Source: Paracoccaceae bacterium (GTDB lineage: Bacteria; Pseudomonadota; Alphaproteobacteria; Rhodobacterales; Rhodobacteraceae). Taken from it: a stretch of 64,000 nt of DNA. The translations under genes and the position numbers were made by a program. Below the pieces are notes generated by a model. That model did not search any database, had not been told where the DNA came from, and was given only the letters and a program-made list of their open reading frames with translations. The stretch spans positions 124,001 through 188,000 of the forward strand of contig JANSXZ010000002.1 of the NCBI GenBank assembly GCA_024742705.1, given 5' to 3'. Shown in pieces: positions 1-64,000 of the stretch (position 1 is its first letter; every line of letters begins with the position of its first letter).

Positions 1-2133
1 CGCGCGCAAGCCCGTGCCGGGCAACGACAGATCGAAATCAATGCGTTCGGGCAGAAAATCCTCAACCAGAACGGTCTGGCGGGCCAGCGCCTCGCCCTGC
101 GGATCGGTGCGGATCTCAAGGCGCCAGGTGCCGCGCGGCACCGTCGGCCCCAGATCCATCGCGAACACATGCCCGCCCGCCGTGCCGTCGCCGGACACAA
201 GGCGCAGGTGCTCGACACCGTCGGGCCGGGTCAGAACCGCTGTCAGCGGCACACCCGTCAGCGCGGCGGCGGCATCGTCGCGCGCCAGAACGGTTGCATG
301 GATCCGCTCGCCGGCGCGGTAGGCGCCGCGGTCGGTGGTCAGGAACACATCCACCGGCCCCGCGGGCGGGCGACCTTCCACACCGCGGTCGGACAGATCA
401 AAGCCAGGATCGGTCAGCGCCACGAACCCCAGGTCGCCGGTGCCCTGCTCGGCCAGCAACAGCGCAGGCGCCGCACCTCCGGTGCCGCGCAGCAGCCCCG
501 GCGGCAGGCTGACGAACCCCGCCGCATCGGTTTCGGCCTGTGCCAGAACCGCATTGGCCCGCGATACCAGCGTCACCCGAACCTCGCCGCGCGGACCGGC
601 ATCCGAAAGGCCCCGCACCCAGACATGCAACCCGTCAGAGCCCTGCGCCGTGCTGATGCCCAGATCAGACAGCACGAACCATTGCGTCGCGCGGGGCGCG
701 TCGTAGTCTTCACCGCCGGGAACCCGCGCGCTCAGCGCGTAGATGCCCGCGGGCAGATCGCCGATCACATCGCCCATCGGCAGGCGGGTGGTCATGTCGC
801 GGTTGAGATCCGATTGTACTCTGGCGGTGCCGGTCCAGATTTGCTCGGCCAGATCTGTGGCGAAGGTCTGCTCGTCGTAGTACGACAGCGGCCGGCCGAA
901 GAATCCGTCCTGCATTGCGCGCAGCAGGTTGCGGTCGCTGACACGGCGCAGCGTCAGGTCCAGCGTCTCAACGTTGACGGTCTCGACCGGAAGAAAGGCG
1001 CCGGCGGTTCTGGGCAACACATAGGCGCGGCCGGCAAAACGCACCGCAGCGGAACGGTCGCGCACATATTGCGCGATCTCGACATCGCGGTGCAGGGTTT
1101 CGCCGCTGGCCGCGGGCAGGCCCCGGCGCAGCGTGAAGACATGGCGCGCGCCGTGTTCCACGCCGTCCAGACAAAGGGTGCGGTCGCTGACCTGCACCGC
1201 CAGACGCGCATCAGACCGGCGCACGAAGGGATCATAATCGGTGCCGGCGCGGATCAGCGGTTCGGAGAACTCGGCGCAGATGCGCGGCGCGGCGGCATCG
1301 CTTTCGACGGTGATGTCGGTGACGCGGAATCCGTATTGCCCGATCGCGCGGTCAAGCGCCGATGCCAGATCGTCACGCGGGGCCTCGGACAGCGCCAGCC
1401 GCAGCGCCGGGATCGCGTCGCGGCCGCGCCCGACCCGTTCCAAAGCCTGCGCCAGACGTTCGAGCGCCAGCGCCCGCGCCGGTCCCGAGGCACCGCGCAG
1501 ATACCCGTTGATCGCCGCCAGCGCCGCGCGGTCGGCCAGAGCGCGCCGCCGCCCGTCGTCGGTTTCACCGATCGCCAGCAGCAGCCGCGCGTATTCAGCC
1601 CAAAGATCGCCCCTGTCGGTCAGCGACACCGCCGCCCCGGTCCAGCGCATCGCGGCCTCGGTATCGCCGGCGGCGCGCCGTTCGGCGGCGGCGTCGGTCG
1701 CGGTCTGGGCGTCCAGCCCGCCGGCCCGGTGCCGGAACCCCAGTTCGGCACCCTGCCGGAGGGCGCGCGCCATGTCCTGATCATTCAGAAACTCCAGCCG
1801 CGCGGCCAGGCCCGCCGCCCGCGACAGGCTGTCGGGCGCGGTCGCCACCTTGCGCGCCGAAACCGCCCCTGCATAGGCGGTTTCGGTTTCAACGCCGCTT
1901 TTGGGAAAACAGGCGTTCGACCGGGTATTGAAGGTGAAGGCCGCGCAGGACACATCGCCTGAACACACCCGGATGCAGGACCGCAGATCGGTATCGAACA
2001 GCGGTTGCAGATCGGCGCCGTAGAAATCGGTATCGGGCGTCACGACGAATCGCGCATCCGGCACCGCCTGCTGCGCCCATGAGGCGGTGGCGGCCATGAA
2101 CCAGATCGCAAGGGGTTTCAGGATCGTTCGCAT
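1..2133 (-). CDS. alpha-2-macroglobulin family protein with N-terminal PAN/Apple-like domain (partial, 3' end missing)
   Basis: The first 711 codons of a large gene that runs off the left window edge; no stop is present. Residues 1-20 form a signal peptide ending ASWA. A Cys-rich stretch at residues 50-80 (C53, C57, C63, C75, with CAAFTFN and CFPK) looks like a PAN/Apple module. A long region follows, and around residue 600 there is DVFLTTDRGAYRAGERI, typical of the macroglobulin (MG) domain of bacterial YfaS-type proteins. These periplasmic or lipid-anchored proteins are thought to trap proteases, often with PbpC. The thioester region would lie outside the window, so trapping competence cannot be judged. 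The start is the ATG before the signal peptide. It is divergent from the sensor kinase, with about 80 bases between them. Confidence 0.85.
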   Translation of the reverse strand, partial: MRTILKPLAIWFMAATASWAQQAVPDARFVVTPDTDFYGADLQPLFDTDLRSCIRVCSGDVSCAAFTFNTRSNACFPKSGVETETAYAGAVSARKVATAPDSLSRAAGLAARLEFLNDQDMARALRQGAELGFRHRAGGLDAQTATDAAAERRAAGDTEAAMRWTGAAVSLTDRGDLWAEYARLLLAIGETDDGRRRALADRAALAAINGYLRGASGPARALALERLAQALERVGRGRDAIPALRLALSEAPRDDLASALDRAIGQYGFRVTDITVESDAAAPRICAEFSEPLIRAGTDYDPFVRRSDARLAVQVSDRTLCLDGVEHGARHVFTLRRGLPAASGETLHRDVEIAQYVRDRSAAVRFAGRAYVLPRTAGAFLPVETVNVETLDLTLRRVSDRNLLRAMQDGFFGRPLSYYDEQTFATDLAEQIWTGTARVQSDLNRDMTTRLPMGDVIGDLPAGIYALSARVPGGEDYDAPRATQWFVLSDLGISTAQGSDGLHVWVRGLSDAGPRGEVRVTLVSRANAVLAQAETDAAGFVSLPPGLLRGTGGAAPALLLAEQGTGDLGFVALTDPGFDLSDRGVEGRPPAGPVDVFLTTDRGAYRAGERIHATVLARDDAAAALTGVPLTAVLTRPDGVEHLRLVSGDGTAGGHVFAMDLGPTVPRGTWRLEIRTDPQGEALARQTVLVEDFLPERIDFDLSLPGTGLRA

Positions 2134-2214
2134 ATCGGCCTCCGGCATCTACCGGGCAAAGCGTGGCACGCGCTGTCCGGTTTTGGCAAGTCCGGGCACG
2201 GGTATGGCAGCGAA

Positions 2215-4506
2215 ATGCAAGTGCTTAAGCAGTTGTTCACCATGAGCACCGAAACTGCCACCCAAACCCATGCGCCGAGGGACCGGAACGCGATGAGCCT
2301 TGCCAACAAACTCGCTGAAGAGCGGCGCGCGCGCCTCGCCGCCGAACGCCTGTTGGAACTCAAGCAGGCGGAACTGCATGCCGCGAACCGCAAACTGGGC
2401 AAGCACGCGCTGGCGCTGACCCGGCAGATCGGTGAAACCCAGGCCGAGGTTGCGACCGTACGCAGCGAAGTGGCCTTTGTGCGCACCGAAAACGAGCGGG
2501 TGAAATCCGACCTCACGCAGGCCAACGAAAAGATCGAGATCGCAGAACGGCGGCTGTGGCACTCGATCCAGACAATCCAGGACGGATTTGCCTTTTTCGA
2601 TGCCGACAGCCACATGATCGGCGCCAATACATCCTATCTGAGCGTGTTCGAGGATCTCGAAGAGGTCGGGCCAGGCATCTCGTACATGCGGCTGCTGCAG
2701 ATCCTGACAGATGAAGGCATCGTCAACGTCGAGGACCGCAGCCCGGCGGACTGGCGCAGGATGATGGCCGACCGCTGGAACGAACCGCAGCCGGCGCCGG
2801 TGGTGATCCGGCTGTGGAACGATCAGTACATCAAGCTGGTCGATCAGCGCGGCAACAGCGGCGATGTCGTCAGCCTGGCGCTGAACATCACCTCCACCGT
2901 GCGATACGAGGCCGAACTGAAGGCCGCGCGCGCCCGCGCCGAGGCCGCCAATCGGGCGAAATCCGCATTTCTCGCCAACATGAGCCACGAGATCCGCACC
3001 CCGATGAACGGGGTCGTCGGCATGGCCGACCTGTTGATGGAAACCCCGCTGACCGATGATCAGTGGTTGTTCGCCAGCACGATCAAGAAAAGCGGCGAGG
3101 CGCTTCTGGTGATCATCAACGACGTGCTGGATTACTCCAAGATCGAGGCCGAGCGACTGGTCCTCCAGAGCACCCCCTTCGATCTTGAGGATTGCCTGCA
3201 CGATGTGGTGATGCTGCTGCAACCCAACGCGCGCGACAAGAACCTGACGGTTCTCATCGATTACGACATGGCCCTGCCTTCGGGATTTGTCGGCGATCCG
3301 GGCCGCATCCGGCAGGTTCTGACGAACCTTGTCGGCAACGCATTGAAATTCACCCCGGCGGGCCACGTTCTGATCCAGGTGCGCGGCACGGTCGCATCCG
3401 AACGCGGCACCTGCGACATCTCGGTGAACGTCGAAGACACCGGCATAGGCATCCCCGCCGCCCGCATCGGCGATGTCTTCGGCGAATTCAACCAGATCGA
3501 GAACGACAGCACCCGGCAATTCGACGGCACCGGGCTGGGCCTGGCGATCACGCGGCAACTGGTGCAGATGATGGGCGGTACAATGCATGTCGAATCCGAA
3601 CCGGGCGTGGGCTCGGCCTTCCGCTTCGATCTGACATTGCCGTTGTCGGGCGCTGCCGGGCAAACCTGCCCCGAGTTGCCCGCCGATCTGGTCCGGGTGA
3701 TGGTTGTCGATTCGCATCCCACCGCGCGCGAAACGCTGGCGCGGCAACTGGAATCGCTGGGTCTGAAGGTCGCCACGGCGGAAACCGGCGCCGCCGCGCT
3801 GGGCGATGGCGGTGTGGACACCGAATTGATGCTGGTGCAGGAGCACCTGCCCGACATGACCGGCCCCGATCTGGCCCGCGCGCTGCGCGATGCCGGCGCG
3901 GCCACGCGCGTCCTGCTGCTTTCGGCGGGACAGGGCCAGGACGGCGCCACAGGCCCCGATGGCGACCGCCTGCCGGTATTGCACACGCCGGCGCGGCGGC
4001 GCGATCTTCGGGCGCAACTGGGCGGATCGGCGCCGCAGCCCGATGTGCCCGCCGCCCCGGCGCCGGATCGCTTCGCCTCGCGCCGACCGGTCACCGGGAC
4101 GCGGCAGATGTGCGTTCTGGCGGCAGAAGACAACAAGACCAACCGCATCGTCTTCGAAAAGATGGTGGCCGGTCTGGACATCGACCTGCATTTCGCCACC
4201 AACGGGCTGGAAGCTGTCGAAGCCTTCGCCACCCTGCGCCCCGATCTGATCTTCATGGATATCTCGATGCCCGGAATGGATGGCCGCGAGGCAACCCGCA
4301 GGATCCGCGAGGCCGAAATCCAGACCGGCGGGCATGTACCGATTGTCGCCATGACCGCCCATGCGATGGCCGGCGACCGCGACGAGATCCTCGCCGCGGG
4401 CCTCGACGACTATCTGACAAAACCGCTTAGAAAGGCCGAAATCGCCGCCCGGATCGAAACCCATCGCCCCCGGTCCGCACAGCCGGAACAGGCGCGCAGT
4501 GCATGA
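2215..4506 (+). CDS. hybrid sensor histidine kinase / response regulator, PAS-HisKA-HATPase-REC-REC
   Basis: A 763-residue soluble hybrid kinase. Residues 25-115 form a long coiled coil (LANKLAEERRARLAAERLLE) and 117-230 a PAS-like fold. The H box is FLANMSHEIRTPMNG with phospho-acceptor H258. The ATPase domain has LTNLVGNALKF (N box), VEDTGIGIP (G1) and GTGLGLAI (G2). The first receiver (about 490-600) is degenerate: in LMLVQEHLPDMTG, Q542 sits where the phosphorylated Asp should be. The second (about 635-755) is intact, with IFMDISMPGMDG (D682) and the LTKP lysine. No membrane segment is visible, so it probably acts in the cytoplasm. In-frame ATGs at 2242 and 2293 could be the true start; none has a clear ribosome-binding site. 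The signal and output are unknown. Confidence 0.88.
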   Translation: MQVLKQLFTMSTETATQTHAPRDRNAMSLANKLAEERRARLAAERLLELKQAELHAANRKLGKHALALTRQIGETQAEVATVRSEVAFVRTENERVKSDLTQANEKIEIAERRLWHSIQTIQDGFAFFDADSHMIGANTSYLSVFEDLEEVGPGISYMRLLQILTDEGIVNVEDRSPADWRRMMADRWNEPQPAPVVIRLWNDQYIKLVDQRGNSGDVVSLALNITSTVRYEAELKAARARAEAANRAKSAFLANMSHEIRTPMNGVVGMADLLMETPLTDDQWLFASTIKKSGEALLVIINDVLDYSKIEAERLVLQSTPFDLEDCLHDVVMLLQPNARDKNLTVLIDYDMALPSGFVGDPGRIRQVLTNLVGNALKFTPAGHVLIQVRGTVASERGTCDISVNVEDTGIGIPAARIGDVFGEFNQIENDSTRQFDGTGLGLAITRQLVQMMGGTMHVESEPGVGSAFRFDLTLPLSGAAGQTCPELPADLVRVMVVDSHPTARETLARQLESLGLKVATAETGAAALGDGGVDTELMLVQEHLPDMTGPDLARALRDAGAATRVLLLSAGQGQDGATGPDGDRLPVLHTPARRRDLRAQLGGSAPQPDVPAAPAPDRFASRRPVTGTRQMCVLAAEDNKTNRIVFEKMVAGLDIDLHFATNGLEAVEAFATLRPDLIFMDISMPGMDGREATRRIREAEIQTGGHVPIVAMTAHAMAGDRDEILAAGLDDYLTKPLRKAEIAARIETHRPRSAQPEQARSA

Positions 4507-4512
4507 CGCGGA

Positions 4513-5295
4513 TCAGCCCGCCTTTTGCAGTTCGGCCGGCCGGATGAACACCGGCGCGTCGGGGCGGGACAGATCGGGATGGTGGACATAGCCGCCGGTA
4601 TCGAAATCGGCCAGCGCGGCGGGATCGGTCAGGCGGCGCTGAACGATGAACCGGGCCATCGCTCCGCGTGCGCGTTTGGCGAAGAAACTGACAACCTTGG
4701 GGCCGCCGGGCTTGTCCTCCATGAACACCGGCGTGATCACCGGCAGCTTCAGCGCGTCGGCGTCCACGGCGCCGAAATACTCCTGGCTGGCACAATTCAC
4801 CAGACAGCCCGCGCCTGTCGCCTCGGCCTGCGCGTTCAGCGCGCGGGCGATCCTGTCGCCCCAATAGGCATAGAGCGAGGCACCGCGCCGGGTCTTCAGC
4901 CGGCTGCCCATTTCCAGGCGGTAGGGCTGGATCGCGTCCAGCGGGCGCAACACGCCATAGAGCCCCGAAAGGATGCGAAGGTGATCCTGCGCCCAATCCA
5001 TCTCGCCACTGTCCAGCGACGCCGCCTCGAGCCCCTGATAGGTGTCGCCCGCGAACGCCAGCGCGGCGGGCCGGGTCGTTGTAGCGTCCGGCTCGGGCTG
5101 AAAGGCGCGGAACCGGTCACGGTTCAGCCGGGCGAGATCCGCGCTGATATCCATCAGTTTTTGCAGATCGCCAAGGGTGAGGTTGCGCGCGGTGCGGGCC
5201 AGGCGCATCGCGTCGTCCTGAAAGTCCGGCGCCGACACCTCGATCTGACGTTCGGACCAATCCAGCCGCTTGGCCGGCGAAATCACCACTAGCAT
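4513..5295 (-). CDS. yaaA: peroxide stress protein YaaA (UPF0246)
   Basis: A 260-residue protein starting MLVVISPAKRLDW, the conserved N terminus of the YaaA/DUF328 family. In E. coli, YaaA limits free iron and oxidative damage under peroxide stress. The start at 5295 is chosen because it matches the family and is preceded by a GGGGGA Shine-Dalgarno; an upstream ATG at 5325 would add ten residues and abut the recQ stop. Other family features are LSGLYGVLRPLD and YRLEMG. It lies 30 bases downstream of recQ in the same direction, so the two probably share a transcript linking DNA repair with oxidative damage control. Its 3' end nearly meets that of the convergent sensor kinase gene. Confidence 0.93.
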   Translation of the reverse strand: MLVVISPAKRLDWSERQIEVSAPDFQDDAMRLARTARNLTLGDLQKLMDISADLARLNRDRFRAFQPEPDATTTRPAALAFAGDTYQGLEAASLDSGEMDWAQDHLRILSGLYGVLRPLDAIQPYRLEMGSRLKTRRGASLYAYWGDRIARALNAQAEATGAGCLVNCASQEYFGAVDADALKLPVITPVFMEDKPGGPKVVSFFAKRARGAMARFIVQRRLTDPAALADFDTGGYVHHPDLSRPDAPVFIRPAELQKAG

Positions 5296-5325
5296 AGCGT
5301 CCCCCATCGATGCTTTGGCCGTCAT

Positions 5326-7371
5326 CTAGCCCGCGTCGCGCAGAACGTCCAGAAACGCAGCGCCGAAGCGATCCAGCTTTTGCGCCCCCATGCCCGGCAG
5401 GCGGCCCATGTCTTCCAGAGAAGCCGGCCGGCGTTCGGCGATGGCGCGCAAGGTGGAATGGGTGCAACTGAGATATTTCTGGGTGCCGTCCGTGCCGCGC
5501 GACAGGGTGTTCTGGATATCGATCAACCGATCATAGAGCGCGCCCGACGCCTGGCCCGCCAGTTTGCGCCGTGTCGGGTGCACCGGATCGGCCGCACCGT
5601 TGATCACTGCCAGAAAGGTGTCGCCGTAGCGTTCCAGTTTCTTCGCTCCAACCCCGCCGATGCGCGCCATCGCGTCGATGCTGTCGGGGCGCAACTGCGC
5701 CATTTCCACCAGGGTGCGGTCGGTGAAGATGACATAGGCGGGCACCCGCGCGGATTCGGCCAGCGCGCGGCGTTTGGCCTTGAGCGCGGACAAGAGCGGC
5801 GCGTCTTCATCCCCGACCAGAGCCTTCACCGCCGGCCGCCGGTCGGCGGTGCGGATCGAATCCCGCCGCAAAACGATGTTCGCCTCGCCGCGCAGGATCG
5901 GGCGGGCGGCGTCTGTCATCGTCAGCGCGCCGTGCCGTTCGGGGTTGGGGCGGACCAGGTCGTGGCCCATCATCTGCCGGAACACCGCCTGCCATTGCAC
6001 CCGCGTGAATTCCGTGCCCACACCGAATGTCGGCAGCGTATCGTGCCGCCGCGCCTTGATCTTGTCGGTTTCCGTGCCGGTCAGGATGTCAATCAGATGC
6101 CCGGCGCCGAACCATTCCTCGGTCCGCAGGATCGCCGAAAGCGCCTTGCGCACCGCGGTGGTGGCATCGAAGACCTCGGGCGGGGTGTCGCACAGATCGC
6201 AACGCCCGCAGGTGCCGCCGGCTTCGCCGAAATAGCCCAGCAGCGTCTTGCGCCGACATTCCAGCGCCTCGGCGAGGCCCAGCAGCGCGTTCAGCCGGGC
6301 ATGATCGGCGGCCCGCCTCTCGGGCGGCGCCAGCCCTTCGTCGATCTGCGAGCGGCGCAGGCGGATGTCGTCGGGGCCGAACAGCGTCAGCGTTTCGGCG
6401 GGGGCGCCGTCGCGCCCGGCGCGGCCGATCTCCTGATAATAGGCTTCGATGGATTTCGGCAGGTCGGCGTGGGCGACCCACCTTATATCGGGCTTGTCCA
6501 CACCCATGCCAAAGGCAACGGTGGCCACCACGATCAACCCGTCTTCCTGCTGAAACCGCCGTTCGGTGGTGCGCCGGTCATCGGGATCCATCCCGCCGTG
6601 GTAGAAGGTGGCGCTGTGGCCGCTTTCCGCCAGCGCGCGCGCCAGGGTTTCGGTCTTTGCGCGGGTGCCGCAATAGACGATGCCGGACTGCCCGCGCCGG
6701 GCCGATGCGAAATCGAGGATCTGCCGGCGCGGCGCGTTCTTGGCGGCAAAGGCCAGGTGCAGGTTGGGCCTGTCGAACCCGTGCAGAAACCGCCGCGGCG
6801 CGGCCCCGTCGAACAGCTTTTCGACAATCTCTTCCTGGGTCTCGGCGTCGGCGGTGGCGGTAAAGGCGGCAAGGGGAACATCCAGCGCCCGCCGCAAGGC
6901 GCCTATGCGCAGGTAATCGGGCCGGAAGTCATGGCCCCACTGGCTGACGCAATGGGCTTCGTCCACCGCGATCATCGACACGCCGGCGCGACGCAAAAGC
7001 CCGGCCGCGGCCCCCGAGGCCAGACGTTCCGGCGCCATGTAAAGCAGCTTCAGCCGCCCGTCGTTCAAGGCTGCGAAAACCGCGTCGGTTTCCTCCTGGG
7101 TGTTGCCCGATGTCAGGGCCCCGGCCTCGACGCCGGCCTCCTGCAGGGCGCGAACCTGATCGCGCATCAACGCGATCAGCGGCGATATCACCACGGTCAC
7201 ACCGTCGCGCATCAGCGCCGGCAGTTGAAAGCAAAGCGATTTTCCGCCACCCGTCGGCATGATCGCCAGAACGTTTTCGCCGCCGGCAACCGCCTCGACG
7301 ATCTCGGCCTGGCCGGGGCGAAAGGCATCGAATCCAAAGACATCTCGCAAAAGCGGGGGTGCGCCGGACAT
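5326..7371 (-). CDS. recQ: ATP-dependent DNA helicase RecQ
   Basis: A 681-residue RecQ-family 3'-5' helicase acting in recombination and replication-fork repair. Walker A is MPTGGGKSLCF and the helicase motif II is VDEAHCVSQWGHDFRP. The RecQ zinc-binding cysteines are in CRRKTLLGYFGE and CGRCDLCD, followed by the winged-helix RQC region. Two HRDC-like domains follow: about residues 515-580 (RVPAYVIFTDRTL, IGGVGAKKLERYG) and about 600-680 (LPGMGAQKLDRFG). E. coli RecQ has only one HRDC, so the C terminus is longer than that model. The ATG at 7371 follows an AGGTG sequence; a GTG one codon upstream is possible. yaaA follows 30 bases downstream. Confidence 0.95.
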   Translation of the reverse strand: MSGAPPLLRDVFGFDAFRPGQAEIVEAVAGGENVLAIMPTGGGKSLCFQLPALMRDGVTVVISPLIALMRDQVRALQEAGVEAGALTSGNTQEETDAVFAALNDGRLKLLYMAPERLASGAAAGLLRRAGVSMIAVDEAHCVSQWGHDFRPDYLRIGALRRALDVPLAAFTATADAETQEEIVEKLFDGAAPRRFLHGFDRPNLHLAFAAKNAPRRQILDFASARRGQSGIVYCGTRAKTETLARALAESGHSATFYHGGMDPDDRRTTERRFQQEDGLIVVATVAFGMGVDKPDIRWVAHADLPKSIEAYYQEIGRAGRDGAPAETLTLFGPDDIRLRRSQIDEGLAPPERRAADHARLNALLGLAEALECRRKTLLGYFGEAGGTCGRCDLCDTPPEVFDATTAVRKALSAILRTEEWFGAGHLIDILTGTETDKIKARRHDTLPTFGVGTEFTRVQWQAVFRQMMGHDLVRPNPERHGALTMTDAARPILRGEANIVLRRDSIRTADRRPAVKALVGDEDAPLLSALKAKRRALAESARVPAYVIFTDRTLVEMAQLRPDSIDAMARIGGVGAKKLERYGDTFLAVINGAADPVHPTRRKLAGQASGALYDRLIDIQNTLSRGTDGTQKYLSCTHSTLRAIAERRPASLEDMGRLPGMGAQKLDRFGAAFLDVLRDAG

Positions 7372-7450
7372 CACCTGACCCTGTCGGTTTCATGACGTTT
7401 CGTGAGGCGTGACCGTCGCACACAGGCGATTCGCGGACAAGTCCCGCGGC

Positions 7451-7738
7451 TCAGTAAAACGCCGAGATATTGTTGGCCAGAATGATCCGCAGCGCATAGA
7501 CGCCGATCAGCGCCACCAGCGGCGCCAGGTCGATCCCCTGGATCGCCGGCAGAACACGGCGGATGCGGCTGTAGATCGGTTCCAGAAGGCGGTTCAGCCC
7601 GGACCAGATCTGCGCCACCAGCGGCTGGTGCAGGTTGATGACCTGAAAGTTGATCAGCCAGCTGAGGATGACATGGGCGATGATGAAAAACCACACCACG
7701 TCCAGGACAAGCATCAGAATTTGAAACAGCGAAACCAT
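7451..7738 (-). CDS. YggT family integral membrane protein
   Basis: A 95-residue protein with an N-terminal membrane segment (LFQILMLVLDVVWFFIIAHVILSW) and a second hydrophobic stretch near the C terminus, joined by PIYSRIRRVLP. This is one copy of the YggT domain (PF02325). YggT proteins are linked with osmotic tolerance and septation or Sec-related functions, but the biochemical role is not settled. The start MVSLFQIL is chosen because it has a strong GAAAGGGGAAAG site just upstream; a longer reading to 7795 would add a charged leader not seen in the family. It lies upstream of recQ on the same strand with about 80 bases between. Confidence 0.85.
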   Translation of the reverse strand: MVSLFQILMLVLDVVWFFIIAHVILSWLINFQVINLHQPLVAQIWSGLNRLLEPIYSRIRRVLPAIQGIDLAPLVALIGVYALRIILANNISAFY

Positions 7739-7888
7739 GACTTTCCCCTTTCGTGGCCCATGCCGTGACCTAAGGTGCACCGCACCAAAGAGCAAGAGCG
7801 CGCGCCAATCCCCTGAGGAAACCGCGGCACGGGCCTTGCTCCGCGGCGTTTTCCCCTGTTCTATCGCGCAAAATCCAAGGGGACAGAG

Positions 7889-9283
7889 ATGGCCGACGCG
7901 CAGCGCAAGCGGATTTGGGGATGGTACTTTTTCGATTGGGCGACCCAGCCGTTCTACACCCTCGGGCTGACATTTGTATTCGGTCCGTATTTTGCCGCCG
8001 TTTCATTGGCTTACTTCCTTGAACTCGATCCCGATCAGGATGCCGCGCGGGCCGCGTCGCAATCGCTTTGGTTCTGGGGCCAGACGCTTTCGGGACTGTT
8101 CATCGCCTTCACCGCGCCGCTGATCGGCGCCTATGCCGACAGCACAGGCCGACGAATGCCCTGGATCTGGGCGTTTTCCTTGGTGTATGTGCTGTTTTCC
8201 TGGGCGATCTGGTATCTCTATCCCGATGCCTCGACGCTGATACTTGTGCTGATTTCGTTCAATCTGGCGCTGATCGCGGCGGAATTTCTTTTGATCTTCG
8301 TCAACGCGATCCTGCCGTCGCTGGGCAATCAGGACGAAATCGGGCGCATATCCGGCACCGGGGCGGCGTTGGGGTATTGGGGCGGGGTGCTGTCGCTGTT
8401 CCTGATGCTGCTGCTGCTGGCCGAAAACGAAAGCGGCAAGACGCTGGCGGGCATGGACCCGCTGTTCGGCCTTGACGCCGATGCCCGCGAGGGCACCCGA
8501 TCGGTCGGGCCGTTCATCGCGCTGTGGTTCGTGGTGTTCATGATCCCGTTCTTTGCCTGGGTGCGCGAAAAACCGGTGCCGAACCGGCAGGGCGGGATCG
8601 GCCAGGCCATCGGCGATCTGAAACAGTCGCTGCGCGGCGCATACCGGCGCAAATCGCTGTTCAATTTCCTGCTGTCGTCGATGTTCTACCGTGACGCGCT
8701 GAACGCGCTTTATTCGGCGGGCGGGGTTTATGCCACGCTGGTTCTGGGCTGGAGCATTATCCAGATCGGTGTTTTCGGCATCGTCGGGGCGGTCACGGCG
8801 GCAATCGTCACGCAGGTGGGCGGAATGTTCGACAGCCGTTTTGGCCCGCGGCCGGTGATCCGGGCCTGTGTCTGGGTTCTGATCGCGGTCAGCCTGATCA
8901 TCGTCGGCATGTCCCGCGAAAGCCTGTTCGGCCTGATCGCCTTTGCGCCCGGATCGGGCGTGCCCGACATCGTGTTCTATCTGTGCGGCGCATCGATCGG
9001 CGGCGCGGGCGGCGCGCTCTATTCCGCATCGCGGTCGATGATGGTGCGCCACACCCACCCCGAACGCCCCACCGAAGCCTTCGGCCTGTTCGCACTGTCG
9101 GGCAAGGCGACATCGTTTCTTGCGCCGTTCTCGATCGGCCTTGTCACCGCGCTGAGCGGATCGGCGCAATTGGGCTACATCCCGGTGATCCTGCTTTTCC
9201 TTGTCGGTCTTTTGTTGCTACGCTGGGTGCACCCGGAGGGAGATCGCAAACAATGGTCGGCAACCGAAATTCCCGCGCCCTGA
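7889..9283 (+). CDS. MFS transporter, UMF1 family
   Basis: A 464-residue polytopic membrane protein with about twelve hydrophobic segments. The N terminus RIWGWYFFDWATQPFYTL matches the UMF1/BtlA-like MFS family (PF11700), named from yeast vacuolar Atg22-type transporters. The loop GAYADSTGRRMPWIW is the MFS motif-A equivalent after the second and third helices. The substrate is unknown; Atg22 exports amino acids. The start has an AAGGGGACAG ribosome-binding site. The 3' end overlaps the start of mepA by 31 bases, suggesting translational coupling, though no functional link is obvious. Confidence 0.88.
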   Translation: MADAQRKRIWGWYFFDWATQPFYTLGLTFVFGPYFAAVSLAYFLELDPDQDAARAASQSLWFWGQTLSGLFIAFTAPLIGAYADSTGRRMPWIWAFSLVYVLFSWAIWYLYPDASTLILVLISFNLALIAAEFLLIFVNAILPSLGNQDEIGRISGTGAALGYWGGVLSLFLMLLLLAENESGKTLAGMDPLFGLDADAREGTRSVGPFIALWFVVFMIPFFAWVREKPVPNRQGGIGQAIGDLKQSLRGAYRRKSLFNFLLSSMFYRDALNALYSAGGVYATLVLGWSIIQIGVFGIVGAVTAAIVTQVGGMFDSRFGPRPVIRACVWVLIAVSLIIVGMSRESLFGLIAFAPGSGVPDIVFYLCGASIGGAGGALYSASRSMMVRHTHPERPTEAFGLFALSGKATSFLAPFSIGLVTALSGSAQLGYIPVILLFLVGLLLLRWVHPEGDRKQWSATEIPAP

Positions 9284-10137
9284 TCGCCGTTCTGGCTCTG
9301 GTTCTGGGCTGGGCCCTGGCCGGCGGCGCGCAGGCCGAACCGCTGGCCAAACAGCTGTTCGGTGCCCAGAACGATGCGTCGCCACAGCGCCCCGCACCCT
9401 ACGGCGGCTATGCCAGGGGCTGCGTCGCGGGTGCCGAGCAATTGCCTGAAACCGGGCCAACGTGGCAGGCGATGCGGCTGTCGCGCAACCGCAATTGGGG
9501 CCATCCGGACGCCATTGATTTCATCCGCGATCTCAGCGCCTTCGCAGCGCGGCAACCCGGTTGGAACGGGCTTTATGTGGGCGACATAAGCCAGCCGCGC
9601 GGCGGGCCGATGCTGTCGGGGCACCGCAGCCACCAGACCGGGCTCGACATCGATATCTGGATGCTGCCGGCCGACCGCCTGACGCTCAGCCGGAACCAAC
9701 GCGAGAATATCTCGTCGGTGTCGCTGCGACGGGCCAATGGCGCCTTCGTCAACGACAACTGGAGCGCGGCCCACCATCAGATCCTGAAGGCCGCGGCGCG
9801 CGACAGCCGCGTGGCGCGGATCTTCGTGTTTCCCGGCGCCAAGGTGCGGATGTGCCAGGATGAAACCGGCAACCGCGCGTGGCTGCGCAAGATCCGGCCG
9901 TGGTGGGGCCATCACTATCATTTTCATGTGCGGCTGAATTGTCCGCGCGGCGCCAACGGCTGCGAGGATCAGGCCCCACCGCCGCGCGGCGACGGATGCG
10001 CGGATGCGCAAAAATGGGTGGACGATATCCTGAACCCGCCGCCGCCCGATCCGAACGCGCCGAAACCCAGACCCCGGCGCGAATATGTGCTGGCCGACCT
10101 GCCCCGACAATGCGCCTCGGTCTTGCGCGCGCAGTAG
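9253..10137 (+). CDS. mepA: penicillin-insensitive murein endopeptidase MepA
   Basis: A 294-residue exported peptidoglycan endopeptidase of the M74/LAS metallopeptidase group that cuts D-alanyl-meso-DAP cross-links. Residues 1-28 form a signal peptide (IAVLALVLGWALAGGAQA). Zinc-site residues appear in MLSGHRSHQTGLDIDIW and in WWGHHYHFHVRL. The C terminus has a proline-rich tail (PPPPDPNAPKPRP). The ATG at 9253 lies inside the end of the MFS gene and has a GGAGGGAGA site nine to ten bases upstream. The next gene starts inside its 3' end, so the three plus-strand genes look like one transcription unit. Confidence 0.93.
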   Translation: MVGNRNSRALIAVLALVLGWALAGGAQAEPLAKQLFGAQNDASPQRPAPYGGYARGCVAGAEQLPETGPTWQAMRLSRNRNWGHPDAIDFIRDLSAFAARQPGWNGLYVGDISQPRGGPMLSGHRSHQTGLDIDIWMLPADRLTLSRNQRENISSVSLRRANGAFVNDNWSAAHHQILKAAARDSRVARIFVFPGAKVRMCQDETGNRAWLRKIRPWWGHHYHFHVRLNCPRGANGCEDQAPPPRGDGCADAQKWVDDILNPPPPDPNAPKPRPRREYVLADLPRQCASVLRAQ

Positions 10138-10994
10138 CGTTTGCCGCGCTGGCCGGGTGTTCCACTTCGCCGGTCCACCGGTCGGACGCCACGCTGGACG
10201 CGCATGTCGTCTGGACTGAATCCGCCGATTGGTTCGGTGGCCTGTCGTCGATCACGCTGGGCGCGGATGGCACCGCGCTGCGGGCCCTGTCCGACATGGG
10301 CCGCCTCTCCGAGGCCCGCATCACCCGCGACCAGGGGCGGATAACAGGGGTGCGCATCACACGTTCGGCCCTGTTGCTGCATCCCGACGGCACGGCGCTG
10401 GACAGCGACGAACGCGATGCCGAAGGCCAGGCGGTGACACCGGATGGAACCCTTTGGGTGTCATTTGAAAACGGCGCGCTGTTGCGATCATACGCGCCCG
10501 GTTCGCGGCGGGGCCAGCCGGTGCCGACCCCCGAGATATTTGCGCATTTCCACGTCAACAAATCGCTCGAGGCTCTGGCTTCGGACGAATACGGGCGGCT
10601 CTATACGCTGGGCGAAAGGCCGCTGTCGCGCGGCACCGGATTTGTGGTGCATCGCCGCGATGCCAACGGCTGGTCGCGGGCCTTTGTCTTGCCCAAGCGC
10701 AACGGCTATGACAGCACCAGCGCCGATATCGGGCCGGACGGGCGGTTTTACCTGCTGGAACGGAAGTTTTCGGTGCTGGGGTTCCAGTCGCGCCTGCGCC
10801 GCTGGGACATCACCGAAGGCATCCCAAGCGGCGAGACCGTGCTGTTTGCCAGCGGGCCGGGCACTTTCGACAACCTCGAGGGCCTGTCGGTCTGGCGCGA
10901 CCCGCAGGGCCGGTTGCGCGCGCTGATGGTGTCGGACGACAATTACCGCCGTCTGCAACAGACCGAACTGGTCGAGTTTATCCTGCCCGAGTGA
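10110..10994 (+). CDS. esterase-like activity of phytase family lipoprotein
   Basis: A 294-residue protein starting MRLGLARAVAFAALAGCSTS, a lipoprotein signal with lipobox LAGC. The rest is a beta-rich fold with phytase-like esterase (PF13449) features: FGGLSSITLGADG, LRALSDMGRL, the TLWVSFENG repeat-like strand, and TFDNLEGLSVWRD near the end. The family is predicted to form a beta-propeller and its substrate is not known. The start overlaps the end of mepA by 28 bases. An in-frame upstream extension would destroy the lipoprotein signal and is rejected. Confidence 0.86.
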   Translation: MRLGLARAVAFAALAGCSTSPVHRSDATLDAHVVWTESADWFGGLSSITLGADGTALRALSDMGRLSEARITRDQGRITGVRITRSALLLHPDGTALDSDERDAEGQAVTPDGTLWVSFENGALLRSYAPGSRRGQPVPTPEIFAHFHVNKSLEALASDEYGRLYTLGERPLSRGTGFVVHRRDANGWSRAFVLPKRNGYDSTSADIGPDGRFYLLERKFSVLGFQSRLRRWDITEGIPSGETVLFASGPGTFDNLEGLSVWRDPQGRLRALMVSDDNYRRLQQTELVEFILPE

Positions 10995-11030
10995 CTTGCG
11001 CATATTGTCGCAACTGAGTATGCGGGCGCT

Positions 11031-11047
11031 GCCGGGACGATCCCGGC
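11031..11047. other. perfect short inverted repeat upstream of the queuosine transporter
   Basis: GCCGGGA and TCCCGGC form a seven-pair hairpin around a CGA loop. It sits after the phytase-like gene stop and 38 bases before the transporter ATG. It has no T-run, so it is not a standard terminator. It could be a rho-type boundary or part of a 5' leader. It does not match the preQ1-I consensus that I know. Confidence 0.35.
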
Positions 11048-11084
11048 CAAGTCGCCGCAACCTTGCAAAAACGGGCATGAACAC

Positions 11085-11714
11085 ATGACACGCGCACATC
11101 TTCCCGGCATTCTGGCCATGGCGGCCATTGTCGTCGCTTCCAACATCCTGGTGCAGCATCTCTTTGGTCAATGGCTGACCTGGGGTGCGTTCACCTATCC
11201 ACTCGCCTTTCTGGTCACCGACCTGATGAACCGGATCTATGGCGCCGGGCCGGCGCGGACCGTGGTTTTCACCGGGTTTATCGTCGGCGTTTTCTGCTCT
11301 CTGGTCGGCACCCAGATCATGGGCGAATTCGGGCCGCTCGTCACCTTCCGGATCGCCATCGGATCGGGCATCGCCTTTCTGACGGCGCAACTTCTGGATG
11401 TGGGTATTTTCAGTGCGCTGCGCCGTGGTGTGTGGTGGAAGGCGCCTTTGGCCTCGACGTTGGTGGGATCGTCGGTGGATACCGCGCTGTTCTTCTCGAT
11501 CGCCTTCGCGGCCCAGTTCAGCTTTCTCGATCCCGCGGGCGACGTGACCTGGGCAAACGAGGTTCTGCCCCTGCTGGGCTTCGGTCCGGCCGCGCCGCTC
11601 TGGGTTTCGCTGGCGGTGGCCGATTGGGGCGTCAAGCTGACGCTGGCGCTGATCGCGCTGGTGCCGTTCCGCCTGATTGTTGCGCGCGTCGATCGCAGCG
11701 GTACGCTGGCCTGA
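11085..11714 (+). CDS. yhhQ: queuosine precursor transporter (QPTR/YhhQ family)
   Basis: A 209-residue membrane protein with about six hydrophobic segments. Family features are FTYPLAFLVTDLMNRIYG near the N terminus, GFIVGVFCSLVG, and DTALFFSIAF with the last helix after VADWGVKL. YhhQ-type proteins import preQ0/preQ1 for queuosine modification of tRNA. The starting ATG has only a weak ribosome-binding site upstream (ACGGGC). It is followed immediately by the small structured RNA at 11760-11950. Confidence 0.88.
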   Translation: MTRAHLPGILAMAAIVVASNILVQHLFGQWLTWGAFTYPLAFLVTDLMNRIYGAGPARTVVFTGFIVGVFCSLVGTQIMGEFGPLVTFRIAIGSGIAFLTAQLLDVGIFSALRRGVWWKAPLASTLVGSSVDTALFFSIAFAAQFSFLDPAGDVTWANEVLPLLGFGPAAPLWVSLAVADWGVKLTLALIALVPFRLIVARVDRSGTLA

Positions 11715-11774
11715 AAAAATCGTTTGGACATTGCAGCGCGCCGTGCCATCCTGATTGCAGGTTCAACAAAACGG

Positions 11775-11787
11775 AAGGAGGTGATCC
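11775..11787 (+). promoter_or_regulatory. unusually perfect Shine-Dalgarno for the 18-codon ORF
   Basis: AAGGAGGTGATCC is a thirteen-base match to the full complement of the 16S rRNA 3' end, far longer than usual. The core GGAGG is seven bases from the GTG start. AGGAGGTG (11776-11783) is exactly complementary to CACCTCCT at 11898-11905, downstream in the same transcript, so the site could be hidden by pairing. Confidence 0.7.
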
Positions 11788-11788
11788 A

Positions 11789-11845
11789 GTGTCGAGAAAG
11801 GTATTGGAGAGAGGTGTCGGAACAGCTTGGGAGGCCGCCTGCTAG
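11789..11845 (+). CDS. 18-residue leader-type peptide in a structured RNA
   Basis: GTG-initiated ORF reading (V/M)SRKVLERGVGTAWEAAC, then TAG. Support for translation is the thirteen-base Shine-Dalgarno at ideal spacing. The last codons (Trp-Glu-Ala-Ala-Cys-stop) lie in the 5' arm of a long hairpin: CTTGGG 11826-11831 pairs with CCCAAG 11870-11875, and GGCC 11833-11836 with GGCC 11865-11868. An intrinsic terminator ends the unit before arfB. I do not recognise the peptide as a named family. It could be a leader peptide, a small protein, or the coding part of a dual-function sRNA. Only one Trp and one terminal Cys are present, so classical amino-acid attenuation is not obvious. Confidence 0.55.
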   Translation: MSRKVLERGVGTAWEAAC

Positions 11846-11905
11846 GGCAGCCCCGCGCGGCGTCGGCCGCCCAAGTGGATCGGCGATCTGACCGACCCAC
11901 CTCCT
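11826..11905 (+). ncRNA. structured segment of a small RNA with hairpin and anti-Shine-Dalgarno element
   Basis: The region folds on paper into a stem closed by CTTGGG/CCCAAG with inner GGCC/GGCC and GCC/GGC pairs. It is followed by CACCTCCT, which resembles the 16S anti-Shine-Dalgarno and can pair with the ribosome-binding site about 115 bases upstream. With the ORF and terminator, the unit spans about 11760-11950. Whether it is a free sRNA or the 3' end of the upstream transporter mRNA cannot be decided from sequence alone. Confidence 0.45.
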
Positions 11906-11915
11906 GAAACTTTCG

Positions 11916-11949
11916 AAAGGGCCGTCCGGGCAATCGGGCGGCCCTTTTT
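11916..11949 (+). terminator. rho-independent terminator
   Basis: A thirteen-pair stem AAAGGGCCGTCCG/CGGGCGGCCCTTT (one T-G pair) with a six-base loop GGCAAT ends in a five-T run. It terminates the small RNA and insulates arfB, whose start is about 43 bases further on. Confidence 0.88.
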
Positions 11950-11991
11950 GACCGCTTTCGCGGAACCAGACCAAGACAATCCGAGGCCACC

Positions 11992-12417
11992 TTGCCCCTG
12001 CGCATCAACGATCAGATCGAAATTGCCGATTGGGAACTGACCGAACAGTTCATGCGCGCATCCGGTCCCGGCGGCCAGAATGTCAACAAGGTGGCAACCG
12101 CGGTCGAACTGCGGTTCGAAGCGGATCGGTCACCCGCCCTGCCCGCCCCGGTAAAGGCTCGCCTGCGCCGCCTGGCCGGGCGCCGTTGGACCAAGGAGGG
12201 CGCGATCGTGATCCAGTGTGACGAAACCCGCAGCCAGGCGCGCAACCGCGAGATCGCGCGCGAAAGGCTGGCCGATCTGATCCGTGCGGCGCTGAAACGG
12301 CCCAAACCGCGCGTGGCGACCCGGCCGACGCTGGGATCGAAGAAACGGCGGCTGAAGCAAAAGAAAGTACGTGGAGAGGTGAAGGCGTTGCGCGGCAAGG
12401 TGGACGGCGATGAATAG
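11992..12417 (+). CDS. arfB: alternative ribosome-rescue factor ArfB (peptidyl-tRNA hydrolase, YaeJ)
   Basis: A 141-residue release-factor-like hydrolase that frees ribosomes stalled on mRNAs lacking a stop codon. The catalytic GGQ is in ASGPGGQNVNK, and the basic C-terminal tail (GSKKRRLKQKKVRGEVKALR) matches the tail that probes the empty mRNA channel. The chosen start is TTG at 11992 giving MPLRINDQI, with GAGG about seven bases upstream; no ATG lies at a suitable position. The stop overlaps the start of the DMT permease (GATGAATAG). Confidence 0.92.
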   Translation: MPLRINDQIEIADWELTEQFMRASGPGGQNVNKVATAVELRFEADRSPALPAPVKARLRRLAGRRWTKEGAIVIQCDETRSQARNREIARERLADLIRAALKRPKPRVATRPTLGSKKRRLKQKKVRGEVKALRGKVDGDE

Positions 12418-13363
12418 GCTGCTGCCTTCCACCGGCCTTGCCATCGCGCTGAGCCTTCTGGCCATCCTGCTGTTCGATCTCATGGGGCTGGTAATCAAAC
12501 TGTTGTCGTCGGATTACGCGGCAATCGAACTTTCGGCGTATCGCAACATCGTCGGATTGCTGCCCAGCGGCATTGCGCTGTGGCTGTCGGCCGACTGGCA
12601 CTCCAAGGGCCGTCCGGTCCGGTTGCGGCAATGGCAACTGGCGCTGTGGCGCGGGGTTTTCACCACCGCGGCGCAGATCATGTTCTACCTTTCGTTGGGG
12701 CGGCTGGCCTTTGCGACGGCGGGCACGATCACCTACACAAACGCCTTCATCATGACCGCGCTGGCGGTGCCCTTGCTGGGCGAAAAGGTGGGCGCGCTGC
12801 GCTGGAGCGCCGTCGCCGTGGGATTTGCCGGTGTCGTCATGGTGATCGGGCCAAACCCCGAAACCTTCAACCGCGACGCGCTGCTGCCGCTTGGCGCGGC
12901 GTTCTTCTATGCGCTGAGCGGGGTCATGTCGAAAATGATCGACGACGACGTGCCCAGCGCGCTGCTGAACATCTATTCCACCGCGATCAGCGTGGTGGGC
13001 GCCGGCGCCCTGACCATCGCGACCGTAGGATTTTCGCCGCTGCGCGACATTTCCGATCTGGGGTGGATTCTGGCGATGGGGTGTTTCGGCGGCACGGCGG
13101 TTCTGTGCCTGGTGATTTCCTACCGCATGACCGAACAAAGCAACCTGGCCCCGTTCAACTATTTCGGAATTCCCATCGCGTTTGTCCTGGGATGGCTGTT
13201 CTTTGACGAAGCGCCCTGGGGCGATCTGTTTCCCGGTGCGCTGCTGATTGCCGGCGGCGGGCTGTTGATCGTGTTTCGCGAACGCCATTTGCGCCGCAGG
13301 CGGCTGGATCAGACCACAACCTCCAGCGCGTCCTGCGCACCCACCCCGAAGACACGCTTGTAG
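12410..13363 (+). CDS. DMT/EamA family transporter
   Basis: A 317-residue membrane protein with two five-helix EamA halves; RNIVGLLPSGIALWL and TYTNAFIMTALAVPLLGEKVG lie in the first half, and FFYALSGVMSKM and NYFGIPIAFVLGWLFFDE in the second. Such permeases export or import metabolites; the substrate is not predictable. The start overlaps the arfB stop by eight bases. The last 55 bases overlap the 3' end of the convergent pncB gene, giving an unusually polar tail (RRRRLDQTTTSSAS). Confidence 0.88.
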   Translation: MNRLLPSTGLAIALSLLAILLFDLMGLVIKLLSSDYAAIELSAYRNIVGLLPSGIALWLSADWHSKGRPVRLRQWQLALWRGVFTTAAQIMFYLSLGRLAFATAGTITYTNAFIMTALAVPLLGEKVGALRWSAVAVGFAGVVMVIGPNPETFNRDALLPLGAAFFYALSGVMSKMIDDDVPSALLNIYSTAISVVGAGALTIATVGFSPLRDISDLGWILAMGCFGGTAVLCLVISYRMTEQSNLAPFNYFGIPIAFVLGWLFFDEAPWGDLFPGALLIAGGGLLIVFRERHLRRRRLDQTTTSSASCAPTPKTRL

Positions 13364-14610
13364 CGGTCGATCTCGGATGCGGGGCCCATCGCCTTGTTCG
13401 GGTTGTCCGACAGTTTGACCGTCGGGCGGCCATCCGCCGAAACCGCCTTGCAGACCAGGCTGAAAGGCGCCAGCCGGTCATCGGTTGTCAGGCCGCGGAA
13501 ATCGTTGGTCAGCAGGGTGCCCCAGCCAAATGACACGCGCACACGGCCGGCGAACTGGGCCTGCAATTCGACAATCTTTTCCACGTCCAGACCGTCGGAG
13601 AAGATCACCAGTTTCTGGCGCGGATCCTCACCACGCGCACGCCACCAGCGGATCGCGATTTCGGCGCCGGCGGCGGGATCGCCGCTGTCGATGCGGATGC
13701 CGGTCCAACCGGCCAGCCAATCGGGCGCGCGGTCCAGAAACCCCTGGGTGCCGTAGGTATCGGGCAGGATGATGCGCAGATTGCCGTCGTGCTCTTCGTG
13801 CCAGTCGGCCAGAACGTCATAGGGCGCGTGGGCCAGCGCCGCATCGGTTTCGGCCAACGCGGCGTAGACCATCGGCAGTTCATGGGCGTTGGTGCCGATC
13901 GCCTCGATGTCGCGTTTCATCGCGATATGGCAGTTCGACGTTCCCACGAACGCCCCGCCAAGGCCTTCCAGCATGGCCTGCACGCACCAATCCTGCCAAA
14001 GGTACGAATGGCGCCTGCGGGTGCCGAAATCGGCGATCCGCAGCCCTTCGACACCGCGCAACCGTTCGACCTTTTGCCAGAGCTGCGTCATCGCGCGGGC
14101 ATAAAGCACCTGAAGTTCGAATTTACCCATCTGTTTGAGAACCGCGCGGCCACGCAATTCCATCAGCACGGCCAGCGCGGGGATCTCCCACATCATGACC
14201 TCGGGCCAGGCGCCTTCGAATGTCAGCTCGTACTGATCCTCGACACGCTCGAGATGATAGGCCGGCAGGCGCAGACCTTCGAACCACTCCATGAAATCCG
14301 GGCGAAACATCTGCCGTTTGCCGTAGAACGTATTGCCACGCAGCCATGTGCTTTCACCGCGGGTCAGAGACAGCGACCGGATATGATCCAGCTGCTCGCG
14401 CAGTTCGCCTTCGTCGATCAGCCGCGCCAGCGGCACGTCCTGCGACCGGTTGATCAGCGAAAACGTCACCTGCGTGTCGGGCCTGTTGCGGAACACCGAC
14501 TGGCACATCAGAAGCTTGTAGAAATCCGTATCGATCAGCGACCGCACGATCGGGTCGATCTTCCACTTGTGGTTCCAAACGCGGGTCGCAATATCCAAAA
14601 CGGGCCTCAT
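13309..14610 (-). CDS. pncB: nicotinate phosphoribosyltransferase
   Basis: A 433-residue enzyme converting nicotinate and PRPP to nicotinate mononucleotide in NAD salvage. Family features are SLIDTDFYKLLM at the N terminus, FGTRRRHSYLWQ (with the regulatory/catalytic His region), GTSNCHIAM, DSGDP and FSDGLDVEKI. Length is normal for PncB. It follows pncA, about 57 bases apart on the same strand; together they turn nicotinamide into NaMN. The 3' end overlaps the convergent DMT permease gene. Confidence 0.95.
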   Translation of the reverse strand: MRPVLDIATRVWNHKWKIDPIVRSLIDTDFYKLLMCQSVFRNRPDTQVTFSLINRSQDVPLARLIDEGELREQLDHIRSLSLTRGESTWLRGNTFYGKRQMFRPDFMEWFEGLRLPAYHLERVEDQYELTFEGAWPEVMMWEIPALAVLMELRGRAVLKQMGKFELQVLYARAMTQLWQKVERLRGVEGLRIADFGTRRRHSYLWQDWCVQAMLEGLGGAFVGTSNCHIAMKRDIEAIGTNAHELPMVYAALAETDAALAHAPYDVLADWHEEHDGNLRIILPDTYGTQGFLDRAPDWLAGWTGIRIDSGDPAAGAEIAIRWWRARGEDPRQKLVIFSDGLDVEKIVELQAQFAGRVRVSFGWGTLLTNDFRGLTTDDRLAPFSLVCKAVSADGRPTVKLSDNPNKAMGPASEIDRYKRVFGVGAQDALEVVV

Positions 14611-14667
14611 GTCCTTGCAGCCATTGCGGTGTACGCCAGCCCACCGGCCGGGGCCACCGAATTCAGG

Positions 14668-15264
14668 TCAGCGCAGCGCGACACCCGCGCCGCGCATGTC
14701 GGACAGCGCCTCGGCCATCGAACCGTTCAGATCGATGCCACGGCAGGCGGGCAGGTGCACCGCCACGTCGAAACCGCGCCGCGCTGCGTCGACCGCCGAA
14801 TAACGCACGCAGAAATCCGTGGCCAGACCAACCAGCGTCAGACGGTCGACACCCAGACCGCGCAGATACCCCTCAAGCCCGGTGGGCGTTGTGTGGTCGT
14901 TCTCGAACAGCGCCGAATAGCTGTCGATCGCCGGATTGCAGCCCTTGCGGATCACAAGGTTTGCCGGCGTGGTATCCAGCGCGTCATGAAACGCCGCGCC
15001 GTCGCTGCCCTGCACGCAATGATCGGGCCACAGCACCTGCGGGCCATAGGGCATGTCGATCATATCGTAGGGCGCGCGACCCGGATGGCTGGTGGCGAAC
15101 GACGAATGGCCGGCAGGGTGCCAGTCCTGGGTGAGGACGACGATGCGGAAATCGCCGATCATCGCATTGATCGCGGGCACCACGGCGTCGCCATCGGGAA
15201 CCGCCAGCGCACCGCCGGGGCAGAAATCGTTCTGGACGTCGATCACGATCAGGGCGTGGGACAT
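14668..15264 (-). CDS. pncA: nicotinamidase
   Basis: A 198-residue isochorismatase-fold amidase that hydrolyses nicotinamide to nicotinate. The catalytic triad is visible: Asp in VIDVQNDFCPGGAL, Lys in VIRKGCNPAIDSYS and Cys in GLATDFCVRYSA. Metal-site residues occur in QDWHPAGHSSF. It precedes pncB, so the two form an NAD salvage pair. The start ATG is preceded by AGGAAC. Confidence 0.96.
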   Translation of the reverse strand: MSHALIVIDVQNDFCPGGALAVPDGDAVVPAINAMIGDFRIVVLTQDWHPAGHSSFATSHPGRAPYDMIDMPYGPQVLWPDHCVQGSDGAAFHDALDTTPANLVIRKGCNPAIDSYSALFENDHTTPTGLEGYLRGLGVDRLTLVGLATDFCVRYSAVDAARRGFDVAVHLPACRGIDLNGSMAEALSDMRGAGVALR

Positions 15265-15363
15265 GGGCGTTCCTCGGTTGCGGTTGCCCTGACAGGATGC
15301 CGCCCCGCGCGCCGCAATGCAAATGCTTGCGCCGCGCCGGGCCAGGGCTTAGGAAACCGGGCC

Positions 15364-16251
15364 ATGTACACCATTGCCGCGCTCTATCATTTCACCCGTT
15401 TCGACGATCCCGCCGCCCTGAAGCCGCCGCTTCTGGCGCTGTGCCGGGATCAGGGCGTGACCGGCACGCTGCTTCTGGCGCGCGAGGGCGTAAACGGAAC
15501 CATAGCCGGCCCTCGCGCCGGCATCGACGCAGTTCTGGACCATTTGCGCAATCTGCCCGGTTGTGCCGGCCTCGAGTGGAAGGAAAGCACATCCGACAGC
15601 CCGCCGTTCGGCCGCATGAAGGTGCGCCTGAAACGCGAGATCGTCACAATGGGTCAGCCCGATGTCGATCCGGCCGCACGCACCGGCCATTATGTTGCGC
15701 CGCACGACTGGAACGCGCTGATCCGCGACCCCGATGTCGCCGTGATCGACACGAGAAACGACTATGAGGTGGCGATCGGCACCTTTGAGGGCGCAATCAA
15801 TCCGGGCACCGAATCCTTTGGCCAGTTTCCGGCCTGGTGGGCCGCCAACCGTGACGCGCTGCGCGGCAAACGCATCGCCATGTTCTGTACCGGCGGCATC
15901 CGCTGCGAGAAATCCACCAACTTCCTGCTGGGTCAGGGCGTGAACGAGGTGTTTCATCTGAAGGGCGGGATCCTGAAGTATCTCGAAGAGGTGCCGGAAG
16001 ACGAAAGCACCTGGCAGGGCTCGTGTTTCGTTTTCGACAACCGGGTCAGCGTCGGGCATGGCCTGCGGCAAGGTCCGCACCGGTTGTGCCATGGCTGCCG
16101 CCGCCCGATTCTGCCGGAAGACATGAAAAACCCGGCCTACGAAGCGGGCGTATCGTGCCATCGCTGCATCGATGAAACCACCGACGCCGACAAGGCGCGG
16201 TTTCGCGAACGTCAGAAACAGATGGCGCTGGCCCGCGAACGGGCGGGATGA
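15364..16251 (+). CDS. trhO: tRNA uridine(34) hydroxylase TrhO (rhodanese-like YceA)
   Basis: A 295-residue protein with an N-terminal acylphosphatase-like UPF0176 domain (GTLLLAREGVNGTIAG), a central rhodanese domain with active-site loop FCTGGIRCEKS, and a Cys-rich C terminus (LCHGCRRPI, CHRCID). TrhO makes 5-hydroxyuridine at the tRNA wobble position in an oxygen-dependent route. Length is a little short of the E. coli enzyme (350). It is divergent from pncA by about 100 bases. Its stop nearly touches that of the convergent MFS gene. Confidence 0.93.
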   Translation: MYTIAALYHFTRFDDPAALKPPLLALCRDQGVTGTLLLAREGVNGTIAGPRAGIDAVLDHLRNLPGCAGLEWKESTSDSPPFGRMKVRLKREIVTMGQPDVDPAARTGHYVAPHDWNALIRDPDVAVIDTRNDYEVAIGTFEGAINPGTESFGQFPAWWAANRDALRGKRIAMFCTGGIRCEKSTNFLLGQGVNEVFHLKGGILKYLEEVPEDESTWQGSCFVFDNRVSVGHGLRQGPHRLCHGCRRPILPEDMKNPAYEAGVSCHRCIDETTDADKARFRERQKQMALARERAG

Positions 16252-17472
16252 TCAGGCCGGCGCCGCCAATGGCGCCCGCGGGCGGCTGCGCAGCAACAGC
16301 ATCAGCATGATCGCGATGTTCAGCCCGTTCCAGACGATCCCGTTGAGAAACGCCCACTGGTAGCTGCCGGTGACATCGTAGATCCACCCCGACATCCAGC
16401 CGCCCAGCGCCATGCCCATTATCGTCATCATCATGACAAAGCCCACACGCGCCCCGGCCTCCTTCGCGGGCATGTACTCGCGCACGACCAGAGCGTAGGA
16501 CGGCACGATCCCCCCCTGGCTGAGCCCAAACACAAGGCTGACCACGTAAAGCGGCACCATCGCGTCGAACGGCAGGTACAGGAACAGCGCAAGACACTGC
16601 AGAACCGACCCGATCAGAAGGGTACGCACCCCGCCCAGGCGATCCGCGACCAGCCCTGAAATCACCCGGCTGACGACACCGCCCAGCAACATCAGCGAAA
16701 GCATCTCGGCGCCCACCGCCGGCCCGTATCCCAGGCCCACGCAATAGGCCACGATATGCACCTGCGGCATGGCCATCGCAACGCAGCACCCGATCCCCGC
16801 AAGGCCCAGCAGATACTGCAGCACACGCGGCGAGATCCCGGCGGATTGGGCGCGCAGCAGGGTCGCGGCATCGGCGACGCCATGCGCCGTTTCCGGCAGT
16901 TTGCGCCGCAACAGCAGCGACAAAGGCACCATGACCGCCGGCACCAGAACCGCCAGCGTGAGATACACCTGTCGCCACCCTGTCTCTGCCAGCATATCGG
17001 TGAGCAACGTGGGCCATATGGCCCCCGAAAGATAGTTGCCGCTGGCCACCAGCGCCACGGCAATACCCCGCCGCCGCAGGAACCAATGCGAGATATCCGC
17101 GATCAGAGGGCCAAACCCCACCGCCGTGCCCAACCCCAGAACAAGGTGCGCCGCGGAAAGCGTCAGCATCGAAGGCGCCATTGCCGACAGACCAAAGCCC
17201 GCAAGAATGGTCAGGGCGGCCCCGTTCAGCGCCAGCGTCACACCGAACCTGTCGACCACGCGCCCGATCAGCATGTTGCCCAGGGCAAAGCCGATCATCG
17301 TCAGCATGTAGGGCAAAGACGCTTCAGCCCGGCCCGCATCGAAATCCCGCTCGATCGCCGGCAGCACCACGACAATGGCCCATATGCCCACGTTCGCCAC
17401 GCAGGCGATGGCCAGTGTGATCAGCAGACGCAGCCAGGAATAAGGGCCATCGTGAAGGGCATCAGAGGACAT
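16252..17472 (-). CDS. MFS transporter
   Basis: A 406-residue permease with twelve predicted helices. The motif-A loop after helix 2 is NMLIGRVVDRFG, and the equivalent in the second half is GLVADRLGGVRTLL. The pattern resembles the oxalate/formate antiporter or monocarboxylate-type MFS groups, but the substrate is not predictable. It begins only about 44 bases from the end of the Hsp70-like gene on the same strand. Confidence 0.86.
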   Translation of the reverse strand: MSSDALHDGPYSWLRLLITLAIACVANVGIWAIVVVLPAIERDFDAGRAEASLPYMLTMIGFALGNMLIGRVVDRFGVTLALNGAALTILAGFGLSAMAPSMLTLSAAHLVLGLGTAVGFGPLIADISHWFLRRRGIAVALVASGNYLSGAIWPTLLTDMLAETGWRQVYLTLAVLVPAVMVPLSLLLRRKLPETAHGVADAATLLRAQSAGISPRVLQYLLGLAGIGCCVAMAMPQVHIVAYCVGLGYGPAVGAEMLSLMLLGGVVSRVISGLVADRLGGVRTLLIGSVLQCLALFLYLPFDAMVPLYVVSLVFGLSQGGIVPSYALVVREYMPAKEAGARVGFVMMMTIMGMALGGWMSGWIYDVTGSYQWAFLNGIVWNGLNIAIMLMLLLRSRPRAPLAAPA

Positions 17473-17516
17473 GCGCCGACGCTAGGGCCGCGCGGCGGGT
17501 TTGTATAGCACCCGTT

Positions 17517-18788
17517 TCAAGGCCGCGCCGTCTGCCAGCCACCGGATTGCGATGCCAGGATCAGGCCATCTGTCACAGCGGTGAAAACCTCCGAGAAAAC
17601 ATGCGCGGCGCGTGGAGTGACCGGCCGGACCGAAGCCGATACGATCTGCATCAGGCTGGACCCGCCGACATAGATCACCCGGCCCACGTCGGCGCCATCA
17701 ATGCCGCCCCGGCGCAACGTCTCGCGCGCGCCGTCGGCAAGGGCAGAGCCGAACGGCGCCAGGCCCGCGCCCAGCGCAGCGCCCGGCAGCGGCACACTCA
17801 GTCCCGGCTCGACCTCGGCCAGGTCGATGACCGCATCCAGACGATCCGCATTGGCGGCGATCTTGCCACGCTCGACCGCAAAGGCCACCTCGTGCCCCAA
17901 TTCGTTTTCCAGAACCTCGGACAGCCGCGCCATCCGGTCAGGCCGCTCGGCCTGGCGCGTCATCTCGGCGGCCATGCGCCGGTTCTGGGCAGTGTAGAGA
18001 AACGGGATTTTCTCCCATGTTGCCAGATCGTTGAAGATCGCCACAGGCGCCGGAGTAAGCCCCGGCCCGATCGCCTTGCGCAGTGACGTGCCCTTGCCCA
18101 GCAACGGCATGACCTGCCCCAGGCTGATCGCACGATCGAAATCCGTGCCGCCCAGGCGCAAGCCATGGTTGGCCAGAACGGCTATGCCGTCGCGCTCGGC
18201 GCGGAACAGCGAAAAATCCGACGTGCCACCGCCGATATCGACGATCAGACCGATTTCACCGGGGCGTTCGGTCGCCTTGCTGGCGATGGCGGCGGCCTGC
18301 GGCTCGGGCATGAAGGCCACATCGCGAAACCCCGCCGCCATATAACAGGCGCGCAGATCGTTTTCGGCCTGCGCCTCGCGCGGATCGCCGGCCGCATGAA
18401 ACACCACCGGCCGCCCCGACAGGGCGCGATCGAAGGTCAGGCCGGTTTGCGCCTCGGCCCTGGCCTTGAGATGCCGCAAGAACCGCGCGACGATATCCAC
18501 GAAGGTGACCCGAGCATTCAGGATCTGGCGCTGTTCATGCATCAGTCCGGTGCCAAGCACCCGTTTCAACGCTCGCATGAACCGGCCGTCGCGCCCATGC
18601 AGCAGCGCGGCATTGGCCGGTTCGCCGATCAGGGTTTCACGGGTTTCATAATCGAAAAAGAAAGTGGTCGGAATCGTGGTCTGGCCCGGCGCCCATTCGA
18701 TCCGCCGCACCTCGCCCCGGTACAGATGCCCGGCCGCCGAATTCGACGTGCCAAAGTCGATCCCCAGTACATTGCCGTGTTGGACCAT
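17517..18788 (-). CDS. Hsp70 family protein (YegD-like)
   Basis: A 423-residue protein comprising essentially only an Hsp70/actin-type ATPase domain. Phosphate-1 motif is VLGIDFGTSNSAAG and phosphate-2 is LIVDIGGGTSDFSLF; the adenosine motif is VIYVGGSSLM. There is no C-terminal substrate-binding domain as in DnaK, which matches the YegD group of uncharacterised chaperone-like proteins. The start at 18788 is chosen because it directly precedes the first ATPase strand and has a GAGGCGA site; an extension to 18884 looks non-coding. It lies about 50 bases downstream of the SDR gene. Confidence 0.9.
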   Translation of the reverse strand: MVQHGNVLGIDFGTSNSAAGHLYRGEVRRIEWAPGQTTIPTTFFFDYETRETLIGEPANAALLHGRDGRFMRALKRVLGTGLMHEQRQILNARVTFVDIVARFLRHLKARAEAQTGLTFDRALSGRPVVFHAAGDPREAQAENDLRACYMAAGFRDVAFMPEPQAAAIASKATERPGEIGLIVDIGGGTSDFSLFRAERDGIAVLANHGLRLGGTDFDRAISLGQVMPLLGKGTSLRKAIGPGLTPAPVAIFNDLATWEKIPFLYTAQNRRMAAEMTRQAERPDRMARLSEVLENELGHEVAFAVERGKIAANADRLDAVIDLAEVEPGLSVPLPGAALGAGLAPFGSALADGARETLRRGGIDGADVGRVIYVGGSSLMQIVSASVRPVTPRAAHVFSEVFTAVTDGLILASQSGGWQTARP

Positions 18789-18838
18789 TTCGCCTCGCTC
18801 TTGCTGTGGCCGCGCCGACGACCCGACGCGGGGCAAGC

Positions 18839-19516
18839 TCAGAACCGTTCGACCCAGGGGCGCAGTTCGATTTCCCATGACCATGCCGACCGCGGCTGGT
18901 CAAGAACGTGCAGATAGCTGTCGGCGATAGCATTCGCGTCAAGTTGCCCCGCATCAGGATTGGGTTTGCCTGGCGGTGCGATCCCACCATCAATGACGAA
19001 ATGGCCGACATGGATGCCCTTGGGGTGCAATTCGCGCGCCAACGATTGACAGAGACCGCGCAATGCGAATTTCCCCATGGCAAAAACCGACGAGTTTGCG
19101 AAGCCTTTCACACCCGCCGACGCCCCGGTGAACAGCATCGCGCCAGAGCCGCGCGGTTCCATTCGGCGCGCCGCGTGATGCGCCATCAGAAACGCTCCAT
19201 AGGCCGAAACCAGAAGCGCGTTCTCAACGCCTTCGGGATCCAGCGAGGCGATACCGCCGCGCAACCGCGCGCTGGGATTGTAGATCGCGATGTCGAGCGG
19301 GGCGCCGATTTCATCGACGGCCTCGAACAGACGGGCCATATCGTCGCGATCGCGGGCATTGCACGACACGCATGTCGCCCCGGTTTCGCGTGCCAGTTCG
19401 GCCAGATCTGCGGTTTCGCGCGCAGCCAGCACCAGCCGGTGCCCGCGCGCGGCCAGCTTGCGGGCCAGCGCGGCGGACAACCCCGCGCCGGCCCCAACGA
19501 TCAGCGCCGTTGTCAT
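18839..19516 (-). CDS. SDR family oxidoreductase with substituted catalytic tyrosine
   Basis: A 225-residue Rossmann protein with N-terminal ALIVGAGAGLSAALA and IAIYNPSA (NNAG position). The catalytic Ser is S133 in FTGASAG. The usual YxxxK motif reads FAMGK: F145 replaces the catalytic Tyr, while K149 is kept. Classical dehydrogenase chemistry is therefore doubtful; it may be a binding protein or use another acid. The start overlaps the yghU stop (ATGA), so translation is probably coupled. Substrate is unknown. Confidence 0.85.
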   Translation of the reverse strand: MTTALIVGAGAGLSAALARKLAARGHRLVLAARETADLAELARETGATCVSCNARDRDDMARLFEAVDEIGAPLDIAIYNPSARLRGGIASLDPEGVENALLVSAYGAFLMAHHAARRMEPRGSGAMLFTGASAGVKGFANSSVFAMGKFALRGLCQSLARELHPKGIHVGHFVIDGGIAPPGKPNPDAGQLDANAIADSYLHVLDQPRSAWSWEIELRPWVERF

Positions 19517-20388
19517 TCCGCGGCTTCGATCTTGTCCTGGGTCATGGTATCGAAATCGCTGGCCTCGTGCCGTTCGTGCAATTGCTCGGATGGTTCGCCG
19601 AACACGCGGTTCACCATGCGGCCGCGGATCACCGCTGGCCGGTCGAAGAACCGTTCGGCCCAACGCACCACATTGACGTAAGATGCAACGTCCAGAAACG
19701 TGCCCGCGTCATAAATCTTGCCCAGGGCCAGGGTTCCGTACCACGGTGCAATCGCCATGTCGGCGATGGTGTATTCGTCTCCGGCCATGTACTCGTTCTC
19801 GGCCAGGTGACGATCCAGAACATCCATCTGGCGCTTGACCTCCATGGCGAAGCGGTTGATCGGATACTCCTGTTTGAACGGCGCATAAGCGTAGAAATGG
19901 CCAAATCCGCCGCCCAGATAGGGCGCACTGCCCATTTGCCAGAACAGCCAATTCATCGTTTCGGTCCGTTTCACCGGGTCGCTTGGCAGGAAGGCCCCGA
20001 ATTTTTCGGCCAGATACATCAGGATCGAGCCGGATTCGAACACACGTGTCGGCGTGGATGTCGAATGATCCATCAGCGCGGGGATTTTCGAATTGGGGTT
20101 TGCCGCCACGAAGCCGCTGCCGAACTGATCGCCATCGCCGATCTTGACAAGCCATGCGTCATACTCGGCGCCGCTGTGACCCAGTGCCAGAAGTTCCTCC
20201 AGCATGACCGTCACCTTGACACCATTTGGCGTGGCCAGCGAATACAACTGCAAGGGATGGCGGCCCACCGGCAAATCCTTGTCGTGGGTCGCGCCCGAAA
20301 TGGGGCGGTTGATGCTGGCAAACTTTCCGCCGCTTTCGGCGTCCCATGTCCAGACTTTCGGCGGAACGTATTCTGAATTTTCGCTCAT
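19513..20388 (-). CDS. yghU: glutathione-dependent disulfide-bond oxidoreductase YghU
   Basis: A 291-residue GST-superfamily protein of the Nu class. The N terminus YVPPKVW and INRPISGATHDKDLPVGRHP are diagnostic of YghU, followed by the thioredoxin-fold domain (YSLATPNGVKVTVMLEEL, IPALMD, FESGSILMYLAEKFG) and the helical C-terminal domain (GDEYTIADMAIAPWYG). The E. coli homologue binds two glutathiones and reduces disulfides. It is followed by an overlapping SDR gene. Confidence 0.94.
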   Translation of the reverse strand: MSENSEYVPPKVWTWDAESGGKFASINRPISGATHDKDLPVGRHPLQLYSLATPNGVKVTVMLEELLALGHSGAEYDAWLVKIGDGDQFGSGFVAANPNSKIPALMDHSTSTPTRVFESGSILMYLAEKFGAFLPSDPVKRTETMNWLFWQMGSAPYLGGGFGHFYAYAPFKQEYPINRFAMEVKRQMDVLDRHLAENEYMAGDEYTIADMAIAPWYGTLALGKIYDAGTFLDVASYVNVVRWAERFFDRPAVIRGRMVNRVFGEPSEQLHERHEASDFDTMTQDKIEAAE

Positions 20389-20478
20389 ATCTCTCGCTCA
20401 CATTGCAGGTTGTCCGCTTTAGGTACGTCAGATTGACGCAGAGTCCAACACGGGCCCGCATCACATGCGCGCGACGGT

Positions 20479-20503
20479 GGGGCGGCTTCCGTTGCGCCGC
20501 CCC
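20479..20503 (-). terminator. likely terminator of the binding-protein gene
   Basis: GGGGCGGC and GCCGCCCC form an eight-pair GC stem with a nine-base loop, ten bases beyond the stop of the peptide-binding protein. It lacks a T-run, so strength is uncertain. Confidence 0.45.
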
Positions 20504-20512
20504 GCGTCGGGC

Positions 20513-21988
20513 TTACTCCCAACTGACGGCCGTAAGATCGACCGCCTGGGTGGGTGCGTTGGCCCAAAGCCCCCTGACACCGGCCTTGGCAACCGACATG
20601 GCCGCCAGCTGGAACAGGTAGCCGTTGACATAGTCCTCGGCGATGATACGTTGTGCGGCCTGCATGTTGTCGGTGCGCGCGGCGGGATCGGTGGTCGAGT
20701 TCAGGGTGCCCATGAGATCCTGGAACGTCTTGTTATCATACTGGAAATAATAGTCTGGCCGCGCATAGATGCCGATGTCCATCGGTTCGGTGTGCGACAC
20801 GATCGTCAGGCCGAAGTCCTTCCCGCGAAACACGGTTTCCAGCCACTGTGCCCATTCGACATTGATTATCTCGGCGCGGATACCGACCTCGGCCAACTGC
20901 GCTGCGATGATCTCGCCACCGCGGCGGGCATAGGATGGCGGCGGCAGATGCAGGGTGGTTTCAAACCCGTCGGGCAGCCCCGCCTCGGCCAGAAGTGCGC
21001 GCGCCTTCGCGGGATCATGGGGCGACAGGCCGGTCAGATCGACATATGCCGGGTGGTGCGGCGCAAAATGCGTACCGATCGGTGTGCCGTAGCCGAACAT
21101 GGCACCATCTATAATTGCCTGGCGATCGATGGCATGGGCGACTGCCGCGCGGACCTTGGCATTGTCGAAGGGCGGCATCTTGTTGTTCGTGCTCAGGATC
21201 GTCTCGCCTTCGGTCGAACCGACGAGAACCTGAAACCGGGGATCTGCCTCGAACTGCGGCAGGTTTTCGGGCGCGGGGAACCCCGCGAAAACATCGACAT
21301 CCTCGGCCATCATCGCGGCGAAGGCGGCCGTCGGATCCGAGATGAACTTGAAAGTGGCGGATTCCAGGCTGGCGGGCGGCCCCCAATAGTCGGGGTTGCG
21401 TTCCAGCTCGATCCGGTCCCCCTGCACCCATTGCACGAACTTGAAAGCCCCGGTTCCCACCGGCGCCTGCTTGATCGTCTCGATGCTTTCCGGCGCAACG
21501 ATCACCGCATCGCCCCAGGCGAGGTTGAACAGCATGTTGCCGTTCGGTTCGGCCAGATCGAGCGCAACAGTGCCGGTGTCGACAACGCGGACATCCGCGA
21601 TTCCCGCATAGAGCGCCTTCTGCGCGTTCGTGCTGTCGTCGGCGCGGGCCCGGTCGAGCGAAAACTTCACGTCCTCGGCGTCCATTGCCGTACCGTCATG
21701 AAATATCACACCCGTTCGCAGCTTGAAGGTATAGGTCAGCCCGTCGTCCGAAATCTCCCAACTCTCGGCGAGGCCCGGAACGATCGCGCCATCACCGGTG
21801 AATCGCGTCAATCCCTCGAAGACATTCGAATAGAGCACCTGATCTATCGCCCCGGCGGCGGCGCTGGTCGGATCGAGGTGTGGCGGCTCCAGTTGCAATG
21901 CGACAGTTATATCAGTCTGGGCATGTCCGGCGGCCGCGATCAGGGCAAGCGCACCCGATGCGGCAAGGTTTCTGGTCCAGGATTTCAT
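20513..21988 (-). CDS. ABC transporter substrate-binding protein, family 5 (peptide/nickel type)
   Basis: A 491-residue periplasmic binding protein. The signal peptide is MKSWTRNLAASGALALIAAAGHAQ. SBP_bac_5 features follow: LQLEPPHLDPTSA, VFEGLTRF, GLAESWEISDDGLTYTFKLR, VGTGAFKFVQW and the hinge region with NNKMPPFDNAKVRAAVAHA. The start at 21988 has a GGGAGA site and gives the signal peptide. No permease or ATPase gene is adjacent, so it works with components encoded elsewhere. Substrate is probably an oligopeptide or similar solute. Confidence 0.9.
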   Translation of the reverse strand: MKSWTRNLAASGALALIAAAGHAQTDITVALQLEPPHLDPTSAAAGAIDQVLYSNVFEGLTRFTGDGAIVPGLAESWEISDDGLTYTFKLRTGVIFHDGTAMDAEDVKFSLDRARADDSTNAQKALYAGIADVRVVDTGTVALDLAEPNGNMLFNLAWGDAVIVAPESIETIKQAPVGTGAFKFVQWVQGDRIELERNPDYWGPPASLESATFKFISDPTAAFAAMMAEDVDVFAGFPAPENLPQFEADPRFQVLVGSTEGETILSTNNKMPPFDNAKVRAAVAHAIDRQAIIDGAMFGYGTPIGTHFAPHHPAYVDLTGLSPHDPAKARALLAEAGLPDGFETTLHLPPPSYARRGGEIIAAQLAEVGIRAEIINVEWAQWLETVFRGKDFGLTIVSHTEPMDIGIYARPDYYFQYDNKTFQDLMGTLNSTTDPAARTDNMQAAQRIIAEDYVNGYLFQLAAMSVAKAGVRGLWANAPTQAVDLTAVSWE

Positions 21989-22076
21989 GTTCGTCTCCCC
22001 GAGAATGGCGCCCGCCCGTTGCCGGCAGGTCATGAGGGCAGTCTTGGACGAAGCCATGCGCGACACAAGTTTTTTG

Positions 22077-23240
22077 TCAGATCACCGATGTCCCGCCCTT
22101 CAACCGCCTCGTCATCGTTGCGATACGGTGGCTCGCCTTTTCGATCTCGAAGATCTGATCGGATATCTCGGTCTGGACATCCTCGAGGTTCGAAATGATC
22201 TCGGTCAGGCCACTGCTGCGATCCTTGAAGCGGGCATTTTCGATCTTGCACATGATTCGGGTCACATCGAGCCCGGCAACATGGCGTTTGAGGTCGGTCG
22301 TGACCTCGGCGAAGCGGCGCGCTTCTGCGGCAATGCGCGTGGTCGTGGCATCGGAATCCCGCGACAGGCCTGCTTGCAAGCGGGTCAGTCGGTCGTCGAT
22401 CCGCGGATCGTGCCTGACTTTGGCCGCCTCGGCGATCAAGGCCGTTGCACAGGCCGGAAAAACCGCATCATCAATCGCTTCACCGGTGTTCGAGACACTT
22501 TGGCGGAACGCCTGAACCCCAGACAGCATTTCCTGGCTCAGCGTCGTGTGATTCGTCGAGATCACGCCGATCGGACCGCTGCCGCGTTCGATCTGCGCAG
22601 CAAGGATGCGGATGTTCGTAGGCACATTCTGAATGTCTTCGAAAAGGGTGGCGATTCGCGCCACCTGGCCTTGGGCCGATGCAATCAGCGCGGTCATCTT
22701 TCTTGCCTGTGCCACCGCCGCAGCCGACCCTGCGCCCTGCGTGCGCGCCGCCGTTTCTTCCAGCAGCATGCGCGACATGTGCGAAACCCCGAGCGTATCC
22801 ACCATTTCCTGCCGGCCCGGCAGCTGTTGGTCACAGGAGTTGACCGCAAGACAGCCGGGAAACTGCAACAGAAGGTTCGGTGCCTCGGGTATATTGGGCC
22901 GAAACTGAAGTGAAATTACCCCTCCCGGAAACGGCAAAAACACTGCAAAAACCAGAAAGCAGCGTCCGTCGGACCCGGTGTTCCGAAGGTAGAAAGCAGC
23001 AGGCCGATCAGATTGCAGGCGCTCCCAAAGCGCGCAGAAAACAGCGCCGTTTGCGTCGGGGTCGCGCAGCATCGCCGCCGGGCGTCCGATCATATCGGCA
23101 CTGTCATGGCCGCACTGGGCGGCAAAACTGTCACCGACAGCAGTGAACTTGCCGGCCGTATCCGTCATGCAGATCATGACGTCCCGCCCCGAGACGACCC
23201 GATCGCCTGACATGGCGTTTTCCAATTGCGATCCGTCCAC
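22077..23240 (-). CDS. PAS domain protein with degenerate chemoreceptor-like signalling helix
   Basis: A 387-residue soluble protein. Residues about 20-120 form a PAS fold (MICMTDTAGKFTAVGDSFAA, DMIGRPAAMLRDPD). The C-terminal half is all helix, and NIRILAAQIERGSGPIGV occupies the place of the MCP hairpin tip (NLLALNAxIEAARAGE), but several key residues differ. It is divergent from the che operon and about 180 bases from it. I infer an energy- or redox-sensing partner of the CheA array, or a regulator that competes with receptors. The start chosen is GTG at 23240, preceded by GGAGATGCATT; an ATG at 23372 has no good site. Confidence 0.65.
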   Translation of the reverse strand: MDGSQLENAMSGDRVVSGRDVMICMTDTAGKFTAVGDSFAAQCGHDSADMIGRPAAMLRDPDANGAVFCALWERLQSDRPAAFYLRNTGSDGRCFLVFAVFLPFPGGVISLQFRPNIPEAPNLLLQFPGCLAVNSCDQQLPGRQEMVDTLGVSHMSRMLLEETAARTQGAGSAAAVAQARKMTALIASAQGQVARIATLFEDIQNVPTNIRILAAQIERGSGPIGVISTNHTTLSQEMLSGVQAFRQSVSNTGEAIDDAVFPACATALIAEAAKVRHDPRIDDRLTRLQAGLSRDSDATTTRIAAEARRFAEVTTDLKRHVAGLDVTRIMCKIENARFKDRSSGLTEIISNLEDVQTEISDQIFEIEKASHRIATMTRRLKGGTSVI

Positions 23241-23423
23241 AATGCATCTCCTGCCCGATCCCGACCTGTATGTCGTGGTGCCAGAGAACCCTGAACAATC
23301 CATGAACGGGCCTGCGATCATTCCCGCCCAACCGGGGGCAAAGAAAAATCGGCGCCGTTCAGATTGTGTCAAGCATTAGCCATTAGCCCAAGGAGACCGA
23401 TCACCGAATGAGCGGAGGGCAAA

Positions 23424-23753
23424 TTGCTTTCGAATCCCGAACTCAGCGCCGCCAGTGCGGCCCCGGATCCGGCGCAGGTGCGCCGGCTGGACCTGCCTGC
23501 GCGGCTCGACTCAAACGCGGCGGAAGAATTGGCAAGCATCCTTCAAGGCTTGCGGCATCGCCCTCTCGTTCTGGATGCGCGCGCCGTGGATCAGGCCGGT
23601 GCGCTGTGCCTGCAACTGCTCGTGAGCGCGCAAAGGCAATGGCAGGCCGACGGGGAAACCCTTTCAATCGAAAGCCCGTCCACGCGGTTGACGGGCACGC
23701 TGGGCCTTCTGGGGCTTTCGGACCACCTGAACGTGACGGAGACCGGTGAATGA
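23424..23753 (+). CDS. STAS domain protein, first gene of the che operon
   Basis: A 109-residue protein with an anti-sigma-factor-antagonist (STAS) fold: RRLDLPARLDSNAAEELA, PLVLDARAVDQAGALCLQLL and the last helix TLGLLGLSDHL. STAS proteins at this position in alphaproteobacterial che clusters are poorly characterised. The usual phosphorylatable Ser position (after LDAR.V) reads AGALCLQ, lacking the DS pair, so phospho-regulation is doubtful. Start is TTG with GGAGGG four bases upstream. It overlaps cheY by ATGA. Confidence 0.75.
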   Translation: MLSNPELSAASAAPDPAQVRRLDLPARLDSNAAEELASILQGLRHRPLVLDARAVDQAGALCLQLLVSAQRQWQADGETLSIESPSTRLTGTLGLLGLSDHLNVTETGE

Positions 23754-24124
23754 CCATCAAGGTTCTGGCGATAGACGATTCGCGCACAATGCGCAGCATG
23801 CTCGAGGTCGCACTGACCGAGGCCGGCTTTGCGGTGGAGCTGGCCGAGGACGGCGTACATGGCCTTGAACGACTTGGCGCGGTGGACCCCGACGTGGTGA
23901 TCACCGACATAAACATGCCACGGATGGACGGATTCGGGTTCATCGACGCGGTGCGCGCGGATGGCGCCCGCCGCGACATGCCGATCCTGGTCCTGACAAC
24001 CGAAAGCGCAGAAACCTTGAAGGACAAGGCGCGAAAAGCCGGGGCGACCGGATGGATCGTCAAACCCTTCGACGAAAGCAAGCTGATCGCCGCGATCAGG
24101 CGCGTTGCGCCGAGGGTGGCGTGA
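23750..24124 (+). CDS. cheY: chemotaxis response regulator CheY
   Basis: A 124-residue single receiver. The acidic pair is AIDDSRTMR, the phosphorylated Asp is in VVITDINMPRMDG, the switch Thr in LVLTTES, and the conserved Lys in IVKPFDESKL. It sits immediately before cheA and overlaps the STAS gene, so all are co-translated. It is one of two CheY proteins in this locus and may act either on the motor or as a phosphate sink. Confidence 0.93.
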   Translation: MTIKVLAIDDSRTMRSMLEVALTEAGFAVELAEDGVHGLERLGAVDPDVVITDINMPRMDGFGFIDAVRADGARRDMPILVLTTESAETLKDKARKAGATGWIVKPFDESKLIAAIRRVAPRVA

Positions 24125-24125
24125 G

Positions 24126-26237
24126 ATGAGCGCGCGCGAAACACTAAAGGAAGGCTTTTTCCAGGAATGCGAAGACCTGCTGGAAACCATGTCGGACGGT
24201 TTGTCCGAGATGGAGCGGGGTGAAAACGACGCGGAAGTGGTCAATGCGGTCTTCCGGGCGGTTCACTCGATCAAGGGAGGTGCAGGGGCATTCGGCCTGA
24301 ACGTTCTGGTCAATTTCGCACATTCCTTCGAGAACCTTCTGGACGATCTGCGCCGTGGCGCGGTGCGCCCCGAAAGCAGCGTGATCCAGTTGCTGTTCCG
24401 GGCCAGTGACCGGTTGTTCGACGTTGTCGAAGCGGAACGTTCAGGTCGCGATCCCCTTGGGCGCGCGCAAGACGCCGAGGAATACGATGCCCTGCTGGCC
24501 CAGCTCGCCACTGCTTGCGCCGCGTCACCCGCTGCGGACAGCGAGCAATCGGATCCCGAGGCGGACTTCGTCCCGACGACCCTGGCCTTCGGCCCCGACC
24601 TCGGCCTGAGCGATGTGGAAGCCGCACTTCACACCCACATTATCCGCTTTGCGCCCCACAAATCGCTCTATGCCTCTGGCAATGACCCGGTGGCCCTGTT
24701 CTCGGCTCTGAGCGATCTCGGCGGCCTCTCGGTGTCCGCCGACATCTCGGCAGTGCCTCCCCTAGGCGCATTGGATTGGGAGGAGTCACACATTGTCTGG
24801 ACCCTCAGTCTTGCCACTGAGTTGCCCGTGCCGGACATCATGGACGTCTTTGAATTCGTTTCATCAGACGCGGCTATTTCGTTTGAGGATCTGCCGGCGG
24901 CTGTCGCGGAGGATATGCCAACCGCGCCCCTGGAAACAGAGGAACCACCGCCGGCCCAGGTGCTTCAGGTCAGCGAGGCCCGCACTTCCGATCCGGGAAA
25001 ATCGAACCCTTCAGGCAGCAGCAACGCGCGTCAGTCGATCCGCGTGGATCTGGAAAGAGTCGATCGGTTGATCAACCTCGTGGGCGAACTGGTGATCAGC
25101 GAGGCAATGCTGACGCAATCCATAACCCAGGATGGCCTGGTTCAGAACACTGACATCGAAACTGCCTTGGCGCGGCTGAAACAGCTTTCCACCGAATTGC
25201 AGGAGCGGATCATGGCGATCCGCGCGCAATCTGTCAAAGCGCTGTTTCAGCGGATGTCGCGGATCGTGCGCGAAGCGGCCCATGCCACGGATCGCGAAGT
25301 GCGGCTGATCACCGAAGGCGAAAGCACCGAGGTCGACAAAACCGTCATCGAAAAACTTGCCGATCCTCTGACGCATATCCTGCGCAATGCCGTCGATCAC
25401 GGGATCGAATCCGCCGAAGCACGTCAAGCCGCCGGCAAACCGGCGCACGGCACGGTGCGCCTGCTCGCCGCGCACCGGTCAGGTCAGGTGATAATCGAGA
25501 TCGAAGACGACGGCGCCGGCATCGACAGCGACCGCGTGCTTGCAAAGGCTATCGAGCGGGGGCTGGTTTCGGCCGATGCAGAGCTATCGGAACAGGAGAT
25601 TTTTCATTTGCTCTTCGAGGCCGGATTTTCCACTGCCGAGCAGGTCTCGAGCCTTTCCGGCCGTGGCGTGGGAATGGATGTCGTGCGCAGTGAAATCCAG
25701 GCTCTGGGCGGACGCGTGAATATCGCTTCGGTGCGCGGTGCTGGCACCACACTTACCATCAGCTTGCCGCTCACCCTTGCCGTCGTCGAAGGTATGCTCG
25801 TCGAGGTTGCCGGCGAAACACTGGTCATCCCCTCCACGGCCCTGCGAGAAACCATGCGGGCGGAAGGGGCAATGGTCCACCGTCTCGGCGCAGGAGAACC
25901 CGTTCTGGCCATTCGCGGTGCGCTGATCCCGATCATCGACCTGGGCGAAAGCCTCGGTTTTCGCCAGATGCCGGCCAGCGTGTCCGGATTGCCGCTGTTG
26001 CTGGTGGAATCGGCGGCCGGGCGCCTCGTGGCGCTGACCGCCGACAAGATCATCCATCAGCGCGAGGTCGTCATCAAGGGGCTGGCGGAAAACTATGGGC
26101 ATGTGCGGGGAATCGCGGCGGCCACGATCCTTGGCAACGGCCGGATTGCCCTGATCATCGACATCGACCAGGTGGCTGGCAATGGGCTTGGCGGGCAAGA
26201 CGAAGCAGCGTCGCTGACCGCGCATGGAGTTGGATAA
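24126..26237 (+). CDS. cheA: chemotaxis histidine kinase CheA
   Basis: A 703-residue kinase. P1/Hpt: AVFRAVHSIKGGAGAFGL with phospho-acceptor H47. A long acidic linker (about 130-290) stands where a P2 domain would be and has no clear CheY-binding fold. P3 dimerisation: SIRVDLERVDRLINLVGEL. P4 ATPase: HILRNAVDHGIE, EDDGAGID and GRGVGMDVV. P5 CheW-like: VVEGMLVEVAGETLVIP. The start at 24126 follows the cheY stop by one base. The kinase passes phosphate to the CheY proteins of the locus. Confidence 0.96.
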   Translation: MSARETLKEGFFQECEDLLETMSDGLSEMERGENDAEVVNAVFRAVHSIKGGAGAFGLNVLVNFAHSFENLLDDLRRGAVRPESSVIQLLFRASDRLFDVVEAERSGRDPLGRAQDAEEYDALLAQLATACAASPAADSEQSDPEADFVPTTLAFGPDLGLSDVEAALHTHIIRFAPHKSLYASGNDPVALFSALSDLGGLSVSADISAVPPLGALDWEESHIVWTLSLATELPVPDIMDVFEFVSSDAAISFEDLPAAVAEDMPTAPLETEEPPPAQVLQVSEARTSDPGKSNPSGSSNARQSIRVDLERVDRLINLVGELVISEAMLTQSITQDGLVQNTDIETALARLKQLSTELQERIMAIRAQSVKALFQRMSRIVREAAHATDREVRLITEGESTEVDKTVIEKLADPLTHILRNAVDHGIESAEARQAAGKPAHGTVRLLAAHRSGQVIIEIEDDGAGIDSDRVLAKAIERGLVSADAELSEQEIFHLLFEAGFSTAEQVSSLSGRGVGMDVVRSEIQALGGRVNIASVRGAGTTLTISLPLTLAVVEGMLVEVAGETLVIPSTALRETMRAEGAMVHRLGAGEPVLAIRGALIPIIDLGESLGFRQMPASVSGLPLLLVESAAGRLVALTADKIIHQREVVIKGLAENYGHVRGIAAATILGNGRIALIIDIDQVAGNGLGGQDEAASLTAHGVG

Positions 26238-26702
26238 ATGCAAAACGTAGCGGAACTCGAACAAACCAATCAAAGAGAAATCGTTTCCTTTCGCGTCAGC
26301 GGAAAGGATTTCAGTATCGATATCGGCTATGTCAGGGAGATCCGGGGCTGGAGCCCGACCACGATACTGCCACACACACCCGATTACGTCAAAGGCGTGA
26401 TGAACCTGCGCGGCAACGTGATTCCCGTCATGGACCTGTCGCATCGGCTGGGGCTGGGACCGACCGAACCGACCGAGCGCCATGTGATCGTTATCACGGT
26501 GCTTGGTGACAAGACCGTCGGATTGTTGGTCGAAGCCGTATCCGATATCATGAGTGTGCCTGCAGATGAGCTGAAACCTACGCCCGATCTGGCGTCCACG
26601 TCCTCACGCGATTTCGTGGAGGGCGTCTATATGATCGAGGACAGTCTGATCAGGGTCATGGACATACATCAGGTCTTTGCCCGCGAGACCGGGGGTTTCT
26701 GA
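26238..26702 (+). CDS. cheW: chemotaxis coupling protein CheW
   Basis: A 154-residue CheW-domain protein linking receptors to CheA. Typical segments are EIVSFRVSGKDFSIDIGYV, the conserved VKGVMNLRGNVIPVMDL, and VGLLVEAVSDI. It starts at the base after the cheA stop and its own stop overlaps the cheR start, so the stoichiometric signalling core is translated as a block. Confidence 0.95.
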   Translation: MQNVAELEQTNQREIVSFRVSGKDFSIDIGYVREIRGWSPTTILPHTPDYVKGVMNLRGNVIPVMDLSHRLGLGPTEPTERHVIVITVLGDKTVGLLVEAVSDIMSVPADELKPTPDLASTSSRDFVEGVYMIEDSLIRVMDIHQVFARETGGF

Positions 26703-27589
26703 TGCGTGCACAAACCTCGGTTTCGCAATCCGAAACCGAAAAGACCGTTCTGTCAGAAAGCGACTTTGCAGTGTTGGCTGCGATGATCCGACGAGAGACA
26801 GGCATACACATGCCACCTCAAAAACGCACGCTGATGCAGTCACGCCTGGCGCGACGGCTGCGGGTGCATGGCCTCGCCGATTTCAGCGGATACCGCCGTC
26901 TTGTCGAACAGGACGAAAGCGAAATGGCCCATATGGTGTCCTGTCTTACCACCAACGTGACTCGCTTCTTCCGGGAGAACCAGCATTTTGACGAACTGCG
27001 CACGGTGGTTCTGCCCGACCTGATTGAAAGGGCGCGCCAGGGCGGCAGGGTTCGGCTCTGGTCGGCGGGATGTTCGACAGGCGAGGAACCTTGTAGCATG
27101 GCGTTGACCCTGCTCGACCTGTGTCCGGACGCCCACCGCCTCGACATTCGCATCCTCGCCAGCGACCTCGATCCTCAGGTCGTGCAGAAAGCGGCCAGGG
27201 GGATCTACAGCCCCGACCGAGCCAGCCAGATCCCCGAGGGACTGCGCGGACGTTTTTTTTCGGCCGGGACATCCGACACCAGAGACCTGACCGTGGCAGA
27301 ACCCGTCAGAGCGCTGATCAGCTTTCGCGTCCTCAACCTGTTGCACCGATGGCCCTTTTCCGGGCCTTTCGATGTGATCTTCTGCCGCAACGTGGTCATC
27401 TACTTCGAACAGTCGACCCAGACAGAACTCTGGCCGAGGTTCGCCGAGGTGCTGGCATCCGGCGGCCGGCTTTTTATCGGGCATTCCGAGCGGTTGTCGC
27501 CATCCGCGATGACGTTCTTCGAACCCACCGGAATCACAAGCTACAAGAAAATCGCATCAAGCCAGGCGACGGTTTCTCGGGTCCGCTGA
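26702..27589 (+). CDS. cheR: chemotaxis protein methyltransferase CheR
   Basis: A 295-residue SAM-dependent enzyme that methylates glutamates of chemoreceptors. The N-terminal helical domain holds ETGIHMPPQKRTLMQSRL; the SAM site is LWSAGCSTGEEPCSMAL; FDVIFCRNVVIYF closes the Rossmann core. The chemoreceptor at 49175-51046 carries a C-terminal tether of the type CheR binds. Confidence 0.95.
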   Translation: MRAQTSVSQSETEKTVLSESDFAVLAAMIRRETGIHMPPQKRTLMQSRLARRLRVHGLADFSGYRRLVEQDESEMAHMVSCLTTNVTRFFRENQHFDELRTVVLPDLIERARQGGRVRLWSAGCSTGEEPCSMALTLLDLCPDAHRLDIRILASDLDPQVVQKAARGIYSPDRASQIPEGLRGRFFSAGTSDTRDLTVAEPVRALISFRVLNLLHRWPFSGPFDVIFCRNVVIYFEQSTQTELWPRFAEVLASGGRLFIGHSERLSPSAMTFFEPTGITSYKKIASSQATVSRVR

Positions 27590-27612
27590 TCCCGCGCCAA
27601 AAAGGAGGTCGC

Positions 27613-27999
27613 ATGAGCCTGAAAGATACATTGCACGTCATGATTGTCGATGACATGGCGACGAGCCGTGGTTTGATCACTCAAGCCATGGATGAAATCG
27701 GGATTCGAAACTACACCACCGAGAACGACGGCGCCGCCGCACTGCAAAAGCTGGCCGCCAAACCCGTTCACATGGTCATTTCGGATTACAACATGCCCCG
27801 AATGGACGGGTTGCAACTGCTCAAGGCGTTGCGGGAAAACCGGTCTACCCAGCGCATTGGTTTCATTCTCGTCACCGGACGTGCCGACAAGGAACTGCTG
27901 GACATGGGCCGGCAACTGGGCATGAACAACTATCTGAAGAAACCGTTTTCCCCGGCCGACATGAAGGCCTGCATAACCCGTGTGACGGGGCCGCTTTGA
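27613..27999 (+). CDS. chemotaxis response regulator CheY (second copy)
   Basis: A 128-residue receiver: VMIVDDMATSRGLI, phosphorylated Asp in MVISDYNMPRMDG, FILVTGRADKE with the switch Thr, and YLKKPFSPADM. It has an AGGAGGT site nine bases before the ATG. It lies between cheR and cheB and differs clearly from the first CheY, so the two probably have separate roles (motor binding against phosphate sink). Confidence 0.92.
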   Translation: MSLKDTLHVMIVDDMATSRGLITQAMDEIGIRNYTTENDGAAALQKLAAKPVHMVISDYNMPRMDGLQLLKALRENRSTQRIGFILVTGRADKELLDMGRQLGMNNYLKKPFSPADMKACITRVTGPL

Positions 28000-28595
28000 A
28001 CGGGTCGATCATCTGCATCGGCGCATCGACGGGCGGGGTTGAGGCGCTGGAGAAAGTCCTGGCCGGGTTCACGCACGACTGTCCCCCGACGCTGATCGTG
28101 CAGCACATCCTGGGTGAGTTTTCCGGCTCGCTTGCCAGACGCCTGAACCGCGCTTGCGGTGCGACGGTCAGTGAAGCGCGCGACGCGCAGCGGCTTTCGC
28201 GCGGACAGGTGATCATTGCGCCCGGCGATGACAGGCACCTCGCGATAAAAGGTGGCGCCCTTCCTCGGTGTGTGCTGATCGCGGGTCCAAAGCGGTCCGG
28301 CCATCGCCCGTCGGTCGATGTGCTGTTTCATTCGGCGGCGGCTTCTGACCTGCACGTTGTGGCCGCCTTGCTGACAGGTATGGGCCGGGACGGCGCAGAG
28401 GGTCTGGGGGCGATCCGCGCTGCCGGTGGCCATACGCTCGCGCAGGATGCCACAACATCGGTGGTCTTTGGCATGCCTCGGGCGGCTGTCGAAATCGGGG
28501 CCGCCGAATTCACGCTGCCCCTGCCACGCATCGGTCCCAAGCTCTTGCGCCTCGCCAGAAGCATGCAAAGCGGAGTTGCACATGACAGCGCATGA
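27996..28595 (+). CDS. cheB: CheB-type methylesterase lacking a receiver domain
   Basis: A 199-residue protein that is only the CheB catalytic domain, which removes receptor methyl groups and deamidates glutamines. Catalytic Ser is in CIGASTGGVEAL, His in IVQHILGE and Asp in GMGRDGAEG. The usual N-terminal receiver and linker (about 150 residues) are absent, so it cannot be regulated by CheA in the standard way. Start is TTG overlapping the cheY stop (CTTTGA). Confidence 0.9.
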   Translation: MNGSIICIGASTGGVEALEKVLAGFTHDCPPTLIVQHILGEFSGSLARRLNRACGATVSEARDAQRLSRGQVIIAPGDDRHLAIKGGALPRCVLIAGPKRSGHRPSVDVLFHSAAASDLHVVAALLTGMGRDGAEGLGAIRAAGGHTLAQDATTSVVFGMPRAAVEIGAAEFTLPLPRIGPKLLRLARSMQSGVAHDSA

Positions 28596-29136
28596 CACAT
28601 CGATGGCCCGCACCGTTCTGGTGGTTCAAGGCGAATATCATATCTCCGACCGGCCCGAAGACATGTTGACCACTCTGCTGGGGTCGTGCGTTGCGGCCTG
28701 TCTCTACGATAGCGAGGCAGGCGTTGGCGGCATGAACCATTTTCTGCTGCCAGGCGAAGCGGGCGAGAAGAACCGCGGATTGCGATATGGCGCCTACGCC
28801 ATGGAACTGCTGATCAATTCGCTGCTGAAACGCGGTGCAGACAGACGGCAGCTTCAGGCAAAACTTTTCGGAGGCGCAAAAATGAATGCGACGTCAGGCA
28901 GAATCGGATCCAACAATGCAGATTTCGCGCTGTGGTTCCTGCGCAATGAAGGCATTCCCGTCACCGGGCAGAACGTTGGCGGTACACGGGGCAGAAAGGT
29001 TCGGTTCTGGCCCCACAGCGGTAGGGCGCAGCAGATGTTCATGTCTGACACCGCCCCGCTTCTGGCGCAGGAGGCGGCGGTCCTGCACCCGGAACCGCGG
29101 CAACCGAAGGCCGATACGGACACCGTCTTTTTTTGA
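28582..29136 (+). CDS. cheD: chemoreceptor glutamine deamidase CheD
   Basis: A 184-residue CheD. The catalytic Cys is in LLGSCVAACLYD and the His in GGMNHFLLPG; KLFGGAKMN is also conserved. It deamidates receptor glutamines. The start overlaps the end of cheB by 14 bases; a second ATG at 28603 is possible. It is the last gene of the che operon, followed by about 180 bases with no further feature seen. Confidence 0.93.
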   Translation: MTAHDTSMARTVLVVQGEYHISDRPEDMLTTLLGSCVAACLYDSEAGVGGMNHFLLPGEAGEKNRGLRYGAYAMELLINSLLKRGADRRQLQAKLFGGAKMNATSGRIGSNNADFALWFLRNEGIPVTGQNVGGTRGRKVRFWPHSGRAQQMFMSDTAPLLAQEAAVLHPEPRQPKADTDTVFF

Positions 29137-29318
29137 TGCTACAAGCCCTGCTTCATGCGCTGCGGCGTAGTTTCTACAAGATGCGCAGCCTGTGGCGGCC
29201 TGTCGCGATCAAGGACCGGGCAGCAGGAACCAGTGATCACGGGAACCGCAGGAACGCCGCAACACATGCCGTGCATCACCGTGGCCCGTCGGCACAATCG
29301 ACAGGCGGGTACGCTTCG

Positions 29319-30185
29319 TCACCTCTCGGCAATGGATTGATCCGCCAGGCAAAAGGCTGCGGCCCCGATGCTGGCGGTTTGCCCACGCAGGAAAAGCGCG
29401 GCGGCGGCAATCGTGCCGCTTTGTTGCAGATGGCGGGCGCGCAGGCGGCCAGCCTCCAGCGCGGCGGCTACCTCCTTCCCGGACAAGCGACCACAACCCG
29501 CCACCACCGGTCTGTGACCCAGATCGCTTTCAGGGCGAATGTGGATCGCCGGCATGCGCGTGATCGCCGGATGGCCGGGCAGATCCACCGCGTTTGCAAC
29601 GACGGTGGCGGCCGCATCGGCCGTGGCCGCATCCCGCGCCAGCACCGTCACGCTGTCGGCGATCCCAAGACTGAGGCTGCGCCCGCCCTTCCCGGATGTC
29701 GCAAGGCCGCCAATGCCGTCACCGGGTTGCAAATGCACCTGCCCCAGGGGATCGGCCCTACCCGACTGCATGGCGATGCGGAATCCAGCCGGATCGCGCA
29801 GATGTATGGCGATATCGCCGCCGTTGTTCACAAAGGCACGCCGCAGCGGGGTGGCGCCGCGCATCACAGCCAAAATCTCATCGGCGACTGCCCCGGCGAC
29901 CGCCGCCATAGGGGTCAGCGTGGCGTCGCCGCAAGAGCGCGTGGCCTGCCACATGCGGCGTGCCACGGTGCCGCACGGTTCCGCGATCTGATGGCATGGC
30001 TGGCACAGCGCGTCATACTCCTGCATCAGTTCTTCCAGCAGCGTGCCAAACCGCAAACGGGCCGTGCGGAACGCCAGCCCTCGCGCATCGCTTTCCCCGT
30101 CTGCGCCGATGATCAGATCGATGGGACCGTGATGCAGGTGCAGACGGGTGCCATCGCGGGCCAGCTGCGCCGCCGCGCCTGTCAC
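29319..30185 (-). CDS. UPF0280 family protein (ApbE-related fold)
   Basis: A 288-residue member of UPF0280. Segments typical of the family are MQEYDALCQPCHQIAEP, TPMAAVAGAVADEIL, AFVNNGGDIAIHL and GIADSVTVLARDAATADAAAT. The fold is related to ApbE, the enzyme that attaches FMN covalently to flavoproteins. It overlaps the stop of the 6-hydroxynicotinate-reductase-like gene by ATGA, so the two are made together. I infer, without proof, that it may mature the flavin of that neighbour. Confidence 0.85.
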   Translation of the reverse strand: MTGAAAQLARDGTRLHLHHGPIDLIIGADGESDARGLAFRTARLRFGTLLEELMQEYDALCQPCHQIAEPCGTVARRMWQATRSCGDATLTPMAAVAGAVADEILAVMRGATPLRRAFVNNGGDIAIHLRDPAGFRIAMQSGRADPLGQVHLQPGDGIGGLATSGKGGRSLSLGIADSVTVLARDAATADAAATVVANAVDLPGHPAITRMPAIHIRPESDLGHRPVVAGCGRLSGKEVAAALEAGRLRARHLQQSGTIAAAALFLRGQTASIGAAAFCLADQSIAER

Positions 30186-31645
30186 GGCTTGCGGCCCCAG
30201 GCAAAGCGCGCCGGGTTCAATGGGCGCGCGCCGCCCGCGTCGATGCGGCGGACCGTACTGTTCAACACCTCGTGCACCGGCCGGATGCGATCGGTGTAGC
30301 CACCGAGGGAGGCGTAATCGTCAGCGCGCATGGTGAATTCGATCGGAGCAACCAGCGCCGGCGTGGGCACATAGCCGAAAGCGCCGGCCGGCATATCCAT
30401 CACATCGACCATCAGGGTGATGCCGCCGCCCGGCCAGATGTAGCTGTCGGCGCCGCCGCAGGTCACCGAGGTCAGCGCGGATTTCACCGACCGGGTGAGG
30501 CCGACAGGGTTTTCCGTGACCCCGGCGCGCAACGATCCGCCCGCGCCGCCCATGAACAGCACGGAACAGACCGAAGGCTCGCAATTCTCGGCAATCCGGT
30601 CGGCTGAAGCGCGCAGCGCCTCCGGCATCGTCGCCGGTACAGGGATGAGATCGTTGTCCAGAACGAAATAGGCGGACTGCTCTCCAGTGGTGGAAACCAT
30701 CAGCATTCTCAGGCCGGCCCAGGCGACGCGCGGGTTGAACGGCCCGAGGATCGACAACGGATCGGAGATGTCGGTGCCGCCCCATCCGGTGCCCGGCCCC
30801 GCCACCTGAAAATAGCGCCCCGGCGTCGATCGCCGGCCCTTTATGCGGATCCCGGTGGGCGGAATACCCAGAAGCTTTCCGGCCTGATGCTCGGACAGAA
30901 CACCGGTGATGTGATCGTCAACCACCACGACCTCGTCGGTATGGCCGTGCCATTGTGGCGCGAACATGCCGATCGAAGCCGATCCGCAGCCGACGCGCAT
31001 CAGCCGTTCGCGCACCCCGTCGATCATCGGCGGCTGTCCGGCCTGCACCTCGATCTCGGGTCCGCTATCGCCGATCCGCAGCGTCACCGCCTCGCGGTTG
31101 CACAACGCCAGCAGCGCGTCGCAGGTTGTGCGGCCTTCGCGTTTCGAACCGCCGGTCAGATGATCGACACCACCCAGTGAAAGCATCCGCGACCCGTATT
31201 CGGTGGTCGTGACATGGCCGATCGTTTCTCCATCCACGCGCACGGGATCGCGTTCGGCGCCGATATGACGGTCGGTGTCGATCTTCACCTTGACGCCGCA
31301 GTAGGAGAAGATGCCTTCAGTGACCACTGTCACCATATCCACACCGTCGATCTGCTGGCTCACGATGAACGGGGCCGGCTTGTAATCGGGATAGGTGGTG
31401 CCGGCACCGATCGCGGTGACAAACGGCCTGTGCCCTTGCACGATATCGCCATCCCACCCTTCCGGGTCGAGAAACGGCACCACCCGGTCGGGGGCGGTTT
31501 CCATGACCGTCAGGGGATCGAGCCGCACCAGATCGCCGGCGTGATTGGCGTACCGGTCGCAGGCGCCGACGCGGCCTTCGGCGATGTAGCACATGACCGG
31601 ACAGGCATCGCACCGGATCTTGCCGCCCGGTTCAGCCATCGGCAC
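30182..31645 (-). CDS. 6-hydroxynicotinate reductase-like iron-sulfur flavoprotein
   Basis: A 487-residue protein matching what I know of 6-hydroxynicotinate reductase (Hnr) of Eubacterium barkeri, which reduces the pyridine ring to 1,4,5,6-tetrahydro-6-oxonicotinate with ferredoxin. C12, C15, C19 and C29 (CDACPVMC then GAC) form an N-terminal iron-sulfur site. Other landmarks are EGIFSYCGVKVKIDTD, GGVDHLTGGSKREGRTTC and CGGADSYIWPGGGITLMVD. It overlaps the molybdoenzyme gene by 14 bases and UPF0280 by four. No enamidase (next pathway step) is found nearby, so the true substrate may be another N-heterocycle. Confidence 0.78.
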   Translation of the reverse strand: MPMAEPGGKIRCDACPVMCYIAEGRVGACDRYANHAGDLVRLDPLTVMETAPDRVVPFLDPEGWDGDIVQGHRPFVTAIGAGTTYPDYKPAPFIVSQQIDGVDMVTVVTEGIFSYCGVKVKIDTDRHIGAERDPVRVDGETIGHVTTTEYGSRMLSLGGVDHLTGGSKREGRTTCDALLALCNREAVTLRIGDSGPEIEVQAGQPPMIDGVRERLMRVGCGSASIGMFAPQWHGHTDEVVVVDDHITGVLSEHQAGKLLGIPPTGIRIKGRRSTPGRYFQVAGPGTGWGGTDISDPLSILGPFNPRVAWAGLRMLMVSTTGEQSAYFVLDNDLIPVPATMPEALRASADRIAENCEPSVCSVLFMGGAGGSLRAGVTENPVGLTRSVKSALTSVTCGGADSYIWPGGGITLMVDVMDMPAGAFGYVPTPALVAPIEFTMRADDYASLGGYTDRIRPVHEVLNSTVRRIDAGGARPLNPARFAWGRKP

Positions 31646-34385
31646 CCCCCGCCAAGGCAGCCCGCAGGCGCGCGGGCGTGGCCGGTGTCTGGGTCACCCG
31701 CGCGCCACAGGCATCGTGGATCGCGTTCAGGATCGCCGGCGCCGTGGGGATCAGCGCATGTTCGCCCAGACCCTTGGCACCATAGGGGCCGTGCGCGTCG
31801 GGCTCTTCGATCAGCAGCACGTCGATGGGCGGCACGTCGCCGATGGTGGGGATCAGGTAATCATGCAGGTTTTCGGTGCGGTGCGGGACATATTCCTCCA
31901 TCAGGGCCATGCCCAATCCCTGGGCCACACCGCCGTGCACCTGGCCTTCGACCAGCAGCGGGTTGATCGCATGGCCCACGTCATGCGCCGCCGTGACATG
32001 CAGAACCCGCGTCGTCGCCAGCGCGAGATCCACCTCGACCATCGCCAGCTGCGCCGCATAGCCGAACTGCGCATAGGCCGCACCCTGACCGTTTTCATCC
32101 AGCGGGGTTGTCGGGGGGTCGTAGGTGGCAACCGCCTCGAAGACATAGCCCAGGGCGCCAGCAGGCAGATCGTCCAGCGCGATGCGATGCGCCAGGGCGC
32201 CTTCACTGCCGTGGACCGCGCCGTCGCCAAACCTGAGCCTGGTGTCAGGGCCGGCGTTCATTCGCGCCAGAACGCGGCGGCGCAGGGTTTCGCCGGCGAT
32301 CCGCGCGGCGTTGCCGGAAATGAAGGTCTGCCGCGAGGCCGAAGTCTTGCCCGCATCGGGTGTCACATCGGTATCGGGACCGACCAGTTCGATCGTGGAA
32401 ACCGGCACCCCCAGCGCACGCGCGAAAATCTGGGCGATCACGGTGTTGGCACCCTGGCCAATGTCCATCGCACCCTGATGCAGCACCACACGCCCGTCTG
32501 CCCGGATGCCGGCGCGAAACGTCGACGGGTTGGAAAGCGCCGTGTTGCCGCAGCCATACCAGCATGAAGCAACCCCGACACCGCGTTTCACCCGGTCGTG
32601 AGCGGCGTTGAAGTCGCGTGTCTGCGCGCGCAGCCGGTCCCATGCCGGTTGCAGCGCGGTCAGACAGCGGCGAATCCCGACACCCTGTGAAAACACCTGC
32701 CCGGTCACCGTGGGCACCCCGTTTTCAAGGGCGTTCAGGATGCGGAACGCCAGCCGGTCGTGTCCCAGCCGATCGGCCAGGGTGTCGAACAGCGCCTCCT
32801 GGGCGATAGCCGTCTGGGGCACGCCGAAACCGCGGAACGCGCCGGCATTGGGCCCGTTGGTGAACACTCCAACCGACCGGGCGGTGTAGTCGGCCACCGC
32901 ATAGGGCCCCGAGGCATGGATCGGCGCGCGCGTGGCCACTGTCGGGCCCCAACTGGAGTAGGCGCCGGTGTTGAAGGTTCCGTCAAAGACGAAACCGCAC
33001 AGCCGGCCGTCAGCTTTGGCCCCGATGCGCATCGTGATGTCGGACGGATGGCGTTTCGATGTCGATTGCATCGATTCCGTCCGCTCGAACACGCCGCGCA
33101 CGGTCTTGCCGGTCTTTTGCACAGCCAGAGCCAGCAGCGGTTCGATGGTCACGTCCAGTTTCGACCCAAAGCCGCCACCCACGGCGGTGGGCTGCACCCG
33201 CACCCGGTCCAGCGGCAGGCCGGTGACCCGCGCGATCATCTCGCGATCCATGCCGGGCGCCTGGGTGCTGTTGCGCAATTCGATCCGGTCGCCGACGGCG
33301 CGTGCATAGCCAGCCTCGGGTTCGAGATAGGCGTGTTCCACGCAGGCGGTCGAGAACCGCCCTTCGACCACCACATCGGCGCGGGCCAGAGCGGCTTCGG
33401 CATCGCCACAGCTGACGTACCCGCGGCACATCACGTTGCCGGGGCGGTCGGGATGCAGTTGCGGTGCGTCGGGCGCCATCGCGGCGCGCGGCGTCGTCAC
33501 CGCCGCGCGGGGCGTCCAGATCACCGGCAGAACCGCATCGCGCAGCGCATCGGCCGTTCCGATCAGCGCGGCGACAGCTTCGCCCCGGAACCGCGCCACC
33601 GTTTCCGCAAGGACCGGCTGATCCAGAAAACCGGGAATGACCCCGACGCTGTTTTCGCCGGGAATGTCGCGCGCCGTCAGAACCGTTTCGATGCCCGGAT
33701 GCACGGCAACAAACCCCTCGAGATCACCGAATTCGAATGCCGCGTGATCGTGCGGCGACCGGATCACCCGCATCGCCAACGCATCGGGCGGCGCCACATC
33801 GTCTCCAAAGCGCTCGGTGGCCATCACCTTGGCGGCGCCGTCCAGCCGTTCGATGGCCGCGCCGGTGTGTCCGTCGCCCTCGGCCAGGGGCCCGCCGTGA
33901 TCCTCGTGGAGATGCGCGCGCATCACCGCGTCGACGATCTTGCGATAGCCGGTGCAGCGGCACAGCACCCCGCCCAGCGCATCCATCACACGGGGTTCGT
34001 CGGGGCGGGGATCGGCCCGCAGAAGCGCCACCGCCGAGACGATCATGCCTGGAATGCAGATGCCACATTGCGCGGCGCCCTCGGCCTGAAAGCTGCGGGC
34101 CAGCCGCCGGGCCCAGGGATCGACCCGTGCCAGACCCGCCGGCGTTTCAACGGCCCGGCCCTGCACCCGATGCGCCGGCATCAGGCAGGCGCAGACCGGA
34201 TCGCCATCGACAAGCACGGTGCAGATCCCGCAATCGCCCGCGTTGCAACCGATCTTGACATCGGTCGACAGCATCCGCCCGCGCAGCGTTTCCGACAGCC
34301 TTTCGCCAGGGCGCGGCGCGGCCTGCACGGCGACACCGTTCAGCATGAAGCCGGTGGCCGGCGAGGTCGCGGGGCGATCCATCAT
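31632..34385 (-). CDS. xanthine-dehydrogenase-family molybdoenzyme, fused 2Fe-2S and molybdopterin subunits
   Basis: A 917-residue fusion. The N-terminal 160 residues hold two 2Fe-2S sites (GCNAGDCGICTV with CAC downstream; AAQCGICIPGM with CRCTGYRK). The rest is the Mo-cofactor domain: GGGFGSKLDV, GAFRGFGVPQ, MDIGQGANTV, and GAKGLGEHALIP, which retains the catalytic Glu. Such enzymes hydroxylate N-heterocycles such as nicotinate or purines. In most bacteria the 2Fe-2S subunit is separate. The start at 34385 is translationally coupled to the FAD subunit (ATGA). Hnr next door makes nicotinate-like substrates plausible. Confidence 0.88.
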   Translation of the reverse strand: MMDRPATSPATGFMLNGVAVQAAPRPGERLSETLRGRMLSTDVKIGCNAGDCGICTVLVDGDPVCACLMPAHRVQGRAVETPAGLARVDPWARRLARSFQAEGAAQCGICIPGMIVSAVALLRADPRPDEPRVMDALGGVLCRCTGYRKIVDAVMRAHLHEDHGGPLAEGDGHTGAAIERLDGAAKVMATERFGDDVAPPDALAMRVIRSPHDHAAFEFGDLEGFVAVHPGIETVLTARDIPGENSVGVIPGFLDQPVLAETVARFRGEAVAALIGTADALRDAVLPVIWTPRAAVTTPRAAMAPDAPQLHPDRPGNVMCRGYVSCGDAEAALARADVVVEGRFSTACVEHAYLEPEAGYARAVGDRIELRNSTQAPGMDREMIARVTGLPLDRVRVQPTAVGGGFGSKLDVTIEPLLALAVQKTGKTVRGVFERTESMQSTSKRHPSDITMRIGAKADGRLCGFVFDGTFNTGAYSSWGPTVATRAPIHASGPYAVADYTARSVGVFTNGPNAGAFRGFGVPQTAIAQEALFDTLADRLGHDRLAFRILNALENGVPTVTGQVFSQGVGIRRCLTALQPAWDRLRAQTRDFNAAHDRVKRGVGVASCWYGCGNTALSNPSTFRAGIRADGRVVLHQGAMDIGQGANTVIAQIFARALGVPVSTIELVGPDTDVTPDAGKTSASRQTFISGNAARIAGETLRRRVLARMNAGPDTRLRFGDGAVHGSEGALAHRIALDDLPAGALGYVFEAVATYDPPTTPLDENGQGAAYAQFGYAAQLAMVEVDLALATTRVLHVTAAHDVGHAINPLLVEGQVHGGVAQGLGMALMEEYVPHRTENLHDYLIPTIGDVPPIDVLLIEEPDAHGPYGAKGLGEHALIPTAPAILNAIHDACGARVTQTPATPARLRAALAGGADG

Positions 34386-35269
34386 GCCGAACCGGCGGCA
34401 CGGATGGCACGGCCACATGCCTCGGCCACCGCCGCCCGGCGATAGGCGGCGTCGGCACGGATGTCATCGATCGGCGCAAGCCCGTCGAAGGCATGGGCGG
34501 GCATCTCGGGCGCACCGGCATGCTGTCCGATCAACGCCTGTTCCAGCGCGGTCAGCCGCTGCGCAACCGCCGAACAGGCACCGACGGCAACCCGCGCGTC
34601 GGTGATGCGGCCATGGGCATCTCGGGCGATGCAGGCCGCGACCATCGCTATCGAAATCACCAGATACCGCCGCGCACCCAGTTTGCAGAAGGCGCCGCGA
34701 AGGTCGTTCGGGGGGGCGGGCAGCGCGATCTGCGTGACCAGTTCGCCGGGCCGCCGCGCGGTCTGTCGCGCGCCGGTCACGAACCCGGCCAACGGCACGT
34801 CGCGCGTTCCGTCCGGCCCGGCCAACGTAACGCGGGCATCCAGCGCCAGCAGCGGCGGCACCCCGTCGGCCGCGGGCGAGGCATTGCAGAGGTTGCCGCC
34901 AATGGTTCCGGCGTTCTGGATCTGCACACCGCCGATCATCCGCGCGGCCTGTTGCAAGCCCGCGAAGGCTGGCGGCAGGTCCGCCACGGCGATATCCGTC
35001 CAGGTGGTGGTGGCACCGATACGCCAGCCGCCGTCGGCGGCGCGCGTGATCCCGCGCAGGCCTTCTATGCGCGTCAGATCCAGAACGACCGCCGGTTCCG
35101 GCGCATCGCCGAGGGCGGGGTAGTGATCGGTGCCGCCGGCAACCACCGCCACAGGGCCGCCGCCGGCCAGAACGGTCAGCGCGTCGTTCAGACGGTATGG
35201 CGCGTGATACCCCAAAGACCGGGCCCCCGTTCGCGGCGTGGTTTCACCCCCGAGGGTGCGGCCCGCCAC
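34382..35269 (-). CDS. FAD-binding subunit of the xanthine-dehydrogenase-family enzyme
   Basis: A 295-residue protein of the molybdopterin dehydrogenase FAD family (PF00941 plus CO-dehydrogenase flavoprotein C-terminal domain). FAD motifs are AVVAGGTDHYPAL and AGTIGGNLCNASPAAD; the C-terminal domain has KLGARRYLVISIAM. It passes electrons from the 2Fe-2S centres to NAD or another acceptor. It starts 38 bases after the soeC stop, so it may be transcribed with the sulfonate module. Confidence 0.88.
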   Translation of the reverse strand: MAGRTLGGETTPRTGARSLGYHAPYRLNDALTVLAGGGPVAVVAGGTDHYPALGDAPEPAVVLDLTRIEGLRGITRAADGGWRIGATTTWTDIAVADLPPAFAGLQQAARMIGGVQIQNAGTIGGNLCNASPAADGVPPLLALDARVTLAGPDGTRDVPLAGFVTGARQTARRPGELVTQIALPAPPNDLRGAFCKLGARRYLVISIAMVAACIARDAHGRITDARVAVGACSAVAQRLTALEQALIGQHAGAPEMPAHAFDGLAPIDDIRADAAYRRAAVAEACGRAIRAAGSA

Positions 35270-35307
35270 AGGCGGTTGTCAACGGTATTCCGGGCGCTGC
35301 GGCCGTG

Positions 35308-36246
35308 TCAGGCACGCGCCGCCCCGTAGTACAGCATACTGACATGTTCGGCCTCGGCGAAGAACAGCCAGCGTTCGGTGATCACGCCGATCCCAGCGGC
35401 CAGCACCGCAATCGCCATGAACCCGGCGTCGTAGGGGGTGAACATCGACAACACGATCAACCCCAGCGGACCGCCGAACAGACAGATCAGAACCGTCCGG
35501 CGCAACGTCAGCGCGTGCTTGCGCGCCACCGAGAACCCCATTTCACGCATCACGAAATTCGGCATGCTGTGCGGCGGGTCCAGCGGGCGCACGGTTCCCA
35601 GATGGCCAAGCCCGGTGGCCATTTCGGCCGTGTAGCGGCCCGGATCGCCATCGTTCTGCTGCCAATAGCTCAGCTTCAGAAGGCCCGCCGCGGTCAGGCT
35701 GACCAGGGCTGCAAACAGCGTCCAGACCACGGCAAATCCGGCCAGCGCCATCATCAGGCCCAAAAGCAGGGCACCGGTGCCCGAGGCCAGCGCAAGATAG
35801 ATCACCGGCACCACCGGGCGGTGCCACTGGCGAATGGTGCGCAGCGCGGCATAAATCATCCCGGTGCAATACACCGTCACCCCGGCGCCGGCGGCGGCGG
35901 CGACGCCCAGCGCCGGTGTGGCGCCAGAATCAACCCCGGCCAGCCATACCAGCCACAAAAGCCCAGCCGGAATATAGGTGACAACCGCCGCCACCGCTTC
36001 GCGCGACAGCCACGACGACCGCCATTGCGAGAAAGCGCCAAGCGCGCGCTCGGGGTGTCCCAGGTGCAGCGTCGAGGCCAACAGCCCCACGGTGATCAAC
36101 GCCAGCGCCACGGTCAGCATTGCAAAACCGATCCAGCGCCCGCCCGGCATGGCACCAAAGGCTTCGGCCAGCCCGATCCAGAACAACAGGCCATAGCCCG
36201 CGCCCGACGCGGTGGTGAACAGAATCACGGAATACGCGGGGTGCAT
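35308..36246 (-). CDS. soeC: sulfite dehydrogenase membrane subunit SoeC (DmsC/NrfD-like)
   Basis: A 312-residue membrane protein with about eight hydrophobic segments (YSVILFTTASGAGYGLLFWI at the start), of the DmsC anchor type. It holds the SoeAB complex on the inner face of the membrane and gives electrons to quinone. It starts three bases after the soeB stop. The 3' region carries MREMGFSVARKHALTLR between helices. Identification as Soe rather than a DMSO or polysulfide reductase rests on gene order next to xsc and ackA. Confidence 0.83.
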   Translation of the reverse strand: MHPAYSVILFTTASGAGYGLLFWIGLAEAFGAMPGGRWIGFAMLTVALALITVGLLASTLHLGHPERALGAFSQWRSSWLSREAVAAVVTYIPAGLLWLVWLAGVDSGATPALGVAAAAGAGVTVYCTGMIYAALRTIRQWHRPVVPVIYLALASGTGALLLGLMMALAGFAVVWTLFAALVSLTAAGLLKLSYWQQNDGDPGRYTAEMATGLGHLGTVRPLDPPHSMPNFVMREMGFSVARKHALTLRRTVLICLFGGPLGLIVLSMFTPYDAGFMAIAVLAAGIGVITERWLFFAEAEHVSMLYYGAARA

Positions 36247-36249
36247 GGC

Positions 36250-37005
36250 TCAGCCTTTCGCGCTCAGCGCCCGGTCGACCCAGGCGAACAGGTTTTCGAT
36301 GGCCGATCCGTTCGATGCCGGCACCGGCTCGGATGGTGCCGGGAGCACCTGATCGGGCGTGACGCTGTTGAACCGGGGCGGCAGATACTTGTTGACCGGC
36401 TCATAGCCGAATTCGTCGAGCAGGTTGAACCCGTCGCGGGCCGCCACATTGCGCGACACCGCGCTGTCGGGATCGCCCAGATCGCCAAAGGCGCGCGCAC
36501 CTGTCGGGCAGGCCTTGACGCAGGCCGGCACGCGATCTTCCTCGGGGATGGTTTCGTTGTAGATCCGGTCGACACACAGGGTGCATTTCTTCATGACGCC
36601 GTCGTCGTGGTCGTATTCGCGCGCGCCATAGGGGCAGGCCCATGAACACAGCTTGCAGCCTATGCAGGTGTCGGGATTGACCAGAACGATGCCGTCCTCG
36701 GCCCGCTTGTAGCTGGCGCCTGTCGGGCAAACGGTGACGCAGTCGGGCTTTTCGCAATGCAGGCACGAGCGGGGAAAATGCACGGTCTTCGACGCGGTAT
36801 CGGTCGTCACCTCATAGGCGTGGATCCGGTTCAGCCAGGCACCGGACGGATCCGCGCCATAGGGATCATGATCCGACAGGGGCGCCGAATAGCCGCCGGT
36901 GTTCCATTCCTTGCAACTGGTCGCGCAGGCCTGGCAGCCCACGCAGATGTCCAGATCGATCACCAACCCAAGCTTGACATCGGACGGTTGTGGCAGGCTG
37001 GTCAT
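36250..37005 (-). CDS. soeB: sulfite dehydrogenase iron-sulfur subunit SoeB
   Basis: A 251-residue ferredoxin-like subunit with four Cys clusters for 4Fe-4S centres: CVGCQACATSCKEW, CLHCEKPDCVTVCP, CIGCKLCSWACPYG and CTLCVDRI with CVKACPTGA. It relays electrons from the molybdenum subunit to SoeC. The start at 37005 is chosen because it has a GGAG site and gives the family N terminus (KLGLVIDLDICVGC). No Tat signal is seen, consistent with the cytoplasmic location of Soe. Confidence 0.88.
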   Translation of the reverse strand: MTSLPQPSDVKLGLVIDLDICVGCQACATSCKEWNTGGYSAPLSDHDPYGADPSGAWLNRIHAYEVTTDTASKTVHFPRSCLHCEKPDCVTVCPTGASYKRAEDGIVLVNPDTCIGCKLCSWACPYGAREYDHDDGVMKKCTLCVDRIYNETIPEEDRVPACVKACPTGARAFGDLGDPDSAVSRNVAARDGFNLLDEFGYEPVNKYLPPRFNSVTPDQVLPAPSEPVPASNGSAIENLFAWVDRALSAKG

Positions 37006-37063
37006 CGGGCATTCTCCGTTGTTGCGCGGCTTTGCGGTCTGGTGCGGTCGGGTCGCGCGGCGG

Positions 37064-39922
37064 TCATCGCGCGGGCCTCCGGAAGTCCGTGCCATAGGCC
37101 AGGCGGGTCGGGGACGGCGCCTGCCCGCCGGTGCCCAGCGGTTCAAAGAACGGTTCTGTCGCGCCGGCGCCGTCGGCCTTGGCGATGGCGACCCGAAGAT
37201 CGAACCACGCGGCCTGCCCGGTGATTGGGTCCGAGTTCGAATACCGGTAGCCGCCGCCGCCCTTTGGCAGCAGTTCCGAGATCAGGTGGTTCAGCAGGAA
37301 CCCCCGATTGCTCTCGGGGGCGTCGTCATCCAGACCCCAGGCGCCGCGGCGCTTGCCGATGGCGTTCCATGTCCAGACCGTATCGCGGTTGACACCGTCC
37401 ATCAGCCGCACCTGGCATTTGACGCGACCCAGGTGCGACGACAGCCACACCCAATCGTCATCCGCGACGCCGGCGCTTTCGCCCAGGTCACGGTGAATGT
37501 ACAGGCGGTTTTCGGCAGTGATCTGGCGCAGCCATGCGTTCTGCGATCCCCAAGAATGATACATGTGCATCGGGCGCTGGGTGATCGCGTGCAGCGGAAA
37601 GGCCGTCTCGTCGATCATCGTGCCTTCAAATGGCGGATACCACATCGGAAGCGGATCGAAGGCCCGCAGGATCCGGTCGCGCGCACGTTCGGGCGGGCAC
37701 CTGTCGCCGTGGCCCTGCGCGGCCAGCCGGAACCTCTGGACCGGCTCGCAATACAGCTGAAACACCGTCGGGTCGGGCGAAAGGCGGATGCCACGTTCGA
37801 TTGCCCAATCCAGATAGCCTCGGTTGGCATGTTTGAAATAGGCATGTTCGGGCGCGATGTGATGCCCGAAGAACGCGCCGTTCTCGATGTAACGGTCCAG
37901 CTGTTCGGGGTTGGGCGCGCCCACGCCCACCTGATCGCCGTCGGGGCCACGCCATCCCGCCAGCGGTCCGATGCCGGGCTTGCGCTGGTGGTTGACGATG
38001 TAGTCCGCATAGCCGCCGGGAAACTTCGGGCTGCCGTCCGCATTGCAAAAGGCGGGAAACTTCAGCCGCGCGCCCAGGTCGATCAGAACCTCCTGAAACC
38101 CGCGCACGTCACGGTCGGGCTGGACCACCGGATGCCGGATGCTGTCGGCCACCATGTCCGGCTCGGAAATCGGGCGATCCAGCAGCGATATGCAGTCGTA
38201 CCGCTCCAGATAGGTGGTATCCGGCAGGATCAGGTCGGCGAAAGGAACGGTTTCCGAATAATATGCGTCCGAATAGATGATCTTTGGGATCACATATTCG
38301 CCGCTCTCGTCCGTCGCCGTCAGCGCATCCAAGGTGCCCCCGACATTCATCGACGAATTCCACGCCATATTGGCCATGTACATGAACAACACGTCGATTC
38401 CGTAGGGGTCCTTCTTGGCCGCGTTGTTGATGACCATATGCATCAATCCGTGCGCCGACATCGGCGCGTCCCACGAAAAACCCTTGTCCAGACGCGACGG
38501 GTTGCCGTCACCGTCCAGCAACAGATGATGCGGACCGTGCGGAAATCCCAGGTGCGGCCCGCCCAGAGGCATCTCGGGCTTGATGTCCTGCAACGCGCCA
38601 TGCGGCAACAGGTTGGGCGGTGTCTGCTTGGGATAGGGCGGCTTGTACCGAAAACCGCCGGGGCAATCGATGGTGCCCAAAAGGATTTGAAGAATATGGA
38701 TCATCCGGCAGGTCTGAAACCCATTGGAATGGGCGCTGATGCCGCGCATCGCATGCATCGAAACCGGGCGGCCGATCATCTTTTCGTGCCGGCGCCCGGC
38801 CCAGTCGGTCCAGGGCTGGTCCAGCACGATTTCTTCCTTGAACGCCACATGCGCGATTTCCGCCGCCAGCCGCCGCACCTGCTCGGCCGGCACGCCGGTC
38901 TGCGCGGCAACGGTTTCGGGCGCATACTCCGTGCCCAGATATCGTTCCGCCATCAATTCGAACACCGGCCGCGCCTTGCGGCCGTCGGGCAGCGTCCGGG
39001 TTCCGCTCAGCGCGGGCGAAGGCGCCACACTGGCCCCGTTGCCCAGACGGTCTGTGGTGGTGTCCCAGACATAGGGGTTGCCGTCGCCGTCGCGCGCGAA
39101 CAATCCGTCATCCGCCGCACCGGGGTCGTCAATGACCAGCCAGGGCGCGTTGGTGTAGCGGATCAGATAGTCCAGATCGATCTGCCGGGTCCGGAACAGC
39201 TCGTGGATCAGCGCCCCGACGAACAGGCCGTCGGTGCCCGGCCGGATGCCCACCCATTCGTCGGCGACGGCATTGTATCCCGTGCGCACCGGATTGACCG
39301 ACACCACCTTCGCTCCGCGGTTCTTGAGTTTGCCGATGCCGATCTTGATCGGGTTGCTGGCGTGATCCTCGGCAACGCCGAACAGGATGAAATACTTTGT
39401 CCGGTCCCAATCGGGATCGCCGAACTCCCAGAATGCGCCACCAAAGGTGTAAAGGCCGCCGGCGGCCATGTTCACCGAACAAAACCCGCCATGCGCCGCG
39501 AAATTCGGGGTGCCGAACTGCATCGCCCACAGCCCGGTCAGCGACTGGCTCTGGTCGCGTCCGGTGAAAAACGCCAGCTTTTTCGGGTCGCGCTTACGCA
39601 CTTCGCCCAGCCAGCCGCCGGCGATCTCCAGCGCCTCGTCCCAGCTGATCTTCTCGAACTGTCCCGATCCGCGCGGACCCACGCGCTTCATCGGCGCGGT
39701 CAGACGGGCCGGTGAATAATGCTGCATGATTCCGGCGCTGCCCTTGCCACACAGCACGCCCTTGTTGACCGGGTGATCGCGGTTGCCCTCGATGTATCGC
39801 ACCTTGCCGTCGCGCAGGTGCACGTTGATGCCACATCGGCAGGCGCACATATAGCAGGTGGTCTGCTTCATCTCGTCGCCGACCGGATCGTTCAGCGCCA
39901 CCTTGGGTTCGCTCTGGCTCAT
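37064..39922 (-). CDS. soeA: sulfite dehydrogenase molybdopterin subunit SoeA
   Basis: A 952-residue DMSO-reductase-superfamily enzyme. The N-terminal 4Fe-4S site is CYMCACRCGINV with GVLCGKG downstream. HGGFCSVNMAAGG holds a Cys in the place of the Mo ligand, as in PsrA/PhsA relatives. No Tat signal precedes it, so it is cytoplasmic. SoeABC oxidises sulfite to sulfate in the cytoplasm and passes electrons to the quinone pool; here the sulfite would come from Xsc. ATG overlaps the ackA stop (ATGA), and soeB follows after 58 bases. Formate dehydrogenase or polysulfide reductase are the alternatives, made less likely by context. Confidence 0.85.
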   Translation of the reverse strand: MSQSEPKVALNDPVGDEMKQTTCYMCACRCGINVHLRDGKVRYIEGNRDHPVNKGVLCGKGSAGIMQHYSPARLTAPMKRVGPRGSGQFEKISWDEALEIAGGWLGEVRKRDPKKLAFFTGRDQSQSLTGLWAMQFGTPNFAAHGGFCSVNMAAGGLYTFGGAFWEFGDPDWDRTKYFILFGVAEDHASNPIKIGIGKLKNRGAKVVSVNPVRTGYNAVADEWVGIRPGTDGLFVGALIHELFRTRQIDLDYLIRYTNAPWLVIDDPGAADDGLFARDGDGNPYVWDTTTDRLGNGASVAPSPALSGTRTLPDGRKARPVFELMAERYLGTEYAPETVAAQTGVPAEQVRRLAAEIAHVAFKEEIVLDQPWTDWAGRRHEKMIGRPVSMHAMRGISAHSNGFQTCRMIHILQILLGTIDCPGGFRYKPPYPKQTPPNLLPHGALQDIKPEMPLGGPHLGFPHGPHHLLLDGDGNPSRLDKGFSWDAPMSAHGLMHMVINNAAKKDPYGIDVLFMYMANMAWNSSMNVGGTLDALTATDESGEYVIPKIIYSDAYYSETVPFADLILPDTTYLERYDCISLLDRPISEPDMVADSIRHPVVQPDRDVRGFQEVLIDLGARLKFPAFCNADGSPKFPGGYADYIVNHQRKPGIGPLAGWRGPDGDQVGVGAPNPEQLDRYIENGAFFGHHIAPEHAYFKHANRGYLDWAIERGIRLSPDPTVFQLYCEPVQRFRLAAQGHGDRCPPERARDRILRAFDPLPMWYPPFEGTMIDETAFPLHAITQRPMHMYHSWGSQNAWLRQITAENRLYIHRDLGESAGVADDDWVWLSSHLGRVKCQVRLMDGVNRDTVWTWNAIGKRRGAWGLDDDAPESNRGFLLNHLISELLPKGGGGYRYSNSDPITGQAAWFDLRVAIAKADGAGATEPFFEPLGTGGQAPSPTRLAYGTDFRRPAR

Positions 39923-41088
39923 GGGTCCGTCTCCTCCTCCGGGTCCGAATGCACCAGAACGCGGCGCGCCTCCCGGGCTATCGTGGCTTCTTCGCGCGCC
40001 GGCACCACCCAGGCGGTGACATCCGACCCGTCGCGATGCAGCGCAAGCGCGTTGCGATCGTTCGCGGCCATGTCCGCCGACAACCCGGTCCAGCCCAGGC
40101 CGCGCAGGATGTAAGCCCGTACATTTGCCGAGTTTTCACCGATCCCGCCGGTAAAAGCAATCGAATCGATGCCCTGCATCGCCGAAATCATGGATCCCGC
40201 ATGGCGCAGCGTCCAATAGCAGAAATGCCGGATGGCAAAGGCCGCTTCCGGCGCGTCGCTGGCATCCAGCGCGCGCATGTCCGACCCGATGCCCGACAGG
40301 CCCAGCAGGCCCGATTCGTGATTGAGGATCCGCGATGCCCTGTCGATGCCCACCTCGCCCGCCAGGCGCAGAACCGCGTTGCCGTCTATGCCGCCGGCGC
40401 GGGTGCCCATTGTCAGCCCGTCCAGCGGGGAATATCCCATCGTGGTGGCGACCGAACACCCGTCGACAATCGCGCAGAGACTTGCGCCGTTGCCCAGATG
40501 ACAGGCCAGCAACCGGCGCGGCAGCGGCCTGCCGGACAGCGCCGGCAGATCGCGCACCAGGCCCGAATACGAGATTCCGTGAAACCCGTAGCGCCGCAGG
40601 CCCAGCGTCTCGGCCTCGGGCGGCAAGGCATAGCGCTGCGCCTCGTCGGGGGCGGTGGCGTGAAACGCGGTATCGAACGACACCGTCTGCGGCAGTCCGG
40701 GCGCGACGGCGGCCACCGCCATGATCGCGGCAAGGTTGTGCGGGTTGTGAAGCGGCGCCAGCGGCGAACAGGCCGCGATGCGCGACAGAGTTGCCGGCGT
40801 CACCCGCGACGGGCGCGTCAGATCGGGGCCACCATGCACGACGCGGTGTGCAGCTGCCGACAGGTCAGAGACCTGGACGCCCCGCGCCGCCAGCGCCGCG
40901 AGAATGGCGCCCATCGCCGCGCGGTGGTCGGGCAGGGCCGGGCAGAGCGTGGTATCTCCGATGCGCAGGCTTGCGGCCTCCGATCCGATCTCGGCGGCCG
41001 CGCCCGATGTGATCTCGGAACCGTCCGCGCCGAACAGCGCGAATTTGACCGACGACGACCCGGCGTTGAGAACCAGTATATCGCCCAC
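39919..41088 (-). CDS. ackA: acetate kinase
   Basis: A 389-residue ASKHA-fold kinase: N terminus ILVLNAGSSSVKFALF, then VVHGGPDL, the acetate/phosphate signature YGFHGISYSGLVRDL, HLGNGASLCAI, and GGIGENSANVRAYIL near the C terminus. Acetyl phosphate from Xsc would be converted to acetate with ATP formation. Most roseobacter xsc genes I know pair with pta; here ackA is directly downstream by 16 bases, so energy conservation by substrate-level phosphorylation is expected. Confidence 0.94.
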   Translation of the reverse strand: MGDILVLNAGSSSVKFALFGADGSEITSGAAAEIGSEAASLRIGDTTLCPALPDHRAAMGAILAALAARGVQVSDLSAAAHRVVHGGPDLTRPSRVTPATLSRIAACSPLAPLHNPHNLAAIMAVAAVAPGLPQTVSFDTAFHATAPDEAQRYALPPEAETLGLRRYGFHGISYSGLVRDLPALSGRPLPRRLLACHLGNGASLCAIVDGCSVATTMGYSPLDGLTMGTRAGGIDGNAVLRLAGEVGIDRASRILNHESGLLGLSGIGSDMRALDASDAPEAAFAIRHFCYWTLRHAGSMISAMQGIDSIAFTGGIGENSANVRAYILRGLGWTGLSADMAANDRNALALHRDGSDVTAWVVPAREEATIAREARRVLVHSDPEEETDP

Positions 41089-41104
41089 CCCGGCCGCCGT
41101 TGCT

Positions 41105-42886
41105 TCAGACGCGCGGGGTTTGCGGCACGAAATCCCCGCGCGACACGCCGGCCACCGACACCGGCGCCTTCATCGCATCGCGGCGGAACGGTTCGCCCAG
41201 CTCCTGGTTCAGGATCACCTCGAGGAAGGTGGTCACGCCGTCTTCCATCTGCTCCTTGACCGCGGTGCGCAGCGCCTGGGTCAGCTCGTCCATGCCGCGC
41301 ACCTGCACGCCCTTGAGGCCACAGGCCCGCGCGACTTCGGCGTAATTGACACCCAGATTCAGTTCGGTCCCGACGAAGTTGTCGTCGAACCACAGGGTTG
41401 TGTTGCGCTTTTCCGCGCCCCATTGGTAGTTGCGGAAAATCACCATCGTGATCGGGGGCCAGTCGTTGCGACCGCAGGCTGTCATTTCATTCATCGAGAT
41501 GCCAAAGGCGCCATCTCCGGCAAAACCGACGACCGGCACGTCCGGGCACCCGATCTTGGCCCCCAGGATGGACGGAAGGCCATAGCCACAGGGGCCGAAC
41601 AGGCCGGGCGCCAGGTATTTGCGGCCTGCCGGAAACGAAGGATATGCGTTGCCGATGGCACAGTTGTTGCCGATGTCGCTGCTGATGATCGCATCTTCGG
41701 GCAGCGCCGACTGAATCGCGCGCCAGGCCATGCGCGGGCTCATCCGGTCGGGGTCGCGCTGGCGGGCGCGTTCGTTCCAGGTGATGCCGGGATCGTCGTC
41801 TTCGTGATCCATCGCCGACAGCTGTTGCGCCCAGGTGGATTTCGCCAGCGCGATGGCGTTTTCACGATCCTTGCGCCCGGTATCGCCGGCGGTATCCGCA
41901 AGATGCGTCAGAAGCTGTTCGGCCACCTTGCGCGCGTCGCCCTGAATGCCGACATCCACCTTCTTGGTCAGGCCGATGCGATCAGCGTTGATATCGACCT
42001 GGATCAGCTTGGCATTCGCCGGCCAGTATTCCGTCTGGTAGGCGGGCAGCGACGAAAACGGGTTCAGACGGGTGCCCAGCGCCAGAACGACATCCGCGCG
42101 CGAGATCATCTCCATTCCCGCCTTGGACCCGTTGTATCCCAACGGCCCGCAGAACAGTGGGTGGCCACCGGGAAAGGCATCGTTGTGCTGATAGTTGCAG
42201 CAGGCCGGCGCCGAAAGCCGTTCGGCCAGGCGCACCGAAGCGTCGATGCCGCCCGCAAGAACAACGCCCGCACCGTTCAGGATCACCGGGAACGACGCCT
42301 TCGAAAGCAGATCGGCCGCCGCCTTCACCGCTTCGGGATCGCCCGACGGATGTTCGATGCGCACGATCTGCGGCAGTTCGATATCGATGACCTGGGTCCA
42401 GTAGTCGCGCGGCACGTTGATCTGGGCCGGGGCCGATCCGCGGAACGCCTTCAGAATGACGCGGTTCAGCACCTCGGCGATGCGGCTGGGGTCACGCACC
42501 TCTTCTTGGTAGCAGACGCAATCGGCAAACAGGTTCATCTGCTGCATTTCCTGGAAACCGCCCTGGCCGATCGTCTTGTTTGCCGCCTGCGGCGTCACCA
42601 GAAGCAGCGGCGTGTGGTTCCAGTAGGCGGTCATGATCGGGGTGACGAAGTTGGTGATGCCCGGACCGTTCTGGGCGATGGCCATGCTCATCTTGCCGGT
42701 TGCGCGGGTATAGCCGTCGGCGCTCATCCCCGCGTTGCACTCGTGCGCGCAGTCCCAGAAGGTGATGCCAGCCTGCGGAAACAGATCCGAAACCGGCATC
42801 ATCGCCGACCCGATGATCCCAAAGGCATGTTCGATGCCATGCATTTGCAGCACTTTGATGAATGCTTCTTCGGTGGTCATCTTCAT
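41105..42886 (-). CDS. xsc: sulfoacetaldehyde acetyltransferase Xsc
   Basis: A 593-residue thiamine-diphosphate enzyme that splits sulfoacetaldehyde with phosphate into acetyl phosphate and sulfite. The N terminus TTEEAFIKVLQMHGIEHAFG and IIGSAMMPVSDLFP, plus WDCAHECNAGMSADGYTRATG with the catalytic Glu, are diagnostic of Xsc and not of acetolactate synthase. The ThDP site is GFAGDGAFGISMNEM followed by FRNYQWGAEKRN. The start has an AAGGA site. It heads a closely spaced run of nine minus-strand genes and is divergent from an aminotransferase gene. Confidence 0.95.
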   Translation of the reverse strand: MKMTTEEAFIKVLQMHGIEHAFGIIGSAMMPVSDLFPQAGITFWDCAHECNAGMSADGYTRATGKMSMAIAQNGPGITNFVTPIMTAYWNHTPLLLVTPQAANKTIGQGGFQEMQQMNLFADCVCYQEEVRDPSRIAEVLNRVILKAFRGSAPAQINVPRDYWTQVIDIELPQIVRIEHPSGDPEAVKAAADLLSKASFPVILNGAGVVLAGGIDASVRLAERLSAPACCNYQHNDAFPGGHPLFCGPLGYNGSKAGMEMISRADVVLALGTRLNPFSSLPAYQTEYWPANAKLIQVDINADRIGLTKKVDVGIQGDARKVAEQLLTHLADTAGDTGRKDRENAIALAKSTWAQQLSAMDHEDDDPGITWNERARQRDPDRMSPRMAWRAIQSALPEDAIISSDIGNNCAIGNAYPSFPAGRKYLAPGLFGPCGYGLPSILGAKIGCPDVPVVGFAGDGAFGISMNEMTACGRNDWPPITMVIFRNYQWGAEKRNTTLWFDDNFVGTELNLGVNYAEVARACGLKGVQVRGMDELTQALRTAVKEQMEDGVTTFLEVILNQELGEPFRRDAMKAPVSVAGVSRGDFVPQTPRV

Positions 42887-42972
42887 CGTCGGATCCTTGT
42901 CGGTTGAACAGTTTCTGCGCCGCTTGCCGCCGGCACGACAGGCCCCTTATTGCGGCCAATGCGCAGCGCGCG

Positions 42973-43005
42973 TTAGGGCCAGATTTTACAGCCTTTTCAG
43001 TCCAG
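42973..43005 (-). promoter_or_regulatory. two TauR-box-like direct repeats upstream of xsc
   Basis: Read on the minus strand, CTGGACTGAA (43005-42996) and CTGGCCCTAA (42982-42973) lie 23 bases apart, start to start, roughly two helical turns. The TauR (MocR/GntR) box known to me from Rhodobacter is CTGGAC(T/C)TAA as direct repeats; each copy here has one or two mismatches. A -10-like TAAAAT lies between them, with TTGATC sixteen bases upstream of it. They are about 90-120 bases from the xsc start. Confidence 0.5.
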
Positions 43006-43024
43006 ATCAATGGCTGTGCCCGCC

Positions 43025-43080
43025 GGGGCAGCGCACGGGGGCGGCACACGGGGGCAGCGCACGGGGGCAGCGCACGGGGG
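43025..43080 (+). repeat. 13-base tandem repeat with five G-runs
   Basis: Units of GGGGG plus an eight-base spacer (mostly CAGCGCAC, once CGGCACAC) repeat four times, with a GGGG run at the start. Five G-runs with eight-base loops could form a G-quadruplex. It lies between the TauR-like boxes and the aminotransferase gene. Confidence 0.85.
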
Positions 43081-43140
43081 CGAAAGAAAGACCGCGGCGC
43101 CAAACAGTGATACTGAGGCCCCGGCCAAAGAAGAGAATCA

Positions 43141-44181
43141 ATGATGCACGCCGAAACACCCACCATCACGGAACAGCCCGCGCGGCTGGCCGCCAACGAA
43201 AACCCGTTTGGCGCATCGCCTGTCGCGCTGCGGGCGGCACAGGCCGCGCTGGCCGATGCGGGCCGCTATCCGGCACAGACCGATGCAGACCTGCGCGCCG
43301 CGCTGGCGGCCCATTGGGGCCGGGGCATCACGCCCGACCACCTGTTTTCGGCCAATGGCGGGGTCGAGGTTCTGTCGCTGATCGAAGACGCCATGATCCG
43401 TCCGGGTGAACGCGCGGTGATCTGCCCGCCATGTTTCGGCCCCTATGGCGCATCGCTGGGCGCCAAGGGCGTGGCCGTCGATCCGGTTCCGCTGAAAGGC
43501 GCGGATTACACCGTGGATGTGGCCGGCATACACGCCGCCATCACCGACGAAACGCGCCTCGTCTACCTTTGCAACCCCAACAACCCCACCGGCACCTGGT
43601 TCGGCCAGGACGTGCTGAACGCGGTGCTGGACGGGCTGCCCGAAAATGTCACGGTGATCTATGATTCGGTCTACTGGCATTTCGCCACCCATGATCCCGT
43701 GCCCGATGCCTGCGTCGAAATCGTGGCCGGGCGGAATGTCGTTGCTGTGCACAGTTTTTCCAAGGGATATGGCCTTGCCGGAATGCGCATCGGATACGGC
43801 ATGGCCCGGCCCGACCTGATTGACCGGATCGCCCGCCGCAAGCGCAGCTTTCACCTGAACGGCGCGGCGCTTGCAGGGGCCAAGGCGGCGCTGACCGATA
43901 CCGGGCATCTGGCGCGCACGGTGGCGAACAACACCGCCGAACGCGCCCGGCTGACCCGGGCGCTGACAACGCTGGGTCTGCGCGTTACGCCATCGCAGGG
44001 GAACTTCGTGATGTTCGCCTGCCCCGGTCCGGATGACGCCCGCACCCTGTGCGACAGGCTGGCCAGGCATCAGGTTCAGGTGCGCCCCGCTTTTGATCTG
44101 CCGCATCACATCCGCGCCACCGTCGGGTTGCCCGCCGAGAACGACCGGTTGATCGCCGCGCTGTCAGAGGCCCGGCCATGA
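43141..44181 (+). CDS. PLP-dependent aminotransferase, class I/II, HisC-like
   Basis: A 346-residue fold-type I aminotransferase. PLP Lys is K208 in VHSFSKGYGLAGMRIGYG, with N148 (CNPNNPTGTW) and D175 (IYDSVYWHF). The DSVY motif differs from the DEAY of classical HisC. No histidine-biosynthesis gene is near, so HisC function is doubtful. The ThDP enzyme overlaps it by four bases; together they resemble a transaminase plus 2-oxo-acid decarboxylase pair. I infer a role in supplying an aldehyde such as sulfoacetaldehyde to the divergent Xsc. Start may be either of two ATGs (43141 or 43144). Confidence 0.85.
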   Translation: MMHAETPTITEQPARLAANENPFGASPVALRAAQAALADAGRYPAQTDADLRAALAAHWGRGITPDHLFSANGGVEVLSLIEDAMIRPGERAVICPPCFGPYGASLGAKGVAVDPVPLKGADYTVDVAGIHAAITDETRLVYLCNPNNPTGTWFGQDVLNAVLDGLPENVTVIYDSVYWHFATHDPVPDACVEIVAGRNVVAVHSFSKGYGLAGMRIGYGMARPDLIDRIARRKRSFHLNGAALAGAKAALTDTGHLARTVANNTAERARLTRALTTLGLRVTPSQGNFVMFACPGPDDARTLCDRLARHQVQVRPAFDLPHHIRATVGLPAENDRLIAALSEARP

Positions 44182-45788
44182 CCACGGAAATGACCGGCGG
44201 CGAGGCCGCGGTTCTGAGCCTGCATGCGCTCGGCGCGCGGACGGTGTACGGCTTGCCCGGTGTCCAGAACGATTGGCTTTACAACGCATTCTACGACCAC
44301 CGTGAAAAATTCCGCATCGTCCACACCCGGCACGAACAGGGCGCGGCCTACATGGCGCTGGGGCATGCCCTTGCGACGGGCGCTCCGGCGGTGTTCAACG
44401 TCGTGCCCGGGCCCGGCGTTCTGAACGCGTCGGCGGCCCTGGCCACGGCCTATGGTCTGAATGCCCGGGTCATGTGCCTGGCCGGGCAGATTCCGTCGAA
44501 ATCCATCGGACAGGGCCGGGGTGTGCTGCACGAGATTCCCGACCAGCTGGGCGTGTTGCGCGGGCTGACGAAATGGGCACGGCGCGCCGAAAGCCCGGCC
44601 GCGGTTCCCGGAACAATCGGCGACGGCTTCGGGCAGATGATGTCGGGCAGACCAAGGCCCGTGGCCGTCGAGGTGCCGATGGATGTGCTGGCCGCGCGTG
44701 CGCCGGTTGATCTCACCGCCGCCCGCTTCGATGCCGGCGAGCCGGAACTGGACGACGACGCCATCGAAGACGCCGCACGGCTGCTGGGCGGGGCGGAATT
44801 CCCGATGATCTTCGTCGGCAGCGGCGCGCAGGAGGCGAGCGCGGCAATCGGGGCGCTTGCCGAAATGCTTCAGGCGCCGGTGGTGGGGTATCGCACCGGC
44901 ATGGGCGTGGCCGATGCGCGATCGCCGTATTCGTTGCACCAGCCGGCGGCCAGACCGCTTTGGGATCGCGCGGATGCGGTTCTGGCGGTGGGCACGAACA
45001 TGCGTGCGGCGGCCGGCAAATGGGCCGGGCAACACCGCCCCCGGATCGTGCGGATCGACGTCGATCCGGAAAGCCACAGGCTGTTTGGCGCGCCGGACGT
45101 GGCCGTCACGGCGCGGGCCGAACGCGCGCTGCCGGCCCTGATCGACCGGTTGGCACGCCACAACCGGCACCGCGAACCGGCGCGCGACAGGCTGCTGCAG
45201 GCCAAGGCAGACTGGGCCGCGCGGGTTGCGGTTCTGGAACCGCAGCTGAGCTATCTTTCGGTGATCCGGCAGGAACTGGGCGAAGACGGCATCTTTGTCG
45301 ACGAACTGACGCAGGTGGGGTTTGCCAGCCGAATTGCCTATCCGGTCTATCACCCCCGCACCTATATCTCGACCGGGTATCAGGGCACACTTGGCTACGG
45401 GTTTCCGACCGCGCTGGGGGTGAAGGTGGCGCGCCCCGAGGTGCCGGTGGTTTCAGTGACCGGAGATGGCGGTTTCATGTTCGGCATGCCCGAACTGGCC
45501 ACAGCGGTCCAGCACCGGATCCCGCTGGTGGTGCTGGTGTTCAACAACAACCGCTACGGCAACGTGCAGCAGATGCAAATCAACGACTATGGCGGTCGGG
45601 TGATCGCCACCGACCTGCACAATCCCGATTTCGTCCGGCTCACCGAGAGCTTTGGCGCTCAGGGCCTGCGGGCCACAACGCCCGAGGCCCTGAGGCAGGC
45701 CATGCAGCGGGGCTTTGCCACCACCGACGTGCCGACGGTGATCGAGATCCCCTTCGATCACATGCCCAGCGTCGATCAGTTCAGGTAG
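44178..45788 (+). CDS. thiamine-diphosphate-dependent enzyme (2-oxo-acid decarboxylase-like)
   Basis: A 536-residue three-domain ThDP enzyme. The N-terminal PYR domain has YGLPGVQNDWLYNAF and RHEQGAAYMALGHA with catalytic E53; the central domain is present; the PP domain has VVSVTGDGGFMFGMPELA and FNNNRYGNV. It is related to acetolactate synthase and 2-ketoarginine decarboxylase groups, but is not Xsc and not the short two-subunit sulfopyruvate decarboxylase ComDE. Translation is coupled to the aminotransferase. Candidate substrates are 2-oxo acids from that transaminase, including sulfopyruvate. Confidence 0.82.
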   Translation: MTTEMTGGEAAVLSLHALGARTVYGLPGVQNDWLYNAFYDHREKFRIVHTRHEQGAAYMALGHALATGAPAVFNVVPGPGVLNASAALATAYGLNARVMCLAGQIPSKSIGQGRGVLHEIPDQLGVLRGLTKWARRAESPAAVPGTIGDGFGQMMSGRPRPVAVEVPMDVLAARAPVDLTAARFDAGEPELDDDAIEDAARLLGGAEFPMIFVGSGAQEASAAIGALAEMLQAPVVGYRTGMGVADARSPYSLHQPAARPLWDRADAVLAVGTNMRAAAGKWAGQHRPRIVRIDVDPESHRLFGAPDVAVTARAERALPALIDRLARHNRHREPARDRLLQAKADWAARVAVLEPQLSYLSVIRQELGEDGIFVDELTQVGFASRIAYPVYHPRTYISTGYQGTLGYGFPTALGVKVARPEVPVVSVTGDGGFMFGMPELATAVQHRIPLVVLVFNNNRYGNVQQMQINDYGGRVIATDLHNPDFVRLTESFGAQGLRATTPEALRQAMQRGFATTDVPTVIEIPFDHMPSVDQFR

Positions 45789-45795
45789 CCCCGCC

Positions 45796-46656
45796 ATGTC
45801 GCGTTCGATCATCCCCGCCAACACCGACCTGGGGCAGAGCCTGCGCAAGGCCGTGGGCGCACATCGCGCGATCCTTGTGGCGGGCCTGCCCAGCTCTGGC
45901 AAAAGCCTTTTGGTGCAACAGCTTGCTATCCTGGCCGAAGAAGCGGGCCGCGACGTTCATACCCTGCAGTGGGACAAGGCGCGGCAGGCCTTTGAAACGC
46001 CCGACGCACTGGACCGTTTCCCCGAGATCGACAAAATCACGCATCCCGCGATCCGCAAGGCGGTGGGGTTGTGGGTGCGCGGGGCGGTTTTGCGATGGAG
46101 CAGGGCCGAGCATCGCGGCGACGCCGTTCTGATCGTCGAACTGCCGGTGGTGGCGGGGCGTTTCGTGGAACTCTTGCAGCCTGGGCAAGATCCGGCCGAA
46201 CGGTTTCTCGGCTCGCCCGAAGCGCTGTTTCTTGTGCCGGTGCCGAGCGTCGAACTGCGCGCCCGGATCGAAGCCATCCGCGCCGCAACGATCGCAAATC
46301 CACGGCATGCCCAGGAAGCGCGCGACGCGCCGCCGCATATCGTCGAAGCCGACTGGCTGGCCGCGCGGCGCATCTTCAACCACTGGAACGGCATTGCAGA
46401 CGACGATGCGCGCGACCGAAGGTATGATCCCGAGGTTTATCGCGCGGTGTTCGAGCGTCTGGGGCGGTTCCGGCAGATGCGGATTGTCAGCGTTGAAACG
46501 ACCTTCACCACCGGCGCGTCGGCCTATGAGCGCGCCGCGCCGGTTGTAGATCTGGTTGCGACGCCGCAAGAGGTGGCAGAAGCCTATGCAAGACTGGAGG
46601 ACCTGTTTCCCGGGAATGCTGCGGATTGGGCGACCGATGGATGGTCGGAGTACTGA
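45796..46656 (+). CDS. P-loop protein of unknown function
   Basis: A 286-residue protein with Walker A GLPSSGKS (residues 30-37) and a hydrophobic Walker-B-like strand AVLIVELPVVAG. The rest includes RRIFNHWNGIADDDARD and a C-terminal acidic end. It may be a small-molecule kinase or an ATPase, but I recognise no family. It follows the ThDP enzyme by seven bases on the same strand, so it is probably part of the same pathway or regulates it. Confidence 0.75.
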   Translation: MSRSIIPANTDLGQSLRKAVGAHRAILVAGLPSSGKSLLVQQLAILAEEAGRDVHTLQWDKARQAFETPDALDRFPEIDKITHPAIRKAVGLWVRGAVLRWSRAEHRGDAVLIVELPVVAGRFVELLQPGQDPAERFLGSPEALFLVPVPSVELRARIEAIRAATIANPRHAQEARDAPPHIVEADWLAARRIFNHWNGIADDDARDRRYDPEVYRAVFERLGRFRQMRIVSVETTFTTGASAYERAAPVVDLVATPQEVAEAYARLEDLFPGNAADWATDGWSEY

Positions 46657-46672
46657 CCGCGCCGGTGCAATC

Positions 46673-46740
46673 GGGGGCGCTGCCCCCGTCGCCTTGCGGC
46701 GCCTCCCCCGGGATACTTCTGGCGAGTGGAAGACGACATG
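46673..46740 (+). repeat. GC-rich intergenic element of the Rhodobacteraceae dispersed type
   Basis: A GGGGG-CGCTG-CCCCC hairpin, then a GTCGCCTTGCGGCG imperfect hairpin, then CCCCCGGGATACTTCTGGCGA and a purine-rich end. Sequences of this kind occur between genes in many Rhodobacteraceae genomes, from memory. It has no T-run terminator. It follows the P-loop gene and could act as a processing or termination element. Confidence 0.5.
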
Positions 46741-46822
46741 GGGCGCCGGGGTCCGGGGCATTGCATTGACATCGGTTTGCAGCACATAGTGGCGGCAATT
46801 GAAAAACAGACCGGAATATCCC

Positions 46823-47659
46823 ATGACCGCGCCTTCGCCTTGTATCATCTGTGTCGCCATCACCGGGTCGGTGCCGACCAAGGCGGCGAACCCGGCGGTG
46901 CCGATTTCAATTTCGGAACAGGTGGAATCCACCCATGCGGCTTTCGAGGCGGGCGCGAGCATATGTCATGCTCATGTGCGCAACCCCGACGAGACACCGA
47001 GTTCGGATCCGGAAAAGTTTGCGCTGCTGCAGGAAGGCCTGGAGAAACACTGCCCCGGCATGATCATCCAGTTTTCCACCGGCGGTCGGTCGGGGGCGGG
47101 CAAGGCGCGCGGCGGCATGTTGCCGTTGCGTCCTGACATGGCATCGTTGACCGTTGGATCGAACAACTTTCCGACGCGCGTGTATGAGAACCCGCCCGAT
47201 CTGGTAGATTGGCTGGCCGGTGAGATGCAGGCATATGACGTGATGCCGGAGATCGAGGCGTTCGACCTGTCGCATATCCACCAGGCGGTGCGCATGCACC
47301 GGGACGGGCGCCTTGGAGGAAAACTGTACATTCAGTTCGTGATGGGCGTGAAGAACGCCATGCCGGTCGATGAGGACACATTCCACTACTACATCAAGAC
47401 GGTGAAACGCCTGGCGCCCGAAGCGATCTGGTGTGCGGCGGGTATCGGAGCAGGGCAGATCACGGTGAACGAATGGTGTATCGCCAATGGCGGTCATACC
47501 CGGACCGGGCTGGAAGACAACGTGCGCCTGGATCGCGACACCCTTGCGCCGTCAAACGCTGCCCTGGTCGCGCGGACCGCGGAACTTTGCGAGAGGTATG
47601 GCCGCCCGGTGGCGACATGGCAGGAGGCGCGCGCGATCCTGGACAGGCCGCTGCGGTAG
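46823..47659 (+). CDS. 3-keto-5-aminohexanoate cleavage family protein (BKACE, DUF849)
   Basis: A 278-residue TIM-barrel enzyme of the beta-keto acid cleavage family, which splits beta-keto acids with acetyl-CoA to acetoacetate and a CoA thioester. Start of the barrel: ICVAITGSVPTKAANPAVP; metal-binding H49 and H51 in CHAHVRNP; LTVGSNNFPTRVYENPP and GLEDNVRLD near the end. The substrate varies between members and cannot be read here. The ATG at 46823 is chosen over a TTG 24 bases upstream, since it starts at the family N terminus. It lies beyond an intergenic repeat from the P-loop gene, so co-transcription is uncertain. Confidence 0.88.
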   Translation: MTAPSPCIICVAITGSVPTKAANPAVPISISEQVESTHAAFEAGASICHAHVRNPDETPSSDPEKFALLQEGLEKHCPGMIIQFSTGGRSGAGKARGGMLPLRPDMASLTVGSNNFPTRVYENPPDLVDWLAGEMQAYDVMPEIEAFDLSHIHQAVRMHRDGRLGGKLYIQFVMGVKNAMPVDEDTFHYYIKTVKRLAPEAIWCAAGIGAGQITVNEWCIANGGHTRTGLEDNVRLDRDTLAPSNAALVARTAELCERYGRPVATWQEARAILDRPLR

Positions 47660-47714
47660 GTCTGGCAGTGGCGCGATGAGCGGATCGGACATGCAGGCCG
47701 GGAGAGAACCCGCG

Positions 47715-48572
47715 ATGAGCGGGCAGGAGATGCAATGGCAGGTTGACGGCCTGACCCTTCGCGGGCTGGCTTGGGGGCCCGAGGACGGACATCCGGTTCT
47801 GGCGCTGCACGGCTGGCTGGACAACGCGCTGAGCTTCGAGATGCTGGCGGGGCATCTGCCTCAGTGCCGGATTGTGGCGCTGGATCTGACAGGGCACGGG
47901 CGCAGCGCCTGGCGGTCTGCCGATGCGACCTATCAGATCTGGGACGATGTGCCCCAAATCGCCGGAGTTCTGGCCGAACTCGGTTGGGAACGATTTACGA
48001 TGATGGGCCACTCCCGCGGCGCCGTGGTGGCCACGCTGACCGCGGCTGCCCTTGCAGATCGGGTGCATGGCCTGATCTTGCTGGACTGGATGCTGCCACC
48101 GCCGATGGCGGACGCGCAGGTGGTGCCACAGTTCCGCAAGTTTCTGGCAGATCGAACCAAACGCACCCCTCGGACGTTCGGCAGCGCCGAGGCCTACATC
48201 GAACGGCGCGTCCAGAATGGCAACACGCGCGCCGTGGCGGAGACCATCGCACGGCGGGGGCTGGGACGCGCGGACGGCGCTCGTCGGCTTCTGGGAGACC
48301 CGCGGCTCTATGGTGCATCGGCGCTGAAACTGAGCATCGGCCAGATCGAAGCATTTCTGGATGCGCTCTCGATGCCGGCGATCTGGTTTTCCTGCCGGAA
48401 AGGGCAGGGCAAACAGGCCTGGGCAGACGATTTGCAAAGCCGTGCACGGGCGCGGTTGGCCCGCTTCGAAGTTGTGGAACTGGACGGCCATCACCATGCG
48501 CATATGGAAACCGAAACCGCGGCGCGTATCGCGATGCATCTGGCGGATTTCTGGCGCGGGTCCACAGACTGA
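47715..48572 (+). CDS. alpha/beta hydrolase
   Basis: A 285-residue hydrolase. LALHGWLDNALSFEMLA holds the oxyanion-hole HGW, the nucleophile is in MMGHSRGAVVATL, and the catalytic His lies in LDGHHHAHME. The substrate is unknown; it may act on esters or C-C bonds. The start at 47715 has a GGGAGAG site eight bases upstream; ATGs at 47676 and 47691 are possible but less well supported. It follows BKACE by about 55 bases. Confidence 0.86.
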   Translation: MSGQEMQWQVDGLTLRGLAWGPEDGHPVLALHGWLDNALSFEMLAGHLPQCRIVALDLTGHGRSAWRSADATYQIWDDVPQIAGVLAELGWERFTMMGHSRGAVVATLTAAALADRVHGLILLDWMLPPPMADAQVVPQFRKFLADRTKRTPRTFGSAEAYIERRVQNGNTRAVAETIARRGLGRADGARRLLGDPRLYGASALKLSIGQIEAFLDALSMPAIWFSCRKGQGKQAWADDLQSRARARLARFEVVELDGHHHAHMETETAARIAMHLADFWRGSTD

Positions 48573-48599
48573 CGCCGCAGTTTGGCGGATGTAACGTCG

Positions 48600-49049
48600 C
48601 TAGAACAACTGAACATCGCCGCGGCCCTCGCAGGTGCCGGATTGGCCCGCGGTCATCTGGCGCACCATCGCACCCAGCTTCAGCACCTCGGCGGCAGGGC
48701 CCGTGTCAGTCGCCCAGTCGGGCGGAACGCTGTCGGAGAGAACGCAGGTATAGCGCGCAAGATCCTCCAGCGACTGGCGCAACAGATCGATGCGTTGCAG
48801 GCCGGCACCATGGCCGGAGGTATCCGGCAAAGTTGCGATCGCACTGTCCAGTTCATGCGCCGTTTCCGCCTGTTCGCGCAATGCGCCGGCCAATCGTTGC
48901 AAGACATCCGACAACGCATCGCCCGAGCCATGTCCCATCATGTCACCTGTTCGCCGCCTCTTTGCGACATCAGTGGCGCCCAGCGATGAAGATTTCCTGA
49001 ACAGCCATCGAAAAAAATCCCGCGGCGGTGTCTGAAAACCGATCCGCAT
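48600..49049 (-). CDS. small helical protein of unknown function
   Basis: An open frame of 149 residues lying between convergent and divergent neighbours. The visible C-terminal part is amphipathic helix (ALSDVLQRLAGALREQAETA, IDLLRQSLEDLARYTCVL), then VPPDWATDTGPAAEV. An internal ATG at 48941 has an AGGTG site and may be the true start, giving 113 residues. No family is recognised. It is divergent from the chemoreceptor and faces the hydrolase gene. Reality of the gene rests on lack of any other feature and sensible composition. Confidence 0.5.
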   Translation of the reverse strand: MRIGFQTPPRDFFRWLFRKSSSLGATDVAKRRRTGDMMGHGSGDALSDVLQRLAGALREQAETAHELDSAIATLPDTSGHGAGLQRIDLLRQSLEDLARYTCVLSDSVPPDWATDTGPAAEVLKLGAMVRQMTAGQSGTCEGRGDVQLF

Positions 49050-49174
49050 TCACTCTGAATTAACCCGCCCGTCGGCATGGTTGGCGCCATACCGGCTGCG
49101 TTGGCCGCTCAGATATTGCCGTCAACGCGTCCTCCGGCGCCTGTAACAGCATGTGACCGCAGGAGGGTCATGCC

Positions 49175-51046
49175 ATGAAAAACTTCAATATCCGGACCCA
49201 GATCTTCGCTCTGGCCGGCGGTCTGGTCTTCTTGCTTGTTGGGCTTTCGGCAATAGCAGTGCTGACGCTGTCGAGTATCGGCCACCAGAACAAGGTCAGT
49301 CGCGAGATAGGCCAGCGCTTGAATCTGGTGAACTTGATCTGGGAAGATTTCGATCAGGCCGCGATTGCTGCCCTGCGGTTTCGCAATGGTGAAACCGGTC
49401 TGGGCGCTGTCGTGATGAGCAACATCGAGGAAATCAGGGCTGATTCACAGCGAATTCCGGATGTTTTCACCAATACGCGTTACGCCGAACCGGCCACTGA
49501 CGTGCAGGTGACGCGCCTGATGGAAACGATAGCAGCGATCAACGGCTTCGCCACCGTGTTCGAGCAAATGGAATCGGCGAATGCCATTGTTCAGATCCGC
49601 ATGTTTCAGGAGGAAATGCTGCCTCTGCTCACACAGACAGAAGACGCTTTGAACGCGATACAATACGACCTCGCTCAGCAGTCGGAAGCTGTCCAGTCCT
49701 CCGCGTTGCATGAGATCATCAACGCGGAACGCATTCAAATCGCTCTTGCCGTTGCCGCGGTACTCCTTGCGCTATGCGCCGCGTTCTTTCTGGGCCGCGG
49801 TCTGAGCCGGCCCATCGAAGGGCTGACGCGCGCGATCAATGCTGTTGCGGAACGTCAGTACGATACCGAAATCACCGGCCTTGACCGCAAGGACGAGATC
49901 GGCGCAATCGGGAAAAGCCTTCTGGCGATGCGCGACAAGCTTGCCGAGGCCGATAAACTGGCCGAGGTCGAGCGCAAGCTCAGTGAAGAGCGCAGCGCTT
50001 TCTTCACGGCACTGAGCGATGGACTCAAGAGCCTGTCCGAAGGCGATCTGTCGCAGAAGCTGGACGCGGATCGCTTTCCTGGCCTGGAAAGCGCTGACAC
50101 AAAGGTCAGCGAAGATTTCAACCGTCTGTCGCAATCTCTCGTGGAAGTCATGGCCGCCGTACGCGCAGGCAGCGCTTCGGTTAAGTCCGGGGCTGGTGAA
50201 ATCTCGCAGGTGGCCACCGATCTATCAAAACGAACCGAAACTCAGGCCGCAACGCTTGAACAATCCGCCGCAGCGTTGGATCAACTGACCAGCAGCGTCC
50301 GGTCAGCGGCTGAAAAGGCCGCCGAGGCCGACAGGGCGGTTTCTGAAAACCGCGCCCAGGCCGAAGCGAGCGGAGAGGTCGTCCGCGAAGCCGTTCTCGC
50401 CATGGAGCATATTCAGGAGTCGTCGTCGCAGATCACGCAGATCATCAGCGTTATCGATGACATCGCATTTCAGACCAACCTTCTGGCGTTGAATGCGGGT
50501 GTCGAAGCCGCACGGGCGGGCGAGGCAGGACGTGGCTTTGCAGTAGTTGCCTCGGAAGTTCGCGCCCTTGCCCAGCGCGCCTCGGAATCCGCGCGGGAGA
50601 TCAAGGATCTGATCTCAAAAAGCGCCGCTCAGGTCGAGGAGGGCGGTCAACTGGTCGGAAAGACCGGCGTCGCCCTTGAAGAAATCGTTGGACGGTTTGC
50701 GTTGGTGTCATCGCTGGTATCGGACATTGCCGTTTCCGCCAAGGAACAGGCCACCGGCTTGCAGGAGATCAATACGGGCGTGAATGAACTGGACCAGGTG
50801 ACGCAGCAGAACGCGGCGGTTGTCGAAGAAGCAACCGCGTCGAGCGAACAACTCAACAGCGAAGCGGAGCGGTTGACGCAGGCTTTGGCGCGGTTTCATT
50901 TGGGCGAAGCAGAAACGATGGAAGCACCGCAGACAGCTGCTGCCTTGAACGAACCACCTGCAACCGAAATGCGCCTGAAGAGGGTGGTGAACGGCTCGGA
51001 TATCGCGCCACCCGCAAGCCTGGACGGCGGATGGCAGGATTTCTGA
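49175..51046 (+). CDS. methyl-accepting chemotaxis protein
   Basis: A 623-residue transmembrane receptor. TM1 at about 11-33 ([20 protein letters not shown]), a helical periplasmic sensor domain to about 185, TM2 at about 190-208 ([19 protein letters not shown]), then HAMP ([18 protein letters not shown]) and the signalling domain. The hairpin tip is [20 protein letters not shown] then [15 protein letters not shown]. The C terminus GGWQDF matches the W-x-x-F tether for CheR and CheB. The ATG has a GGAGGG site. It is well apart from the che locus (about 20 kb). Confidence 0.94.
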
Positions 51047-51055
51047 GCCTTCGGA

Positions 51056-51099
51056 TCACCACGATCCCGGCGCTTCACTCGGCACCGGGATCGTGGTGA
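51056..51099. terminator. bidirectional terminator between convergent genes
   Basis: TCACCACGATCCCGG and CCGGGATCGTGGTGA form a perfect fifteen-pair stem with a fourteen-base loop, between the chemoreceptor stop and the TRAP permease stop. No T-run is seen on either side, so it may act as a boundary by its stem alone. Confidence 0.7.
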
Positions 51100-51111
51100 G
51101 ACAGGGCCGGT

Positions 51112-52554
51112 TCAGTCGCCGTAAGCGACCGAAGGTAGCCAGGTCACAAGTTGCGGGAACTCGAACACGATAAAGAGGCCAAGCAACTGCAGTCCGACGA
51201 AGGGGATAATGCCTCGATAGATATGCCCCAACGAAACGCCCGGCGGGCACACACCCTTGAGATAGAAGAGGGCAAAGCCAACCGGCGGCGTCAGAAACGA
51301 GGTCTGCAGTGTTACGGCAACAAGAATCGCAAACCAGACCACGGAAGGATCTCGCACCTGATCAAAGCCGGGGATCGCCAGTTCCAACCCGAGGATAATC
51401 GGCAGCATCAGCGGCATGATGATGATCGTGATCTCGATCCAGTCCAGCAGGAACCCTAGGAGAAAGACGATGAAAAGGATGAACAGCACGATCATGTAGG
51501 GGTCACTGAAGGTGGACAAAACCATGTGTTGGACGATTTCGTCGCCGCCGTAGCGCCGCAAGACAAAGGCAAAAAAGTTGGCGGCGAGGAAGATCCCGAC
51601 GATGTACCCCGACGTATTGAGCGTCGAACGGCTGACCTCCTTGAGAACGGTATAGCTCAGCTTGCCGTTCATCAACGCGAGTGCCGTCGCACCCAGCGCC
51701 CCGAGGCCCGAGGCCTCTGTGGGGGTTGCGATCCCCGCAAAAATGGATCCGAGCACCAGAAGGATCAGGAACATCGGCGGCACCACGGCCAGAAGCACCT
51801 CGCGCACCACAGGCCAACCGATCGTTTCGGTCTTGTCAGGAGGTGGCATCGCCGAGGGATTGAGCAAACCGTAGACAACGATGAACACGATGTAGAGCGC
51901 CCCGAGGATCAGGCCGGGAAACAAGGCGCCCATGAAAAGATCGCCAAGGGAAATCGCCAACTGATCCGACATGATAACGAGCATGATGGAAGGCGGTATG
52001 AGAATCCCCAAAGTACCCGCAGAAGCGATTGTGCCTGTTGCAATAGGTTTGGAATAGTTCTGCGCCATCATGGCGGGCAGGGCCATCACCCCCAGCAAGG
52101 TTACCGACGCACCGATCACACCTGTCGAAGCCGCGAGGATGATCCCGATCAGAAGCACCGTCAGCGACAGCCCTCCGCGCAGAGATCCGAACAGTTTCTG
52201 CATCGAATGCATCATCCGCTGCGCCACGCCGGATTGGTCCAGCATCAGGCCCATGAAGATGAACATCGGAAGCGCGACCAGAACCGGGTTCTTGACGATG
52301 TTCCCGAACAGCCGGCCCGACAGGGCCTGAAGCTTCTGATACTCGATCCCGGTCCGGTCAAAATCGATCACATCGCGAAAGCTTCCGCGGAACGGATCCA
52401 GAAAGAATTCTGCGATCAGCACAAACACCAGGCTGACCCCGACCAGAGCCATCGCCACGGGAATCCCGCGAAACAGCATCCAGATGAACGTGCCGAACAT
52501 CGCCATGACGGCGATTTCATTCAGCGTGAGAAATTGTCCGACGAAGGAAAACAT
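51112..52554 (-). CDS. TRAP transporter large permease subunit (DctM)
   Basis: A 480-residue membrane protein with about twelve to fourteen helices of the DctM family. LVALPMFIFMGLMLDQSGVA and GTLGILIPPSIMLVIMSDQLA are typical segments, as is the IATPTEASGLGALGA motif. It moves the solute with sodium, using the DctP and DctQ partners made by the genes upstream. It starts ten bases after the dctQ stop. Confidence 0.93.
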   Translation of the reverse strand: MFSFVGQFLTLNEIAVMAMFGTFIWMLFRGIPVAMALVGVSLVFVLIAEFFLDPFRGSFRDVIDFDRTGIEYQKLQALSGRLFGNIVKNPVLVALPMFIFMGLMLDQSGVAQRMMHSMQKLFGSLRGGLSLTVLLIGIILAASTGVIGASVTLLGVMALPAMMAQNYSKPIATGTIASAGTLGILIPPSIMLVIMSDQLAISLGDLFMGALFPGLILGALYIVFIVVYGLLNPSAMPPPDKTETIGWPVVREVLLAVVPPMFLILLVLGSIFAGIATPTEASGLGALGATALALMNGKLSYTVLKEVSRSTLNTSGYIVGIFLAANFFAFVLRRYGGDEIVQHMVLSTFSDPYMIVLFILFIVFLLGFLLDWIEITIIIMPLMLPIILGLELAIPGFDQVRDPSVVWFAILVAVTLQTSFLTPPVGFALFYLKGVCPPGVSLGHIYRGIIPFVGLQLLGLFIVFEFPQLVTWLPSVAYGD

Positions 52555-52564
52555 GGCCCCGGCC

Positions 52565-53386
52565 CTACCCTTTGCTTGCGGCGGAACGGTCGAGCGCCCG
52601 CGCGGCCACGATCACGGCAATGGTGGCGACCAGCGTGATGATGATTGTGTACTTGATGTCATAGTTGCCGACCTCGAATTCATCGAAGATGGCGTGACGG
52701 CCAACCTGTCGGTTGTTGGTGCCCTCGGGGCTGGTCAGCCAGACCGCCCACCAGAGCACATAGTAAACGGCGAGGTTGACCAAGAACATGGTTGACGGAA
52801 ACGCGAAAAGCATCTGCTTCCACAGCCGCGGTTCGGTCAGCCGCGACAGGTACCGCACATAGGCCGACCATACCGCCACGCCGATGAACAGAAAGCTGAC
52901 GTTCATGAAGGTCTTGAGTATCCACAGGTTGTGCAGGCCATTGGGACTGTCCGAGCCCTCCCATGCGGTGATCGACGAAATCGCATATCCAAGCGTCACG
53001 TCCCAGCACAGGATGATGAACGGCAGGAACAGCCACCCCAGCGCCACAACCTCGATACGGGTCTGCTTTTCGCGCGGGAACCGGTCGTAAAAGATGTCAA
53101 CGCGGACATGGCTGTTGGTGGTCACGGCATAGGCGATGCCGATCAGCACCGCCGCGCCGTACAGCCACCACTGAAAATCGTCCAGCCAGGCCTGGTTCAT
53201 GCCGACATAGCGCAGCACGACCTGGGAACAGATCGCGAGCATGAGAAACGGAAACAGCCATGCAAAGACATTTGACACCCGGACGACGAAGCGATCGCCC
53301 CGATTGTGCTCGTCACGGCCCACTTCGCCGGGATCCGAGATCGCCACGATCTCGTCGGCTGTCACAACCTCGTCAATGCTCTTCAT
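52565..53386 (-). CDS. TRAP transporter small permease subunit (DctQ), extended
   Basis: A 273-residue membrane protein; DctQ proteins are usually about 160-180 residues, so this is an extended form. The first 40 residues are polar (DEVVTADEIVAISDPGEVG), then VFAWLFPFLMLAICSQVVLR and AWLDDFQWWLYGAAVLIGIAY mark the DctQ domain. HVRVDIFYDRFPREKQTRIE is a conserved loop. The ATG at 53386 has a GGAGGAGGGG site. Confidence 0.87.
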   Translation of the reverse strand: MKSIDEVVTADEIVAISDPGEVGRDEHNRGDRFVVRVSNVFAWLFPFLMLAICSQVVLRYVGMNQAWLDDFQWWLYGAAVLIGIAYAVTTNSHVRVDIFYDRFPREKQTRIEVVALGWLFLPFIILCWDVTLGYAISSITAWEGSDSPNGLHNLWILKTFMNVSFLFIGVAVWSAYVRYLSRLTEPRLWKQMLFAFPSTMFLVNLAVYYVLWWAVWLTSPEGTNNRQVGRHAIFDEFEVGNYDIKYTIIITLVATIAVIVAARALDRSAASKG

Positions 53387-53424
53387 GAAACGGCCCCTCC
53401 TCCGGGTGCAAACGCGCGACAAAA

Positions 53425-53452
53425 GAACCGGGGCGGATTACCGCCCCGGTTC
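53425..53452 (-). terminator. terminator/attenuator between dctP and dctQ
   Basis: Read on the minus strand, GAACCGGGGCGG-TAAT-CCGCCCCGGTTC forms a twelve-pair stem and is followed by TTTT. It lies just after the dctP stop, so it probably lowers downstream permease expression relative to the binding protein, as is common in TRAP operons. Confidence 0.75.
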
Positions 53453-53473
53453 CTATTCTGTCAGATCAGATCA

Positions 53474-54523
<1,050 letters not shown>

Positions 54524-54560
54524 GTCTTCCTCCCAGTTTTCGCAACTCACATCCGAGCGC

Positions 54561-54579
54561 TGGTAATATTTCTTTACCA
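54561..54579 (-). promoter_or_regulatory. TGGTAA-N7-TTACCA palindrome (GntR-like operator) at the TRAP promoter
   Basis: A perfect six-base inverted repeat with a seven-base spacer, 38 to 56 bases upstream of the dctP start. A -10-like TATAAG (54594-54589 on the minus strand) lies about nine bases upstream of it, so the operator would sit at or just after the transcription start, fitting a repressor. Form TGGT-N-ACCA is typical of GntR/FCD regulators. Confidence 0.45.
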
Positions 54580-54615
54580 CTTTCCCTTATAGTCGGGCTT
54601 GCCCACGGGTGTGAA

Positions 54616-54631
54616 TACCCACCATTGGGTA
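54616..54631. promoter_or_regulatory. TACCCA-N4-TGGGTA palindrome
   Basis: A perfect six-base inverted repeat around CCAT, in the divergent region between dctP and rnd. Could be another operator for either gene. No known regulator site recognised. Confidence 0.35.
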
Positions 54632-54701
54632 GCGCCTTGCACCTGTTCAGGCAACACCTTCGTCATCCCCCGTGGTTGAGTTCGTCCGCCAAAGCCCTTA
54701 C

Positions 54702-54718
54702 GCCTGATCCGATCAGGC
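54702..54718. promoter_or_regulatory. GCCTGATC-C-GATCAGGC palindrome upstream of rnd
   Basis: A near-perfect 17-base palindrome 17 bases before the rnd ATG. It may be an operator or an RNA hairpin that covers the start region. Not recognised. Confidence 0.4.
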
Positions 54719-54735
54719 AACAGGGACGCAGTGTC

Positions 54736-55350
54736 ATGGCCAACCATCTTTATCAAAACGATCTGCCCGACGGGCTGAACATGGGCCCCGTCGTTGCGAT
54801 CGACTGTGAAACCATGGGGCTGAACCCGCACCGGGACAGGCTGTGCCTGGTGCAGATGTCGGGCGGCGACGGCAACACCCATATCGTTCAGGTCGCGCGC
54901 GGCCAGACCGCCGCGCCGAACCTGGCGGCGATGCTGGAAGACCCCGCGGTGTTGAAGCTGTTCCATTTCGGGCGCTTCGATATCGCCGCCATGTACAATG
55001 CCTTCGGCGCGGTGGCGGCGCCGGTCTATTGCACCAAGATCGCCAGCCGCCTGATCCGCACCTACACCGACCGCCACGGGTTGAAGAACCTGACCCAGGA
55101 GTTGCTGGGCGTGGATATCTCAAAGCAGCAGCAGATGAGCGACTGGGGCGCCCCCGATCTGACCGCAGCGCAACTGGATTACGCGGCTTCCGACGTTCTG
55201 TACCTGCACCGGCTGCGTGACGCGCTGAACATCAGGCTGCTGCGCGAAGGGCGGATGGAGATGGCGCAGGCCTGTTTCGATTTCCTGCCGATGCGCGCGC
55301 AGCTGGATCTGGCGGGTTGGCCCGAGACGGACATCTTCGCGCATTCCTGA
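54736..55350 (+). CDS. rnd: ribonuclease D-type 3'-5' exonuclease
   Basis: A 204-residue DEDD exonuclease: VVAIDCETMGLNPHRDRLCL (DE), LFHFGRFDIAAMYN (D) and LDYAASDVLYLHRLRDAL (Y/D). The C-terminal HRDC domains of E. coli RNase D are missing, which is normal for many alphaproteobacterial members. It takes part in tRNA 3' maturation or RNA decay. It is followed by lptC after 16 bases, so it may head the lpt operon. The ATG at 54736 has AGGGA ten bases before. Confidence 0.88.
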   Translation: MANHLYQNDLPDGLNMGPVVAIDCETMGLNPHRDRLCLVQMSGGDGNTHIVQVARGQTAAPNLAAMLEDPAVLKLFHFGRFDIAAMYNAFGAVAAPVYCTKIASRLIRTYTDRHGLKNLTQELLGVDISKQQQMSDWGAPDLTAAQLDYAASDVLYLHRLRDALNIRLLREGRMEMAQACFDFLPMRAQLDLAGWPETDIFAHS

Positions 55351-55366
55351 TCGGAGACCCGGCCGT

Positions 55367-55966
55367 TTGGATCGCTATTCGCGCACTGTTGCCCTGCTGA
55401 AGGTGGCGTTGCCTCTGGCGGCGCTGGCGCTCTTGTCGACGCTGTTCCTGCTGTCGCGCGGCACCGATCCCGATGCAACGATCCCCTTCTCGGATGCCGA
55501 CATTGCCGAACGCCTGCGCGACCAACAGGTGACGGCACCGTTCTTTTCGGGCACCACCGCCCGCGGCGACGCGATCATGATCACCGCGGCCAAGGCAAAG
55601 CCGGCATCGGCCGGCGCCGCCGCGCGTACCGACGACATGACCGGCCGAATCGATCTGCCCGGAGGCACCCGCATCACCCTGCGCGCCGCAACGGGCACGC
55701 TGCACCCCGAAGACGATCGCGCCACCTTTGACGGCGCGGTGACGATCAAAAGCACACGCGGCTTCGATCTGCGCACCGAACGGCTGAGCAGCGCGCTGAA
55801 CGCGATCGACGTGGAAACCGAGGGCGCGGTTACCGGGACCGGGCTGTTCGGCCGGCTGGACGCGGGGAAAATGCGTCTGCGATCAAAAACCGGAAGTGCG
55901 GACGTCCATTTGCTTTTCAACGAGGGTGTCAAGCTGATATATGATCCCAAACCCAGAGAAAGATAA
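55367..55966 (+). CDS. lptC: LPS export ABC transporter periplasmic protein LptC
   Basis: A 199-residue membrane-anchored protein: one N-terminal TM (LLKVALPLAALALLSTLFLL), then a beta-jellyroll domain (GTRITLRAATGTLHPEDDRA, TFDGAVTIKSTRGFDLRTE). It links the LptBFG transporter to LptA in lipopolysaccharide export. Start is TTG at 55367, 17 bases after rnd. Followed by lptA after three bases. Confidence 0.88.
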   Translation: MDRYSRTVALLKVALPLAALALLSTLFLLSRGTDPDATIPFSDADIAERLRDQQVTAPFFSGTTARGDAIMITAAKAKPASAGAAARTDDMTGRIDLPGGTRITLRAATGTLHPEDDRATFDGAVTIKSTRGFDLRTERLSSALNAIDVETEGAVTGTGLFGRLDAGKMRLRSKTGSADVHLLFNEGVKLIYDPKPRER

Positions 55967-55969
55967 CAA

Positions 55970-56458
55970 GTGTATCATCTGCGCGTATTGCTGACCTTCA
56001 TCGCCCTGCTGATCGCGGCGCCGGCGGTCTGGGCACAGGGCACCAACATCTCGTTCGGCGCGTTCAAATCCGATCCCGCGCAACCCGTCGAGGTGACGGC
56101 AGATCAGCTGGACGTGAACCAGGAGGACGGATCGGCCACTTTCAGCGGCAACGTCCTGATCGGCCAGGGCGAAATGCGGTTGTCGGCGCAACAGGTGGTG
56201 GTGCGCTACCGCGCCGATGCCACCGGCATCGAGCGGCTCGAGGCGAGCGGCGGCGTGACCCTTGTGAACGGCACCGATGCCGCGCAATCCGAAACCGCCG
56301 ATTACGCGATCGACAGCGGCCAGATCGTGATGCGCGGCCGCGTTCTGTTGGCGCAGGGGCCGTCAACGCTTTCGTCGGACATGATGACAGTGAATCTGAC
56401 CACTGGCACCGCGCAGATGACCGGGCGGGTCAAGACGATCCTGGAAACCGGCGACTGA
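55970..56458 (+). CDS. lptA: LPS export periplasmic bridge protein LptA
   Basis: A 162-residue OstA-like protein. The signal peptide is LLTFIALLIAAPAVWAQ; the jellyroll has PVEVTADQLDVNQEDGSATF, SGNVLIGQGEMRLSAQQVVV and VMRGRVLLAQGPSTLSSD. LptA forms the periplasmic bridge to LptDE. Start is GTG three bases after lptC; lptB follows by one base. Confidence 0.9.
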   Translation: MYHLRVLLTFIALLIAAPAVWAQGTNISFGAFKSDPAQPVEVTADQLDVNQEDGSATFSGNVLIGQGEMRLSAQQVVVRYRADATGIERLEASGGVTLVNGTDAAQSETADYAIDSGQIVMRGRVLLAQGPSTLSSDMMTVNLTTGTAQMTGRVKTILETGD

Positions 56459-56459
56459 C

Positions 56460-57218
56460 ATGAAGGCGCCGAACCTTACGGTCACCAGGGGCGCCGCCGG
56501 GCTGCGTGTGGAACATCTGCGTAAATCGTTCCGCCGCCGTACCGTGATCCGCGATGTCAGCCTGACATTGAACCGCGGCGAGGTGGTGGCCTTGCTGGGC
56601 CCCAACGGATCGGGAAAAACTACCAGTTTCTATGCCATTGCAGGCCTGATCTTTCCCGAAGCCGGGCGCGTCACCATCGACGGGCAAGACGCGACCACGC
56701 TGCCGATGTACCGCCGCGCGCAAATGGGCATCGGCTATCTGCCGCAGGAAATGTCGATCTTCCGCGGGCTCAGCGTCGAAGACAACATATCGGCCATTCT
56801 CGAGGTGTCCCGCAAACCGCGCCGCAAACGCCGCGAGCGGCTGGAAGAGCTGTTGTCGGACTTCTCGATCGAACACCTGCGGCGCGCGCCTGCGCTTGCA
56901 CTGTCGGGCGGCGAAAGGCGCCGGGTCGAAATCGCGCGCTGTCTGGCGGCCGATCCCAATTACCTTTTGCTGGATGAACCCTTTGCCGGGGTCGATCCGA
57001 TTTCGGTGGGCGATATCCGGCACCTTGTCGCCGATCTGAAGACCCGGGGCATCGGCGTTCTGATCACCGATCACAACGTCCGCGAAACACTGGAGATCGT
57101 CGATCGCGCCTATATCCTGCACGACGGTCAGGTGCTGATGTCCGGATCGCCCGCCGAGGTGGTTGAAAACGAAAACGTCCGCCGCGTCTACCTCGGCGAG
57201 AACTTCCGGATCTTCTGA
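56460..57218 (+). CDS. lptB: LPS export ABC transporter ATP-binding protein LptB
   Basis: A 252-residue ATPase. Walker A GPNGSGKTT (47-55), signature LSGGERRRVEIAR, Walker B YLLLDEPFAGVDP, and H-loop ITDHNVRETL. Drives LPS extraction with LptFG (encoded elsewhere). N terminus has an extra about 14 residues compared with E. coli. In many proteobacteria rpoN follows; here the next gene is hpf after 231 bases. Confidence 0.94.
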   Translation: MKAPNLTVTRGAAGLRVEHLRKSFRRRTVIRDVSLTLNRGEVVALLGPNGSGKTTSFYAIAGLIFPEAGRVTIDGQDATTLPMYRRAQMGIGYLPQEMSIFRGLSVEDNISAILEVSRKPRRKRRERLEELLSDFSIEHLRRAPALALSGGERRRVEIARCLAADPNYLLLDEPFAGVDPISVGDIRHLVADLKTRGIGVLITDHNVRETLEIVDRAYILHDGQVLMSGSPAEVVENENVRRVYLGENFRIF

Positions 57219-57257
57219 CGCCGACGCCGCATTCGGCGGGCGTTAACACTGTTTCGA

Positions 57258-57287
57258 TTGACAGATACCCCCGCACTCGCCTCAAAT
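57258..57287 (+). promoter_or_regulatory. likely sigma-70 promoter of hpf-ptsN
   Basis: TTGACA (57258-57263), 18-base spacer, TCAAAT (57282-57287). It lies about 165 bases before the hpf ATG, leaving a long 5' leader in which I see no other clear element. The perfect -35 is the main support. Confidence 0.45.
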
Positions 57288-57449
57288 GAACCATGGACTG
57301 CTGCAAACCGAAACGTCGGAACGCCCGCTCTACCGGTCCCGGAGGTCGCACCGGCGTCTTTGCATCGGTCCAGACTTCATCATCCGCCCGCATACCGTAA
57401 CGCGTGCGTCGCGGTGCCCTGCGGCGGATGACAATAAAAAGGAGAGCAC

Positions 57450-58022
57450 ATGCGTTATCAAATCAGCGGAAAACAGATAGACATCGGTATGGCGCTGCAA
57501 CAGCACGTCCAGACCGAACTGGGGTCGGTGGTGTCGAAGTACGCCGAACGCCCGACCGATGCCAACATCGTCTTTTCCCGCTCGGCGCACGAATATGTGT
57601 GCGAGGCCACGGTACATCTGTCCACCGGACTGACCGCCACGGCCAAGGCGCATTCCACCGAGATCTACGCGGCGTTCGATAGCTGCGCCGACAAGATGGA
57701 GAAACAGCTGCGCCGCTACAAACGGCGGCTCAAGGATCATCACCGCGACCGGTCCCAGCCGGTTGAACTCTTCGGGGCATCATCCTATATCCTCGCGGCG
57801 GAAGAATCGGCGGAAGACGCGGAACCCGATACGCTTCAGCCGATCATCGTTGCCGAGATGGAATCGAAGATTCCTTCTCTTTCGGTCGGCGAGGCCGTCA
57901 TGCAGATGGAACTTGCGGGGGCGCCGGTGCTGGTGTTCCGGAACGAATCGAAAAAGGGGCTGAACGTGGTCTATCGCCGGGATGACGGCAACATAGGCTG
58001 GATCGATCCCCAGAACGCCTAG
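57450..58022 (+). CDS. hpf: ribosome hibernation promoting factor, long form
   Basis: A 190-residue long-form HPF/RaiA. The N-terminal S30AE domain (1-100) has RYQISGKQIDIGMALQQHVQ and KAHSTEIYAAFDSCADKMEK; the C-terminal domain (130-190) has SVGEAVMQMELAGAPVLVFRN and VYRRDDGNIGWIDP, used to dimerise ribosomes into 100S particles. An AAGGAGAG site precedes the ATG. It is followed by ptsN after 41 bases. Confidence 0.94.
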   Translation: MRYQISGKQIDIGMALQQHVQTELGSVVSKYAERPTDANIVFSRSAHEYVCEATVHLSTGLTATAKAHSTEIYAAFDSCADKMEKQLRRYKRRLKDHHRDRSQPVELFGASSYILAAEESAEDAEPDTLQPIIVAEMESKIPSLSVGEAVMQMELAGAPVLVFRNESKKGLNVVYRRDDGNIGWIDPQNA

Positions 58023-58063
58023 AAAACCGGGGCCGCGCGCCGCCGACTTATGCAAGGAAACGC

Positions 58064-58528
58064 ATGCTACTGACCAAGATTCTCAGGCCAGAGGCGGTTA
58101 AGGTTCTTTCAGGCGCTTCCAGCAAGAAGCGCCTGTTCCACGGCATTTCCGAGCTGACCGAGCAGGTGCACGATCTGCCCGCCGGCCAGACGGCGAACGC
58201 CCTGATGGAACGCGAAAGCCTCGGGTCCACCGGGGTGGGCCACGGCGTTGCGCTGCCCCACGCGCGGATGGCCGCGCTGAGCCAGGTGGTCGGTGTTTTC
58301 GTTCTGCTGGACAAACCGATCGACTTCGGCGCCGTCGACAGGCAGCCCGTGGACATCGCCTTTGCGCTCTTTGCGCCGGAAGACGCCGGTGTCGATCACC
58401 TGAAGGCACTGGCGCTGGTGTCGCGCACCCTGCGGGACGCCGCGCTTTGCGACAAGCTGCGCGCAAACAACGATCCCGTGGCGCTTTATGCGCTGTTGAC
58501 ATCGGGACAGTCGGTTCAGGCCGCCTGA
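58064..58528 (+). CDS. ptsN: PTS IIA-like nitrogen regulatory protein PtsN
   Basis: A 154-residue EIIA-Ntr. Phospho-acceptor H66 in GHGVALPHARM; other conserved parts are MERESLGSTGVG and DVAFALFAPEDAGVDHLK-like DIAFALFAPEDAG. It works in the nitrogen-related phosphotransfer (PtsP-PtsO-PtsN), affecting potassium and sensor kinases. AAGGAAA precedes the ATG. The 3' end overlaps the convergent sulfotransferase gene by 13 bases. Confidence 0.93.
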   Translation: MLLTKILRPEAVKVLSGASSKKRLFHGISELTEQVHDLPAGQTANALMERESLGSTGVGHGVALPHARMAALSQVVGVFVLLDKPIDFGAVDRQPVDIAFALFAPEDAGVDHLKALALVSRTLRDAALCDKLRANNDPVALYALLTSGQSVQAA

Positions 58529-59940
58529 TCCGGCCAGTCGCCAAACCCGAACATCTGATAGTCGCGCGGATAGATGTCGCGCGCCAGAAGATCCAGCGCC
58601 GGATCGTGCACCTGTGACAGATCGAACGGGCGGTCCCCCGGATCGGCGTGCAACACCGGCGGCCGCCGGCCCACCCGCCTTGCCAGATCGGCCAGCGACG
58701 CGGGCAAATCGGCCTCGCGCAGTATCATGTCCGGCAGAACGAATTCGGCGAAACCGCGCAGAACGGCCGATTGGCTGGCCCAGCGGTTATCGACACGGAT
58801 CGACGTCTGGCCGTTCAGATTGGCCTTGAGAAACACCAGAAACGCCCCGAAGGCGGCGCGGTGCGCGGCCAGATCATAGCCTGGATCGTCGGGGCCGGCG
58901 GCGGGTACCGGCAACCTGTACTTGCGTCGCAGGGTCTCGCGCAGGCGGCGAAACCCGTCCGGCGCAAGGATCTTCTGGCAGAACACCCGGTGCGCACGCG
59001 TCAGCGGGTGGCTGAGCACGGCAAAGCTGCGGTGGCCGGGATGCGCTGATTTCCATTGCCGCAGCCCGCGCTGCGACCGGTCACGGCCCAGCGCATCGGT
59101 GCCGACACCGTCGAGATCCGCAAGCCAGCGTTCGATCCGCATTTCGGGCCCGCCAAGGATCGGCATGAAGATCAAAGGGCTCTGCGCGGCGGTCACATAG
59201 CTGGGCACCGCCGGCGGGCGCCGCGGCTCCAGGCTGGGCACCCGCGAAAGACCGAAGGGATCCATCTCTGCGACCGCGCCGCGCACGGCTTCGGGGTTTG
59301 TCACCTTGGCCAGCGTCGGTTCGGGGTTCTGACGCTTGAGCTTGGCTTGCAGCGCCGTCAGCCGCGCTGCGATCCCCAGCCAGGCGGCCAGCCCGTTCAT
59401 CACTTCGACGCTTTGCAGATCTTCGTACTCCAGATGAAACGGCGACTGTCCGGAAACCTGCAACCGGCGCAGCACCGTGGCCTGAAACCCCTGTACCGCG
59501 TCCAGCTGCGCGGCGAATTCATCGCCATCGAAGGTAACGCGGGCATCCTTGCGCCGCTGCACGTCGGTCAGCTTCCATTGCCCGGTTTCCTGCGCGATCT
59601 TCCACGATACATAACTGTCCAGCGGATTGCGCGAGAGCATGATCTTGGCGCAGTGCGGATCGTCCAGCACCGCATCGAGAATCCGCGGATCGTGGTCGTG
59701 AAAGTAACGGAACCCGTTCAGCCCGCCGGCCGACCGAAGCGTCGCCAGCAGGGCGGCGGGATCGTTTTCGCGCATCTGTCGGGTGAACCCCAGAAGGGTT
59801 TCGGTTGTCGGATAACCGATGAAATGTGGATTGAACGCCTCGCCGTGGCAGGCGACACCGGCCAGCGCGTTCAGATTGCTTTCCAGGAAATTCGATCCTG
59901 TGCGCATCTCGGCGAAGATCACGAAGCTTTCGAACCGCAT
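58516..59940 (-). CDS. sulfotransferase (LPS/NodH-like)
   Basis: A 474-residue protein. PAPS 5'-phosphosulfate loop is in FAEMRTGSNFLESNLNALAG, and the 3'-phosphate site is LSRNPLDSYVSWKIA. The first half is the Stf0/NodH-type sulfotransferase domain; the second half (about 250-474) has FAVLSHPLTRAHRVFCQKIL and is a distinct domain also found in related Rhodobacteraceae proteins, from memory. It probably sulfates a surface glycan, given the glycosyltransferases next to it. It follows the branching transferase by three bases. Confidence 0.82.
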   Translation of the reverse strand: MRFESFVIFAEMRTGSNFLESNLNALAGVACHGEAFNPHFIGYPTTETLLGFTRQMRENDPAALLATLRSAGGLNGFRYFHDHDPRILDAVLDDPHCAKIMLSRNPLDSYVSWKIAQETGQWKLTDVQRRKDARVTFDGDEFAAQLDAVQGFQATVLRRLQVSGQSPFHLEYEDLQSVEVMNGLAAWLGIAARLTALQAKLKRQNPEPTLAKVTNPEAVRGAVAEMDPFGLSRVPSLEPRRPPAVPSYVTAAQSPLIFMPILGGPEMRIERWLADLDGVGTDALGRDRSQRGLRQWKSAHPGHRSFAVLSHPLTRAHRVFCQKILAPDGFRRLRETLRRKYRLPVPAAGPDDPGYDLAAHRAAFGAFLVFLKANLNGQTSIRVDNRWASQSAVLRGFAEFVLPDMILREADLPASLADLARRVGRRPPVLHADPGDRPFDLSQVHDPALDLLARDIYPRDYQMFGFGDWPDQAA

Positions 59941-59943
59941 GAT

Positions 59944-61632
59944 CTATCTCGCCACATAGGCGCGGGGCCGGGGCACGGCGGCCGGGGGTTGGCGCTCTTC
60001 TGGGGGGAAATCGCCCATTAGGAAAGGATGCATACCCTCGTTCTTGAGTTTCTGGAGAAATCCGCCAAAGCCCGTCAGATCGACAAGGGCCGGCACGGTG
60101 GCCGGTTCGGGCACACCCAGTTCGGCCAGGATCGGCCGCAGTGCCTCGGAGGGGGATTCGAGGTATTCGGCCAGTGTCCAGATCCGCACCCTTGCGCGCA
60201 CATGCGGAGAGCGCAAAATATTCAGATGCGCGCTTTCGATGCCTTGCAACCGCGCCGCGCGGATCCGCAGATCGGCAAAATCGCCGCCGGCGCGAAACAG
60301 CGGCACCGCCCAGGCCCCCGAAACCACCGAGATCTGCGCGTTGCGGTCTTCGGCCAGGGCCCACGCGATGTCCTGAACATCGCCGGGGCCGAATTGAAAG
60401 CATTGGTGCGTGCCGCGGGTGTTCCAGATCAGCGATGTCAGGAAATCACGCGGTGCATAGTCGCGGCGCGCGGCGCTGTCGGGCAAAGCCCCCTGCACGA
60501 CGCTCTGGCCTTCGGCAAACTCGGCGCGCAGTGGCGCGAACAGGTGCCCGTGCACCTGCGCGGCGGTGGTACGCGCCAGCCACGGCATGAAATCGCGGTG
60601 GATTTCATCAAACCCCTGAAACACGGAATAGGGCGCGGCGGTGATCCCGTTCTCCCAGTGCTTGTTTGGAAACCTGCTCTGCATGTAGAGACCCGCGCGG
60701 CCCCGCGTCCGGCGCTGCACCGCGCGGGCAAAGGCCCTGTCGATCTTGCCCGGCGCGGGTTCGGTTGCGCCGGCGCCCTGTTCGGCCGCACCCAGGAACG
60801 CGGCATAGAGCCTGTCGGCCCGTGGCCAGATCTTGCGCGCCACGAAGCAATCCGAACGGCGCAGCAATTGCAGGTGATCGTCGTAGAATATATGCGGCTT
60901 GCCCTGGAAATCGAACTTGGACAAGGTCAGCGACCGGCTTTCGATTCGCCGGGCATGGCGCCGCGCGAGGGTCTGGAAATAGCTTTCGTCGGGAATCCAG
61001 ACATGGCGGAAAAAACGGTCGTTCTCGGCCCTGTCCGGGTCGGTCAGGATAGCGTTCAGCGTGTCGCGCGTCAGACACCACCACTGGCTGCCCATATGCG
61101 GCACGAGGCCGGCGGGACTCCGGCGGCGCACCCCCAGGCGGCGTTGCACCCCGACGGCCAGATCAAACAGCATCCGGCGCCGCCGCCATGAAAACGGAAA
61201 CCACATGGTGAACCGTTCGGCATCCAGCCCACCCACCGGCCAGGGCACTTCGGCGGTGGTGGCGGATTCGATGAAATCGGTGTCGGGCCTTTCGGCCAGA
61301 TAGGCCCGCAGTTGCGCCACCGGACGCAGTGGCAGACAGGTGCCCGACGCCAGATAGACATGGCGCACATGGGCGAACTGGCCCAGCATGTCGGCGGCGG
61401 CGTCCAGAGTGGCGGCGACGATGCCCCAACCGCCCCAGTCGCACCTGTGCCGGCGGCTGAACCGGACCTGCGCCAGATCGGCCAACGTTTCGCGCAGATC
61501 GCGCATCGCCTGCCGGCCGACGTTGCGATCCACATGCATGACAACCGGGCAATCCTGTGCCGCCCAGTGCCGCGCAACCTGCGCCGCACGGTCCAGATCG
61601 GTGTGCACCAGCATGATGACGCCAACCGTCAT
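59944..61632 (-). CDS. core-2/I-branching-type beta-1,6-N-acetylglucosaminyltransferase family protein
   Basis: A 562-residue GT14-type protein. N-terminal Branch domain features: GVIMLVHTDLDRAAQVARHW, VYLASGTCLPLRPV, MGSQWWCLTRDTLNAIL and IPDESYFQTLARR. The C-terminal 250 residues form an additional domain (DUF5928-type, from memory) with FLTSLIWNTRGTHQC. Likely adds branches to an exopolysaccharide or LPS. The ATG at 61632 overlaps the GT2 stop (ATGA). Confidence 0.83.
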   Translation of the reverse strand: MTVGVIMLVHTDLDRAAQVARHWAAQDCPVVMHVDRNVGRQAMRDLRETLADLAQVRFSRRHRCDWGGWGIVAATLDAAADMLGQFAHVRHVYLASGTCLPLRPVAQLRAYLAERPDTDFIESATTAEVPWPVGGLDAERFTMWFPFSWRRRRMLFDLAVGVQRRLGVRRRSPAGLVPHMGSQWWCLTRDTLNAILTDPDRAENDRFFRHVWIPDESYFQTLARRHARRIESRSLTLSKFDFQGKPHIFYDDHLQLLRRSDCFVARKIWPRADRLYAAFLGAAEQGAGATEPAPGKIDRAFARAVQRRTRGRAGLYMQSRFPNKHWENGITAAPYSVFQGFDEIHRDFMPWLARTTAAQVHGHLFAPLRAEFAEGQSVVQGALPDSAARRDYAPRDFLTSLIWNTRGTHQCFQFGPGDVQDIAWALAEDRNAQISVVSGAWAVPLFRAGGDFADLRIRAARLQGIESAHLNILRSPHVRARVRIWTLAEYLESPSEALRPILAELGVPEPATVPALVDLTGFGGFLQKLKNEGMHPFLMGDFPPEERQPPAAVPRPRAYVAR

Positions 61633-62639
61633 GCCCAGTTGCCTTTCGACATCAGGCCCAGGATCTCGAGCTGACGCCAATTGATATAGCTTTCCGACCA
61701 CCGGCACCACAGGTCGGGATCGTCATCCATCCGATCGGCATAGGCGCGGTATTCCACCGAAGCCGCATAGTGCTGGCCCCGGCTCAGTTCTTCGGCGGCC
61801 TTCGCACGGAAGGTGCTGAGAAACTTGGCGTGCAACAAGACGCCCGACGCCTTTTCGCCGCCCCACTCGTCGTACACAAGGTTCAGACCGCGTGGCAGAA
61901 CCGTATGCGTGGAACTGACATAGGCATAGCGGCGATGCCATTTCACCAAAGGCACCTTGTTCAGCGCCGGCGCAAGCGCGGGCCGGTCGGGAAAGAACAC
62001 CCGCGCGCGCGGCCCGCCCTGTATCCACAGATTGCCGAACCGCTTGTTGCGCTTGATCGTGTAGTTGCCGCTGTCGAACCACCGCGCGATCTCGAACGGA
62101 TCCTGGCCTTCGGTATAGGGCTGCGCGCCGATGCGGCCCTTGGGGTACATGTCCAGAAGCATGGCCCCGAAGCTTTTGATCGACGACGCGTCCAGCCAAT
62201 CGGTCAACGCCGGCAACGGCCGGGTATCGCAAAACGGATAGACCAGGAATTCATCCGGGTCGACCACCAGCGCCCAGTGGCCGTGAGCATATGTGTTCTG
62301 CAATCCGTTCAGCCAATCGACACCGTAGCGGGCGCGCTTGTAGCTGTGCGCTGTGTGCCAGACCGATACATCGGGCTGAACCTCAAGGTATTCCCGCCCG
62401 CCATCGTCGCTGTCGTTGTCGACGATCAGGAAATGCGCGACACCCATCCGGCGGTAGTAATCCAGAAAAAACGGCAGCCGCACCCTTTCGTTGCGAAGAG
62501 TGGAAAACAACAGGATGTCGCCCGCGCCGATCTGCGCCGTTCGGTCGCGCAGCAGGCGCAGTTCGCGCCTTTTTCTCCAGGCGCGCAGACGAAAGCGCTT
62601 GCGCTGAAGCCTCAGGCGATACGACTGCCAAACGCCCAA
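61629..62639 (-). CDS. glycosyltransferase family 2 (GT2/GT92-like)
   Basis: A 336-residue protein. After a basic N terminus, LLFSTLRNERVRLPFFLDYY and HFLIVDNDSDDGG mark the nucleotide-sugar fold, and WALVVDPDEFLVYP supplies the DxD. SSTHTVLPRGLNLVYDEWGG and LHAKFLS lie further on. Acceptor and sugar are unknown. It is in an operon with the branching transferase and sulfotransferase. Confidence 0.83.
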   Translation of the reverse strand: MGVWQSYRLRLQRKRFRLRAWRKRRELRLLRDRTAQIGAGDILLFSTLRNERVRLPFFLDYYRRMGVAHFLIVDNDSDDGGREYLEVQPDVSVWHTAHSYKRARYGVDWLNGLQNTYAHGHWALVVDPDEFLVYPFCDTRPLPALTDWLDASSIKSFGAMLLDMYPKGRIGAQPYTEGQDPFEIARWFDSGNYTIKRNKRFGNLWIQGGPRARVFFPDRPALAPALNKVPLVKWHRRYAYVSSTHTVLPRGLNLVYDEWGGEKASGVLLHAKFLSTFRAKAAEELSRGQHYAASVEYRAYADRMDDDPDLWCRWSESYINWRQLEILGLMSKGNWA

Positions 62640-62676
62640 ATACCGGCCCCTTCCTGTAATCGCGACCTGGCCGTTA

Positions 62677-63933
62677 TCAGACCCGGCTCAAGACGGTGTT
62701 AAAATGATCCTGCCACGCGGGCGCGGCGAAATCACGGCTGGTTTGTGGATCCTGCCCGGACCTGGCGGCATGTGTCAGCCGCTCGATACTGTTGCGCCAT
62801 TGATAACGGTCTGTTTCTGATGCGTAAACGGGAATGTCACCCAGAACCTCGCGCAGCGCGGGCAGTGGCGTTGCGACAACCGGAACGCCCAGCGCCGCCG
62901 CCTCTACCGGCGGCAGGCCAAAGCCTTCGGCGATGCTGGGAAACAGCAGGCCGGCCGACCCGGCCAGAAGCGCGGCCAGCGTGGCATCGTCGAGATCGTT
63001 GAACTCATGCACCGGGCCGCCGGAGGGCAAGGCATCCAGCCGCGCGAACACCGCCGCGTTTGACCAGCCCCGCGCGCCGCAGATCACCAGCCGGGGCATG
63101 GTTTCGGCGCTGTGACTGCGCGCCATGTCTTCCCAAAGATCCAGCAAAAGCGCGTGGTTCTTGCGCGGCTCGATGGTGCCGATGGCCATGAAATAGGGCC
63201 GCGGGATCGCCAAACCGGCAGGCAATGGGCCCGGCACCGCGACATCCACACCCAGATGCGCGACGATACCGTCGGGGCGGCGGCCCCATCGGTCGAAATG
63301 GCGCTGCGCGGTCTGCCGCGAATGTTCCGAGTTGTAGATCACCAGATCGGCCCGGCGGCCCACGCGCTGCATCCGCGCGGCGAAAACCCGGGGCGTGCCG
63401 GGGCGCTGGAACTGGGGATAGTCCAGAGGGATCACATCGTGCACCAGAACCGCGATCCGGCCTCCGGCGGATTTGATGGCGATCAGGGTCTGGTCCGTCA
63501 GGTTGCTGTGCCCGGTGTTGAGATACCAGAACCCTGGCCCGAGATGTGCCCGCAACATGCGCGCCAGACCGCGCGGCAGGCACCTGGCCCGCGCCGCACG
63601 CCGCAGATCGGTCTCTGCGCGCGCCTGCATGGGCGATTTGCGCCGGGACAGACGCGACAGCAGGCCCGCAGGGCCCCACGCGGCGGCGCCGGTCAGCTGC
63701 GGGCGCACCGCCTGCAACCCCTCCCGATCGATCAGAAGATACCCCAGCGATGTCCGCACAAGGCCAAAGACCGGGTTCGGATGGTCCAGAAGATGCGTCA
63801 GATAGGCCTGTTCGACACGGTCGACACCGGTGGCCACACGGCCCGCGCGGCTGACCAGGCGGGTCAGATCCAACAGCCGCGGCGGGAGCGGATTATTTGT
63901 CGTAATGTCCAGTTTGGTGCCACCGCCATGCAT
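62677..63933 (-). CDS. glycosyltransferase family 4
   Basis: A 418-residue GT-B glycosyltransferase. The C-terminal half has YFMAIGTIEPRKNHALLLDL, the LVICGARGWSN strand, and donor-site motif SIAEGFGLPPVEAAALGVPV. The N-terminal half includes VLVHDVIPLDYPQF and DLVIYNSEHSRQTAQRHF. It resembles mannosyltransferases of capsule assembly. The start overlaps the 3' end of the galE-like gene by 41 bases; no better ATG lies downstream near the N terminus. Confidence 0.87.
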   Translation of the reverse strand: MHGGGTKLDITTNNPLPPRLLDLTRLVSRAGRVATGVDRVEQAYLTHLLDHPNPVFGLVRTSLGYLLIDREGLQAVRPQLTGAAAWGPAGLLSRLSRRKSPMQARAETDLRRAARARCLPRGLARMLRAHLGPGFWYLNTGHSNLTDQTLIAIKSAGGRIAVLVHDVIPLDYPQFQRPGTPRVFAARMQRVGRRADLVIYNSEHSRQTAQRHFDRWGRRPDGIVAHLGVDVAVPGPLPAGLAIPRPYFMAIGTIEPRKNHALLLDLWEDMARSHSAETMPRLVICGARGWSNAAVFARLDALPSGGPVHEFNDLDDATLAALLAGSAGLLFPSIAEGFGLPPVEAAALGVPVVATPLPALREVLGDIPVYASETDRYQWRNSIERLTHAARSGQDPQTSRDFAAPAWQDHFNTVLSRV

Positions 63934-64000
63934 CTGCGATCATTGTGCCCAGATCCGACCGGGTGGGGCGCCACCCCAGTTCTTCCGCGGCGCGCACCGA
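63893..64000 (-). CDS. galE: UDP-glucose 4-epimerase-like protein, C-terminal fragment (cut by window edge)
   Basis: The last 35 codons are in the window: ELGWRPTRSDLGTMIADAWR then WHQTGHYDK and TAA. This is the typical C terminus of GalE-type SDR epimerases. The remainder lies to the right of the window. Provides UDP-galactose for the surface glycan made by the neighbouring transferases. Confidence 0.75.
   Translation of the reverse strand, partial: SVRAAEELGWRPTRSDLGTMIADAWRWHQTGHYDK

Follow-up and report, generated by a model that had tools for sequence, protein, structure and literature searches.

What is the compact unit at 11775-11950 of the window (the whole 64,000-nucleotide stretch of Paracoccaceae bacterium DNA analysed here) made for: its short peptide, the gene that follows it, or the RNA itself? 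Direct reading finds a start site, a short ORF, stem-loops that span the last codons of the ORF, an imitation of the 16S rRNA tail and a terminator (Table 1). The initial annotation had picked out the same parts, namely a 13-base Shine-Dalgarno sequence, a GTG start, 18 codons, a hairpin, an anti-Shine-Dalgarno sequence and a terminator, and all of them are where it had put them.

Table 1. Features of the locus in window coordinates and the evidence for each
Feature	Position	Strand	Evidence
Promoter-like sequence, TTGGAC, 17 nt, CATCCT	11724-11752	+	aligned upstream regions of homologs
Extended Shine-Dalgarno sequence AAGGAGGTGATCC, complement of the whole 16S rRNA 3' tail	11775-11787	+	direct reading
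ORF of 18 codons, GTG start (11789-11791), TAG stop (11843-11845), peptide VSRKVLERGVGTAWEAAC	11789-11845	+	direct reading, homologs
Helix P1, GGAGGTG (Shine-Dalgarno core) with CACCTCC	11777-11783 with 11898-11904	+	99.7% of cells paired, 84 sequences
Helix P2, hairpin over the start codon	11785-11793 with 11800-11808	+	97.5% of cells paired, 84 sequences
Helix P3, GTCGG with CCGAC	11816-11820 with 11892-11896	+	95.9% of cells paired
Helix P4	~11823-11831 with ~11870-11878	+	covariation (with P5)
Helix P5, hairpin at the stop codon	~11842-11860	+	covariation (with P4)
Internal anti-Shine-Dalgarno imitation CACCTCCT	11898-11905	+	direct reading
Intrinsic terminator, GC-rich hairpin ending in T5, AAAGGGCCGTCCG..CGGGCGGCCCTTTTT	11916-11949	+	direct reading, homologs

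Putative transcript and distribution

The exact 13-mer of the Shine-Dalgarno sequence occurs twice in the 3.7-Mb genome, the second copy lying within a coding sequence. The 15-nt complement AAAGGAGGTGATCCA is present in a single copy, in the RNA, in four of five related genomes checked, in all four of which the rRNA genes are apparently missing or masked; in the fifth it is found in the RNA and also in both rRNA loci. The one 16S gene checked, from a relative, ends GGATCACCTCCTTTCT, matching what pairing with the tail requires.

The promoter-like element has the consensus TTTGACA ... TGTGNCANNCT in relatives, with TTTGAC(A) and TGTGNCA at equal spacing upstream of more than 50 aligned homologs. 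A scan for E. coli-type promoters called none at this element. Because the pattern is conserved, we infer that it acts as a promoter and that the unit is an independent transcript, which would start near 11759-11761 and give an RNA of ~190 nt; in homologs, an equivalent hairpin and T-run likewise lie 3' of the unit. At locus L013 and many other Rhodobacterales loci, the promoter region, which lies ~45 nt before the Shine-Dalgarno sequence, has the sequence TTGACAAACACAAAATCTGTGTCA. Its arms (TGACA...TGTCA) form an imperfect inverted repeat to which a transcription factor could bind; at 11724-11752 the repeat is degenerate.

BLAST found the unit in 24 of the 61 relatives first searched. A covariance search over relatives had been proposed in the initial annotation, and a model built here from 21 homologs recovers the unit in 256 of 298 genomes from this bacterium's family, including 227 of the 263 that are near-complete; each has one copy, with a single exception. 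The failure of the ORF, the hairpin or the anti-Shine-Dalgarno stretch to be conserved in relatives, by which the annotation proposed to judge its idea, did not occur. The model has no match in 42 family genomes, about one-seventh, some of them near-complete (e.g. G003, G013, and G036); several of these retain arfB, which a genome can therefore have without the RNA. Genome G209 has two model matches, and in G048 the 5' block was matched twice (C1:805112 and C1:2922049).

Beyond the family, a search for the 5' block pattern GAAAGGAGGTGNTCNNNTGTC matched 62 of the 113 alphaproteobacterial genomes and no genome among 186 from other Pseudomonadota; the reversed-pattern control gave zero matches. 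The conservation in the family and this distribution rule out a chance 16S-like fragment. The 5' block with a short ORF also occurs at loci L033, L053, and L111, in metagenome-assembled genomes labelled Gemmatimonadota (L053, as a chromosome, among them) and Nitrospinota, with a terminator as well in L053 and L111; these may reflect either true spread beyond Alphaproteobacteria or mis-binning. In Azospirillum (L088, L124, and L139), the extended Shine-Dalgarno block precedes a longer ORF of 57-65 codons, followed by a terminator; these ORFs have a signal-peptide-like start, MSHGA..., and the short ORFs elsewhere differ.

Kinship with CC2171

At the gathering level, the 64,000-nt window has zero Rfam matches. 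Nevertheless, the CC2171 model (RF01867) aligns over its full length, positions 1-159 of 159, with an E value of 1.4e-10 and 53.2 bits, and the alignment includes the 5' block GGAAGGAGGTGATCCAGTGTC. Since the full-length match is at this E value yet scores under the family's cut-off of 75 bits, we conclude from the sequence comparison that the RNA is a distant relative of CC2171 and not a member. A Caulobacter positive control was matched. Of 18 further alphaproteobacterial loci that carry this 5' block, 7 score above the cut-off; the CC2171 matches elsewhere in the class have the same 5' block and a short ORF.

The two groups share the GAAAGGAGGTGATCCAGTGTC block, a single small RNA gene with its own terminator, and an alphaproteobacterial range. 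They differ in the ORF (here 18 codons, VSRxxLERGVGT..., against ~22-26 codons, VSHC..., in CC2171) and in the central domain, which is unlike. They also differ in that the RNA studied here has a tail imitation 3' of the ORF and a Shine-Dalgarno sequence that is paired in the predicted fold, whereas in the CC2171 consensus the Shine-Dalgarno sequence is mostly unpaired. The CC2171-type closing helix, which joins the codons just after the start to bases before the terminator, gains statistical support from comparison across clades (0 of 3000 permutations) and from the MSSE clade taken by itself (P 0.0002); within Rhodobacterales it finds none (P 0.12-0.47).

CC2171 is listed in Rfam as a Caulobacter sRNA and, to our knowledge, no function is known for it; the literature searched, which did not extend to the original Caulobacter paper, describes none. 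The family is the Rfam match of MH_s33, seen by RNA-seq in M. huakuii (PMC5596092), and appears in a table of Rfam structure updates (PMC11701678). In Caulobacter, two RNAs previously classed as 'ncRNAs' proved to be translated when ribosomes were profiled; the main text of that report names neither (PMC4117421). The comparison made here links CC2171 to an unannotated sister group present in most Rhodobacterales and indicates that CC2171-related RNAs are probably translated rather than non-coding.

Predicted fold and probable translation of the short ORF

None of 200 dinucleotide shuffles folds as well as the segment itself (z -3.68), which has P2 in its minimum-energy fold and a pairing probability near 1 for the start region. 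Misalignment around CACCTCC dominated the covariation seen on a plain sequence alignment, which was set aside for a structure-fitted one. In the 84 sequences of the latter, which is biased towards the structure because it was fitted to the model, 94.2% of the cells of P1-P5 are paired and 160 cells have double changes, compared to 51.5 +/- 6.3 in shuffled alignments and above all 500 shuffles. The result holds in a smaller MAFFT alignment, where 90.2% of the cells are paired and there are 21 double changes, compared to 8.8 +/- 2.7 in shuffles. Two pairs of P3 are changed on both sides, and the bulk of the double changes falls in P4 and P5, where 12 of 14 pairs are changed on both sides; judged by the aligned homologs, P4 and P5, the two inner stems, covary strongly.

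The pairing of the internal anti-Shine-Dalgarno stretch with the ribosome-binding site, foreseen when the locus was first annotated, corresponds to P1. As the Shine-Dalgarno arm is invariant, P1 cannot show compensatory change, and its pairing rests on one-sided, G-U-compatible change and on the conserved imitation. Changes in P1 are on the imitation side only (CACCTCC/CATCTCC/CGCCTCC) and nearly all lead to G-U or U-G partners, as exchanges of the kinds G-C/G-U and U-A/U-G. CACCTCC is a conserved block within an otherwise variable region and, in almost every one of 55 homologs, the stretch that pairs best with the Shine-Dalgarno sequence; the clade consensus of the imitation, CYGGNCCAYCTCC, resembles the 16S tail, CTGGATCACCTCC. 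Among 53 aligned homologs, the extended Shine-Dalgarno sequence is invariant or G-U-compatible at nearly every position. The single-sequence shuffle z values of the duplex between Shine-Dalgarno sequence and imitation are modest (a mean of -1.57 for Rhodobacterales and between -0.8 and -1.6 for other clades). In those clades, the segment that pairs most strongly with the Shine-Dalgarno sequence is often a tail-like one within the ORF (CTGGATC..GCCTC or TGGAGCAGCCTC). They also have support for another closing helix, and their Shine-Dalgarno sequence can be unpaired.

Opening the start site is predicted to cost 8.3 kcal/mol, and still 7.1 kcal/mol once the imitation is deleted in silico. The drop is small because P2 hides the start too, so both elements would matter. 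For isolated strands, the predicted pairing energy at the start site is -34.7 kcal/mol with the 30S tail and -15.5 kcal/mol with the imitation.

The short ORF is probably translated, to judge from where its stop lies. The stop is at codon 18 in 52 of the 55 Rhodobacterales copies (TAG in 22, TGA in 20, and TAA in 10), and TGG was never seen at this codon, where ~8.5 would be expected if both purine positions varied independently, a figure that is a guide and not a probability owing to the relatedness of the copies. Outside Rhodobacterales, the ORFs have 14-31 codons, and both length and sequence differ wholly between clades; all 46 copies have their first in-frame stop within codons 12-33, whereas the other two frames give 22 and 8 of the 46. 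The peptide itself is under hardly any constraint. The pN/pS ratio is 0.64 for codons 2-12, against ~0.9 in other frames, and 0.98 for codons 13-18, near the off-frame values. Codons 7 (GAG) and 12 (ACA) are without any change, synonymous ones included, as a constraint on the RNA predicts. Because the position of the stop is kept while pN/pS nears off-frame values, it seems that translation is selected and the peptide sequence is not. We therefore rejected the peptide as the main conserved product, since codons change regardless of the residue. A type I toxin mRNA was rejected as well, there being no hydrophobic membrane peptide (mean GRAVY 0.17 in the Rhodobacterales clade, -0.07 to 0.29 in other clades) and no conservation of the peptide. 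The initial annotation contained neither the kinship with CC2171 nor the lack of conservation in the peptide sequence.

Proposed mechanism and alternatives

We suggest that this free-standing, terminated, CC2171-related RNA is a self-masking small mRNA, in which access of the 30S subunit to the start site is contested by the imitation of the 16S tail. We put the probability of this reading at roughly one half; the identity and anatomy of the RNA are well supported, and the switch is likely. The closed fold would keep ribosomes off the start site until the tail of a 30S subunit, which could pair over more than twice the length of the imitation, displaces it. Loading of the subunit and translation of the 18 codons would then melt the central domain around the stop codon, and the RNA would reclose when ribosomes are scarce or busy. 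The signal would thus be translation or ribosome binding, and not the peptide. What the output might be is more speculative: candidates are the stability of the RNA itself, trapping of 30S subunits, masking of other start sites by freed CACCTCC and, only where arfB follows, read-through into that gene. Selection would then act on the loading of ribosomes at a start site that the 16S-tail imitation masks. If true, the RNA would be a concrete case of competition with the ribosome's own anti-Shine-Dalgarno sequence and possibly a gauge of free 30S subunits. The three roles named in the initial annotation, a ribosome-occupancy sensor, a dual-function sRNA and a leader, are all still candidates; for the dual-function role, comparative evidence supports the translated ORF.

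The position of the unit invites another reading, an attenuator leader of arfB in which the behaviour of the ribosome on the 18-codon ORF decides whether the terminator is read through into the ribosome-rescue gene. In Rhodobacterales, the upstream neighbour is a Vut_1-family, yhhQ-like transporter gene and arfB usually lies downstream. In most of these genomes arfB is on the same strand, and in 40 of the 41 cases where it is adjacent its start is 15-127 nt (median 50) past the hairpin of the terminator. Often the gap is too short to hold a promoter or has no clear Shine-Dalgarno sequence; Pfam finds an RF-1 domain in the downstream protein. As the shortest gaps are too small for a promoter, read-through from the RNA into arfB is plausible. 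The initial annotation held that the terminator separates the unit from arfB; with arfB following so closely, it need not separate them. However, the RNA is kept in three genomes (G010, G026, and G199) with arfB elsewhere, arfB is present in genomes with no RNA detected, neighbours outside Rhodobacterales vary and none is constant, and no antiterminator overlapping the terminator was recognised in the conserved structure. Because arfB is unlinked in some carriers and the neighbours vary elsewhere, we regard the RNA as free-standing. Taken across the genomes compared, an arfB leader is not the general role of the RNA; control of arfB would be a local extra, and we consider the leader reading unlikely. 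A similarly low estimate applies to a wider proposal, a class-wide alphaproteobacterial family of ribosome sensors whose fold would report free 30S subunits through the 16S-tail complement and its imitation, with an ORF that only passes ribosomes through and, in Rhodobacterales, a signal that also reaches arfB by read-through.

A small mRNA made for its 18-residue peptide, with the start site and structure merely setting the dose, would fit the selection on the ORF and its stop and the weak coding signature of codons 2-12. It is quite improbable given the unconstrained codons 13-18, the synonymous invariance of GAG7 and ACA12, and peptides that range from 14 to 31 residues and are wholly different between clades. 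We think it very improbable that the RNA is a conventional base-pairing sRNA, with CACCTCC blocking the start sites of other mRNAs and its own translation being incidental or serving to release CACCTCC. That stretch is conserved and complementary to any Shine-Dalgarno sequence, and alphaproteobacterial sRNAs of the SmelA075/SmelA099 family, including R. sphaeroides RSs0680, carry CCUCCUCCC in several hairpin loops (PMC3927594). Like them, the RNA studied here is small and contains a complement of Shine-Dalgarno sequences. Repeated exposed loops of this kind are, however, absent from the predicted and conserved structure of the RNA studied here, whose single anti-Shine-Dalgarno stretch is predicted to pair with its own Shine-Dalgarno sequence instead of lying in a loop, is placed differently in other clades, and is accompanied by an ORF whose conserved stop such a role leaves unexplained.

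A constant partner gene was also considered and rejected, the yhhQ/arfB synteny being confined to Rhodobacterales, where yhhQ is the more constant of the two. Outside that order, sequence reading places release factor 3-like or RNase R-like genes upstream of the RNA at L098, L120, L132, and L146 and downstream at L045 and L121; such translation and RNA-decay neighbours follow no general rule.

The self-masking small mRNA that we favour can be set beside two further systems. The rnTrpL/peTrpL RNA of S. meliloti, which is leaderless and part of the trpE attenuator (PMC10117765), is likewise a translatable small RNA with a short ORF and a terminator; the RNA described here differs in that its extended Shine-Dalgarno sequence lies in a leader, its ORF lacks a run of codons for a single amino acid, and the gene that follows is not constant. 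In S. aureus, initiation sites with extended Shine-Dalgarno sequences have been described (PMC13009471); pairing similarly extends towards the start codon, and some of the sites belong to small ORFs. There, extension is a property of the start sites of ordinary mRNAs, whereas here it is found in a dedicated RNA that itself contains a 16S-tail imitation.
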